From NCBI GenBank assembly GCA_002843155.1, contig PGZD01000014.1:1-46080 (forward strand): a DNA stretch of 46,080 nt, read 5' to 3'. The notes beneath the pieces are model-generated. The model did no database searches. It was given only the letters and a program-made list of their open reading frames with translations, and had not been told where the DNA came from. The translations under genes were made by a program, and so were the position numbers. Position 1 is the stretch's first letter. Each line of letters starts with the position of its first letter. The DNA comes from Gammaproteobacteria bacterium HGW-Gammaproteobacteria-3 (lineage in GTDB: Bacteria; Pseudomonadota; Gammaproteobacteria; Methylococcales; Methylomonadaceae). Shown one piece after another: positions 1 through 46,080 of the stretch.

Positions 1-88
1 AAAGAGCCATTGATTTTAAACATCTTTTTTTGCGAAATATCACCAAAAAACTGAATATCAATGACTTAGAGGGGTTTTGGTGACGAAG

Positions 89-367
89 TTAGGTTAACAG
101 CACTAATGGCTTGTGTGCCAATTGGGTAAGCTCCTTGGTTTTGACCCCCAAACCTGCATTGAACAACAATAGCGATAGCATCAGTGGGGGGAAGAAAATG
201 GCAATTTTATTTTGAAACAAAACGATGCTACCCAACTCAACTTCACGAATCCAAATACCGAATCCTGGCAGTAAGGCGGCGATAAAATAGGAAGTGATAA
301 TTATCCAAATGAAATGCCGATGGATAGTGTGTGTGAGTGCTTCGACCCAATGCTTTGCTGGAATCAT
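89..367 (-). pseudogene. Truncated bile acid:sodium symporter (BASS-like) N-terminal fragment
   Basis: The 92-residue product carries what looks like the start of a BASS-family membrane transporter. It has a first hydrophobic segment around residues 18-37, a second around 55-70, and the sequence LLLFNAGLGV typical of the N-terminal helices of this family. Full members are roughly 300 residues with about ten helices. Here the frame stops at a TAA immediately after VLLT, where the next transmembrane segment would be expected, and the following 88 bases show no continuation I could recognise in another frame. I read it as a decayed or deletion-truncated copy beside other gene debris. It could instead be a frameshift whose remainder lies beyond the window edge. 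The family assignment is from recognition of a short stretch, so it is moderate. Confidence 0.5.
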
Positions 368-418
368 GATTGAATATTTTTTAAGAGTTAACTGTTTAGT
401 TGTTTAGTCCCACAATTA

Positions 419-721
419 ATGACTCGGTTCAGGATAAAGAGGGCGGCTAAGGCCGACTTGAAAGAAATTGCGAAATTCACCGAGAAAACCTGAGGCCGGG
501 AACAGCGAAACAAGTACCTGACTGAGTTTGATCAGGCCTTTCCCCAATGGGTCGAGAACAATGAACTCGGCAAAGCCTGTGAACATATTCGTGCCGGCTA
601 CCGAACTTTTCCGGTAGCAAGTCATATCATCTTCTACAAAATAGGTGACCGACATAGCGTGGATGTTATTCGCGTGCTTCATAAACGTATGAATGTATCG
701 TCATGTCTTTTTCGGGCATAA
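419..721 (+). pseudogene. parE: ParE/RelE-type toxin, inactivated by an in-frame TGA
   Basis: Reading from the ATG at 419 gives a ParE-like toxin of 100 residues, interrupted only by a TGA at 491-493 (codon 25). The stop sits between FTEKT and GREQRNKYL. In intact ParE proteins this position is typically tryptophan (EKTWGREQ-type motif), so a single TGG-to-TGA change explains the loss. The rest stays in frame to a TAA, including the strands AGYRTFPVASHIIFY and DVIRVLHKRM characteristic of the fold, where ParE poisons DNA gyrase. No antitoxin gene fits in the 51 bases upstream, so this is an orphan remnant. The opposite-strand open frame over the same bases is a shadow. Confidence 0.82.
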
Positions 722-779
722 CAATGCTGTCCGCGCCCAATACATTTTGACGCATGTTGCTTTGAGCCTGAAATATTCA

Positions 780-2375
780 TCAAGGCATGGCCGGACGGGT
801 CAAATCATTATTCACGCCGTTATTATCCGCATTGACATCGATGCCACCGGCCGACAAGGGTTTATCAAGGCCGCTGTATTGCAAAACACCGAACGGTTGA
901 ATCTGCTCGTCGGCGGGCAATTGCCCGCGTTCCCAGCCGCCACCGAGTGCGCGCACCAGGGCGACTGAATTTTTCAGCAAATCGGTCTTGATCTGAACCG
1001 CATCGACACTCGCTGTGAGCGTGGCGACCTGGGCATAAATGAGTTCAAGACTGGAAGCCAGCCCTCCCTGATAGAGATCCATGGTCAGATTCTGTGCTTT
1101 CAGGGTAGCTTCAACTGCAGCACTCTGACGCTCGGCCGCAGCGGTCAATCGGTTGGTCAGGCTCAAACCGTTCTCCACCTCGCGAAAAGCATTGAGTATC
1201 GTCGAACGGTACTGGTCTTCGGTTTCGCGGTAAGCGGACCAGGATTGCTGTAATTGGGCCCGGCGAAAGCCGCCCTGGAAAATCGGCAGTGAAACCGCCG
1301 TGCCGAAAGACCAGAAACTTTCGGCCGCTTTGAACAGATCAAAGCTGTTATTTTCGTAACCGCCCCCTAAGCTAAACGACACATTTGGGTAAAACGCGGC
1401 GCGGGCGATGCCGATGCCACGGTTCGCCTGCGCCATCCGGCGTTCCATGGCGGCGATGTCCGGACGGCGTTCGAGCAAGGTCGATGGGAGTGTGCGTGGA
1501 ATCGAAAAATGCGGCAGTTTCAGCGTTGCTACCGGATCGATTTTGAAACTGGCCGGAGCCTGGTTGACCAGAATCGCGATAGCATGTTCCACGACCTGGC
1601 GCTCACCCTGAATCTGAGCCAGTTTGGTTTCGGTTGTGTACAACAGGGATTCGACCCGGGCAACGTCCAAGGCCGAGGCGATGGCGCCTTCGAAACGGGC
1701 ATTGACCAGCTCCAGCGACTTTTGATAAAGCGCGACGGAACGTTGGTAGATGGCGCTCTGCGCATCCAGACCCCGGAGCATGAAATAGTTTGCGGCGAGT
1801 TCCGCTTGCAGGCTGAGACGGGCATTGCCGAAGTCGGCGGCGCGCTCTTCGGCCCGGTAAATCTCGGCGCGGGTAGCATTGCGGATTGACGACCAGAAGT
1901 CAGGCTCCCAGGAAGCGATACCGCCGAGGCTCACTTGCGCATCATGGATTTGTGAACCGGGCGCGTGAAAAAGGCTGTTTTCCGATTGCTTGTTTTTCGA
2001 TGCGCCAAATTCGATGCCTGCATGGGGAATCAGGTTCGAGCGTACTTTCATCATTTCGTCCCGCGCCTGGACAAAGCGCTCGGCGGCGGCTTGTAAATCC
2101 GGATTGGCCGCCGTGGCCTGTTGTTCCAGCGTGTTCAACAAGGGATCATTGAACAGTTGCCACCAGTCCGGGCGTAATTCATTATCGGCAGGTTCCGCCT
2201 TGACAAAAGGACTCGCTCCGCGCCAGGAATCGGGGATAACGAAATGATCCGGCTGATAATCGGGCGCCAGATCGACGGCCGGGCCATTGATGCAAGCCGA
2301 TAAATTGAGCGCCAGCAGTAAAACGCCATAACGGCGTGACACTCGCCATTGAGGGTGTGATTTTTTGCTCATCAT
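780..2375 (-). CDS. RND efflux outer membrane lipoprotein (OprM/NodT family)
   Basis: This is the outer membrane channel of a tripartite efflux pump; trimers form a tunnel across periplasm and outer membrane. The 531-residue product starts with a lipoprotein signal ending in a lipobox (LNLSAC, residues about 23-28), so it is likely lipid-anchored. Two repeated outer membrane efflux domains follow, about 75-265 and 290-490. The second includes LERRPDIAAMERRMAQAN and LPIFQGG, both hallmarks of NodT/OprM proteins. The start is the first of two adjacent ATGs and overlaps the adaptor gene stop by four bases (ATGA), which points to translational coupling. The C-terminus (after about residue 490) is polar and rich in D and N. 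Substrate cannot be told from sequence. Confidence 0.93.
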   Translation of the reverse strand: MMSKKSHPQWRVSRRYGVLLLALNLSACINGPAVDLAPDYQPDHFVIPDSWRGASPFVKAEPADNELRPDWWQLFNDPLLNTLEQQATAANPDLQAAAERFVQARDEMMKVRSNLIPHAGIEFGASKNKQSENSLFHAPGSQIHDAQVSLGGIASWEPDFWSSIRNATRAEIYRAEERAADFGNARLSLQAELAANYFMLRGLDAQSAIYQRSVALYQKSLELVNARFEGAIASALDVARVESLLYTTETKLAQIQGERQVVEHAIAILVNQAPASFKIDPVATLKLPHFSIPRTLPSTLLERRPDIAAMERRMAQANRGIGIARAAFYPNVSFSLGGGYENNSFDLFKAAESFWSFGTAVSLPIFQGGFRRAQLQQSWSAYRETEDQYRSTILNAFREVENGLSLTNRLTAAAERQSAAVEATLKAQNLTMDLYQGGLASSLELIYAQVATLTASVDAVQIKTDLLKNSVALVRALGGGWERGQLPADEQIQPFGVLQYSGLDKPLSAGGIDVNADNNGVNNDLTRPAMP

Positions 2376-3607
2376 GCGGAAGGGCCGTGTTTTGTGGTAG
2401 ACATTTCGTTCGTTACCGGCACCGGCCCGGTGGAGAGGTCATAGCCGGGCGCCGGCGTCACGATCCTGACCGGGTCGTTTTCGAGTAAAGCGGCGCTGGG
2501 ATGATCGATAATACGGTCGGTAGCGGCGATGCCTTCGGTCACTTCAAACGCCGCGTCGAGAATTTTACTCACAGTGATGTTCTTGAAATGAATACGATCA
2601 TCTTTGCCCACCACGGCGACTTGCATGCCTTCTTCCTGAAACACGATGGCACTGGACGGAATGACCAGCGCATCGTGGTCAATCGGTACCGTCAACTGTA
2701 CGGTGGCGTAGGAACCGGGCCAAAGCATATTATCTTCATTGTCGATGGTGAATTCGGTGACGGCGGTGCGGGTGCTGATATCGAAACCACCGGCGACGGT
2801 CAGAAATTGGGCGGTGAAAGGGCGGTTGGGAAATTGCGGCACCGTCACATCAGCGGTCAGGCCGGGCTGAAGGAAAGCGCCGAACGATTCCGGTACGTTG
2901 ACAAAAAGGCGCATTCTATGGGTGTCGGCGACCGTGAAAAGATTGCTGATTGCGCCCGGCGAACTGATCGTGCCTTCTTTGTTGACGTAGTCGCCGACGT
3001 TGATGTTGCGCTCGGTGACCACGCCGTCATAAGGCGCCACAATGGTTTTGAAGTGAATCAACGCTTCGAAATTTTTGACATTCTGTTCCGACGCCTTGAC
3101 GCGTGCCTGCTGGGTTTTCGCCTCCGCGACTTTCACCGAAATCGACTGCTCCGATACCGCATGTTTTTCACGAAGTGCCAGATAGCGTTTTGCGGTCAGT
3201 TCGGCCAGCGCGTATTTGGCGCGTTCCGTGTCCAGGTCGGCCTTGGCTTGTCGGTATTGCGCGTCAAGCGCCGGTGCGTTGATTTTGGCGAGCACCTCGC
3301 CTTGTTTCACTTGGGCGCCGTAATCTTTGAGCCACACCGCTACATAACCTGAGACCTGGGCGTAGATCGGCGCCTGAAACCAGGCTTGAATATTGCCGGG
3401 AAGGGTGATGGTTTGATTCGGCTCTACCGTTTTGGCGTGGATAATGGCCACGGTCGGGACGGCATTGGCGAGCGTTTCGTCACGCAACAAGGCGGCGTTG
3501 ACCTTGCTTTGGTAAACGCGATAGCCCATAAAAAAAACAACCGCCAGAATCAAGGTAAAAATCAGCACCTTTCCGCGTGGGAAATGCGTATTATGTAAAG
3601 GTTTCAT
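2372..3607 (-). CDS. RND efflux periplasmic adaptor (membrane fusion protein)
   Basis: A 411-residue adaptor that bridges the inner-membrane pump and the outer-membrane channel. A short cytoplasmic start and one membrane anchor (about residues 13-31) come first. The two lipoyl half-motifs lie at about 77-110 and 187-210 (PYDGVVTERNINVGDYV). Between them is an alpha-helical coiled-coil hairpin, about 115-183. A beta-barrel domain and a membrane-proximal domain fill the remainder. I place the start at the ATG at 3607 (protein MKPLHNTH), not at the longer open frame. That ATG has an AGAGGA ribosome site and lies one base after the stop of the pump gene, whereas the longer version would run back into the pump coding sequence. 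Confidence 0.93.
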   Translation of the reverse strand: MKPLHNTHFPRGKVLIFTLILAVVFFMGYRVYQSKVNAALLRDETLANAVPTVAIIHAKTVEPNQTITLPGNIQAWFQAPIYAQVSGYVAVWLKDYGAQVKQGEVLAKINAPALDAQYRQAKADLDTERAKYALAELTAKRYLALREKHAVSEQSISVKVAEAKTQQARVKASEQNVKNFEALIHFKTIVAPYDGVVTERNINVGDYVNKEGTISSPGAISNLFTVADTHRMRLFVNVPESFGAFLQPGLTADVTVPQFPNRPFTAQFLTVAGGFDISTRTAVTEFTIDNEDNMLWPGSYATVQLTVPIDHDALVIPSSAIVFQEEGMQVAVVGKDDRIHFKNITVSKILDAAFEVTEGIAATDRIIDHPSAALLENDPVRIVTPAPGYDLSTGPVPVTNEMSTTKHGPSA

Positions 3608-3608
3608 A

Positions 3609-6600
3609 TCAAATCCTCTGTTGTTGACCCGCGCTGCGACGGCTATAGATGATGGCGTACACACAGGGCACGAAAAATACAGTGAATACCGTTGCGACCA
3701 ACAACCCGCCCATGACCGCACGTCCGAGCGGCGCATTCTGGGAATTGCCTATCGACATGGGCAACATGCCGATAATCATGGCGGCGGCGGTCATGAGCAC
3801 CGGGCGAAAGCGGGCAACACCGGCTTCGATGGCGGCCAGCACGGCATCGCCGTGCATTTCCAAACGTTCGCGCGCATAGGCCACGACCAGAATCGAATTG
3901 GCGGTCGCCGTACCCATGGTCATGATGGCGCCGGTCAAAGCCGGTGTGGAAATGTTGGTGCCGGTCAAAAACAATACCCAGGCTATGCCGGCCAAGGCGC
4001 CGGGCAAGGCGGTAATGATGATGAAAGGGTCGAGCCAGGATTGAAAATTGACCACGATCAACAGATAAATCAATACCACCGCCGCAAGCAGTCCGCCGAT
4101 CATTTCAACATAGGTTTCACGCATGGTTTCCGCCTGGCCGTGAATGGCCAGTTCGGCGGTCTGCGGTAACGCATCCTCCATGCTGTGCGCGGCTACTTCG
4201 ACATCCGCCAGCACGGCGCCGAGATCGCGTCCTTCAGGTGAAACATAAATGTCGAACAGTGGCATGATGTTGCCGTGAGTCACCACGCCCGGCGTTCCAA
4301 CCGCTTTCAATCGGGCCGCATTGCCCAGCAATTTCGGATTCCCGTTCGAAGCGCCGCTATCGTTCCGGTCGATCGGAACGCTCAACAGATCGTTCAGGCT
4401 GGTAAGTTGGGCCTGCGGCGTATAGACATTGATCCGATACGACATGCCGGATGAGCGATCGAGCCAATATTGCTGATCGACCTGTTGACTGCCTGCGGTG
4501 GTCATCAACAGATTGTCGCCGAAGTCTTTCTGGGTAATATCGAGCCCCAATCCGAACGAGCGGTTGGCTTCGACGACCAGGGTCGGCGTGCGCATGGTCT
4601 GCTGAATGACCACATCAGCGGTGCCGGGAATATGCCGCAGTTTGTCGGCCAGCTTGCGGGCGAAGGCGTAATTGTCGTCCATGTCCGGGCCGTTGATTTG
4701 CACATCGATAGGCGCGGGCGAACCGAAATTGAGAATTTTCGCCGTCAGATCGGACGGCTGAAACGTGAACTCGGTGCCTGGATAGCGCTCTCTCAAACCT
4801 TTGCGCAGAATACGCCGATAATCCCATACCGGCGATTGCTCGTTGTTCAGGGAGATGGTCAAATCGCAATCCTGGGAGCCTATGGTCGGCGTCGGAATGA
4901 AGGCGAGATTATGCGGGCCGACCGGCAGTCCGCAATTACTGATCACGCCTTCAACTTGTCCGGGCAGCAATGTTGCGATGTCTTGGGCGACCCGTGAGGC
5001 GATGCGTCCGGCGACTTCGATGCGCGTACCCAGAGGCGCCCGCATGTGCATTTGCAAAGTTCCGGATTTGATTTCCGGAAAGAAGTCGCGGCCGTTGAAA
5101 TAAAACAAAGCCAAAGAAGCCAGGGCCAGTGCCAGCGCAATGCCGACAAAGCGTCCGCGCCGGGCGACCGATTGTTCGAGCAAGGCTTGGTAGCGATCAC
5201 GAAATCGGTTGAACCCGTGTTCGAACCGTTGCTGGAAGCGGCCGAAAACATTTCGGGAGCGTTCGGCCTCATACTCGGGATCGGGTAATGACTCGGCAAA
5301 ATGGGTGCCGCCGATATTGGCCAGGGCCTCTTCCTCGGCTTCGCGGTTGGTCAGCTCGTAGATGACTTCGGCTTCCGCGTCGTCTTCAGGATGATCGGGG
5401 TGCGGGTGCGCCTTGGGTGCGTTGTGATCGATCAACAGATACTTCGCCATGGTTGGCAACAGTGTGAACGACAACACAAAAGAGGCCAGCATCGCGAAAA
5501 TAATCGCCTCCGCCATCGGCATGAACAACCAACCGGATACGCCGCTCAATTCGAACAGCGGAAACCAGACGATGGCGATGGCTAAAGTGGCGACAAAAGT
5601 CGGCAGCACGATCTGATTGGCGGCGTCGATGATCGCCGTTTCCAGCGGTTTGCCCATGGCGATGTGGGTGTCGATATTCTCGATCATCACGGTGGCGTTA
5701 TCGACCAGAACGCCAACCGACAGCGCCAGCCCGCCCAGGGTCATGACATTGATCGATTCGCCGATGAGGTGCAGTACAGTGAGTGAGACCATGATGGACA
5801 GCGGAATGGTCGCGGCGATGATGACCGTCGGCCGCCAGGAGCCTAACAGCAACAGTACGATCAAGCCGACCAGCGCGGCGGCGGTCAGCATTTCGTGCAC
5901 GACATCGGAAATCGAGTCCTTTACGAAAGTTGAGGCGTCATTGATGAGTTTGACTTGCACATCTTTCGGCACGACTTTTTCAATACGAGGAATCATCTTT
6001 TTGACGCCATCGACCACCGCGAGCGTCGAAGCTTCACTGCTTTTCATCACCACAATCATGACGGATTGTTTGCCATCAACCAGTACCGAGTTGGTTTGTA
6101 CCCGACCGGCGAGACCGACATCGGCCACGTCATGCAAATAAATATAGGCATTGCCCTCCCGTTTGATCGGGATATTGTTGAAATCTTCGAGTTTCAGCAC
6201 CGATGCGTTGGTCAGTACGATCCAGTCGGTTGAATTGATTTTTTGGTCACCGCCCGGCAGTACCAGATTCTGTTCACTGACGGCCTTATGCACATCGGCC
6301 GGTGTCAGGTGACGAGCCAGTAATTTCTGCTGGTCGAGATTGATCATGATCTGCATATCCTGGCCACCATAAGGATGCGGCAGAATAGCGCCTTCCACGG
6401 TGACCAGCAACGGGCGGATGCGCATGATGGCGAGATTGTAAAGTTCCGCCGGTGTCAGCGTATCGGACGTGATTTGCAGCGTCGCTACCGGCACCGATGA
6501 CGGCGCCAGTTTCATGATCATCGGCGGCGAAATATCCGGTGGCAAGGCTTTGACCACGGTTTGCGCGATGGCCGCAATATCGGCTTCGGCGGCGGCGTGA

Positions 6601-6905
6601 TCGACGTCGTCCTGCAAGAAGATATTGATGATGCTGCTGCCAAAATAGGAATGGCTTTTTATAGATTTGATACCTTCCACTGTCGAAGTCAAAAAGCGCT
6701 CGAAAATATAGGTGATGCGACCCTCGACATCTTTTGGCAACAAGCCGTCATAAGCCCAGACCACGGAAGTCACGGGGATTTTGATATACGGAAACACGTC
6801 GGTCGGCGATTTGAGCAACGATTGAATTCCGAATATCACGATCAATATCGAAAGAACGACGAAGGTGTAAGGCCTTCTGAGAGCGATAACGACAAGTCTG
6901 TTCAT
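3609..6905 (-). CDS. RND efflux transporter permease (AcrB-like superfamily)
   Basis: The inner-membrane pump of the tripartite system, 1098 residues, with the standard RND layout of a helix at the N-terminus, a large periplasmic loop, six helices (about 340-490), a second loop and six C-terminal helices. The proton relay differs from E. coli AcrB. In TM4 the pair D407-D408 reads D402-N403 (VLVDNATV), and in TM10 the AcrB lysine K940 is replaced by alanine A1002 (GTATANSIL). The cytoplasmic stretch joining the two halves (about 493-575) is long and acidic, with HPHPDHPEDDAEAE. It heads the pump-adaptor-channel operon. The pattern fits a subfamily of putative multidrug or lipid exporters; the substrate is unknown. 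Confidence 0.93.
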   Translation of the reverse strand: MNRLVVIALRRPYTFVVLSILIVIFGIQSLLKSPTDVFPYIKIPVTSVVWAYDGLLPKDVEGRITYIFERFLTSTVEGIKSIKSHSYFGSSIINIFLQDDVDHAAAEADIAAIAQTVVKALPPDISPPMIMKLAPSSVPVATLQITSDTLTPAELYNLAIMRIRPLLVTVEGAILPHPYGGQDMQIMINLDQQKLLARHLTPADVHKAVSEQNLVLPGGDQKINSTDWIVLTNASVLKLEDFNNIPIKREGNAYIYLHDVADVGLAGRVQTNSVLVDGKQSVMIVVMKSSEASTLAVVDGVKKMIPRIEKVVPKDVQVKLINDASTFVKDSISDVVHEMLTAAALVGLIVLLLLGSWRPTVIIAATIPLSIMVSLTVLHLIGESINVMTLGGLALSVGVLVDNATVMIENIDTHIAMGKPLETAIIDAANQIVLPTFVATLAIAIVWFPLFELSGVSGWLFMPMAEAIIFAMLASFVLSFTLLPTMAKYLLIDHNAPKAHPHPDHPEDDAEAEVIYELTNREAEEEALANIGGTHFAESLPDPEYEAERSRNVFGRFQQRFEHGFNRFRDRYQALLEQSVARRGRFVGIALALALASLALFYFNGRDFFPEIKSGTLQMHMRAPLGTRIEVAGRIASRVAQDIATLLPGQVEGVISNCGLPVGPHNLAFIPTPTIGSQDCDLTISLNNEQSPVWDYRRILRKGLRERYPGTEFTFQPSDLTAKILNFGSPAPIDVQINGPDMDDNYAFARKLADKLRHIPGTADVVIQQTMRTPTLVVEANRSFGLGLDITQKDFGDNLLMTTAGSQQVDQQYWLDRSSGMSYRINVYTPQAQLTSLNDLLSVPIDRNDSGASNGNPKLLGNAARLKAVGTPGVVTHGNIMPLFDIYVSPEGRDLGAVLADVEVAAHSMEDALPQTAELAIHGQAETMRETYVEMIGGLLAAVVLIYLLIVVNFQSWLDPFIIITALPGALAGIAWVLFLTGTNISTPALTGAIMTMGTATANSILVVAYARERLEMHGDAVLAAIEAGVARFRPVLMTAAAMIIGMLPMSIGNSQNAPLGRAVMGGLLVATVFTVFFVPCVYAIIYSRRSAGQQQRI

Positions 6906-7322
6906 AAGCGTAACCTGACTGATGTGGTTTAATTTCGGTCATCGGGTCACCGGTTCCGCAACAAGCGTTAATAAACTTATTGAGCAGAATTTAAGCAACT
7001 GGACAACTAAACGATAAGCAATGTACATGCCAATTATTATCACCTTGGTAAATCATAGAGTTGTGTTAAAACAGAGATGATTCAGGAGGAATCAAGGGTG
7101 TTGTGGGGGGGGGTTATGGTTGAAATCCACAATTCAACGTTAGAAAACGGTTGTTTTCAACGATGGGTAAAGAATAGCGCGAAGGCAGCCGCAGGATTAA
7201 CCCCCGTCTCTCTACGCCCCTTCGGGATCTCGCATCGTTGGCACGATAATCGCGGCATGGATTGCAGGTCATAGTCTAACAGGCTGTAAATGACTTATTC
7301 TTCGTGACACTTTAGGAGTAAA
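6906..7322. other. Gene-free stretch between RND operon and small secreted protein
   Basis: About 417 bases with no gene I can support. The left third probably carries the leftward RND promoter. A run of nine or more G lies near 7105. A 65-codon open frame at 7077-7274 has no recognisable domain, and its composition does not look coding. No tRNA-like or terminator-like structure was identified. Confidence 0.5.
6970..6998 (-). promoter_or_regulatory. Candidate sigma70 promoter of the RND operon
   Basis: On the minus strand a TTGCTT (-35-like, 6993-6998) and a TTTATT (-10-like, 6970-6975) are separated by 17 bases, about 65 bases upstream of the pump start. Matches to consensus are partial, so this is only a candidate. 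Confidence 0.3.
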
Positions 7323-7502
7323 ATGATGAAAAACCACATCCATAACATGGCCAGCTATATCGCCTTGATACTTATCTCCGCTTTGCCGTTGTCCATCGAT
7401 GCCTATGCGGAAGCGGAACAAACTTCCAAAACGGCGCCGATGGAAGTCAGCTTAGATGATGATGTGCTTGAAACAACCGGCGTTAAAAAACAAGAAGAGT
7501 AG
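7323..7502 (+). CDS. Small secreted protein of unknown function, 59 residues
   Basis: The ATG at 7323 follows a clear ribosome site (TTTAGGAG, six-base spacing) and opens a 59-codon frame. The product begins MMKNHIHN, has a hydrophobic core of about residues 10-25 (ending LPLSIDAYAEA) and looks like a cleavable signal peptide with a site after AYA. The mature part, about 33 residues, is polar and acidic (a VSLDDDVLETTG stretch) and ends KKQEE. No family was recognised. It may be an isolated gene, because the next gene starts about 190 bases further on. The ribosome site and the signal peptide together are the case for it being real; codon count alone is too small to prove it. Confidence 0.55.
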   Translation: MMKNHIHNMASYIALILISALPLSIDAYAEAEQTSKTAPMEVSLDDDVLETTGVKKQEE

Positions 7503-7517
7503 CGGGCAATGCGAAAC

Positions 7518-7546
7518 CAGGGGTTGTTTCGATGAATCAGCCCCTG
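7518..7546 (+). terminator. Imperfect hairpin downstream of the small secreted protein gene
   Basis: Arms at 7518-7529 and 7535-7546 pair over 12 positions with one T-T mismatch and one G-T wobble, around a 5-base loop. It lies 15 bases past the stop codon of the preceding gene. There is no downstream T run, so it may be a weak terminator or an mRNA-stabilising stem. Confidence 0.35.
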
Positions 7547-7695
7547 CAAAGTACGCGCCACCTTCGATCCGGTTTGACCTGTGTAGAAGTCAAGCAACGC
7601 AGAAGGCGGACAAAAAGACCCGTTAGATACCTCATCTATAAATACAGGTTCTTTGGCTTGGCTATAAGAATTGTCTGAATCACCGGGAGAGAGAC

Positions 7696-8265
7696 ATGAA
7701 TACGCAAAAATTATGGCAACAAACCAAACGGATGATCGGCAAAGGTTTGGTGGCGGTACGGCGCGATATTTATATTTTTACCGCATTGATTTTTTTATCG
7801 ATATTGGGGGTGGGCATTGCCGATGCCCTGGAGCAGCTCGCTCATTGGTATTGGGTGGGGATGGTGCCGGTGTTTTTCGGTGCCTGCCTGTATCTTGAGT
7901 GGCAGACCATCAAACATTCCGGTGTTCCGCTTAGCGAAATTTTATGGGTACAAATTCAGCATTGGCTGGGTGTGGCGGTCGCATTTTATCTGACTTTCGT
8001 ATTGCGCGAAATTGGTAGCCTGAACAATCAAACCACCGGTCTGGATTTACTGCTGGTGCTGGCATTGGGTACTTATCTGGCCGGTATTGCCACGGGTTGG
8101 CTGTTCCGGTTGTTGGGCATTTTTTTAGGTATATGCCTGATTCTGGTGGCCTATATGGAACATTATGTCGCGGTCTTGATTGCCTCCGGGGTAGCTATGC
8201 TGGTGCTATATCATTATCTGGAAAAATCGGTGGATGTCTTCATCAATGAAAATGAACCAAAATAA
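7696..8265 (+). CDS. Integral membrane protein of unknown function
   Basis: A 189-residue protein dominated by hydrophobic helices. A basic N-terminus (MNTQKLWQQTKRMIGKGLVAVRR) precedes about six likely membrane segments: about 26-42, 51-66, 86-102, 112-130, 132-150 and 155-175. The tail is short and polar. I do not recognise a family. The start has a GGGAGAGAG ribosome site directly upstream, and the positive-inside rule favours a cytoplasmic N-terminus. It stands alone: about 190 bases separate it from the small gene before it, and an HsdR remnant follows. Function cannot be inferred from neighbours. Confidence 0.72.
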   Translation: MNTQKLWQQTKRMIGKGLVAVRRDIYIFTALIFLSILGVGIADALEQLAHWYWVGMVPVFFGACLYLEWQTIKHSGVPLSEILWVQIQHWLGVAVAFYLTFVLREIGSLNNQTTGLDLLLVLALGTYLAGIATGWLFRLLGIFLGICLILVAYMEHYVAVLIASGVAMLVLYHYLEKSVDVFINENEPK

Positions 8266-8353
8266 TGTTTTTGCGGCGGTTAACCCCTCTTTAAGTTACG
8301 CAATGTTATATGCCCAATTCAGCCAGTGCAGACCAAAGCAATCCGACCCGCGA

Positions 8354-8556
8354 ATGACTAATAAAAAAGCGCTATCAGAACGCGACATCTGCGCCAAGTT
8401 CATCACGCCTGCGCTGGAGCAGGCAGGTTGGGACATGCAGAAGCAAGTCCGGGAGGAGGTGGGCTTCACCGATGGCCTATCTATGTCAAGGGTAATCTGA
8501 CCACCCGTGGCAAGCGCAAGCGGGCGGATTACATTATCTGTGAACGCGGATACTAA
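8354..8556 (+). pseudogene. hsdR: HsdR (type I restriction endonuclease R subunit) N-terminal remnant, frameshifted
   Basis: The ATG at 8354 starts MTNKKALSERDICAKF, then ALEQAGWDMQKQVREEVGFT, the opening of HsdR proteins, which are normally around 800-1100 residues. Around 8473-8476 the frame shifts. The continuation IYVKGNLTTRGKRKRADYI, also expected for the HsdR nuclease domain, is in another frame and stops at TAA-TAG (8554-8559). Nothing later in the family (PD-(D/E)XK core, helicase domains) is present, and no hsdM or hsdS lies nearby. This is the residue of a lost type I restriction system, cut off just before the LysR gene. Two lesions (frameshift plus truncation) make function impossible. 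Confidence 0.85.
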
Positions 8557-8561
8557 TAGCA

Positions 8562-9431
8562 ATGGACATCGAGCAAATCAAAACATTTTTAAGTGTCGCC
8601 GCCAATGGCAGCTTTCAGGAGGCGGCCAAGCGGCTGTATGTCACACAATCGACGGTGAGCACCCGCATCCAACGATTGGAGATTTATCTGCGAACGCCAC
8701 TGTTCGTGCGTAACCGTTCAGGTGCGCAATTGACATTGCAAGGCCGCCGCTTTTTGCGTCATGCCAAAACATTGTTATTGACATTGGAACAAGCCCGCCA
8801 CGATATTGGCTTGCCCGACCGATTTCGCGCCAGCATCACCTTAGGCGCGCGTATCGCGTTATGGGAGGAGGCCTTGTTGCCGAGATGGATTGGAGAAATA
8901 CGGAGGCTATCGCCGGATGTTTCCATACACTGCGATATTGGTTTTGAGGAAGATTTAATGCGCTGTCTGATCGAAGGCACTTTGGACATTGGCCTGATGT
9001 ATACGCCGCAGCACAGTCCGGGTCTTCAGGTCGAGCACCTGTTCGATGAAACCCTGGTGTTGCTGAGCACCGAACCGGATCAGCTCTGGCCGAACGATGA
9101 TTATATTTATGTCGATTGGGGGCCGGCTTTTTATGCCCAGCACAGCAACAACTATCCAAATCTCGAACGTCCCGCGCAAGTGGTCAATATCGGCTGGCTC
9201 GGGGTGCAGTTGATTATCCGCAATGGTGGTTCGTGTTTTTTGCCTATTCGAATGGCCGAAACGTTTATTCAGGCTCAGAAACTCCATATCGTTCCCGATA
9301 GTCTGCAATTCAAGTTACCGGCCTATATGGTTTACCCACGGGACAACGATTCGAGTATTTTGCCGCCGGTGCTCGATATACTGCGTGCCCTGGCGACGGT
9401 TGAACGGCAAAAACAGTATTCCCTGGGTTAG
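8562..9431 (+). CDS. LysR-family transcriptional regulator
   Basis: A 289-residue regulator with an N-terminal winged helix-turn-helix (about residues 2-60; FQEAAKRLYVTQSTVSTRIQRLE) and a LysR substrate-binding domain (about 88-285). The effector pocket residues cannot be matched to a known ligand. Members usually bind as tetramers and regulate a divergent neighbour. Here the preceding sequence on either strand is an HsdR remnant, so the usual divergent target may have been lost or lie elsewhere. The gene after it is transcribed toward it, leaving 40 bases between stop codons. Confidence 0.93.
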   Translation: MDIEQIKTFLSVAANGSFQEAAKRLYVTQSTVSTRIQRLEIYLRTPLFVRNRSGAQLTLQGRRFLRHAKTLLLTLEQARHDIGLPDRFRASITLGARIALWEEALLPRWIGEIRRLSPDVSIHCDIGFEEDLMRCLIEGTLDIGLMYTPQHSPGLQVEHLFDETLVLLSTEPDQLWPNDDYIYVDWGPAFYAQHSNNYPNLERPAQVVNIGWLGVQLIIRNGGSCFLPIRMAETFIQAQKLHIVPDSLQFKLPAYMVYPRDNDSSILPPVLDILRALATVERQKQYSLG

Positions 9432-9471
9432 CAGGGGTTTGGAAAGATTTTAAAAGGCAGGACTGACCGGG

Positions 9472-10869
9472 TTAAATATCGATGGTCTGGCCGACTTGCG
9501 GCAGCGTCGCATCCCAGTTCAACCGATGGAAGCAGGTGCGTAGCGAGTTTGCGGCGGAAATTTCGCCATGCACCAGATACAGGCGTGGTTTGGGGGCTTC
9601 AAAAGCCGACGCCCAATCCAGTAATTGACTTTGGTCGGCATGGGCGCTCAAGCCGCCTACGGTATGAATGTTCGCTTGTACGGCTATTTTCGCGCCCAGC
9701 AGCTTGATGTTTTTGTTGCCGTCCACGAGCATCCGTCCCAGTGTGCCTTCGGCTTGGTAACCGACAAACACGATATGGGCGTCACGGCGCCAGAGATTAT
9801 ATTTGAGATGATGGCGAATCCTGCCGCCGGTACACATGCCGCTGCCGGCAATGATAATAGCGCCGCCGGTTATTTGGTTCAGGCGCATCGAATCCTCGGT
9901 GGACTCGCAATAATTGAGGTTCGGCAACCAGGCTTGCCAGCCTTTTTCAATCACCTGCCTGAAGGCCGGGTCGTCACGATTGAAAAGATCGATGTTGTCG
10001 TCATAAATATCGCTGGCCCGAATCGCCATGGGGCTGTCCAGAAATACTTGTTGTTGGGGCAGGTGGCCTTCCTGATAAAGTTTGCCCAACCAATAGATTA
10101 AATCCTGAGTGCGGCCCACGGCAAACGAGGGGATAATCACATTACCGCCATTGGCCTGGGCGGCTTTGAGAATAGCTCGTAACTCAGTCAGGGTCGAATC
10201 CATCGGTTTATGGTCGCGGTCGCCGTAAGTCGATTCCAGCAATAATACATCGGCGTTTTTAAGAGTTTGGGGGTCACGCAGCAGTGGCGAACATTGGTTG
10301 CCTAAATCACCGGAAAATACCAGCGTTTTGGTACTGTCAGGGTTTTTGATTTGCAGGTTGACGATAGCGGAGCCAAGGATGTGCCCGGCTTCATAAAAAG
10401 TCAGTGTCAAGCCGGGTAATATCTCAGTGGATTGATTGTAGTTTAGGCTTTTTCGCAACTTGAGGAGTTGTTCGACATCTTCCAGCGTGTAGAGAGGCTG
10501 CAAAAGTTTCTTTCCCGCGCGCTGGCGCTTTTTGTTTTCCCATTCGGTGTCGCGCATTTGCAGCGAAGCGGCATCGCTGAGCATTAAATCGAGCAGATGA
10601 TAACTGCCCGCAGTCAGGAAAACAGTACCCCTGAAGCCATCCTTGTATAATTTTGGCAGACGCCCTGAATGATCGAGATGCGCATGTGAAAGGATGACGG
10701 CGTCAAGGATCGCAGGATCAAAAGGAAAGGGCGCCTGGTTTTGTTGTTCCGTTTCTCGGCGACCCTGAAACAGGCCGCAATCAAGCAGTATCCGCTGCGT
10801 AGCGGTTTCAAGCAGATAGCAGGAACCCGTGACCTGACCGGTCGCGCCCCAGAATGTCAACTTGCTCAT
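9472..10869 (-). CDS. MBL-fold beta-CASP ribonuclease / RNA-processing exonuclease family
   Basis: A 465-residue metallo-beta-lactamase of the beta-CASP/RMMBL type related to CPSF73-like RNA processing nucleases. The zinc motif HAHLDHSG lies at residues 62-69. The next metal histidine is in EAGHILGSA (about 162), and FSGDLG (about 185-190) supplies the bridging aspartate. The beta-CASP region spans about 240-360, and the C-terminal RMMBL region contains GGLSAHADQ (about 404-412), with its conserved histidine. In family members these residues coordinate two zincs for cleaving RNA phosphodiesters. Substrate is not predictable. An AGAGAG ribosome site precedes the ATG at 10869. The adjacent coiled-coil gene is in the same direction. 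Confidence 0.88.
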   Translation of the reverse strand: MSKLTFWGATGQVTGSCYLLETATQRILLDCGLFQGRRETEQQNQAPFPFDPAILDAVILSHAHLDHSGRLPKLYKDGFRGTVFLTAGSYHLLDLMLSDAASLQMRDTEWENKKRQRAGKKLLQPLYTLEDVEQLLKLRKSLNYNQSTEILPGLTLTFYEAGHILGSAIVNLQIKNPDSTKTLVFSGDLGNQCSPLLRDPQTLKNADVLLLESTYGDRDHKPMDSTLTELRAILKAAQANGGNVIIPSFAVGRTQDLIYWLGKLYQEGHLPQQQVFLDSPMAIRASDIYDDNIDLFNRDDPAFRQVIEKGWQAWLPNLNYCESTEDSMRLNQITGGAIIIAGSGMCTGGRIRHHLKYNLWRRDAHIVFVGYQAEGTLGRMLVDGNKNIKLLGAKIAVQANIHTVGGLSAHADQSQLLDWASAFEAPKPRLYLVHGEISAANSLRTCFHRLNWDATLPQVGQTIDI

Positions 10870-10934
10870 GGCGCTCTCTTGTAATGTTGAGTTACGAAAA
10901 CCAGGTCATTAAAAGTCCAATACAGCTAAGAAAA

Positions 10935-11201
10935 TCAGGCTTTGAGGCGTTCGATTATGCGTTTGTATGCCTGGCCTATTTCATCGCCGATGACACGGGT
11001 CGCCGACACTAATTCTTCGGTCGTTTCCTGGGTGTCATTCTTGATTTCTTCGGCTTTGCTTTTGAACTCTGCGAATTTTTCTTCCGCCTTTTCCCATTCA
11101 TCTTTTGCCTCCATGCCGGCGAGGTGTATTTTTACTTTGATTTCATCGCGTTGGTGTTTAATTTTATCGGTCAATGATTCGAGTTCTTTTAAAAATTCCA
11201 T
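10935..11201 (-). CDS. Small coiled-coil protein of unknown function
   Basis: An 88-residue, highly charged protein predicted to be almost wholly helical, rich in E and K, with heptad-like hydrophobics (LKELESLTDKIKHQRDEIKVKI). There is no signal peptide, membrane span or cysteine. The start follows a strong ribosome site (TAAGGAGATTGAC). It lies 65 bases upstream of the MBL-fold nuclease gene on the same strand, so the two may be co-transcribed. I cannot name a family and no enzymatic motif is visible; a stress or scaffold role would be guesswork. Confidence 0.7.
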   Translation of the reverse strand: MEFLKELESLTDKIKHQRDEIKVKIHLAGMEAKDEWEKAEEKFAEFKSKAEEIKNDTQETTEELVSATRVIGDEIGQAYKRIIERLKA

Positions 11202-11334
11202 GTCAATCTCCTTAGGTTTAACGTGTATTGAAAATACGGGATTGTGCCGCGATTTTTAAAACGTATATTTCTAAATAATAGTCTTGTCGGCCTCTGTAAA
11301 GCAAGCCAAATAAACGAAGAGTCTGTTTATACTG

Positions 11335-12708
11335 TCAAATAGCCTTTGAACTGACCGTTTTGGTTAAAACATCATGGTACAGGCGGATGCGGTTGATATA
11401 TTGCACCGGTTCCTTGCCACGGGCATAACCGTATTTTAAGTTTTTAAAATAGCGCCTTTGCGCCAGTAACGGCAGAACCTGTTTAATATCGGCCCATACG
11501 TTGGGATTTTTACCGCTTTTCCGAGCCAATGCGCGCGCATCCAATAAGTGGGCGTAGCCAATGTTATAAGCGGCCAGGGCGAACCAGATGCGGTCTTCTT
11601 CGGCGACTTCCTTCGGGATTTTGCGCAGCAGTTGTTGCAGATATTTAGCGCCGCCGATGATGCTTTGTTTGGGGTTGAGGCGGTTTTGGACGCCCACTGT
11701 TTTGGCGGTGTCTTCGGTCAGCATCATCAGGCCGCGCACACCGGTAGGGCTTGCGGCCAGAGGATCCCAATGCGACTCTTGATAGGCCTGGGTTGCCAGT
11801 AAAGTCCAGGGGATTTTGTAAGTGTTGGCGACTTGTTTGAAAAACGCTTTATATTTTGGCAGACGTTTTTTAACGCGTTGCAAAAAAACCGAGGTATCGT
11901 AATAATCGAAAATCTCGGCATGGCCGTAATAGCGTTCATTAATCGCCGTGAACGTCGAATCGCTTTTGATTTGCTTGAACCAGGTCTCGATGTATTGTTC
12001 AAGATGCGAGGCGTTGCCCGGTAAAGCCCAGGCCAGTTTCTCTTCCGACAAGGTATAAGCTTTGATCAAGTCAGGGTGATGAATACGGTTGATCGCCATG
12101 ATATTGGATGCTACCAGTGTGCAATCGACTTCGCCTTGCGCCACTTTTTTCAGCACTTGCTCGGTTGAAAGGTCACGGGTTGTTTGCCAGCTCAATGCCG
12201 GTAGTTCGGCTTGTAATTCGGTAAGTTTTTCGTCGTTACGGCTGTCGGCAATGACCAATAACGAATATTTTGGCAAATCCCGGTTGGTTTTGGGTAGTTT
12301 GATATGGCGGTTACATGCGACCAACTGGTTGACGGTTTTATAGCTGGGGCCGAATTGAAAATATTCCGCTTCCTGCTCGGTCCGGGTCAGCCCGGCAGCG
12401 GCAATATGGCCTTCGCCGGCCGCCAGCGCGGCCATGACTTCCGAATTGGTGTTATAGACTTTATATTCGACTTCGATTTTGAGTGATTCGGCCAATTGTC
12501 GCGTCAGTTCATATTCGAAACCTTGTTCCTTGTCGTTTTCATGAAAATAGGTGGTCGGCGCATTGCGGGTCAAGACAATCAATTTGCCCTTGTTACGGAT
12601 GTCTTCCAGCACTGAGTTGATAGGCTGTGTCCAGTTTTCGCTCAGATTAGCGTCACAGCCCGGTAATTGCGCGAATAGCGGGATAAATAAGGCATGATGT
12701 ATTTTCAT
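11335..12708 (-). CDS. mltF: Membrane-bound lytic murein transglycosylase MltF-like lipoprotein
   Basis: A 457-residue periplasmic enzyme that cuts the MurNAc-GlcNAc bond of peptidoglycan to form 1,6-anhydro ends. A lipobox ends at Cys18 (LPGC), so it is probably tethered to the outer membrane. Residues about 40-265 match a solute-binding (SBP_bac_3-like) domain, and about 290-440 match a SLT lysozyme-like domain. The catalytic glutamate is E311 in QAYQESHWDP, followed by GVRGLMMLT. This SBP+SLT order is characteristic of MltF, where the first domain senses muropeptides. It lies directly downstream of tamB on the same strand, with a 25-base gap. Confidence 0.92.
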   Translation of the reverse strand: MKIHHALFIPLFAQLPGCDANLSENWTQPINSVLEDIRNKGKLIVLTRNAPTTYFHENDKEQGFEYELTRQLAESLKIEVEYKVYNTNSEVMAALAAGEGHIAAAGLTRTEQEAEYFQFGPSYKTVNQLVACNRHIKLPKTNRDLPKYSLLVIADSRNDEKLTELQAELPALSWQTTRDLSTEQVLKKVAQGEVDCTLVASNIMAINRIHHPDLIKAYTLSEEKLAWALPGNASHLEQYIETWFKQIKSDSTFTAINERYYGHAEIFDYYDTSVFLQRVKKRLPKYKAFFKQVANTYKIPWTLLATQAYQESHWDPLAASPTGVRGLMMLTEDTAKTVGVQNRLNPKQSIIGGAKYLQQLLRKIPKEVAEEDRIWFALAAYNIGYAHLLDARALARKSGKNPNVWADIKQVLPLLAQRRYFKNLKYGYARGKEPVQYINRIRLYHDVLTKTVSSKAI

Positions 12709-12733
12709 GTTTTAACCTTTTATATTTTTAAGC

Positions 12734-15700
12734 TCAATCGGTGTCTAACTGATATTTGACATCAATACGTTGGCTGTCTCCGGCCTGCGTTTGCAAGCTG
12801 AAATGTTTAGTCAATTGCTGTTTTAAAAGGACAGCGTAGTTATTGGAAAAAAATCCGAGTGACAAACCGACATACAGATTCGGTGTAATATACTTGCCGA
12901 GTTTAACCGTTGAGCTTTCCACGGTTCCGGTGTCTTCGACCTGAAATTCGTCGATGCCCATCTGATCGCTCAGCCACGACAGTTGTCCCGCGCCATAGCT
13001 GAAAGCGGCGCTGGCGAGGGCATTGGATTGAGAGGTACCGACCCGTTGCAGAGAATGCCCGGTCAAAAGATAGGTCAGCGCCTCGGATTCGGGCAACGCG
13101 GGTTGGGTCGATACTTTGGTTTCAGGCGCATTCAAAGGGCCGGTAACGGTCAACAAGGCCGTTACATCTTCGTCGATGGCCTTGCGGCTCGCTTCTATGT
13201 TCAGCCAGGGGTTGTCTACGGGGCCGTTAAATAAAAACTCACCTTTCGTCAGTTTCAGCTCCTGTCCATAAGCCTGGTATTTGGCATCACTCATAGCCAC
13301 TCTGCCTTGCATACGCTGTTTTTCCAGGCTGCCAGTATAGCGCAGTTTTCCGCCAAGTCGCGTGATTAATCCGTAACCGGAAAAATGAACCTTATTGCCC
13401 AATAGGATATTGAGATCGGATAATACCTGGAAGGAGGCTTTTTTACTGGAGTCTGGTTTTTCGTCGCCGACAATTTCTTCATCTGCACTGGGTGCGATTG
13501 CATTTTTCGGGATTTCGGTTATTTTCAGCGTGGCACGGTCAATCGTAACATCGCCGCTGACCGTCGTATTATTGCCTTGTTGAGTAATTTTCAAGTTCGG
13601 GGACAGGGCGATTTCAGCTTGCGGCAGTTTCGCGACTTCAAAGTTTTTCCCGGTGATCAGCATGTGAACCGGAAAGCCGTGTGCTTCGCTCAAATCCAGG
13701 TCACCGTTTAAATTCACTTCACCTTTGCCGGAAGTGGCATGGCCGCTCAGGGTCAGTTGTCCGGGCTGGTTTTTGTCTCCTTGTATTTGTACTGCGATAT
13801 TTTTGAGGGCGATGCCGGTTTTGGGCACTGTCATGCCCGCTTCACTCAGGCGCACTACGCCGCTGACCTGCGGCTGTTGGCTATCCCCCGAAATGACGAG
13901 ATCCGCGTTCAGTTTACCCCGTAGGCGGTCAATGTCGGGCATTAAAGCATCGACAAGAGATAGATCGGTGATGGTACTTTGAATGGCGCCCGATAAGGGA
14001 ACAGGCTGCCGGTTTCGTTGTGGGCCGATTTTAAGTTGTGCATTAAAAAAATCGGATTCATTCAGCGAGCTATGAATAGTCGCCGTTAAACGTTCGTTTT
14101 GATAATCAGCATCGAGCCGGGTTGCGGAAAAGGGCAGAACTAAAGGCTCGTCATTTTCACGGACTATGGATGCCTGTGCCTTGGGGATGTCGATTTGCAT
14201 TTGGGCGCTCAACTCCTGGCCGTGTTTAGACGCTTGAACTTGCGCATTCAGGCGGCCTGTGATCGATAAATCCTCGGGTAGCCAGGCCTTGAGCAAGTCC
14301 AGGTTCATGTCCGTAACACTAATGTCTCCTTGTAGTCTTTTGTCCATATCACCGTTAACACTCAGACAAACCGAGGCTCTGTCCTGGATCAGGCAGTTAT
14401 TGGGTAATTCGATAGTGGTGACGCCGGATTGTTGAGCAACAGTCAGCGGCCAGGATTTTGCCAGTTGCCATCGGTGCAATTGTTGGTGCTCCAGCGTCAA
14501 AGACTGGATGAGACCCGTCCAACGCTTGTTTTTGAAAGCGCCGCTTATATCCCAGTCCATTTTGACTGTGTTTGCATCGATATGTGATTCAAACCGGTGT
14601 CGGCTTAAAGAACCCGAGCCTTGCAGGGATACATGCTCGATAGTCTGTCCCGCTGCGTGCCAGCCGTATCCCTGAAGATTCAGGGTTGATGGCTTGGTGA
14701 GGGCTTCGGCATAATCGACGCTCAGTTTTAGATGCTGTAGCGCATAATCCTCAAAACTCAGGCGCTTGGCTACCAGTTCCAAAGCGAGCACAGGGTTTTG
14801 GTAATTGCCTTGGATAGAGCCTTGGCCTTTGACCGAACCGGCCAGGCCGGGCCAGACCGTGGCTAGTTTCGGCGCATCGATAGTGAATCTAAGTTGGCTT
14901 TGTTTCGGCGTTAACCGGCCATTGACGCTTAATCGATTGCTTGCCGATTGTACCGATAAGTGGGTTATCCGCACCTGCTCCCCATCCAGGGCCAGTTTGC
15001 CCCGGGCATTTATCGGATAGCCGTGCAGGCTGCCGTCAAGCCGTTCGATGACGAGCGTTCCGTTGCGTTGTCCGGCGCTTATCCGGCCTGTCGCATCCGC
15101 TTTTATATTCAAGGAACCGGGTGCCGCTTTGATAAAGTCTCCGGGATTTATTTGCTGCGCGGCTACTTTTAAAGCAAAGTCTATGCCATCTGGCCAGGAC
15201 ACGCGACCGGTCAACGTGATGTAGCCCTGCTTGGGGCTTAGTGTGAGTTCGTTAAGGGAAAATGTCCGGGTATTGCCTTGCCCTGATAATTTCAGGGTAA
15301 AAGGGACTAATTGTTCAGCCGCCAGCGTGCTGTCAAGATCGATCCGGTAATTGTCCTGTGTGCCGCTAAGATTAAAATGGCCGGTCTGGCTGCTGATTTG
15401 GGCCGGCGTTGACAACGGCCATTGCAGTTTTTGCCAGTTTCCGGAAACATTAAACGTAGGCTGTGTCGCCACTGAGCGCACTGTAGCGTTAAGTTTCAGC
15501 ATAACGCCGCCCTGCACAACAGCACTCAGGTCAAGCTTTTCGAGGTTGCCTGCAAGTGTTGTATTAGCCTTGATTTCAGGCGTGTCCGGCAGCCGTAATA
15601 ACCAATCGAATTGGGCCTTCATCGGAAAGGACTGATGCAGTTGCACTTCACCTTGGCCTTGGATATCGAGTTGCGGCATTTGTACCGCCAGCCGCGTCAA

Positions 15701-16198
15701 ATGAAGTTTTCGGTTTCGTAACTGCGCGGTTAATTGAATACGTTCGATAAGCGTTTCGGTACGGGTGTCTTGATAGTGCAAAGGCCCTAAATCGACGGCA
15801 TCGATGATGATGGTTAAAGGTATTTCCGGTAGGGTAAAAGCCGTGCCGTCCGGAGTGGGTTCAGGTTCGGCAAGCGTTTCCAGAAAAACATGGTCTGCCG
15901 TGATGGCCTGAATATGCACCACGCCGGTCAATAAAGCCGAAGCTTCCCAGTTAAAGCTGAAACTGTCGAGAGTCAGGCGTTCAGTCGTACTTTGGTAGCG
16001 GACATTTTTTAACGTGAGCCGGTGCAGCAATGTGCCTTCAATTGTTTCGACCGATGTGCCCAGACTTTCAATACTTAAAATTTGTTGGATAAACCAGCGC
16101 GTACCCGCTTCGGTAGCGAGCATTGCGAAAAAAAACGCCGGTATAAGCGCAATGAAGACAAAAGGCAGGGTTAATTTCAGCCGCCATGACCTGGTCAT
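12734..16198 (-). CDS. tamB: TamB: inner-membrane-anchored translocation/assembly module, lipid transport bridge
   Basis: A 1154-residue member of the AsmA-like/TamB family (E. coli TamB is about 1259 residues). One N-terminal membrane anchor (about residues 9-29) is followed by a very long periplasmic beta-rich taco-shaped domain. The C-terminal DUF490 region (about 900-1154) includes the conserved QVEDTGTVES and KLGKYITPNLYVGLSLG. Known roles are work with TamA in outer membrane protein assembly and phospholipid movement between membranes. The start ATG overlaps the tamA stop by four bases, so both are translated from one message. Confidence 0.95.
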   Translation of the reverse strand: MTRSWRLKLTLPFVFIALIPAFFFAMLATEAGTRWFIQQILSIESLGTSVETIEGTLLHRLTLKNVRYQSTTERLTLDSFSFNWEASALLTGVVHIQAITADHVFLETLAEPEPTPDGTAFTLPEIPLTIIIDAVDLGPLHYQDTRTETLIERIQLTAQLRNRKLHLTRLAVQMPQLDIQGQGEVQLHQSFPMKAQFDWLLRLPDTPEIKANTTLAGNLEKLDLSAVVQGGVMLKLNATVRSVATQPTFNVSGNWQKLQWPLSTPAQISSQTGHFNLSGTQDNYRIDLDSTLAAEQLVPFTLKLSGQGNTRTFSLNELTLSPKQGYITLTGRVSWPDGIDFALKVAAQQINPGDFIKAAPGSLNIKADATGRISAGQRNGTLVIERLDGSLHGYPINARGKLALDGEQVRITHLSVQSASNRLSVNGRLTPKQSQLRFTIDAPKLATVWPGLAGSVKGQGSIQGNYQNPVLALELVAKRLSFEDYALQHLKLSVDYAEALTKPSTLNLQGYGWHAAGQTIEHVSLQGSGSLSRHRFESHIDANTVKMDWDISGAFKNKRWTGLIQSLTLEHQQLHRWQLAKSWPLTVAQQSGVTTIELPNNCLIQDRASVCLSVNGDMDKRLQGDISVTDMNLDLLKAWLPEDLSITGRLNAQVQASKHGQELSAQMQIDIPKAQASIVRENDEPLVLPFSATRLDADYQNERLTATIHSSLNESDFFNAQLKIGPQRNRQPVPLSGAIQSTITDLSLVDALMPDIDRLRGKLNADLVISGDSQQPQVSGVVRLSEAGMTVPKTGIALKNIAVQIQGDKNQPGQLTLSGHATSGKGEVNLNGDLDLSEAHGFPVHMLITGKNFEVAKLPQAEIALSPNLKITQQGNNTTVSGDVTIDRATLKITEIPKNAIAPSADEEIVGDEKPDSSKKASFQVLSDLNILLGNKVHFSGYGLITRLGGKLRYTGSLEKQRMQGRVAMSDAKYQAYGQELKLTKGEFLFNGPVDNPWLNIEASRKAIDEDVTALLTVTGPLNAPETKVSTQPALPESEALTYLLTGHSLQRVGTSQSNALASAAFSYGAGQLSWLSDQMGIDEFQVEDTGTVESSTVKLGKYITPNLYVGLSLGFFSNNYAVLLKQQLTKHFSLQTQAGDSQRIDVKYQLDTD

Positions 16199-17928
16199 AA
16201 TTGCGCCCCGGCGGCAAAGTGAATCCGGAATGAAGAACCCGAATCATTCAGCGGTACGGCAAAATCGATGCGTATCGGCCCCACTGGTGATAGCCAGCGC
16301 GCGCCCACGCCCACGCCGGTTCTAAGTGAAAACTGGTCGAGATTGTAAGCGTTGCCGCTATCGACAAAAGCGGCAACGCCCCATTTTTCGCCGATGAATT
16401 TTTCATATTCCAGGCTGAAAACAGTCAGCATTTTGCCGCCGATGACTTCGTTTTTATCATCCGTAGGCCCGAGATTCTTGTAATCGTAACCCCGTATCGA
16501 TTGGGTGCCGCCGGCAAAATAACGGTAAGTTTCAGGCAAATTTTTAAAATCATCGATTAAAGTGGCGCCGAGGTCTCCTCGGGTGATAAAGCGTCCGTAA
16601 CCGGGCGCGGGGGTTATCCATTTTGCGCTGGCGCCGGCTTGCACAAAACTGGCATCGGAAACAATGGCTTTATGCGCTCCGGCGACTGAAAAACTCAGAA
16701 GATAACCTTGAGTGGGTCTTATCTGATTGTTGCTTTGCGTTTTTTGCCAGCGGTGCCCCGGAATTAACAGTGTCGAGCTTTTATCGATATCGCTGGAATG
16801 ATAAATTTCGTGAGTCAAATCCAGGAACAGGATTTTCTGCCAGCCGTCAGCCGAGATTTTTTGCCGTTGTGCGGAAAGCTTGAACTGATCGGATTTGAAA
16901 GTATCCGGTTCTTCGTGCTTATAACCTAAGCCGAGACTGAAGCTGTCGGTGACAGGGTTTTGCAGCGGCACGATATAACGGCTGTCCACCGTCGATAGTA
17001 CCGGTGACACATTCAAGGTAGTGACAAGCGAATGCCCCTGCCTGTTAATGCGCCGGTTGGTGTGGCCCGCGCTGAATACCGGGCCGTAGTTGGTATCAAA
17101 GCCCACTCCCAGCGTATAGCTGTGTTTTTTTTCAGGATACAGCACAATATCGAGCGGAATTCTGAGGTTTTCGATATTAGCTAAGCGCGGTTGCAGTTCC
17201 AGGGTTTTGAAATAAGCGCTGGCGGCCAGGCCGTTATAAATCGCCGCCAGTTTTTTACTGGAATAGTGTTCGTTCGGCTTGATGTTAATATAGCGCCGCA
17301 CAAAGTCGGGATCTAAAATATCTTGCCGGATATGGACTTCGCCAAAATAAAATCGGGGCCCCGAAGCATAAATCAATTCGATGTTTGCGCTATTGGTCTC
17401 GGGGTCGATGCGCAGAAGCTTTCGACTGAATTTGGCGTTGATATAGCCGCGTTCCAGCGACAGCGAGTGCAAGCTTTGTTTGAGCGATTCATAAACGCCA
17501 TGATTGAGGGTTTTGCCTGGCTTCAGGGGAAACGCCGCCAGTAATTTGATAAACGCAGGATCGTTTTGTGCCGCGCCGGTCACTTCAAGTTTTGCTTGTC
17601 TGATAATGACCGGCGGCCCGGCCTTGATATCAAAGTCGGCACGCCAGCAGTTTTCTGTAAAAACCAGTGTTTTAGTGACGACGGGATGATAATGACCCAA
17701 GGCTCGCAAAGCCATGCCGATTTCCTGATCGGCCTGGGCAAAAACTTTTTGTACTCGCCATTTGGGCGTGTCGCAACTTTCTTTATAGAGACTTAAAAAA
17801 GCCCGTACATTATCGGCTAGCGCGCCGTCAATACCCTTTATCGCGATTTCGGATTCAGCGGCTTGCGCCATGTCGGCAGTCAAAACACAAGCGGCCAGTA
17901 GTAATTTTTTCAGGTAGTGGAATGTCAT
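16195..17928 (-). CDS. tamA: TamA: Omp85-family outer membrane component of the TAM complex
   Basis: A 577-residue Omp85 protein, exactly the length of E. coli TamA. A signal peptide (about residues 1-23, ending DMAQA) precedes three POTRA domains (about 25-260) and a C-terminal 16-strand barrel (about 265-577). The barrel has the conserved FAGGTQSIRGY (about 465-475), which carries the lid-loop arginine, and ends near VPLNDSG and IHFAAGAQL. It partners TamB in building outer membrane proteins. The ATG at 17928 has a CAGGAGATG-type ribosome site, and tamA leads the tamA-tamB pair. Confidence 0.95.
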   Translation of the reverse strand: MTFHYLKKLLLAACVLTADMAQAAESEIAIKGIDGALADNVRAFLSLYKESCDTPKWRVQKVFAQADQEIGMALRALGHYHPVVTKTLVFTENCWRADFDIKAGPPVIIRQAKLEVTGAAQNDPAFIKLLAAFPLKPGKTLNHGVYESLKQSLHSLSLERGYINAKFSRKLLRIDPETNSANIELIYASGPRFYFGEVHIRQDILDPDFVRRYINIKPNEHYSSKKLAAIYNGLAASAYFKTLELQPRLANIENLRIPLDIVLYPEKKHSYTLGVGFDTNYGPVFSAGHTNRRINRQGHSLVTTLNVSPVLSTVDSRYIVPLQNPVTDSFSLGLGYKHEEPDTFKSDQFKLSAQRQKISADGWQKILFLDLTHEIYHSSDIDKSSTLLIPGHRWQKTQSNNQIRPTQGYLLSFSVAGAHKAIVSDASFVQAGASAKWITPAPGYGRFITRGDLGATLIDDFKNLPETYRYFAGGTQSIRGYDYKNLGPTDDKNEVIGGKMLTVFSLEYEKFIGEKWGVAAFVDSGNAYNLDQFSLRTGVGVGARWLSPVGPIRIDFAVPLNDSGSSFRIHFAAGAQL

Positions 17929-17979
17929 CTCCTGATAAACAGCAATGGCTGTTTTGCGCCTATCAATGGGCTGTGATAA

Positions 17980-18357
17980 TTATTCCGCCAGTGGAAAAAC
18001 TTCAATCTCGGGTTCTTGCACAGGCGTTGCAGGCTTGGTTCTTTGACGATAGGTGTTTTCGCTTTCAGCCAGCAATTTTTTACCTTCAATGATCAGATTT
18101 TTGCCTTCACTGATCTGTTGATTACCTTTGTCGATCAGCTTCGTGCCTTCGTTGACGTTGTCACGGCCCTGGGCGATCATATCATTGCCGATTTCCACCA
18201 GCTTGTTGCCCTCATTCCACTTGACCCCGACATCCACCATCGAAGCGCCCTGATTGATCATAAAGTCACCCCGGGTCGGCTCCGCTGTTGTACAGCCAGA
18301 CAGTTGTGAAAAAAAGCTGACGATGAGAATTAAAAACGGTGTATGTGTTGGCTTCAT
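17980..18357 (-). CDS. Lipoprotein with glycine-anchored heptad repeats
   Basis: A 125-residue protein with a lipobox ending at Cys22 (LSGC) after a hydrophobic signal. Residues 37-92 contain nine glycines spaced almost exactly seven residues apart (37, 44, 50, 57, 64, 71, 78, 85, 92), each repeat of the general form polar-x-h-h-x-x-G (for example NKLVEIG, TKLIDKG, KNLIIEG). The tail is rich in P and E. The periodicity suggests a long straight helix or a glycine-notched coiled coil. It sits 51 bases upstream of tamA in the same direction, so a role in the envelope near TamA/TamB is plausible, though not shown. I cannot assign it to a named family. Confidence 0.8.
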   Translation of the reverse strand: MKPTHTPFLILIVSFFSQLSGCTTAEPTRGDFMINQGASMVDVGVKWNEGNKLVEIGNDMIAQGRDNVNEGTKLIDKGNQQISEGKNLIIEGKKLLAESENTYRQRTKPATPVQEPEIEVFPLAE

Positions 18358-18706
18358 GGTGAATCCTGGATTTTTGAAGTGGATGTATACTCATCGTAGA
18401 TCAAAATTCGGCCCTTCACCTAGCGTTAGGTGAGGGGCCTCCTTAAAGCGGTGCCCGAATTTGAAGTACGAAAGATGTTGATCGAAAAACGGGGGCGGCT
18501 GAGCATCGTTTCGGGCGAATCGCCGCTGTCTTATAGTGACTACTCTAACAATAACCCGACATTTTGTTAAGCTTCTGTATTTTTATTTTGGTAGAGGTGT
18601 TATCGCTCGTAGCGGCTTGTAGTGACAGACCAACAAAAGACTTGTATTATTTTGTCCCTTGCCGTCCCGCACGTTTATTCTCTGAACTTTCAATCAACCT
18701 ATTACA
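18358..18706. other. Divergent intergenic region between the lipoprotein and glycosyltransferase genes
   Basis: A 349-base stretch that must contain promoters for both directions. Besides the palindrome at 18410-18439, I see no clear gene. An 82-codon frame beginning at 18564 overlaps the glycosyltransferase gene out of frame and is not supported. No strong sigma70 promoter was identified. Confidence 0.5.
18410..18439. repeat. 30-base palindromic hairpin
   Basis: The arms form a near-perfect inverted repeat. Seven bases TCACCTA pair with TAGGTGA around a 4-base loop (GCGT), and an outer GGCC pairs with GGCC through one C-G, with a T-G wobble. There is no T run on either side. It could be an operator, an mRNA stem of the leftward lipoprotein gene's leader, or a mobile-repeat relic. 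Confidence 0.5.
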
Positions 18707-20518
18707 GTGCCCAGCCAAATCAAGACTTCTGTTGTTGAATCGCCGTCCGTTCGATGTGTTTTCGGCGATATCTTCGGTGCCGACCTTCCTGCTCGCTGGC
18801 AAGCATTTTTAGCACGGCAAACAGTGCCGATAAGTGCGGTCAAAGGCGGCAATGATTTTTATTTTAATTACGCACAACTGCCCGAGCAAGCGCCCGATGG
18901 CGCCTCGAATCTGTTGGAACAGATGACCTGGGCGTTATTGACTCATCCGGACTATGATCAGGTTATCTGGCCGCTGTCAAATTCAATCGATAACTCGCGC
19001 CCTTTGTGTTTGGTGCCTTTGAAAAATCACGGTCGGCGCTCCGTTATGGCGTCAGGTTTCATAGGACTCAGCCGCAACGAGCCGCATGATTCTGGCAGGT
19101 CGCCCATACCGAAAACACTTTGCTTTTCACATGCCCTGATCGCCGGTAAAACGCAGCACACATCTGCGCGCCTGTCGTTATCGCGGCACTTAAAAAATAA
19201 ATTATCGCCGGAACAAAAATCATTCCTGAAACGTAAAGCCGATGCCTTGCGTGAATTGATGACACCGCCCAAAATAACGCGTACTCAAGCGACCGAATAC
19301 CCTCTTGCCCTGGCAAAGTCGTGGCATGCTGAATTCATTCGCCCCGATCTTGCCTTGAATCCCAAACTAACGGTTCATGAACCCCGCATTCCGGTCTTGA
19401 TCGCCACGCATTGGCTGGAATTGGGCGGCGCTGAAAAATTTGCCGTGGACTTGGTCAAAGCGCTGCCGAAAGAGCGTTATGCTGTTTATGTGACGACTGA
19501 TATTGCCTCGTTTAACCACTGGCAAACGGACATCATCGAACACGTCGAGGCTGTATTTCATTTACCCGGATTTTTGCCCGATCATGCCGTGCCGGTTTTT
19601 TATGAATACCTGATTCGCAGTCGGCACATCCGCTTACTGCATTTGCATCACGCCGCTCGCGCCTACGATGCGCTGCGCCATATCCGGCGCTTTCATCCCC
19701 GACTGCAAATTCTCGATTCATTGCATATCGTCGAATTACCGCCCAATGACGGCGGCTATGCAGAAGCTTCCGCGCGAAGGTTTGAAGCTTTTATCAATCA
19801 TCATCATGTCATCAGCCAGTTTTTGAAAAATTTTTTAACACAACGCTGGCAGATTCAGGACAACAAAATTTCGGTCATTTATTTAAATGTTGATAGCCAT
19901 TATTTTGATCCCGAGCGTGTGGCAAAAGGGCAAATCAGACACGCTTTAAATATTCCCGATCAGGCTTGTCTGGTGGGTTTTCTGGGGCGTTTCAGCGCCC
20001 AGAAACAGCCGCTGAAATTCATTGAAGCGGCGCAGTTATTACAGCAACGCTGGCAACAATCCGGGGCAACCCGGCCACTCGTGTTTTTAATGGTCGGCAG
20101 CGGCCTTTTGGAGTCGGAGATTAAACGCGCCATACGGCGCGCGCGCGGCACGACTATTCTGTTACACCCGCAACTACAGGATACTCGTCCGGTGTATCGG
20201 GATTGCGATGTATTGATGATGCCCTCGGCCAATGAAGGGCTCGCTTTAGTCAGCTATGAAGCCATGGCGATGCAAACACCGATTTTTTTTACCGATGTGG
20301 GGGCGCAAAGTGAGCTGTTGCCCGCTGAGTTTTTAATTGACAACAGTGCGCCTTTGGCAAAAAAATTCGCCGATGCCATGTGGCCTTATCTCATCGATGC
20401 CGAAAAAAGGCGTCACGCCGGTGTAACAATGCGCCGCCATATCTGCGAGCACCATACCCATGAGCAAACTATCAGTCAGTTATTGGCACTGTATGAACAT
20501 TTATTGAGCCAGGCATAA
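18707..20518 (+). CDS. Glycosyltransferase, GT4-like C-terminus with a long novel N-terminal region
   Basis: A 603-residue protein. Residues about 225-600 carry the two Rossmann halves of a GT-B retaining glycosyltransferase: an N-terminal part with ATHWLELGGAEKFA (about 227-240) and a GT4 C-terminal part with VGFLGRFSAQKQP and EGLALVSYEAMA (about 510-521), which holds the conserved E-x7-E. Residues 1-220 match nothing I recognise. The start is the GTG at 18707, the only usable start after an in-frame TGA at 18683; its ribosome site is poor. The stop overlaps the next gene start (TAATG), so the two are probably translated together. Likely cytoplasmic enzymes for cell-surface glycans, but sugar donor and acceptor are unknown. 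Confidence 0.86.
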   Translation: MPSQIKTSVVESPSVRCVFGDIFGADLPARWQAFLARQTVPISAVKGGNDFYFNYAQLPEQAPDGASNLLEQMTWALLTHPDYDQVIWPLSNSIDNSRPLCLVPLKNHGRRSVMASGFIGLSRNEPHDSGRSPIPKTLCFSHALIAGKTQHTSARLSLSRHLKNKLSPEQKSFLKRKADALRELMTPPKITRTQATEYPLALAKSWHAEFIRPDLALNPKLTVHEPRIPVLIATHWLELGGAEKFAVDLVKALPKERYAVYVTTDIASFNHWQTDIIEHVEAVFHLPGFLPDHAVPVFYEYLIRSRHIRLLHLHHAARAYDALRHIRRFHPRLQILDSLHIVELPPNDGGYAEASARRFEAFINHHHVISQFLKNFLTQRWQIQDNKISVIYLNVDSHYFDPERVAKGQIRHALNIPDQACLVGFLGRFSAQKQPLKFIEAAQLLQQRWQQSGATRPLVFLMVGSGLLESEIKRAIRRARGTTILLHPQLQDTRPVYRDCDVLMMPSANEGLALVSYEAMAMQTPIFFTDVGAQSELLPAEFLIDNSAPLAKKFADAMWPYLIDAEKRRHAGVTMRRHICEHHTHEQTISQLLALYEHLLSQA

Positions 20519-22110
20519 TGGAGCATTTCCGTAGGCGCTTTTTGCGTTGCAGTGAGCCTTTGTTAAAACGCTATCCCCGGCTTCGGCAATTTTTGCGAAG
20601 TCTTGCCCTGCGATACCGTCGGCGGGCTCTAAAACACCTGTCATATAAGCCTCTGATCAGCATACAGCTTGCTGTTTTCAGGGTAGATACGGCTGAACTC
20701 CAGGCTTGTCTGGAATCGGTCGCTAAACAAATCTATCCGCACTGGCAATTGTGTATTGTTGAAGACGGTTCGGGCCTCGCTGTTGTCAGGGACACGCTGC
20801 AAGCTTTTAAAAAACGCTTTCCAGGCAAAGTAAAATTAGTGTTGCGCGACGATAATCAAGGCATTACCGCAAGCAGTCAGGAGGCTTTCCGCTTGACTGA
20901 CGGCGACTATGTGGCATTGCTCGATCATGACGATTATTTAGTGCCCGAAGCCTTATATGAGGTGGTCAAATTACTCAACCGGCATCCTGAAACGGACTGG
21001 ATTTATTCGGATAATGACAAACTCGACAGTCAGGGGCGGCACTGTTGCCCGCATGTCAAACCGGACTGGTCGCCGGAGTTATTGCTGACCTATAACTATA
21101 TTCTGCATTTGTCGGTTATCCGGCGCAGTTTAATAGAGCGGGCAGGGGGCTTTCGCGAGGGTTTTGAAGGGTCTCAGGATCATGATTTATATCTGCGTTT
21201 GGCGGAGCTGACCGGGCAGGTCAGGCATATTCCGCGCGTTTTGTACTCATGGCGCCAGTCTGCCGATTCGGTGGCTTTAAATCCGGCAAATAAACACTAC
21301 GCCTTCGATGCGGCCTTACGCGCCTTGAACGACGCCCTGAAAAGACGCGGCGAGCGGGGGCAGGCCCAACATCCTGCGCACTCATGGCTTGGCAGCTATC
21401 AAATTATCCGGCATATAGAGACGCCCGATATCGATGTTATCGTTCTTGAAGCTGAGGGCGAGACAGCGCCGGTTTTAGACAAGCTCACAGCGCAAACAAG
21501 GGTAAACCTGACATCTGTGTCATGGCTTGAACCGGACGAGGGCGCGGGAAAGTGTTTGAACCGGCTGGTCAAGCAATGCCAATCGCCCTATGTGTTGTTA
21601 CTGATGCCGACAATAGCATTGACGGATACAACGCTGTTACTCAAGTTGACCGCCAATTTGGCGCCGCAAGGCGTTGCTTTGAGCAGTGCCAAAGTTATCA
21701 ATACTTATGCCGAAGTCGATCACTGCGGCCTCGCTTATCGGCGCGGCGTTTTTTGTTATCCCTTGCGCGGTTGGGATAAAACAGCCGATGGCATGGGTGC
21801 CTATGGCGGGCTGCCACGCAATATCTCATTGAGTTCAGCCGTAATCAATGTTTGCAAGACGGCGCAACTCCAGCCATTACTGGCCAGGCTCGGTAGCTAT
21901 GAAACGGCAAACGCCTGGCTCGTTGCCCTGGCTTTAGAGTTACAAAAACAAAAACTACGGCTGGTCGTTGACGGCGGTCTTACCGTGTTATATACACCGG
22001 CTGCCGCTTATCAGGTGACTTTGTCGGCATCCGACAAAGCGCTGTTACAACGCGATTATGCCCATTTGTTCAGCACTGATGATCCCTTGTATCATCGGCA
22101 AATGCTTTGA
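20518..22110 (+). CDS. GT2 (GT-A) glycosyltransferase with a C-terminal second domain
   Basis: A 530-residue enzyme. The N-terminal GT-A domain (about residues 45-265) has VEDGSG, the donor/metal motif LDHDDYL (about 137-143) and GSQDHDLYLRL (about 219-229), which contains the catalytic-base region typical of inverting GT2 enzymes. There are no clear transmembrane helices. The C-terminal portion (about 290-530) looks like a weaker, degenerate second glycosyltransferase-like fold with no intact DxD. The ATG overlaps the preceding gene's stop by one base. With the GT4 protein this makes a two-gene glycan-building unit; the neighbouring leftward methyltransferase is convergent and not in the operon. 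Confidence 0.88.
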   Translation: MEHFRRRFLRCSEPLLKRYPRLRQFLRSLALRYRRRALKHLSYKPLISIQLAVFRVDTAELQACLESVAKQIYPHWQLCIVEDGSGLAVVRDTLQAFKKRFPGKVKLVLRDDNQGITASSQEAFRLTDGDYVALLDHDDYLVPEALYEVVKLLNRHPETDWIYSDNDKLDSQGRHCCPHVKPDWSPELLLTYNYILHLSVIRRSLIERAGGFREGFEGSQDHDLYLRLAELTGQVRHIPRVLYSWRQSADSVALNPANKHYAFDAALRALNDALKRRGERGQAQHPAHSWLGSYQIIRHIETPDIDVIVLEAEGETAPVLDKLTAQTRVNLTSVSWLEPDEGAGKCLNRLVKQCQSPYVLLLMPTIALTDTTLLLKLTANLAPQGVALSSAKVINTYAEVDHCGLAYRRGVFCYPLRGWDKTADGMGAYGGLPRNISLSSAVINVCKTAQLQPLLARLGSYETANAWLVALALELQKQKLRLVVDGGLTVLYTPAAAYQVTLSASDKALLQRDYAHLFSTDDPLYHRQML

Positions 22111-22128
22111 CATACCTCCAGATGGGCG

Positions 22129-22818
22129 TCAGCTTGGGCAAAATTCCAGCAAGATGACGTCATCGCCGATAATTTCAAGACGGCACGGGTACTGCCGCGC
22201 CAGCCATTGGAAAGTGTTTTTTGAATAAAAACTGATATGGGTCGGGTCGTTTTTGTAGTGCCAGTCGATAAACGCCTGTTTATCTCGGCTTAGCTTGGTC
22301 ATGAGTCCGAGCCATCCGCCGGGTCGCAATAACGAAAACAAACGCCGGAACTCGCGTTCGGGGTTTACAAAATGCTCGGCCACTTCGGTGCAGCTTATAA
22401 AATCATAATAGGGCTGCAAAACTTCGGGCTGATTGGCGTAAAAAGGATCATACACGGACATGGAGAAGCCTTGTTCGGCGAACAGAGCGGCTAAAGCGGG
22501 GCCCGGACCGCAACCGTAATCCAAACCGCGACTACCCATTTTGAGGCGACCGGACAAGGGCAAAAACAGCCGGGACAGAAACTTTCGATAGTTTATGTCG
22601 TGTATTTCGTTCCGATGCTGGTCATAGACGGCTTTCTCCCGGCTCAAACTCAAATGCTGGGCGGGCGGGACAAAAATCAGTTCGCAGATGTCACAGCGGT
22701 AATAGTCGCGTTGCCGGTCAACATTATAATGAAAAATGGCTGAAGACCGGCAAAGCGGACAACTTGACGGCACCGATTGAAGGGGCCGTTGCCCGGCTGG
22801 CAGGTTTTTTGAAAACAT
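22129..22818 (-). CDS. Class I SAM-dependent methyltransferase with N-terminal zinc ribbon
   Basis: With the ATG at 22818 the protein is 229 residues. A four-cysteine zinc ribbon (CPLC and CDIC, about residues 20-45) precedes a Rossmann methyltransferase with the SAM glycine loop LDYGCGPG (about 99-106) and an acidic strand end SVYDP. HFVNPEREFRRLFSLLRPGG and THISFYSKNT match the Methyltransf_23-type family, whose members often methylate sugars or small molecules. An in-frame TTG 42 bases earlier is a possible start, but it has no ribosome site and the extra residues look arbitrary. The gene follows purM on the same strand after a 78-base gap. Confidence 0.82.
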   Translation of the reverse strand: MFSKNLPAGQRPLQSVPSSCPLCRSSAIFHYNVDRQRDYYRCDICELIFVPPAQHLSLSREKAVYDQHRNEIHDINYRKFLSRLFLPLSGRLKMGSRGLDYGCGPGPALAALFAEQGFSMSVYDPFYANQPEVLQPYYDFISCTEVAEHFVNPEREFRRLFSLLRPGGWLGLMTKLSRDKQAFIDWHYKNDPTHISFYSKNTFQWLARQYPCRLEIIGDDVILLEFCPS

Positions 22819-22896
22819 TTGACGTAAAATCCGGGGGCTATGGAACAGGCCGCGCGCCAAAAAGCCGGGGCTATTGTCTTTTTATAATCGTTGCTG

Positions 22897-23940
22897 TCAG
22901 CTGTAAATAACGGCGGGATTGCCTTCGGATTCGACAATATCACCCAACGCATAAGCTGTTTCACCCAACTGCGCCAAGGTGGCCAGAGTTTTGGCTTCAT
23001 CCTCGGGCGCTACACATAGCATCATGCCGATACCGCAATTAAAAGTGGTCAGCATATCTGCAGCCGTGACATTACCCTGCTGTTGCAACCACTTGAACGT
23101 TTCCGGAAACTCCCAGGCCTTGCGGTCAATATAGGCATCGACACCTTCGGGCAAAACCCGTGGCAGGTTTTCGGTAATGCCACCCCCGGTGATATGAGCC
23201 AGGGCATGGATAGGAACAGTTTCGATTAATTTCAGCAAGGATTTGACATAAATCCGGGTCGGTTCCAGCAAGGCTTTTCCCAAAGGTACGCCGTTTAAGC
23301 ATTGCGTCAACGGCGTGTTATTTTGTCGGAGGATTTTGCGAATCAATGAATAACCGTTGGCATGTGGCCCGGATGAGGCGAGGCCGATGAGTTTATCGCC
23401 CGCCTTGACCTGTCTGCCGTCTATGATGTTGTCTTTTTCGACGATGCCGACGCAAAATCCGGCCAGATCGTATTCGCCGTCCGCATACATGCCCGGCATT
23501 TCCGCTGTTTCGCCGCCGACCAATGCGGCTCCGGCCAGTTCGCAGCCGCGTCCGATACCTTCGATAACGGCTGCGGCGGTGTCAACATCGAGTTTTCCGG
23601 TCGCGAAATAATCCAGAAAAAATAACGGCTCGGCGCCTTGGACGATTATATCGTTGACGCACATCGCGACCAAATCGATACCGATCGTATTATGAATGCC
23701 CAGTTCGATGGCCAGTTTCAATTTAGTGCCGACGCCATCGGTACCGGATACCAGAATGGGATTTCGATAGCGATCCAGCGGCAGTTCGAACAATGAACCG
23801 AAACCGCCTAAACCGGCCAGAACGCCGGCGGTTCTGGTTTTGGCGGCGATGGGTTTGATGCGTTCGACCAATTCATTTCCGGCTTCAATATCAACGCCGG
23901 CGCTTTTATAATTCAGGCTGTCTTTATTTTGTGCAGTCAA
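22897..23940 (-). CDS. purM: PurM: phosphoribosylformylglycinamidine cyclo-ligase (AIR synthetase)
   Basis: Catalyses ATP-dependent ring closure of FGAM to AIR, step five of purine synthesis. The 347-residue product begins [25 protein letters not shown]-like in the same way as E. coli PurM. It has [13 protein letters not shown] (about residues 43-55), [12 protein letters not shown] (about 137-148) and [16 protein letters not shown] (about 242-257). The start is a TTG at 23940, chosen because the N-terminal residues then line up with known PurM proteins and no better ATG exists. A methyltransferase gene follows downstream; purK and purE are nearby but split from it by another gene. Confidence 0.96.
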
Positions 23941-23966
23941 GGTGATGCTCTCTTGCGAAAAGTTAG

Positions 23967-23990
23967 ATTGTCTATATTGTACAAGACAAT
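23967..23990. promoter_or_regulatory. Dyad (possible operator) upstream of purM
   Basis: ATTGTCT (23967-23973) and AGACAAT (23984-23990) form a perfect 7-base inverted repeat with a 10-base spacer, 27 bases upstream of the purM start. On the minus strand the spacer includes TACAAT and TATAGA, either of which might serve as a -10 element. It does not resemble the E. coli PurR box. A regulator-binding site is an inference. Confidence 0.4.
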
Positions 23991-24225
23991 GCGCTATTTG
24001 TGCGATCGATAAGACGCCCTCTTAAAGGTGAATGCGCTGGCTGTTATTGACTCTGAACGGCTTTTGAAGCGAATTATAATCAGTTGAATTACGCCGCAAA
24101 AAAAATTAAAGTGAGTAAATTTTGCTTTGCACAGTGGGCTGATAAATTGATTGCCCGGGGCCGTTCAGAAGTTGGAGTTTTTGAAAGGGATTTGTTGACT
24201 ATAATAACTATAAGATAATGAGATT

Positions 24226-24696
24226 ATGACTATAAAAAACACATTACAAATTACCGGTTTTCTGGCTGCATTGATGTTGGCTGATTCTGCCGTGGCTTAT
24301 ACTGACAAGGAGCCTGAGGAAATCTGTAAAGACCCTAAGTTCAAAGGTTTTAATCTGCCGATTTACAACGCCGCCGAAAAAAAAGAAGTGCCGCCCGAAG
24401 CCGAACTCAGCTTTACCGTGTCAGGGTGGACCAATCCCGAGACTTTGGTGGTGACGGCAAAAAATCAGCCTTTGGAATTATCGATAGAAAATAAAAATAT
24501 TTTTTATCGGATCAAAGCCAAGCTGCCGCCTTCTCTCAACGGGAAGTTTGTCAGAATCAACGCCAGTGCCAGGGCTGTTTTAGGGTGCAAAGGCGAGGAC
24601 GGGTGGTTGCTTAAAGTGGCTGACACTCAAGCGCCTGCCGAGGAAAAAACGCCGTCAGCCCAGGCTGTATCAAGCCCGGCCAAAACGGCTGAATAA
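24226..24696 (+). CDS. Periplasmic protein of unknown function
   Basis: A 156-residue protein with a signal peptide (about residues 1-24, ending AVA before YTDKEPEE). A cysteine at 33 (EEICKDPKF) and a second at about 119 (LGCKGEDGW) flank a beta-rich segment that resembles a sandwich fold, for example VSGWTNPETLVVTAKNQP. A disulfide between them is possible. The tail is low-complexity (A, P, E). No family recognised. A TATAAT at 24200-24205 lies 20 bases before the ATG, which would suit a promoter, but no -35 at the right distance is clear (a TTGAAA is only 13 bases away). It interrupts the purM/purKE arrangement in the opposite orientation. Confidence 0.75.
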   Translation: MTIKNTLQITGFLAALMLADSAVAYTDKEPEEICKDPKFKGFNLPIYNAAEKKEVPPEAELSFTVSGWTNPETLVVTAKNQPLELSIENKNIFYRIKAKLPPSLNGKFVRINASARAVLGCKGEDGWLLKVADTQAPAEEKTPSAQAVSSPAKTAE

Positions 24697-24717
24697 GTAT
24701 TCGAGCAGCTCTTGCCG

Positions 24718-25812
24718 TCAGGAATCATCGCTTTGATCGGCCAAATGCTTTAATACGGCAACCTGTTCTGCAAGCTCTTCCGGGTTATCGGCCCGAAGCG
24801 TTGCATGGGCTACTTTACGGCCTTTGCGCGGCGCTTTGTTGTATAAGTGCATATGCGCCTTGGGTATGGCAAGCACTTCTGCAAGTGAGGGCGTTCCGCC
24901 GATGAAATTCTGCATCGCGGCAAAGCCTCGTGTTGCCGTATCGCCCAAAGGCTGGTCGAGAATCGCGCGCAAATGATTTTCAAACTGGCTGGTTTCCGAG
25001 CCTTCTATGGTCCAATGCCCTGAGTTATGTACTCTGGGCGCAAATTCATTGGCGACCAAGTGACCGTTCAGGTCAAACAACTCCAGCGCCAGTATGCCGA
25101 CGTAATCCAGCGCCTCCAGTAGCCGTGTGATAATAACTTCGGCTTCGGACTGGAGCGGGTCGTTTGCAGAGCTTTTCGCCAGACGCAGGATGCCGTTACG
25201 GTGTTGATTTTCGGACAAGGGATAATAAACAATCGCGCCCGAAACACTGCGCGCGGCAATAATCGAGACTTCCCGCTGAAACGCTACAAAACCTTCGACA
25301 ATGGCGGGCGCGCCTTGCAGTTGCTCTAAGGCTCCGGCCAAATCTTCGGATGAGCGCGTCAGCGCCTGGCCCTTGCCGTCATAACCCAGGGTTCGGGTTT
25401 TCAGAATGGCAGGCCAGCCGATGTCGGATATGGCCCGCTCCAGTTCCGCCAAGCTGTTCACCGCAGCATAAGGCGCGGTCGCAATACCCAAATCGCGGAA
25501 AAAGTTTTTTTCCAGCAATCGGTCCTGGGCCACGGCCAGGGCTTTAGCGGGCGGATAAACGGGCGTCTGTTCGGCGATAAGGTCGATTATCTCTACCGGT
25601 ACATTTTCGAATTCGTAAGTCACGACATCACAGCGCTGCGCCAGTTGCGCCAATAATGCCCGATCGGTATAAGCACCTTGCAAATGTTCGCCGACTTCAG
25701 CCGCGCAGGACTCAGGCGCAGGATCCAAAAAAATAAACTGCAAGCCCAAGGGTTTACCGGCCAAAGCCAGCATTCTGGCGAGCTGCCCTGCGCCCAACAC
25801 ACCAATAATCAT
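24718..25812 (-). CDS. purK: PurK: 5-(carboxyamino)imidazole ribonucleotide synthase
   Basis: An ATP-grasp enzyme that carboxylates AIR with bicarbonate to N5-CAIR. The 364-residue product has the N-terminal [19 protein letters not shown] (about residues 4-22), an ATP-grasp core with LGYDGKGQ (about 143-150) and EVSIIAAR (about 176-183), and the C-terminal [17 protein letters not shown] (about 241-257) diagnostic of PurK. Its start overlaps the purE stop by four bases (ATGA), so the pair is translationally coupled in the order purE then purK. Confidence 0.96.
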
Positions 25813-26306
25813 AAATTCCGCTCCCGTGGGTCGGAATGCGCCAATACCGCTTCGGTTTGTCGTTGCCTGAAATCGTTTAACGCCTGCCGATACTGCGGGT
25901 ATTTATTGCCGACGATGGCCGTAGCCAGTAACGCGGCATTGATGGCCCCGGCTTTGCCGATCGCCAACGTGCCGACCGGTATGCCGGCGGGCATTTGCAC
26001 GATGGACAACAATGAATCCATGCCATTGAGCGCTTTTGACTGTACCGGCACGCCCAATACCGGCACCGGGGTTTTGGCGGCCACCATACCCGGCAAATGC
26101 GCGGCGCCGCCGGCGCCTGCTATGATCACTTCCAGGCCACGGCTTGCCGCTGTTTCGGCGTAACTGAACAGTTTGTCGGGGGTTCGGTGTGCGGACACCA
26201 CGCTGACTTCATGGGGGACTCCCAGGTCTTCGAGTTTTTGTGCGGCAAATTGCAGGGTTTCCCAGTCAGATGTCGAACCCATGATAATACCAACCAAAAG
26301 GGTCAT
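25809..26306 (-). CDS. purE: PurE: N5-CAIR mutase
   Basis: Moves the carboxyl group of N5-CAIR to give CAIR, completing the step begun by PurK. The 165-residue product shows class I PurE signatures: [10 protein letters not shown] (about residues 10-19), VSAHRTPD (about 37-44), [18 protein letters not shown] (about 61-78), and LPIA-like [18 protein letters not shown] (about 111-128). It is the promoter-proximal gene of purE-purK; the promoter probably lies in the 140 bases before the next rightward gene. The conserved catalytic histidine and GS motif are present. Confidence 0.96.
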
Positions 26307-26446
26307 TCAATAGTCTCCGTTTTACCATTAATGCGGAATCAGCGCTTGAAGGCTGGCAATTGTACCTGTTATCCCGGTAGTTTAAAAATAGTTGCGGCTC
26401 GCACTGTTAAAATAAAGTTCATGATTCCAGTCAGGCTGGTTTAGTC

Positions 26447-29416
26447 ATGAATTTCTTTTTTGGCGTTCATGGGCTATGCTTTCAATGCAAGATTTCAGAA
26501 AAATCAATGTCGTTAAAAATTATAACCGGTTCTCGAAAAGGCTCGGGAATTACTGACAATCAGTCTCAAAACTTCAATATAGCCAGTATGATCCCGTTTT
26601 TATCGACTCAGCCTGCACCGAATCTGCTTTATACCACTTCCTACGAACCTGTCTGGGTTATCATTTCCGTGCTGGTCGCCATACTGGCCGCCTACGCCGA
26701 GTTGAATGCATCCTCGCGCATTGCCCATCAATACAGTACCTTCGATAAACTGATCTGGATAGGTGTTTGCGCCTTCACCTTAGGCGTCGGTATCTGGGCC
26801 ATGCATTTTATTGGCATGATAGCCCTGAAGCTGCCTTGCAGGATTTTTTACGACCCGCTCATTACCCTGGTCTCGATGCTTCCGGGCATTTTAGCCAGCG
26901 GTGTAGCCTTGGGTGTATTGTGGTGCCATGACCACAAACCTTCGTCACAAGGCTTAAGCGCCTTCTTGCTTGGCGGCGGCATTGGCGCCATGCATTATAC
27001 CGGCATGGCGGCGATGCGCATGGAAGGTATGGTGCTCTACAATCCATACGGCTTTATACTATCGCTTGTTGTTGCCGTCGCCTTGTCTTTTTTCGCCCTG
27101 CATGTAAAAAACGCGATGGATTGCCGGAAAAACAGCTGTGATTCACTGATTGCTATTGTTTTAGGGTTGGCGGTGTCGGGCATGCACTACACCGCCATGG
27201 CCGCCACCTATTTTGTCAGAGGCGACAGCAATTCATTGCCGCCAAACGGTTTAACGCCGCATGCGCTGGCCACGCTGGTTACTCTGGCCACCGTTTTCCT
27301 GTCGCTGCTGCTTTTGATCATTGCCGCAGTCTCACGTAACCGGCAGATGACACAAGAGCTTAGAAACAGTGAAGAGCGCTGGAAATTCGCCCTGGAAGGG
27401 GCGGGCGATGGGGTATGGGACTGGAACCTGAAAACGGATGAGACATTATTTTCCAGGCGTTTTAATAACATAATCGGCTATGCCGACGGTGAATTCCCAA
27501 ATAACGGCGGCGCCTGGTTTGAAGCGCTGCACCCGGATGACAAGGATAGAACGGTATCAGCACTACAGGAATATTTGGCGGGCAAAAAGCCGAATTATAC
27601 GGTTGAATTTCGTATGCGCTGCAAGGATGGCGCCTGGAAATGGCTATTGTCCCGAGGCATGCTGGTGAGCCGTGATGCAGAGGATAAACCCTTGCGTATG
27701 ATAGGCACCCATACCGATATTAGCGAGCGTAAGCAAAACGAACTGGAACTCAAAATCGCCGCCATCGCTTTTGAAGCGCAAGAAGGCATCATGATCACCG
27801 ATGCCGACGTAGTGATTGTCCGGGTCAACCAGGCTTTCACCCAAATCACGGGCTTTAGCGCGCAGGAGGCGCTGGGTCAAACGCCGCGTTTTCTCAAATC
27901 CGGTCTCCAGGCGCCGCAGTTCTATTCCGCGTTATGGAAGACCCTTATTGATAAGGGAAGCTGGGCAGGCGAAATCTGGAACAAGAACAAGCAAGGCCAC
28001 AATTATTTACAACATCTTGCCATTACTGCGGTAAAAGATACGGCAGGCTTCGTCAGCCACTATGTCGCGACGCTGTCGGACAGCACCATGAACAAGGCGG
28101 CGGCAGAAGAAATTCAGCGTCTGGCTTTTTATGACCCATTGACGGGTTTGCCTAACAGGCGTTTGCTGCAAGAGCGCTTGCAGCAAACGCTGATCGCCTG
28201 TAAACGCAGCGGTCAACAGGGCGCCTTGCTGTTTATCGACATGGATCATTTCAAAATACTCAATGACACGCTCGGTCATGACCAGGGCGATTTACTGTTG
28301 CAACAGGTTGCCGAACGCCTGCTTAGCTGTGTCCGCAGAGGCGATACCGTAGCCCGGCAAGGGGGCGATGAGTTTGTCGTCATTCTGGAAAATTTGAATT
28401 CTCAGACCCTTGAAGCGGCGGTGCAGGCTGAAACGGTTGGCGCCAAGATTTTATTCGCACTCAGCCGGCCGTATCAACTTGCCGGGCACGAATACTTCTG
28501 CACATCGAGTATCGGCGCGGTAGTGTTCAATGATGAGCCGGTTCGGGATGATCTATTTAAGCAAGTGGACATAGCCTTGTATCAAGCCAAGACTTCGGGA
28601 CGCAATGTCTTGCGTTTTTTCAATCCCGACATGCAGGTGGCTATTAACGCCCGGATGGCGCTGGAGAAAGACTTGCGTCAGGCTTTGGCGGCTTACCAGT
28701 TCGAGCTGTTTTTTCAGCCGCAAATGAGTGACGGCTTATCTTTAACCGGCGCCGAAGTTTTGCTTCGTTGGCGCCATCCCAAGCGTGGCTTGGTATCACC
28801 CGTTGAATTTATCCCGCTGGCTGAGGAAACCGGGTTGATCGTGGCCATGGGTCAATGGGTGCTGGAACAGGCGTGTGCGCAAATCAAAAAGTGGGCGGAC
28901 AGCGATACAACCTGCAATTTGCAACTGGCCGTCAACGTCAGCGCCAGCCAGTTCCGTCAGCCTGATTTTGTCGAACAAGTACGCCGGATATTGCAGGAGC
29001 AAGCCATCGATCCGAAACGGCTCAAGCTGGAGTTGACAGAGTCACTGGTTCTGGACAATGTCGATGACACCATCGGCAAAATGCACAGGTTAAAAGGCAT
29101 CGGCGTGCGTTTTTCGATGGATGATTTCGGCACCGGTTATTCATCGCTGTCGAGCCTTAAAAAATTGCCGCTCGATCAGCTCAAGATCGATCAAAGTTTT
29201 ATCCGTGATATTGCTTACGATGCCGATAGCGCCACGATTGTGCAGACGATTATCGCGATGGGCCTTAATCTGGGCATGGAAGTGATTGCCGAAGGTGTGG
29301 AAACTGAACAGCAATACGCATTCCTGAAACAGCATGGTTGCCTGGCTTATCAGGGTTACTTTTTCGGCAAACCCATGCCATTGGCAGAGTTTGAACGGTT
29401 CATACAAAATCATTGA
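26447..29416 (+). CDS. MHYT-PAS-PAS-GGDEF-EAL cyclic-di-GMP turnover protein
   Basis: Up to 989 residues. Seven membrane helices with three MHYT motifs (AMHFIGM, AMHYTGM, GMHYTAM) form the N-terminal sensor, followed by two PAS domains (about 305-430 and 430-550), a GGDEF cyclase (about 555-725) and an EAL phosphodiesterase (about 735-985). The cyclase site is intact (GGDEF near 639-643) and carries an inhibitory RxxD motif (RRGD) five residues upstream. EAL residues also look intact (EVLLRW, NVSASQF, LELTES, DDFGTGYSS, LKIDQSF, EGVET), so both activities could exist. The true start may be the ATG at 26507 or 26588, nearer the first helix; none has a good ribosome site. MHYT domains are proposed to sense gases through copper. 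Confidence 0.93.
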   Translation: MNFFFGVHGLCFQCKISEKSMSLKIITGSRKGSGITDNQSQNFNIASMIPFLSTQPAPNLLYTTSYEPVWVIISVLVAILAAYAELNASSRIAHQYSTFDKLIWIGVCAFTLGVGIWAMHFIGMIALKLPCRIFYDPLITLVSMLPGILASGVALGVLWCHDHKPSSQGLSAFLLGGGIGAMHYTGMAAMRMEGMVLYNPYGFILSLVVAVALSFFALHVKNAMDCRKNSCDSLIAIVLGLAVSGMHYTAMAATYFVRGDSNSLPPNGLTPHALATLVTLATVFLSLLLLIIAAVSRNRQMTQELRNSEERWKFALEGAGDGVWDWNLKTDETLFSRRFNNIIGYADGEFPNNGGAWFEALHPDDKDRTVSALQEYLAGKKPNYTVEFRMRCKDGAWKWLLSRGMLVSRDAEDKPLRMIGTHTDISERKQNELELKIAAIAFEAQEGIMITDADVVIVRVNQAFTQITGFSAQEALGQTPRFLKSGLQAPQFYSALWKTLIDKGSWAGEIWNKNKQGHNYLQHLAITAVKDTAGFVSHYVATLSDSTMNKAAAEEIQRLAFYDPLTGLPNRRLLQERLQQTLIACKRSGQQGALLFIDMDHFKILNDTLGHDQGDLLLQQVAERLLSCVRRGDTVARQGGDEFVVILENLNSQTLEAAVQAETVGAKILFALSRPYQLAGHEYFCTSSIGAVVFNDEPVRDDLFKQVDIALYQAKTSGRNVLRFFNPDMQVAINARMALEKDLRQALAAYQFELFFQPQMSDGLSLTGAEVLLRWRHPKRGLVSPVEFIPLAEETGLIVAMGQWVLEQACAQIKKWADSDTTCNLQLAVNVSASQFRQPDFVEQVRRILQEQAIDPKRLKLELTESLVLDNVDDTIGKMHRLKGIGVRFSMDDFGTGYSSLSSLKKLPLDQLKIDQSFIRDIAYDADSATIVQTIIAMGLNLGMEVIAEGVETEQQYAFLKQHGCLAYQGYFFGKPMPLAEFERFIQNH

Positions 29417-29434
29417 GATTGTTTTTGGGTTATT

Positions 29435-29478
29435 CACTGCCCCGTAGGAACCCGATTTACCGGACTCCTACAGCAGTG
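29435..29478 (+). terminator. REP-like palindrome acting as a terminator for the MHYT gene
   Basis: A 44-base dyad 18 bases after the stop codon. CACTGC pairs with GCAGTG outside and GTAGGA with TCCTAC inside, around a CCGATTTACCGG core. A run of seven T follows within 15 bases, as in a rho-independent terminator. The inner part matches the repeat at 35510-35531 in sequence, so this may be a dispersed element used as a terminator. Confidence 0.65.
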
Positions 29479-29516
29479 AAAAGGTTTTTTTGGATTTCCA
29501 ACGGCGGCCAAAACGC

Positions 29517-30476
29517 ATGAACAAGATCTTGATTACCGGCGCGACCGGTCAAATAGGCTCCGAATTGACACCGCTATTACGGCAGCGCCATGGCGCGGAC
29601 AATGTCATTGGCGTCGATCAACGCCCGCCACGCGACCCGGCGATTGCAGCAGGCGGGCCTTTCCATGAGCTGGATATCCGGGATGCGACAGCTCTGGAAC
29701 GGATTGTCCGGGAAAACAAAATCGATACCGTGTTTCATCTGGCGGCGCTGTTGTCGGCCACCGCCGAGGCCGATCCGCAAATGGCCTGGGATATCAATAT
29801 GAACGGCTTGCTCACCATCCTGGAAATAGCGCGTAAATATTGCTGCGCGGTGTTTTTCCCGAGTTCGATCGGCGCTTTCGGGCCGCAAACGCCGCCGGAA
29901 AACACGCCGCAGGATACCATCCAGCGCCCGGACACTATGTACGGCATTACCAAAGTTGTCGGCGAATTGCTCTGTGATTATTATCACAAACATTATGGCG
30001 TCGATACCCGAGGCTTGAGATTTCCGGGCCTGATTTCCTATAAAACGCCGCCGGGCGGCGGCACTACCGATTATGCCGTGGAAATGTTCCATGCCGCCGC
30101 CCGGGGGCACGGTTACTCTTGTTTTTTAAAACCCGATACCCGCCTCGATATGATGTATATGCCGGATGCTCTGGCTGCAATTTTGCAACTGATGGCGGCC
30201 GATCTCAATCATTTAAGCCACCATAACGCTTTTAATATTACCGCAATGAGCTTCACGCCCGAGCAATTGGCGGCGGCAATAAAAAAACACATTCCGGATT
30301 TTAGCGTGCATTACCGCATTGATCCAATCCGTCAGGCCATCGCCGACTCCTGGCCCCGGCATATGAACGACAGCGCCGCGCGTGAAGAATGGGGTTGGCA
30401 TTCCGAATTTGACTTGGCGGCCATGGTCAGTGATATGCTTGAACACATCTCTTATCCGAAAAGGAGACAAGCATGA
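29517..30476 (+). CDS. tdh: SDR-type L-threonine 3-dehydrogenase
   Basis: Oxidises L-threonine to 2-amino-3-ketobutyrate with NAD. The 319-residue product belongs to the extended short-chain/UDP-galactose-epimerase-like family, not the zinc medium-chain Tdh. NAD motif TGATGQIG lies at about residues 7-14, FPSSIGAFGP is at about 116-125 (catalytic serine region), and MYGITKVVGE at about 141-150 holds the Tyr-x3-Lys pair. I used the ATG at 29517 because an upstream TTG start (29490) would precede the Rossmann strand with nine unneeded residues. The gene overlaps the next by four bases (ATGA), and the next gene encodes the enzyme that consumes its product, which strengthens the assignment. Confidence 0.9.
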   Translation: MNKILITGATGQIGSELTPLLRQRHGADNVIGVDQRPPRDPAIAAGGPFHELDIRDATALERIVRENKIDTVFHLAALLSATAEADPQMAWDINMNGLLTILEIARKYCCAVFFPSSIGAFGPQTPPENTPQDTIQRPDTMYGITKVVGELLCDYYHKHYGVDTRGLRFPGLISYKTPPGGGTTDYAVEMFHAAARGHGYSCFLKPDTRLDMMYMPDALAAILQLMAADLNHLSHHNAFNITAMSFTPEQLAAAIKKHIPDFSVHYRIDPIRQAIADSWPRHMNDSAAREEWGWHSEFDLAAMVSDMLEHISYPKRRQA

Positions 30477-31693
30477 CTTTGGCAAAACTCGAACCGCTGT
30501 TGACCGCTATTGTTAAAAACAAACAGGCGCAAGGACTGGCCAAAAGCGAAGAGAAAATCATCACGGGCTTTACGCCCGAAGGCAATGGTTCAGGGCCGCG
30601 CGTAGTGTTGAAAGGCTACCCGCAACGCCGGTTTTTACGTATGAACGCCAATGTCTATTTGGGATTGGGCGTACATCCCAAAGTTATTGAAGCGGAAATA
30701 CGAGCCACGGAACAATTTGGCATAGGGCCTGGCGCGGTGCGTTTTATCAGCGGTACTTACCAGGCGCATGTGGATCTCGAAGCACAGTTGGCCGCATTTC
30801 ACGGGCGCGAGGCCGGTTTGTTGTTCAGCGCCGCTTATGCCGCGATGATAGGCGTGTTACCGGCGCTGATTGATGAGCACACGGTAGTGATCAGCGATGC
30901 CTTGAATCATAATTGCATCATCAACGCGATACGTCTGGCCAAGCTTGCGGACAAAGCCGTCTATCCCCATGCCGATGTCGTCGCCCTGGAGCAGTTGCTG
31001 ATAACGCATAAAGGCGGTGCTAAACGCGTCTGCGTGGTCACTGACGGCATTTTCAGTATGCGCGGCGACCATGCGCCCCTTGCGGCCATCAGCGCATGTT
31101 GCAAGCGGCACGAAGCCGACTATGAACAGGGAATCATCACCGTGATTGATGATTCCCACGGCGTCGGCGCAGTGGGAATTAATGGCCGAGGCAGCGAGGA
31201 AATCACCGGAGCCCGGGCCGATATTCTGATTGCGACACTGGGCAAAGCCTTGGGGGTTAATGGGGGTTATGTGGTTTCAAGCCGGGCGGTCATCGATTAT
31301 CTGAAAGAATCGGCCGCATCCTATATTTATTCCAATCCGGTCACGCCGGGCGAAGCGGCGGCGGCGAGCGCGGCGCTAAGTCTTCTGGATAGCCCGGAAG
31401 GCCGGGCCTTGCTGGCGCATATCCGGCATTTGGCGGCAAGGCTCAGAAGCGGACTGACGCAAGCCGGTTTTACCACGCTGCCGGGCGAGCATCCCATCGT
31501 TCCTTTGTTAATCCGTGATACCGCCAAAACCGAAGCGCTGGTGCGGCATTTGTTTGATCATGACATTCTGGCGACCGGCTTGAATTATCCGGTCGTCGCC
31601 CAGGGCGAGCAGGAAATCAGGCTGCAAATTTCAGCCCTGCACACCGAACAGGATATCGATTATCTGCTGACCGTTTTAAAGCGTTTTGCTTAA
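30473..31693 (+). CDS. kbl: Glycine C-acetyltransferase (2-amino-3-ketobutyrate CoA ligase)
   Basis: A 406-residue PLP enzyme of the alpha-oxoamine synthase family. It splits 2-amino-3-ketobutyrate with CoA to glycine and acetyl-CoA, completing threonine breakdown begun by the upstream dehydrogenase. GPGAVRFISGTYQAHVDLE (about 84-102) and DDSHGVGAVG (about 223-232) are typical of the family. The PLP lysine is in ATLGKALGVNGGY (K about 256). A strong ribosome site (AAAGGAGACAAGC) precedes the ATG, which overlaps the dehydrogenase stop. Serine palmitoyltransferase-like or ALA synthase-like activities share the fold, but the paired dehydrogenase favours Kbl. Confidence 0.9.
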   Translation: MTLAKLEPLLTAIVKNKQAQGLAKSEEKIITGFTPEGNGSGPRVVLKGYPQRRFLRMNANVYLGLGVHPKVIEAEIRATEQFGIGPGAVRFISGTYQAHVDLEAQLAAFHGREAGLLFSAAYAAMIGVLPALIDEHTVVISDALNHNCIINAIRLAKLADKAVYPHADVVALEQLLITHKGGAKRVCVVTDGIFSMRGDHAPLAAISACCKRHEADYEQGIITVIDDSHGVGAVGINGRGSEEITGARADILIATLGKALGVNGGYVVSSRAVIDYLKESAASYIYSNPVTPGEAAAASAALSLLDSPEGRALLAHIRHLAARLRSGLTQAGFTTLPGEHPIVPLLIRDTAKTEALVRHLFDHDILATGLNYPVVAQGEQEIRLQISALHTEQDIDYLLTVLKRFA

Positions 31694-31734
31694 GCGTACC
31701 GCGTCTCAATCGTTAAGACGGGATATATCGGGCT

Positions 31735-32097
31735 TTATTTTTCCGGTTTATTGACCAGTACCTTGTCATCAATAATAAGCTCTGAAATACCGCCTTGCGC
31801 CAGACGCAAAGTGCAGGAGGCTTTTTTGAACTTACCGCTTTCGCCTTCATATTTCAGCGTCAGATAAGTTTCTTTATCGCTTTGGGTGGAGGTGGGGAAG
31901 TACACTTGCTCGCCGGTTTCTTCCAGGATTGCTTTGGGACATTTTTGATTGGCCATGGTTTGCATGGATGAATAGGCCCTGATCATCGAAGCCGATTCCA
32001 TTTCTTCCGTGGATTTTTGCTTATTGACCCCCACCATAATAAATCCGATCACAAAAACACCGATTACGGCCGCCATTAATTTTTGAGTTTCGCTCAT
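31735..32097 (-). CDS. Single-pass membrane or secreted protein of unknown function
   Basis: A 120-residue protein with one hydrophobic segment near the N-terminus (about residues 8-24, AAVIGVFVIGFIMVGV), then a polar domain with two cysteines (ANQKCPKAI, ASCTLRL), which would lie outside the cytoplasm. The start has a ribosome site (GAGGAAGTGAG). No family was recognised. It is convergent with kbl; a weak dyad at about 31702-31720 and a T-rich stretch lie between the two stops. Confidence 0.7.
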   Translation of the reverse strand: MSETQKLMAAVIGVFVIGFIMVGVNKQKSTEEMESASMIRAYSSMQTMANQKCPKAILEETGEQVYFPTSTQSDKETYLTLKYEGESGKFKKASCTLRLAQGGISELIIDDKVLVNKPEK

Positions 32098-32223
32098 CTC
32101 ACTTCCTCATGGTTTTAATTTTATTGCGCGAGTTAACGCTTTTTATTGTTTTTATCCAGAATTCAGGATTCTAAGCGAATATTGCAATAACGGCAACGCC
32201 TGTCAACGCGTGTTGAGTGGAAA

Positions 32224-32760
32224 TTAAAACTCAATACCTTGAGCCGCTTTAATACCCTGACTGAAAGCATGTTTTATCGGGCGCATTTCGGTCACGGTAT
32301 CGGCTGCCGCAATCACCTCGGCGGCGGCATTGCGCCCGGTCAGCACCAGATGCAGCCAGGGCGGCTTGTCCCTGATAATAAAATCGGCAATTTCCTGGCC
32401 GGAAATCCAATTGTAACCGCAACAGTAATTAATTTCGTCCAGCACCACCAGATCATATTCCTGCGACAGTATTTTTTGCTTGCCGAACGCCCATATTTCG
32501 CGGCTGGTTTTTATGTCCTGCTCAGGATTTTTAGTATCCCAGGTAAAGCCGTCGCCCAAAGCGTGCCATTCGATAGTATCAAAGCGTTCGGCGGCTTTTT
32601 GCTCGCCCGTCCGCCATTGTCCTTTAATGAATTGAATGACACAGACTTTCATGCCCCAACCGGCCGCGCGAAATACCATCCCCAAAGCGCTGGAAGATTT
32701 ACCTTTACCTTCGCCGGTGTGGACCAGGACAATGCCGCGCCGTTTCGTTCTTGATTTCAT
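32224..32760 (-). CDS. cobO: Corrinoid adenosyltransferase (CobA/CobO/BtuR type)
   Basis: Transfers adenosyl from ATP to reduced corrinoids to make adenosylcobalamin. The 178-residue product has the P-loop GEGKGKSSSALGMVFRAAG (about residues 16-34), VIQFIKGQW (about 41-49), and the C-terminal DLVVLDEINYCCGYNW and VLTGRNAAAEVIAAADTVTEM that identify the CobA family. The ATG at 32760 is used rather than a TTG at 32775. The latter would overlap the preceding gene's stop. It lies four bases beyond that stop, so it is translationally linked to the HDOD pair. No corrin biosynthesis gene is adjacent. Confidence 0.93.
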   Translation of the reverse strand: MKSRTKRRGIVLVHTGEGKGKSSSALGMVFRAAGWGMKVCVIQFIKGQWRTGEQKAAERFDTIEWHALGDGFTWDTKNPEQDIKTSREIWAFGKQKILSQEYDLVVLDEINYCCGYNWISGQEIADFIIRDKPPWLHLVLTGRNAAAEVIAAADTVTEMRPIKHAFSQGIKAAQGIEF

Positions 32761-32764
32761 GGAT

Positions 32765-34099
32765 TTATGCCGCAAAAAATTTTATCGTTTCGGCAATCTG
32801 CTGTTTTGCATCTTGCAATATTTGTAACGACATTTCCGCCGTTAAAAGTTGATGCTTGAGTTTTTGAAAAGCGGGCAAAGTACTGATCAAAGGTAAATCA
32901 GCGCCGCCTGAAGTGGCCAATAGATTATGAAATTTGGCCAATAGCACAATATCAGTGAGATTTAGTTCCGGCCCGGTGTTTTCAAACCAGTGGTTCGATT
33001 GAAGAGGAATATTCTTGAAGCCATCGGGAAAGTCCCATTTTTCAAGAATGACCGAGCCTAAAGGAGCTTGTAATTCATCAAGGCATTGATCGATGTCGGC
33101 AAAAGTGTAGCTGTCGGCCGACAAACCGTCGGCAAATTTCAATAAAGGCAGAGTCCCGATATTGTGCAACAGTCCTGCCAGCAGCGCTTGTTCCGGTGCG
33201 ACCTGACCGTTAAGCCCCGCCAAAGTATGGCTTATGCTGGAAATTCTGACGCTTTGTATCCAGGTATTCTGAAAACGTTTTTTCAGCTCGGGCTGGGTAC
33301 TTTTGAACAGGTTTTTCATGCTGATTGCGGTGACCAGATTACGCGTGGTTGTTAAACCTATGCGGTTAATGGCGCTATGGCAATTGGTGATGGGCTCGAT
33401 AGTCCGATAAATCGGGCTATTAGCCACCTGAATCAGTTTGGCGGCAATGGCCGGATCCAGGTTGATGATTTTTATTAAATGGGCAATTCCCTGCTCCTGT
33501 TGTATTGCCCGGCGCAGTTTCAATGCGATATCCGGAAAACTGGGGATGGCCAGTTCTTGTTGCGTGCAGTGCTGGTAAAAGCGCTGGTAAAACGGGTTTT
33601 TTTGTAACGCGTCGCTGACTTGCCAGGTGTCATACAATGGATTGACTGTCGGACGATTGAATCTAAGAACATCCTGCGGTACATAAATGAGTGTGACGTG
33701 GGTTTTGGCAATCGCCGTCATAGGGTGAAATTGACCGGTAGCTAAAGGATACAGCGCTTTTAAGGTACCGGCGGTTATTTCCTGTCCCGAATTATTATGA
33801 GTTTCCATGAATACGCTGCCTTTGACAATATAGGCCAATGCGCCCACCTCGGAACCTCGGCTAAAAATGATCGATCCGGCGCTGAAGTTGGCGGTGCGGA
33901 TGCTTAATTGCTGAATTTCCTCTTCCACCAGCAATTGCGCGATGGGCACTAAGCGTTTCAGAAAGGCAATGGGCAAAGTAATGGGCCGCGTTGCAACCAG
34001 CTTGTCGTTATTGTCGGGCGAATTGTCAATTTGGGTTTGCGCGAGTGACGTTGATGCAGCGCTTTTTTCCTTTTTCTTTAAAAAATTCCAGAACGCCAT
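32765..34099 (-). CDS. CAP_ED (cyclic nucleotide-like) plus HDOD domain protein, second of a tandem pair
   Basis: A 444-residue protein. A cNMP-binding-like (CAP_ED) domain (about residues 65-165) is followed by an HDOD domain (about 180-380; IPSFPDIALKLRRAIQ and LIQVANSPIY). The usual phosphate-binding cassette (GE...RxA) of real cNMP sensors is not visible, so nucleotide binding is doubtful. HDOD proteins are non-catalytic HD relatives that often act in c-di-GMP or chemotaxis-type signalling. Its closest visible relative is the gene 18 bases upstream, which has the same layout. The two are near-parallel through the HDOD domain (PDIALKLR, LIQVAN, NRIGL). The last residues lie next to the CobO start. 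Confidence 0.86.
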   Translation of the reverse strand: MAFWNFLKKKEKSAASTSLAQTQIDNSPDNNDKLVATRPITLPIAFLKRLVPIAQLLVEEEIQQLSIRTANFSAGSIIFSRGSEVGALAYIVKGSVFMETHNNSGQEITAGTLKALYPLATGQFHPMTAIAKTHVTLIYVPQDVLRFNRPTVNPLYDTWQVSDALQKNPFYQRFYQHCTQQELAIPSFPDIALKLRRAIQQEQGIAHLIKIINLDPAIAAKLIQVANSPIYRTIEPITNCHSAINRIGLTTTRNLVTAISMKNLFKSTQPELKKRFQNTWIQSVRISSISHTLAGLNGQVAPEQALLAGLLHNIGTLPLLKFADGLSADSYTFADIDQCLDELQAPLGSVILEKWDFPDGFKNIPLQSNHWFENTGPELNLTDIVLLAKFHNLLATSGGADLPLISTLPAFQKLKHQLLTAEMSLQILQDAKQQIAETIKFFAA

Positions 34100-34117
34100 T
34101 TATCACTTCTCGTCTGA

Positions 34118-35398
34118 TTAAGTAGAAAATATTTGTTTTGCTTGCGCGATTTTGACATGAGCGTCATGAATGATACGCAGTGAATTTTCCGGTGAGAGCA
34201 ATACTTGTCCGAGCTTGCTGACGGCTGGAAGTGAAGTGATGGCGGGTAAATACGCCATGCCGGGCTTACCGATTTTGCTGTGAAATTTCGCCAGCATCAC
34301 AATGTCGGTCAAGGTCAGATCATTGCCGTTGTGTCGATACCAGTCGTCGGCGTTGACAGGAATGCCGATCAGTTCTTCGGGAAAATTCCATTCATTCAGG
34401 ATATAAGTGCCGACAGTGCCCTTGACATAGGGCATGGCTTGTATTATTTCCTGCTCGGTGTAGTAATCGGTGGGCAGTTTGGCCGCATAGTTTAAAAACG
34501 GCACCAAACCAATATCGCTGACCAGTCCCGCCAACAGTGCTTCTTCCGGCTTGGCTTTTTGAGTTTCGGCAGCCAGGGCGTAGCAGATACATGAAATATA
34601 GATACTGTGTTTCCAGACTTTATCCATGAGTTTTCTAATCATCGGAACATTGGCCTGAAAAATTTGCTTGAGGCTTAATGTCGTGATCAGATTTTGTGTA
34701 GCTCTCAAACCGATTCTGTTGACTGCATCAAAACAGGTCTTGACGGGATTTCTGGCCAGGTATAAAGGACAATTGGCCACTTGTATCAATTTTGCAGTCA
34801 TGATGGGATCCAATTGAATGATATTGGCGGCGTCAGCAATACCAATATCCGACTGTATCGCTTTTCTCAATTTCAGAGCAATATCCGGCAAGGAGGGCAC
34901 TTCCATATCTTCTTCAAGATAATACTGGGAAAAAGATTGCAATAAGCGACTGTCGGCAAGCTGTTTGGGAAATTTCAAGGTTGTTGAATCTTGAAAAGCC
35001 GGTGGCCGGGCAGTCATTATTGTTTGCGAGACGCGCAAAAGACAGACATCGGTTTTGGCGATGACCGTCAGCGTATGCTTAATGCCGCTGCAAAGCGGGA
35101 ACTTTGCCTGGGGTGTGTCGGCATCCACTTCATACTTTTTTCCGGTGCTATCGGATACGACAACAATGCCTTGCAACAGATAATAGGCGCAATCGTTTTT
35201 TTCGCCTTCGGTAAACAGGGTCGAATTTGCCGGATAAACATCCGCTTTTCTGTCGGTCGCGAAAGCTTGTAATTTTTCCTCGCTCAAACTTCTGATCGGA
35301 ATGAGTGTTTTGAGTCTATCGACAGTGATGGCCGGGGACGTAACGCCACTGCCTGTAGCGCTTTTGTTTCCTGTTTTGAAAAAATTTTTTAAGGACAT
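34118..35398 (-). CDS. CAP_ED plus HDOD domain protein, first of a tandem pair
   Basis: A 426-residue paralogue of the downstream gene. CAP_ED-like domain about 45-150 (NSTLFTEGEKNDCAYYLLQGIVVV), then HDOD about 165-365 (VPSLPDIALKLRKAIQ, LIQVANCPLY, NRIGLRATQNLIT). As in its partner, the cassette needed for cyclic nucleotide contact is not seen. The two proteins have diverged clearly outside the motifs, so they arose by an old duplication and are not just a recent copy. They sit in the order this gene, then 18 bases later its partner, then cobO, as one leftward unit. Function is unknown; a signalling role is an inference from the domains. Confidence 0.86.
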   Translation of the reverse strand: MSLKNFFKTGNKSATGSGVTSPAITVDRLKTLIPIRSLSEEKLQAFATDRKADVYPANSTLFTEGEKNDCAYYLLQGIVVVSDSTGKKYEVDADTPQAKFPLCSGIKHTLTVIAKTDVCLLRVSQTIMTARPPAFQDSTTLKFPKQLADSRLLQSFSQYYLEEDMEVPSLPDIALKLRKAIQSDIGIADAANIIQLDPIMTAKLIQVANCPLYLARNPVKTCFDAVNRIGLRATQNLITTLSLKQIFQANVPMIRKLMDKVWKHSIYISCICYALAAETQKAKPEEALLAGLVSDIGLVPFLNYAAKLPTDYYTEQEIIQAMPYVKGTVGTYILNEWNFPEELIGIPVNADDWYRHNGNDLTLTDIVMLAKFHSKIGKPGMAYLPAITSLPAVSKLGQVLLSPENSLRIIHDAHVKIAQAKQIFST

Positions 35399-35509
35399 GG
35401 CATTTCAGAAAATCACTGGGTTCAGACAGGAAGCTTGAGGACATGCACTTAAATCCATGTAACTACTCAGTCGCTCAGGTTTACCGGGATCAAAGGCGGC
35501 ACATACCCT

Positions 35510-35531
35510 GTAGGAGCCCGATTCATCGGGC
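35510..35531. repeat. REP-like short palindromic unit
   Basis: GTAGGAGCCCGATTCATCGG followed by GC. It shares GTAGGA(A/G)CCCGATT(C/T)A(C/T)CGG with the hairpin at 29435-29478. A GCCCGATTCATCGGGC core makes a self-complementary stem with a 4-base loop. Confidence 0.6.
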
Positions 35532-35540
35532 GACGGGTGC

Positions 35541-35607
35541 GCCCAGCACCTAAATTAGCTATGATTTTGAATCATAGCCAATGGCCTATGGAATTTAGGT
35601 GCTGGGC
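35541..35607. repeat. Nested 67-base palindrome (MITE- or REP-like)
   Basis: The 16-base arms at 35541-35556 and 35592-35607 are perfect inverted repeats (outer arm begins GCCCAGCACC). Within lies a second stem, GCTATGATT (35558-35566) with AATCATAGC (35570-35578), with a 3-base loop. It is only 9 bases from the REP-like unit. No open reading frame or duplicated target site was found. Confidence 0.75.
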
Positions 35608-35794
35608 CAAACCTTGACGCGTAAAAGCCGGTCGCTTCGCTTAACAAGCAACCGGATGTTTTCCCGTTCGATAGAATATTAGCACACATCGTGCCTCGGT
35701 AATGTTTTTGCATTTTTATAGAGAAATCCGGGTACCCCATTAAATCTCTGTGACGACTTATATTAGCGTCGGCACATACGCTAACGCCATAAGC

Positions 35795-35965
35795 TTATTC
35801 CAGCAATTTGAAAAAACTTTTGGGCGCGCCGCATATTGGGCAGGCCCAATCATCGGGGATGTCCGCCCACAGTGTGCCGGGCGCCAGACCGCTATCGGGG
35901 TCGCCTTTGGCTTCGTCGTAGATATGTTCGCATTCTTGACAGTGGTATTTTTTATAGTCCGACAT
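35795..35965 (-). CDS. Rubredoxin
   Basis: A 56-residue one-iron electron carrier in the cytoplasm. It begins [17 protein letters not shown] and ends [19 protein letters not shown], so it has the two CxxC knuckles (Cys9 and Cys12; Cys43 and Cys46) that bind iron. The central LWADIPDDW is the usual core. The gene is too short for many callers. It lies 22 bases upstream of the HNH gene's end on the same strand. Rubredoxins serve alkane hydroxylases, oxidative stress enzymes and others; no partner is visible here. Confidence 0.93.
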
Positions 35966-35987
35966 TTTTAGTCTCTGAGGTTGTAGT

Positions 35988-36371
35988 TTATTTTTTAGCT
36001 TTTAACAAGTTGTCCAGACCCGCGAAAGGGTTATGGGCGCCAGCGGCTTTATTATTGTCCCGGGTAGAGCCGGTACCGCTGTTGTAATGCGCGTGTTCAT
36101 AACGGGCGTGTTCATTATCATGGCAGTACAAGCATAATAATTCCCAGTTACTGCCATCGGCCGGGTTGTTGTCGTGATTATGGTCGCGGTGATGGACGGT
36201 CAGTTCGCGCACATTGCCATGGTTGAATTCTCGGGCGCAGCGCCCACAAATCCAGGGATAAAGCTTGAGCGCTTGTTCGCGATAGCCTTTTTCACGCTCC
36301 GCTTTGCTGCGGTGGGCGTCTGCGACAATTTGATCCAGTTTGGTTTTATCCAGTGTTTTTTGAGTGGGCAT
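35988..36371 (-). CDS. yajD: HNH nuclease-family protein (YajD-like)
   Basis: A 127-residue protein with a zinc-binding HNH fold. CGRC (about residues 43-46) and CLYCHDNEH (about 80-88) give the structural zinc site. [14 protein letters not shown] (about 58-71) carries the conserved histidine pair and the asparagine of the nuclease core. YajD-like proteins share this compact layout; a physiological substrate is not known. The N-terminal third is basic and helical. It lies just upstream of the rubredoxin gene and could be co-transcribed with it, though the 33-base gap to the Prs-like gene also fits one longer leftward unit. Confidence 0.85.
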
Positions 36372-36404
36372 GGGAGTTATCTCGTGACCGATGCAATAAA
36401 AGGC

Positions 36405-37280
36405 TTATATTATTGAATTAATGGTATCAGCAAGCAAGCCGTCGAGTTTGATGCTGGCGGTGGTATGGCTGATGCTGTCCGTGCTCCAGATGGTTTTGAT
36501 ACCCGCTACGCGGATATGGGCTTCGGCATCATCGCAGAACAGGGCGTGCGTCACCACCGCATAAATTTCACCGGCTCCCGCTTGGTGTAGCAGCCGGGCG
36601 GTATTGGCCAAAGTCCGGCCGGTGCTGGCCATATCGTCGATAATAATAACCGTTCTGCCTTGATATTCGCCGTGCGGTAAAGTGATGTCAACCTGCCGGT
36701 CGCCGCGCCTGATTTTTTCGGCAATGACGTAATCGAAGCCAATTTTTTGCGCAAGGCTTGCCACCCATTGTCTGGATTCGCTGTCAGGCCCCAGCAATAC
36801 GGCGTTATCGAGTTGATTTTTGATAAATTGGCCAATGACGCCGCTTGCAGAAACGCTGATGGCGTTAGCTAGTGGAATGGCCTCATTCAATGTGCTGATG
36901 CGATGCAGATGCGGGTCTACCGTGATGACATCGTCAAACAACTCCGCCAATAAGCTGCCGATAATGCGTTGGCTGACCGCTTCGCCGGGCTGATTGGCAA
37001 TATCCTGGCGCATATAGCACAGATAAGGCACGACCAGGGTGAGGCGTTGCGCGCCTAATTGCCGGGCTGTTTTGGCGCACAGCAGCAATTCGATCAGTTT
37101 GGTGTTGGGCTGATTCAGGCTACGGCAAATGATGACATGCTCGGGTAGTGAAGCCGGTAAGCGGACCAGGCTTTCATTGTCCGGAAAATGGTGCAGGCTG
37201 ATTTGAACCAAAGGCACATCGAGTTTGGCTGCGAGGTTTTGGCTTTGGGGTAAATAATCGGGAAAAGTGAGTATTAACAT
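36405..37280 (-). CDS. Ribose-phosphate pyrophosphokinase paralogue (Prs-like)
   Basis: A 291-residue type I PRPP synthetase relative, shorter than E. coli Prs (315). The PRPP-binding motif VIIIDDMASTGRTL (residues 211-224) and the flexible loop region PYLCYMRQD (about 85-93) are intact. The nearby VDPHLHR (121-127) parallels the DLHAEQ metal and ATP site of Prs. The sequence is too divergent to call it the housekeeping prs. It sits 12 bases downstream of an AMP phosphorylase gene, so it may act on the phosphorylase product pathway (ribose 1,5-bisphosphate or ribose 5-phosphate to PRPP). That link is inference. Confidence 0.86.
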   Translation of the reverse strand: MLILTFPDYLPQSQNLAAKLDVPLVQISLHHFPDNESLVRLPASLPEHVIICRSLNQPNTKLIELLLCAKTARQLGAQRLTLVVPYLCYMRQDIANQPGEAVSQRIIGSLLAELFDDVITVDPHLHRISTLNEAIPLANAISVSASGVIGQFIKNQLDNAVLLGPDSESRQWVASLAQKIGFDYVIAEKIRRGDRQVDITLPHGEYQGRTVIIIDDMASTGRTLANTARLLHQAGAGEIYAVVTHALFCDDAEAHIRVAGIKTIWSTDSISHTTASIKLDGLLADTINSII

Positions 37281-37292
37281 AGTACGGTTATT

Positions 37293-38831
37293 TTAAAGGT
37301 CTACCATCGGTTTGAAAACAGGTCCTTCATTATCATCAATATTATAGCCATTGTTTTGCTCGGCAAGTTTTTTGGCGAATTTAAAATCAGCCGGAAATTG
37401 TGCATAAATACGGTACATAGGCTCACCCTGTTGAACCGGATCGCCCAGTTTTTTGAATAAATCGACCCCGGCTTTTTTATCCATCGGGGCGCCTGCGATA
37501 CGGGCTATTTTGGCCACCTGTAAATTATCGATGTGGGTGACGATGCCGTCTTTATCGGCCAGGATTTCCTGGTATAAAGTGCTCGGCGCGAAGTCGATAA
37601 CCCTCGCGCCCTGGGCTTCGATAATGCCGTTCATTTTAGCCAGCGCGCGGCCCGAATCGAGAATGTCCCGGGCAATGGCGTAACCCTGGCCTCCACGCAC
37701 ATCGGGGTCGAATTCGATGATTCTGCCCGCCAGTTGCAGCGCCTTCTGACGCAGGTCAAACGGCGCGTCAGGGCGGTTTTCCAGCACCTGCATGATGTCG
37801 CGCGCTTCCAGCGTAGGCCCTATGCCCCGGCCGATGGGCTGGCGCCCGTCGGTAATCATCACTTCCAGATGAATATCGAGGCGGTCGCCGACAAATTCGA
37901 ATAATTTGCGCAGCGCCAGCGCTTGCCGCATGTGCCGGACTTTGGCGGTAGGCCCGACCGGAATATCGATCAGCAAATGCGTGGCCCCGGCCGCCAGTTT
38001 TTTTGACAGGATCGACGCCACCATCTGGCCTTGCGAGTCAATGCCCAAAGGCCGTTCCACCGAAATCAGCAAATCGTCCACCGGCGCCAGTTTGGCGGTG
38101 CCGCCCCAGGCCAGGCAGCCGCGCTCCTGAGCGACGATGGTATGTAAGTGTTCCGGCGATAAATTGACATCAGCGAGGATTTCCATGGTATCGGCGGTAC
38201 CGGCCGGGGAGGTGATGGCGCGGCTTGAAGTTTTGGGTATCAGCATACCGTGGGCGGCAACGATGGGTACTACCAGCATCGAAGTACGGTTGCCGGGAAT
38301 GCCGCCGATACAATGTTTATCGGCCACCAAAGCTTCATGCCAGTTCATGCGTTCACCGGAATCGAGCATGGCGCGGGTCAGATACAGCAATTCATCGCGA
38401 TCGAGATTATTTTGCCCTGTGGCGACCAAAAATGCGGCCATTTCCATTTTGGAATAGCGGGTTTCGACAATGTCGCGGGTAATGTCGTGAAAATCATCCT
38501 GGTTCAAGCGCTCACCTTCGATTTTCCGGCGCACGGCATCCATCGAGGCGGGCGGCTCGGCATGATCGACGGTCACCAGCGCGCCTTCGGCGATATTGAA
38601 TTGTCTGAAAGCCTGCTCGGACAGCCCTATTTCATCGGGCGCGACAATAGCCGGGTCATCGACCACATTCAGCACCGCCAGTACGCGCGAGCTGTTGGCG
38701 CAGACTTCGATTTTCGACAGCGCCTGAAAACCTTCTACCCGGTAAATCTCGCAGTCACGGTTTAAATAAGCGACATTTTCATGATAGGTATCGATGGCAA
38801 TGCGGCGAATTTTCAGATTGTCGTTAGGCAT
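37293..38831 (-). CDS. deoA: AMP phosphorylase / thymidine phosphorylase-family protein
   Basis: A 512-residue member of the nucleoside phosphorylase II family (thymidine and AMP phosphorylases). [20 protein letters not shown] and [19 protein letters not shown] are the signatures that separate the archaeal-type AMP phosphorylase group from ordinary thymidine phosphorylase. It would convert AMP and phosphate to adenine and ribose 1,5-bisphosphate. An N-terminal extension of about 80 residues matches the archaeal layout. I start at the ATG at 38831, giving [10 protein letters not shown], since the upstream seven residues are not supported. The Prs-like gene follows after 12 bases. Thymidine phosphorylase is the alternative; the symbol deoA would then be generic. 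Confidence 0.85.
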
Positions 38832-38936
38832 GGTAAAACATAAAATCAACAAGATGCCCGATAATGCTTGTTGGCACCGTTGTTGTCAACTCAAAGCTGG
38901 GCGGGGCAAGGGATCATCCATAAGCCATAAAGAATT

Positions 38937-40526
38937 ATGAATACACCGACACTCATCCAGGCATTGCTCAATCCACAGATTTATCCGGAACGGATCGATA
39001 CAGTCGAACTGATTGAAACCCATATTTCCTGGGTACTGTTGGCCGGGCGCCATGCTTACAAAATCAAAAAACCGGTCGATTTCGGTTTTCTGGATTTTTC
39101 GACATTGGAAAAACGGCATTTTTATTGCCTTGAAGAAGTTCGTTTGAACCGGCGCCTGGCCGAGGTGCTGTATCTCGATGTTATCCCGATAACCGGTTCA
39201 GACCGCCTGCCACAGTTCGGCGGCCCGGGTACTGTCATCGAATATGCCGTCAAAATGCAGAGGTTCCAGCCCGGCCGGTTGTTGAGCGAATGCGCCGAAA
39301 AAGGCTTGCTCGGAACGAGTGAAATCGACCAAATTGCTGGACTCATGAGCCGGTTTCATCAGACTGCCGATGTCGCGGCCCCATCATCGCCTTACGGCAA
39401 AGCCGAAGATATAAAATATTGGGCCGAGGACAATTTTAACGCCGTCATTCCTTTGTTGAATAACGATAAAGCCTTGCAGCGCGTGCGCAGGATAGCGCAA
39501 TGGAGCAGGAACGAAGGCCTGCAAAAAAGCGCGATAATGCGCAAACGCAAGCAACAAGGCTTTATCCGGGAAGGCCATGGCGATTTGCATTTGGCCAATA
39601 TGACACTGATCGACGGTCGCGTCACCGTCTTCGATTGCCTGGAATTCAATCCGCAACTACGCTGGATCGATGTCATCAATGACCTGGCTTTTGTTATCAT
39701 GGATCTGGCCTGTCGTAATCTGGCGCCTTACGGCTATCGGCTGCTCAATGGCTATCTGCAACAAACCGGCGATTACGCCGGGCTGGGTTTGCTGCGCTAT
39801 TATCTGGTATACCGGGCCATGGTGCGGGCCAAAGTCGCCTTGTTGAGAGCGCGGCAAACAAGCGATAGCAGCGAATCGGGCTACGGTGAATATGCGGGCT
39901 ATATCAGTCTTGCCGAGGATTACATACGCCCGCTTCGGCCTCGATTGATCATTACCCATGGCGTATCCGGTTCCGGTAAATCATTTTTTGCAGGCGCCTT
40001 GGCTGAAAGCTTGGGTGCCATACAGTTGAGATCGGATGTGGAACGCAAACGCCTGTTCGGTTTCAAACCGCTGGAGGACAGCCGGGCAAAAGGCATCGAT
40101 ATTTATACACCGGAAGCAGGGCGCAAAACGTTCCGGCGTCTGGCTGAATTGGCCGAATCGATCCTGGGTGCCGGTTTTACGGTCATTGTTGACGCCACTT
40201 TTATCAGAGCCGGGCAGCGGTCGGATTTTTACCGGATTGCGCAGGCTTGCAATGTACCTTTTTTGATTTTGGATTTCAGAGCCTCTGAACCGGAACTGCA
40301 AAGACGCCTTGCTGTGCGCCAGCGAAGCGGCAACGATGCCTCGGAGGCTACTGAAAACATCATGCGCCAGCAGTTGCAGGCCTTTGAGCCGTTGACCGAT
40401 GAAGAGAAGAAGAGGGCGCTTACGGTCGATACCGAAAATGAAAAGGCGCTGGCATTGTTGCTGGCGGCTTTGGTGGAAAAGCGTGATGGCCAGGGAAATC
40501 ACGAAGCGGAAAAAACCGCACGCTAA
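38937..40526 (+). CDS. APH-like kinase fused to a P-loop kinase domain
   Basis: A 529-residue two-domain protein. Residues about 30-320 resemble the aminoglycoside phosphotransferase/choline kinase fold, with a Brenner motif GHGDLHLANMTL (about 214-225) and a downstream VFDCLEFNP (about 228-236) for Mg binding. Residues about 335-500 are a separate P-loop nucleotide kinase with HGVSGSGKSFFAGAL (about 341-355) and RSDVERKRLFG. This pairing occurs in bacterial proteins described as bifunctional aminoglycoside phosphotransferase/ATP-binding proteins. No resistance role follows from sequence. The gene is divergent from the AMP phosphorylase operon, and the next gene is convergent with it. Confidence 0.88.
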   Translation: MNTPTLIQALLNPQIYPERIDTVELIETHISWVLLAGRHAYKIKKPVDFGFLDFSTLEKRHFYCLEEVRLNRRLAEVLYLDVIPITGSDRLPQFGGPGTVIEYAVKMQRFQPGRLLSECAEKGLLGTSEIDQIAGLMSRFHQTADVAAPSSPYGKAEDIKYWAEDNFNAVIPLLNNDKALQRVRRIAQWSRNEGLQKSAIMRKRKQQGFIREGHGDLHLANMTLIDGRVTVFDCLEFNPQLRWIDVINDLAFVIMDLACRNLAPYGYRLLNGYLQQTGDYAGLGLLRYYLVYRAMVRAKVALLRARQTSDSSESGYGEYAGYISLAEDYIRPLRPRLIITHGVSGSGKSFFAGALAESLGAIQLRSDVERKRLFGFKPLEDSRAKGIDIYTPEAGRKTFRRLAELAESILGAGFTVIVDATFIRAGQRSDFYRIAQACNVPFLILDFRASEPELQRRLAVRQRSGNDASEATENIMRQQLQAFEPLTDEEKKRALTVDTENEKALALLLAALVEKRDGQGNHEAEKTAR

Positions 40527-40538
40527 GGCGTCGTCAGC

Positions 40539-40955
40539 TTACGAAGCGGCTCTCTTGGCAAGTGTCGCAATCAAGGGACAGGAAACGTTCCCCTTGCGTG
40601 CATGGCAGGCGCGCACCAGTTCGGACAGCACGGCTTCCATACGCGCCAGATCGGCTATTTTTTCGCGTACGTCCTGAAGTTTGTGCTCGGCCAGACGGCT
40701 GGCCTCATCGCAATGCGCGCCATCGTCCAGGCTGAGCAATTCGGCGATTTCATTCAGACTAAAACCCAGTCGCTGGGCTGATTTCACAAACCGTACCCGC
40801 GTCACATCCGCCTCGCCATAGCGGCGAATACTGCCGTAAGGTTTGTCCGGCTCAGGCAATAAGCCTTTGCGCTGATAGAACCGGATGGTCTCCACATTGA
40901 CCCCGGCCGCTCTGGCAAAAGCGCCAATGGTCAGATTCTCAAAAATGGTTTGCAT
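40539..40955 (-). CDS. merR: MerR, mercury-responsive regulator
   Basis: A 138-residue regulator that holds the mer promoter repressed and, on binding Hg(II), twists DNA to activate it. The winged HTH (about residues 7-75; [24 protein letters not shown]) and the three metal cysteines C82, C117 and C126 are all present at the same positions as in Tn501 MerR. This is diagnostic of mercury rather than of copper or zinc homologues. It is divergent from merTPA with an operator and promoter between them. Its coding region and that of merTPA look more GC-rich than most neighbours. Confidence 0.97.
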
Positions 40956-40960
40956 ACCGC

Positions 40961-40991
40961 TTGACTCCGTATATGACTACGGAAGTAAGCT
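40961..40991 (+). promoter_or_regulatory. mer operator/promoter (MerR-regulated)
   Basis: TTGACT (-35, 40961-40966) and TAAGCT (-10-like, 40986-40991) are separated by 19 bases, the overlong spacer typical of MerR-controlled promoters. The spacer contains the CCGTA-TACGG dyad (40967-40983 region) that MerR binds. The arrangement closely matches the well-known Tn501/Tn21 sequence. Confidence 0.93.
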
Positions 40992-41026
40992 TACGCTATT
41001 GTTTTCATTTTCGACAGGAGAAAGGC

Positions 41027-41377
41027 ATGGCTGAATCACAAAACGGGCGCGGTGCGCTCTTCGCCGGCGGAGTGGCCGCCATTCTCGCCTCCACCTGCTG
41101 TCTGGGGCCGCTGGTGCTGATCACTCTGGGCTTCAGCGGTGCCTGGATCGGCAATCTGACCGTACTGGAACCGTACCGGCCGCTGTTCATCGGCGCGGCG
41201 CTGGTGGCCTTGTTTTTCGCCTGGCAGCGTATTTACCGACCGGCAACCGCCTGCAAGCCGGGCGAGGTCTGCGCCATTCCACAGGTGCGCGGCACCTACA
41301 AGCTTATTTTCTGGGTCGTATTCGCACTGGTAGTGGTTGCGCTTGGATTCCCTTACGTCCTTCCTTTGTTTTATTGA
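41027..41377 (+). CDS. merT: MerT, mercuric ion transport protein
   Basis: A 116-residue inner-membrane Hg(II) importer. Three helices (about residues 13-34, 46-66, 92-112) flank the metal cysteines C24-C25 (STCCLGP) in the first helix and C76 and C82 in the cytoplasmic loop. I start at the ATG at 41027 because it follows an AGGAG site and gives the normal MerT N-terminus (MAESQNGRG). The longer frame from 40961 would read through the promoter. It feeds Hg(II) to MerA in the cytoplasm after MerP capture. Confidence 0.97.
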   Translation: MAESQNGRGALFAGGVAAILASTCCLGPLVLITLGFSGAWIGNLTVLEPYRPLFIGAALVALFFAWQRIYRPATACKPGEVCAIPQVRGTYKLIFWVVFALVVVALGFPYVLPLFY

Positions 41378-41389
41378 CCGGAGATCATC

Positions 41390-43080
<1,691 letters not shown>

Positions 43081-43197
43081 AGAAAAAAAGGAGTTTGTGG
43101 TATTCGATAAAGTGCAGCTCGCAGGTTGGGTTGCAAACAGTGCCCCCCAACGTTTTTCAGCTACGCAATCTGAGCCTTTTGTGACAGGCGGAATTGT

Positions 43198-43401
43198 TTA
43201 ACCGGGAACGACATTGGCGGCAGTCAAGCCTTTGGGACCTGATTCAATGTCAAAAGTGACCGCCTGCCCCGGAGTCAAAGTTTTAAAACCGGCTCCCTGG
43301 ATAACTGAATGGTGAACGAAGACATCTTCCGCGCCTTCCGAAGGCTCGATAAAACCAAAACCTTTAGTATTGTTGAACCACTTTACAGTGCCTGTTGCCA
43401 T
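43198..43401 (-). CDS. Cold-shock domain protein (CspA family)
   Basis: A 67-residue single-strand nucleic acid-binding protein. RNP1 (KGFGFIE, about residues 13-19) and RNP2 (VFVHH, 27-31) are intact in the usual OB-fold. A good ribosome site (TTAGGAG) precedes the ATG. Such proteins act as RNA chaperones; not all respond to cold. It lies between merA (convergent) and the CBS gene, with 118 bases upstream where its leader would lie. Confidence 0.95.
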
Positions 43402-43482
43402 TTGAAAACTCCTAACTCACGACTTGAAAAACGATGCCCGATGCAAAATGATCAATCCGCGCCCAAACTCAAGAGCGGCGCT

Positions 43483-43517
43483 TGACCGGCGCTATTGTAC
43501 TGTCTTTTTGCCGGTCA
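43483..43517. repeat. Inverted repeat between the CBS and csp genes
   Basis: TGACCGGC (43483-43490) and GCCGGTCA (43510-43517) are perfect 8-base arms with a 19-base loop, just downstream of the CBS gene stop. It may be the operon's terminator in the leftward direction, but there is no clear following T run on that strand. Confidence 0.4.
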
Positions 43518-43519
43518 TG

Positions 43520-43927
43520 TCATCCGCATATTTGATACAGTCCATCCAGTACCAGGGCATTGGGGCTGACCATGCCGAGCACGGTATGATTTTCCACGAC
43601 CGGCGCCCTGACCAGGTCATAGCAGGCAAAAAGACGTGAGCACATACGAATGTCCATGTCGGGATGCACTTGTATGACCGGGCAGGTCATGATTTCGTAG
43701 ACATTGACCCGGCTGGGCGATTTGTCTTTGGCCAGAACATGCCGGGCGATATCGCCGGAAGTGATCATGCCGTATTCATCCAGATCATGGCGCCTGTTGA
43801 CCAGCAGCACAGAGGTCTGCTGCGCTTTCATCATTTTCAGAGCGTCACTGACGGTCGCGGCGCCCTCGATGGTGGCGAAGGTGGTTTTCATAATATCCCG
43901 GACGCGGATTGATTTTTGTTCGTTCAT
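43520..43927 (-). CDS. Tandem CBS-domain protein
   Basis: A 135-residue protein with two CBS motifs (about residues 9-66 and 72-131), the usual adenosine-nucleotide-sensing pair. VRDIMKTTFATIE and EIMTCPVIQVHPDMDI open the two motifs; GMITSGDIARHVL closes the first. Such pairs usually bind AMP, ATP or SAM and modulate a partner. Its ATG overlaps the PII-like gene's stop by four bases. As the last gene of a DUF1538-DUF1538-PII-CBS unit it is likely a second regulator of the membrane proteins. Confidence 0.86.
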   Translation of the reverse strand: MNEQKSIRVRDIMKTTFATIEGAATVSDALKMMKAQQTSVLLVNRRHDLDEYGMITSGDIARHVLAKDKSPSRVNVYEIMTCPVIQVHPDMDIRMCSRLFACYDLVRAPVVENHTVLGMVSPNALVLDGLYQICG

Positions 43928-44274
43928 ATTTTATCTTCCAGTTCATGGGTTAATTCTTCGACCTGATGCATCACGCCGATGGCGTCTTCCACGTCTATTT
44001 TAAAGGCGATGCCGGTGCCGGGTTTAAGGTCGAATTCGGCCGCTTTGGCAATTTTTTCAAGAATAGGCCGACTCAGATGCTCTTCGACCAGGAACAGCAG
44101 AACATCGCGCTGGGCTTCGAGATTCAAGCCAAAAAAGGTTTTGGATTTTTTCAGTCCTTCGCCGCGCGCCTGACTGATGACAGTCGCGCCTTTAGCGCCG
44201 TGATTACGCGCGGTTTCCAGCACCAGGTCGGTTTTATCATCTTCGACAAAAGCAATAATGAGTTTGAAATGCAT
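43924..44274 (-). CDS. PII-like (GlnB-fold) signal protein
   Basis: A 116-residue protein of the nitrogen regulatory PII fold, trimeric in known members. It lacks the canonical GlnB T-loop signatures such as the uridylylated tyrosine region. In its place are residues VISQARGEG and LKKSKTFFGLN (about 32-52), and the C-terminus ends with acidic VEELTHELEDKI. I therefore call it PII-like rather than GlnB/GlnK. It lies between DUF1538 membrane proteins and a CBS protein in one operon, so it probably senses a ligand and controls the membrane proteins. The ligand is unknown. Confidence 0.8.
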   Translation of the reverse strand: MHFKLIIAFVEDDKTDLVLETARNHGAKGATVISQARGEGLKKSKTFFGLNLEAQRDVLLFLVEEHLSRPILEKIAKAAEFDLKPGTGIAFKIDVEDAIGVMHQVEELTHELEDKI

Positions 44275-44346
44275 ATTTTTTCTCAGAACGTATTTTAAAA
44301 GCTACTACAAGGCTCGATTGCTGCGTTGCGCGGTACTCTTTAATCC

Positions 44347-45114
44347 TTAAGACAGGCTGCCCCGGTTGCGCCATACGGCTATCTGGGCATAGCCCAATAC
44401 GGCAATAATGGGAAACAAACTGGCGAAGGCGATGAGTCCGAAGCCATCCAGCAGAGGGTTTCTCCCGGGTACTGTGGTGGCAAGGCCCAGTCCCAGTGCC
44501 GTGATCAGCGGTACGGTGACCGTCGAAGTGGTGACGCCGCCGGAATCATAAGCCAGACCGATGATCATTTTAGGCGCGAAAAAAGTTTGCACAATGACGA
44601 TGATGTAACCAGCGATAATGTAATAATACAGCTCGGTTCCTGACACAATCCTGAACGCACCCAGGGCGATACCGAAAGCCACGCCCAAAGACACCGCGAT
44701 ACGCAGCCCCCAGGCACGGATGGCGCCGCCGGAAATGCTTTCAGCCTTAAGCGCCACAGCCAGCAAGGATGGTTCAGCCAGGGTTGTGGCAAAGCCGATG
44801 CTGGCGGCAAAAATATAAACCCATAAATACGCGTGCCAGGCTACGGTTTCGTCAGGCGCAATGCCGATAAATTCCGGCGCAGTCAGTTGTTCGGCCATTA
44901 ATTTGCCCAGTGGAAACAGCGCCATTTCCAGTCCTTCCAGAAAGAAAGCGACACCGAGCAAGACATAAATAAAACCGGTAAAAGTTTTGCCGGGGTGAGG
45001 TAACGGCTTGCGTATTACCAGTAACTGAAAGCTTATGATAATAGCGACTATTGGCAGAATATCCCGTCCGGTGGCCAATAAGCTGCCTGAAAAATGTATC
45101 AGCCAGTCGATCAT
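44347..45114 (-). CDS. DUF1538 integral membrane protein (second copy)
   Basis: A 255-residue, six- to seven-helix membrane protein. The motif [17 protein letters not shown] (about residues 60-77) and, near the C-terminus, [20 protein letters not shown] (about 188-207) are the DUF1538 hallmarks; the latter may form a pore or substrate site. The upstream paralogue has the same two motifs. DUF1538 is often found as two fused or neighbouring copies. The start overlaps the first copy's stop by four bases. The 72 bases between it and the PII-like gene show nothing notable. Transport of an ion or small metabolite is a reasonable but unproved guess. Confidence 0.83.
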
Positions 45115-45845
45115 CGAAACATTCCATACACCATGACAAAAATCATCGGCGTCAAGGAAGCGAAGGCGATCAAACCGAAACCATCGATCATAGGATTACG
45201 GCCTTTAATGGCGGATGCCAGTCCAAGCCCCAGGGCGGTGACCAGTGGCACGGTAATGGTGGACGTTGTAACGCCTCCGGAATCGTAAGCAATACCAATT
45301 ATTTCAGGTGGCGCGAAAGGTGTCAGCATGATGACGGCGATATAGCCGCCAATAATCAGATAATGCAGCGGCCAGCCGCGAATGATGCGCAGCACACCGA
45401 TCACGATGGCAAAACCAACCGAGAGCGCTACCGTGATTCTAAGCCCCAAGGCGTAATCATTTTTCGCGCTTTCGCCCGCTTCGATGATGTTGCCTTTGCT
45501 GGCAATGGCGGCGGCTTCATCGGAGACGGCAATCAGCGCCGGTTCCGCGACAGTCGTGCCAAAGCCTAAGCAAAAAGCGAAAACCAGCAACCAGGCGACA
45601 CTGCCTTTACGGGCAAACGCATGTGCCATTGCTTCACCGATAGGAAACAGGCTTTGCTCCAGGCCTTGTATAAAGAGTGTCAAACCCAAAATCACAAATA
45701 CGGAACCTGCAATCATGCTGGAAACATCGGCGATGGCTTGACGGAACACCAGCGTCTGAAAAATGATCACGACAGCAAAAATCGGCGCCAGATCCAGGCA
45801 ACTGCTGAATAATTGTCTGATGAAACGATTGGTGCGAAAAGACAT
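45111..45845 (-). CDS. DUF1538 integral membrane protein (first copy)
   Basis: A 244-residue membrane protein with the same repeated motifs as the next gene: [17 protein letters not shown] (about residues 60-76) and [20 protein letters not shown] (about 188-207), followed by [18 protein letters not shown]. About six to seven hydrophobic segments are apparent. It starts the four-gene leftward operon DUF1538, DUF1538, PII-like, CBS. Function is unknown. The two copies may pair as a heterodimer, by analogy with the fused double-domain forms; the analogy is from family knowledge and not from this sequence. Confidence 0.84.
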
Positions 45846-45901
45846 TCAAGCTCCTTGAGTGGTTTTCAATTGTATAGCAAAGCCTTGAATGACGGAAATA
45901 A

Positions 45902-46080
45902 ATGCTATCAGCTCATGCCTGCGACGAGCAATCAGAAGAAACGTCGGCAACGGCCGAATTACCGGTTCCGGATTCGACTGAGTCTTTGCCGGATGCTTTA
46001 CACAGCCAGGACTCGGCAACGCCTCCAGCGACGGCCGGTGATACCGGCCAGCCCAAAAAAGCCGGACGCAGGATCGGTAG
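45902..46080 (+). CDS. Partial ORF running off the right edge
   Basis: An open frame from the ATG at 45902 to the window end, at least 59 residues. The start is preceded by an ACGGA-like ribosome site, and the frame is divergent from the DUF1538 operon. The visible part is acidic and rich in S, T, A and P (for example EQSEETSATAELPVP), then turns basic (QPKKAGRRIG). This looks like a disordered N-terminal region, not a folded domain. The remainder and the function cannot be judged. Confidence 0.4.
   Translation, partial: MLSAHACDEQSEETSATAELPVPDSTESLPDALHSQDSATPPATAGDTGQPKKAGRRIG

Follow-up and report, generated by a model that had tools for sequence, protein, structure and literature searches.

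The four genes at positions 43520-45845 on the minus strand of the window, the whole stretch of 46,080 bases that was analysed, may encode a UmpAB-type cation/proton antiporter together with its own cytoplasmic PII/CBS control, the antiporter being gated by the T-loop of the PII-like protein. This is the reading that we lean towards, with some reserve, on the basis of sequence comparison and of analogy with other PII-controlled transporters. The initial annotation had put the operon forward as a strong candidate for an undescribed regulated transport system; for the transporter part this did not stand, since the membrane pair falls into the known UmpAB-type antiporter family, whereas the regulated system as a whole is apparently new within the literature searched. 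The gene content it had proposed was confirmed by open reading frames and Pfam, and runs in the 5' to 3' order DUF1538, DUF1538, PII-like and CBS pair from position 45845 to 43520:

45111..45845, minus strand: umpA-type gene, DUF1538 membrane protein, 244 aa (ORF, Pfam, NCBIfam)
44347..45114, minus strand: umpB-type gene, DUF1538 membrane protein, 255 aa (ORF, Pfam, NCBIfam)
43924..44274, minus strand: PII-like sensor gene, 116 aa (ORF, Pfam, predicted fold)
43520..43927, minus strand: CBS-pair sensor gene, 135 aa (ORF, Pfam, closest solved relative)
45111..45114, minus strand: umpA/umpB overlap, 4 bases (ORF coordinates)
43924..43927, minus strand: PII/CBS overlap, 4 bases (ORF coordinates)

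The adjacent, homologous DUF1538 genes overlap at stop and start in the layout typical of UmpAB, as they do in 63 of 75 relatives, and the PII/CBS overlap is likewise 4 bases long in 67 of the 74 relatives measured. According to the ORF coordinates a 72-base gap separates the umpB-type gene from the PII-like gene, so that the overlaps, from which a single unit had been deduced, do not by themselves prove a four-gene unit; the unit itself holds, owing to the conserved gene order in relatives. The end of the window is also the end of the contig, and the region upstream of the umpA-type gene is visible only to base 46080. A promoter and terminator scan returned 7 and 5 sites against 2.5 and 3.7 expected and was given no weight, and an Rfam scan of 42800-46080 gave no match at gathering score. 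The operon was also considered as an anti-phage system and this was rejected, as a PADLOC search gave no match at E<=0.01. Past the downstream end of the CBS gene, and likewise on the minus strand, 43198-43401 encodes a cold-shock domain protein. The plus strand at 40961-43080 carries genes for a small membrane protein, a 91-aa protein and a 470-aa pyridine nucleotide-disulphide oxidoreductase (the domain scan covered the oxidoreductase only), which we take to be a mercury resistance set with MerT-like, MerP-like (91 aa) and MerA-like (470 aa) members.

The linkage of DUF1538 with PII is real. In a recurrence survey set beforehand as the refuting test, PII adjoined DUF1538 as a rule in every sample and CBS was found in most of the Proteobacteria sampled, which supports the earlier suggestion that the two small proteins form a sensor module. 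DUF1538 was present in 47 of 61 genomes of the same family and order, and PII and CBS followed umpB in 28 of 29 loci of the best-scoring relatives, the remaining one being cut by a contig end. Among named genomes (the best 80 of 585 confirmed stretches, in which the nearest named relatives of UmpB were Methylococcales methanotrophs), PII followed umpAB in 79 of 80 loci and CBS in 76; L118 has neither, L140 has PII without CBS, and the loci L078 and L127 stop close to the PII gene. The same four genes, PII and CBS included, occur in the class-sample genome nearest the characterised UmpB (469.9 bits, under the cut-off). The genes on either side show no conservation: the neighbour family met most often occurs in 18 of the 80 loci.

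In the phylum sample (398 genomes, taken as Pseudomonadota), DUF1538 was found in 126 genomes and a PII-profile match in 130, and among the matches listed the PII lay within 2 kb of DUF1538 and on the same strand in 90 of 93 genomes. Counted by PII matches of 56 bits or more, 121 were listed, of which 93 adjoined DUF1538 in a first count; among the 26 examined of the other 28, five proved adjacent after all (one of them to a DUF1538 fragment), three were PII-CBS pairs apart from DUF1538, 16 were non-adjacent and two were cut at contig ends. The intact pairs away from DUF1538 are L223, L224 and L226 (genomes G144, G176 and G216, all of one family), and the non-adjacent subfamily paralogues are L147-L155, L158, L159, L228, L230, L231, L233 and L234; several of these paralogues lie, as judged by eye, near a flavoprotein-like ORF and near another ORF, of about 462 aa, that recurs. 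The 16 places and the three separate pairs count against gating, and they favor an explanation in which PII and CBS share a transcript with umpAB and have other targets, such as nitrogen, carbon or energy metabolism. We regard this as quite improbable, considering that the flanking genes vary while the PII stays, and that for nitrogen control this genome encodes a pair of ordinary GlnB/GlnK-type proteins. Linked genes that carry the annotation of P-II family nitrogen regulators are probably not nitrogen regulators.

The association extends to plasmids and to divergent lineages. Eight records of a plasmid collection matched UmpB, and PII stood next to DUF1538 in all six examined. In five Bacillota plasmid records the DUF1538 repeats are fused in one protein and the PII, by the subfamily profile, is a two-domain tandem; Pfam recovered both PII domains in two of three such proteins and one domain in the third. 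A Methylocystis rosea plasmid (L209, 3285-8648) carries two DUF1538 genes and a single PII without CBS, near insertion-sequence genes. A further set of 78 loci, which was not a random draw, combined the 30 top-scoring loci of the phylum sample with each fourth one of the 80 named loci and 28 chosen to include divergent lineages; nearly all have two DUF1538 repeats, separate or fused. PII was present in 75 of these 78 (missing from L118, L160 and L181) and was followed by CBS in 43, by a second PII in 18 and by nothing visible in 14, some of the last being cut at the locus end. The partner that stays constant is therefore PII, while CBS seems to stand in for a second PII. Both occur together only in L156, where a fused and a split UmpAB module stand side by side (4496-8687) and enclose PII-CBS-PII.

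Both membrane proteins belong to Pfam DUF1538 (232.1 bits, E=5.6e-69 for the first and 226.4 bits, E=3.1e-67 for the second, against a cut-off of 22.6). The best NCBIfam match of the 244-aa protein is UmpA (356.5 bits, below the equivalog cut-off of 490) and that of the 255-aa protein is UmpB (320 bits, below the equivalog cut-off of 500), and these models align along nearly the whole length of the pair. The GLE-x2-LFP-x-G and [10 protein letters not shown] motifs were found in each protein, as had been noted from the sequence, and the proposed duplication of transporter subunits is supported by the pairing of homologous DUF1538 proteins. Because the scores remain below the equivalog cut-offs, the pair was filed as same family rather than as equivalog, and on these sequence matches it very likely belongs to the UmpAB antiporter family.

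UmpAB of Halomonas zhaodongensis was described in 2017 as an Na+(Li+,K+)/H+ antiporter that works as a heterodimer between pH 6.5 and 9.5, and was active in E. coli without the sensors, so that PII and CBS are not needed for transport as such (PMC5484666). The window pair resembles it in its paired homologous DUF1538 proteins, overlapping genes and predicted seven transmembrane segments each (PMC5484666; NF041627/NF041628), and differs from it in scoring below the equivalog cut-offs. Of the ORFs on the cloned Halomonas fragment, three are intact and one is truncated, with no PII or CBS gene among them; the accessible sections of the paper do not raise the idea that the subunits are oppositely oriented, and neither P-II or PII nor CBS occurs as a term in its main text (PMC5484666). 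Likewise, P-II and PII are absent from the accessible sections of the cable-bacteria papers that mention UmpAB homologues. Our literature search found nothing on a DUF1538-PII-CBS linkage; most subscription journals lay outside it, and print coverage may exist.

Na+(Li+,K+)/H+ antiport is predicted for the window pair, while scores under the equivalog cut-offs mean that its substrate could differ. The same PII/CBS-gated architecture might serve another cation or an anion, the Halomonas assay having caught one activity of a broader family. In favor of this are both scores, well under their cut-offs, the fact that 0 of 369 genomes passed the UmpB cut-off in the class-wide search, the existence of deeply diverged fused DUF1538 lineages, and the PII-like control known for the bicarbonate transporter SbtA (PMC8352866). 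We nevertheless consider a different substrate unlikely, given the nearly full-length match to the UmpA and UmpB models and the AEP and D.GGV residues, which are invariant in each subunit in 22 relatives (the Halomonas sequences lying outside this comparison).

The two subunits carry opposite charge biases. Mean lysine plus arginine counts for the N-terminus, loops 1 to 6 and the C-terminus were 1.93, 0.13, 2.01, 2.55, 1.95, 0.25, 1.97 and 0.13 in UmpA and 0.31, 2.47, 1.00, 2.32, 0.99, 0.99, 1.00 and 4.05 in UmpB, with loop limits set from hydropathy, in 75 of the 80 loci (L068, L094, L101, L129 and L131 were dropped before counting). The exception is loop 3, where the difference was not significant (p 0.086; the p-values ignore relatedness and are uncorrected for it) and UmpA is rich in acidic residues (4.37 vs 0.81). 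Read by the positive-inside rule, this indicates N-in/C-out for UmpA and N-out/C-in for UmpB, each with seven predicted crossings, and with opposite topologies the antiporter resembles one transporter that has been divided into halves inverted relative to each other. Natural UmpA-UmpB fusions (n=22) agree: their linkers, of 23-106 residues, reach a maximum 19-residue hydropathy of 1.25 and show no clear transmembrane stretch, and lysine plus arginine was higher in loops 2+4+6 than in loops 1+3+5 of repeat 1 in 21 of 22, with one tie, and higher in loops 1+3+5 than in loops 2+4+6 of repeat 2, again in 21 of 22 with one tie. The fusion-like frame of L131 was excluded from this set; its linker of 56 residues (maximum hydropathy 0.92) contains an ATG, and two separate proteins may therefore be present. 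An internal repeat within one subunit was rejected, hhalign of the halves giving a probability of 0.3%. In a tree of DUF1538 repeats, UmpA-type and UmpB-type halves separate within the main proteobacterial group, deep branches are unresolved and the two repeats of the Bacillota group pair as sisters, and for these reasons we do not claim one ancestral duplication.

The L131 frame had been tried as a one-chain UmpA-UmpB model, where MAFFT put UmpB rows onto the UmpA half; that alignment was consequently left out of the prediction, and UmpB was predicted alone. The single-chain model (mean pLDDT 93.4, pTM 0.85) has helices at residues 2-34, 41-77, 80-83, 93-112, 115-128, 134-158, 162-179, 182-194, 200-214 and 220-254. 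From the helix boundaries of the model, not its coordinates, residues 93-128 and 182-214 may be read as a pair of crossings with breaks where the conserved motifs AEP and SGGVT lie. Such helix breaks at conserved motifs typify ion sites. Foldseek returned 0 matches of the UmpB model to the PDB with E<=0.001, and in a second structural comparison the highest transporter row was 4u9n (Z 5.1, 112 residues, 4.3 A), with the MgtE entry 2zy9 matching the same region (Z 4.5). Given the Foldseek null and these middling Z scores, no fold family is claimed for UmpB.

The PII-like protein matches Pfam P-II at 41.6 bits (E=1.6e-10, cut-off 25), and the two other PII proteins of this genome, both of the GlnB/GlnK type, score 113 and 112 bits; no other protein of the genome matched the subfamily profile at E<=0.001. 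Its two loops lie at:

44101..44166, minus strand: T-loop, residues 37-58, with the subfamily pattern RGEGxxxxKTFFGLxLExQRDV
44005..44034, minus strand: B-loop, residues 81-90, FDLKPGTGIA replacing TGKIGDGKIF

The T-loop contains no tyrosine, which bears out the earlier remark that the usual GlnB modification site is missing. Aligned with the two GlnB/GlnK-type proteins of the same genome, it has a five-residue gap, the B-loop GDGK has become GTGI and the C-terminal IRIR has become IGVM. The residues at the places of GlnK K90, R101 and R103, which we take to be the ATP-phosphate residues, are also replaced, in line with the prediction of a non-classical ligand; by these sequence features the protein is not GlnB/GlnK. 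G38, G40, F47, G49, G86, G88 and I89 are invariant in 62 of 62 subfamily sequences, and the invariance of the last three, in the B-loop, suggests that a ligand pocket has been kept. The predicted AF2 fold of the single chain (mean pLDDT 80.4, with T-loop residues 40-46 below 50) is the ferredoxin-like PII fold; its best Foldseek match is a PII-like protein (E=3.8e-6), and a structural comparison gave PII, PII-like and CutA chains at Z 10.9-12.1 in the 50 rows shown. The protein is presumably a trimer. A Borrelia PII-like protein, considered as a relative, turned out from the accessible part of its source to be of another family. As for ligands, a diadenylate cyclase search of this genome gave no match, which speaks against c-di-AMP here and makes it unlikely, although other genomes may differ.

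The CBS protein matches Pfam CBS in two stretches, the CBS repeats (55.6 bits, E=6.9e-15, cut-off 24). Its family is conserved around DEYG...DI and RVNvYEIM, and D50, G53, E78, P83, V110 and G118 are identical in all 74 sequences compared (73 relatives and the window, those under 125 aa dropped). CBS domains have the nucleotide motif G-h-h-T/S-x-x-D; here the Asp is retained in 68 of 74 sequences and the Thr/Ser is not, which counts against the reading that we prefer. CBS pairs are usually ligand sensors, and CBS-CP12 binds AMP. By sequence, CBS-CP12 (PDB 5nmu) is the closest solved relative (E=1.1e-23); the match is limited to residues 5-123 of its 208-residue chain, and the window CBS pair differs in standing alone beside an antiporter gene. 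The CBS protein may be a second sensor, of adenylate type.

The near-constant linkage, the strong conservation of the T-loop and the loss of canonical nucleotide residues would also be consistent with PII-like and CBS proteins that are constitutive structural subunits or assembly factors and not ligand-driven regulators. We find this improbable in view of the usual sensor role of CBS pairs and of the invariant B-loop residues, and two subunits suffice for activity in E. coli (PMC5484666). Overall, these sequence-based results strengthen the sensor-plus-gate idea for the operon.

In the mechanism that we prefer, UmpA and UmpB, as homologous seven-helix subunits of opposite orientation, would form one inverted-repeat exchanger, whose cytoplasmic docking surface would consist of the UmpA N-terminus and even loops and the basic C-terminal tail of UmpB. 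The PII trimer would dock on this face by its conserved, altered T-loop and thereby block or release ion exchange; direct gating of UmpAB by PII seems to us fairly likely by analogy. The state of PII would be set by a ligand near the B-loop other than the classical Mg-ATP and 2-oxoglutarate. With the GlnK phosphate ligands gone, an AMP-, ADP- or cAMP-like molecule, as in SbtB, is the best guess, and we propose an adenylate tentatively, at somewhat less than even confidence. The CBS protein, translated from its overlapping start, would provide a second adenylate-type input acting with PII, replaced elsewhere by a second PII. Such an arrangement could adjust the export of Na+/K+ and the import of protons to the energy charge and ionic state, either limiting the loss of Na+/K+ and the entry of protons under energy shortage or freeing exchange when the pH is alkaline or salt is high.

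Two membrane proteins, an ammonium channel and a bicarbonate symporter, are known targets of plugging by PII proteins (PMC8352866), and the operon has likenesses to both systems. As in SbtA-SbtB, a transporter gene stands beside a non-classical PII-like gene; there, the T-loop of SbtB, with AMP bound, enters the inter-domain cleft of SbtA in a model of docking on the cytoplasmic face, and, according to a report cited there, SbtA can be regulated in vivo without SbtB (PMC8352866). The window system differs in its transporter, the neighbour of the PII-like gene being DUF1538 and not sbtA, and in its CBS partner, none being mentioned for SbtB in the accessible sections of that paper (PMC8352866); moreover, the PII-like protein has no cysteine along its whole length, and thus lacks the CGPxGC redox loop of some SbtB. 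With AmtB-GlnK, where the T-loop acts as the plug, it shares a PII beside its channel (PMC8352866), whereas the transporter is different, the T-loop tyrosine and five T-loop residues are missing and the ATP-phosphate residues are replaced.

We hold the chances to be even that, across phyla, DUF1538 antiporters are split or fused 7+7 TM inverted-repeat exchangers, nearly always with a PII gate and an exchangeable sensor slot (CBS or a second PII), and possibly of a new fold. If true, there would be a widespread, undescribed PII control of cation/proton exchange, possibly on a fold without a solved relative, and the opposite topologies would make UmpAB a transporter of two inverted halves. The linkage offers a handle on DUF1538, a family with one functional study in the literature searched, and the pairing in very distant bacteria suggests dedicated sensors that switch this ion pump, apparently unstudied so far. 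If a cation/proton antiporter does have a dedicated PII gate, the reach of PII control would widen, in many lineages, to the homeostasis of Na+, K+ and pH.
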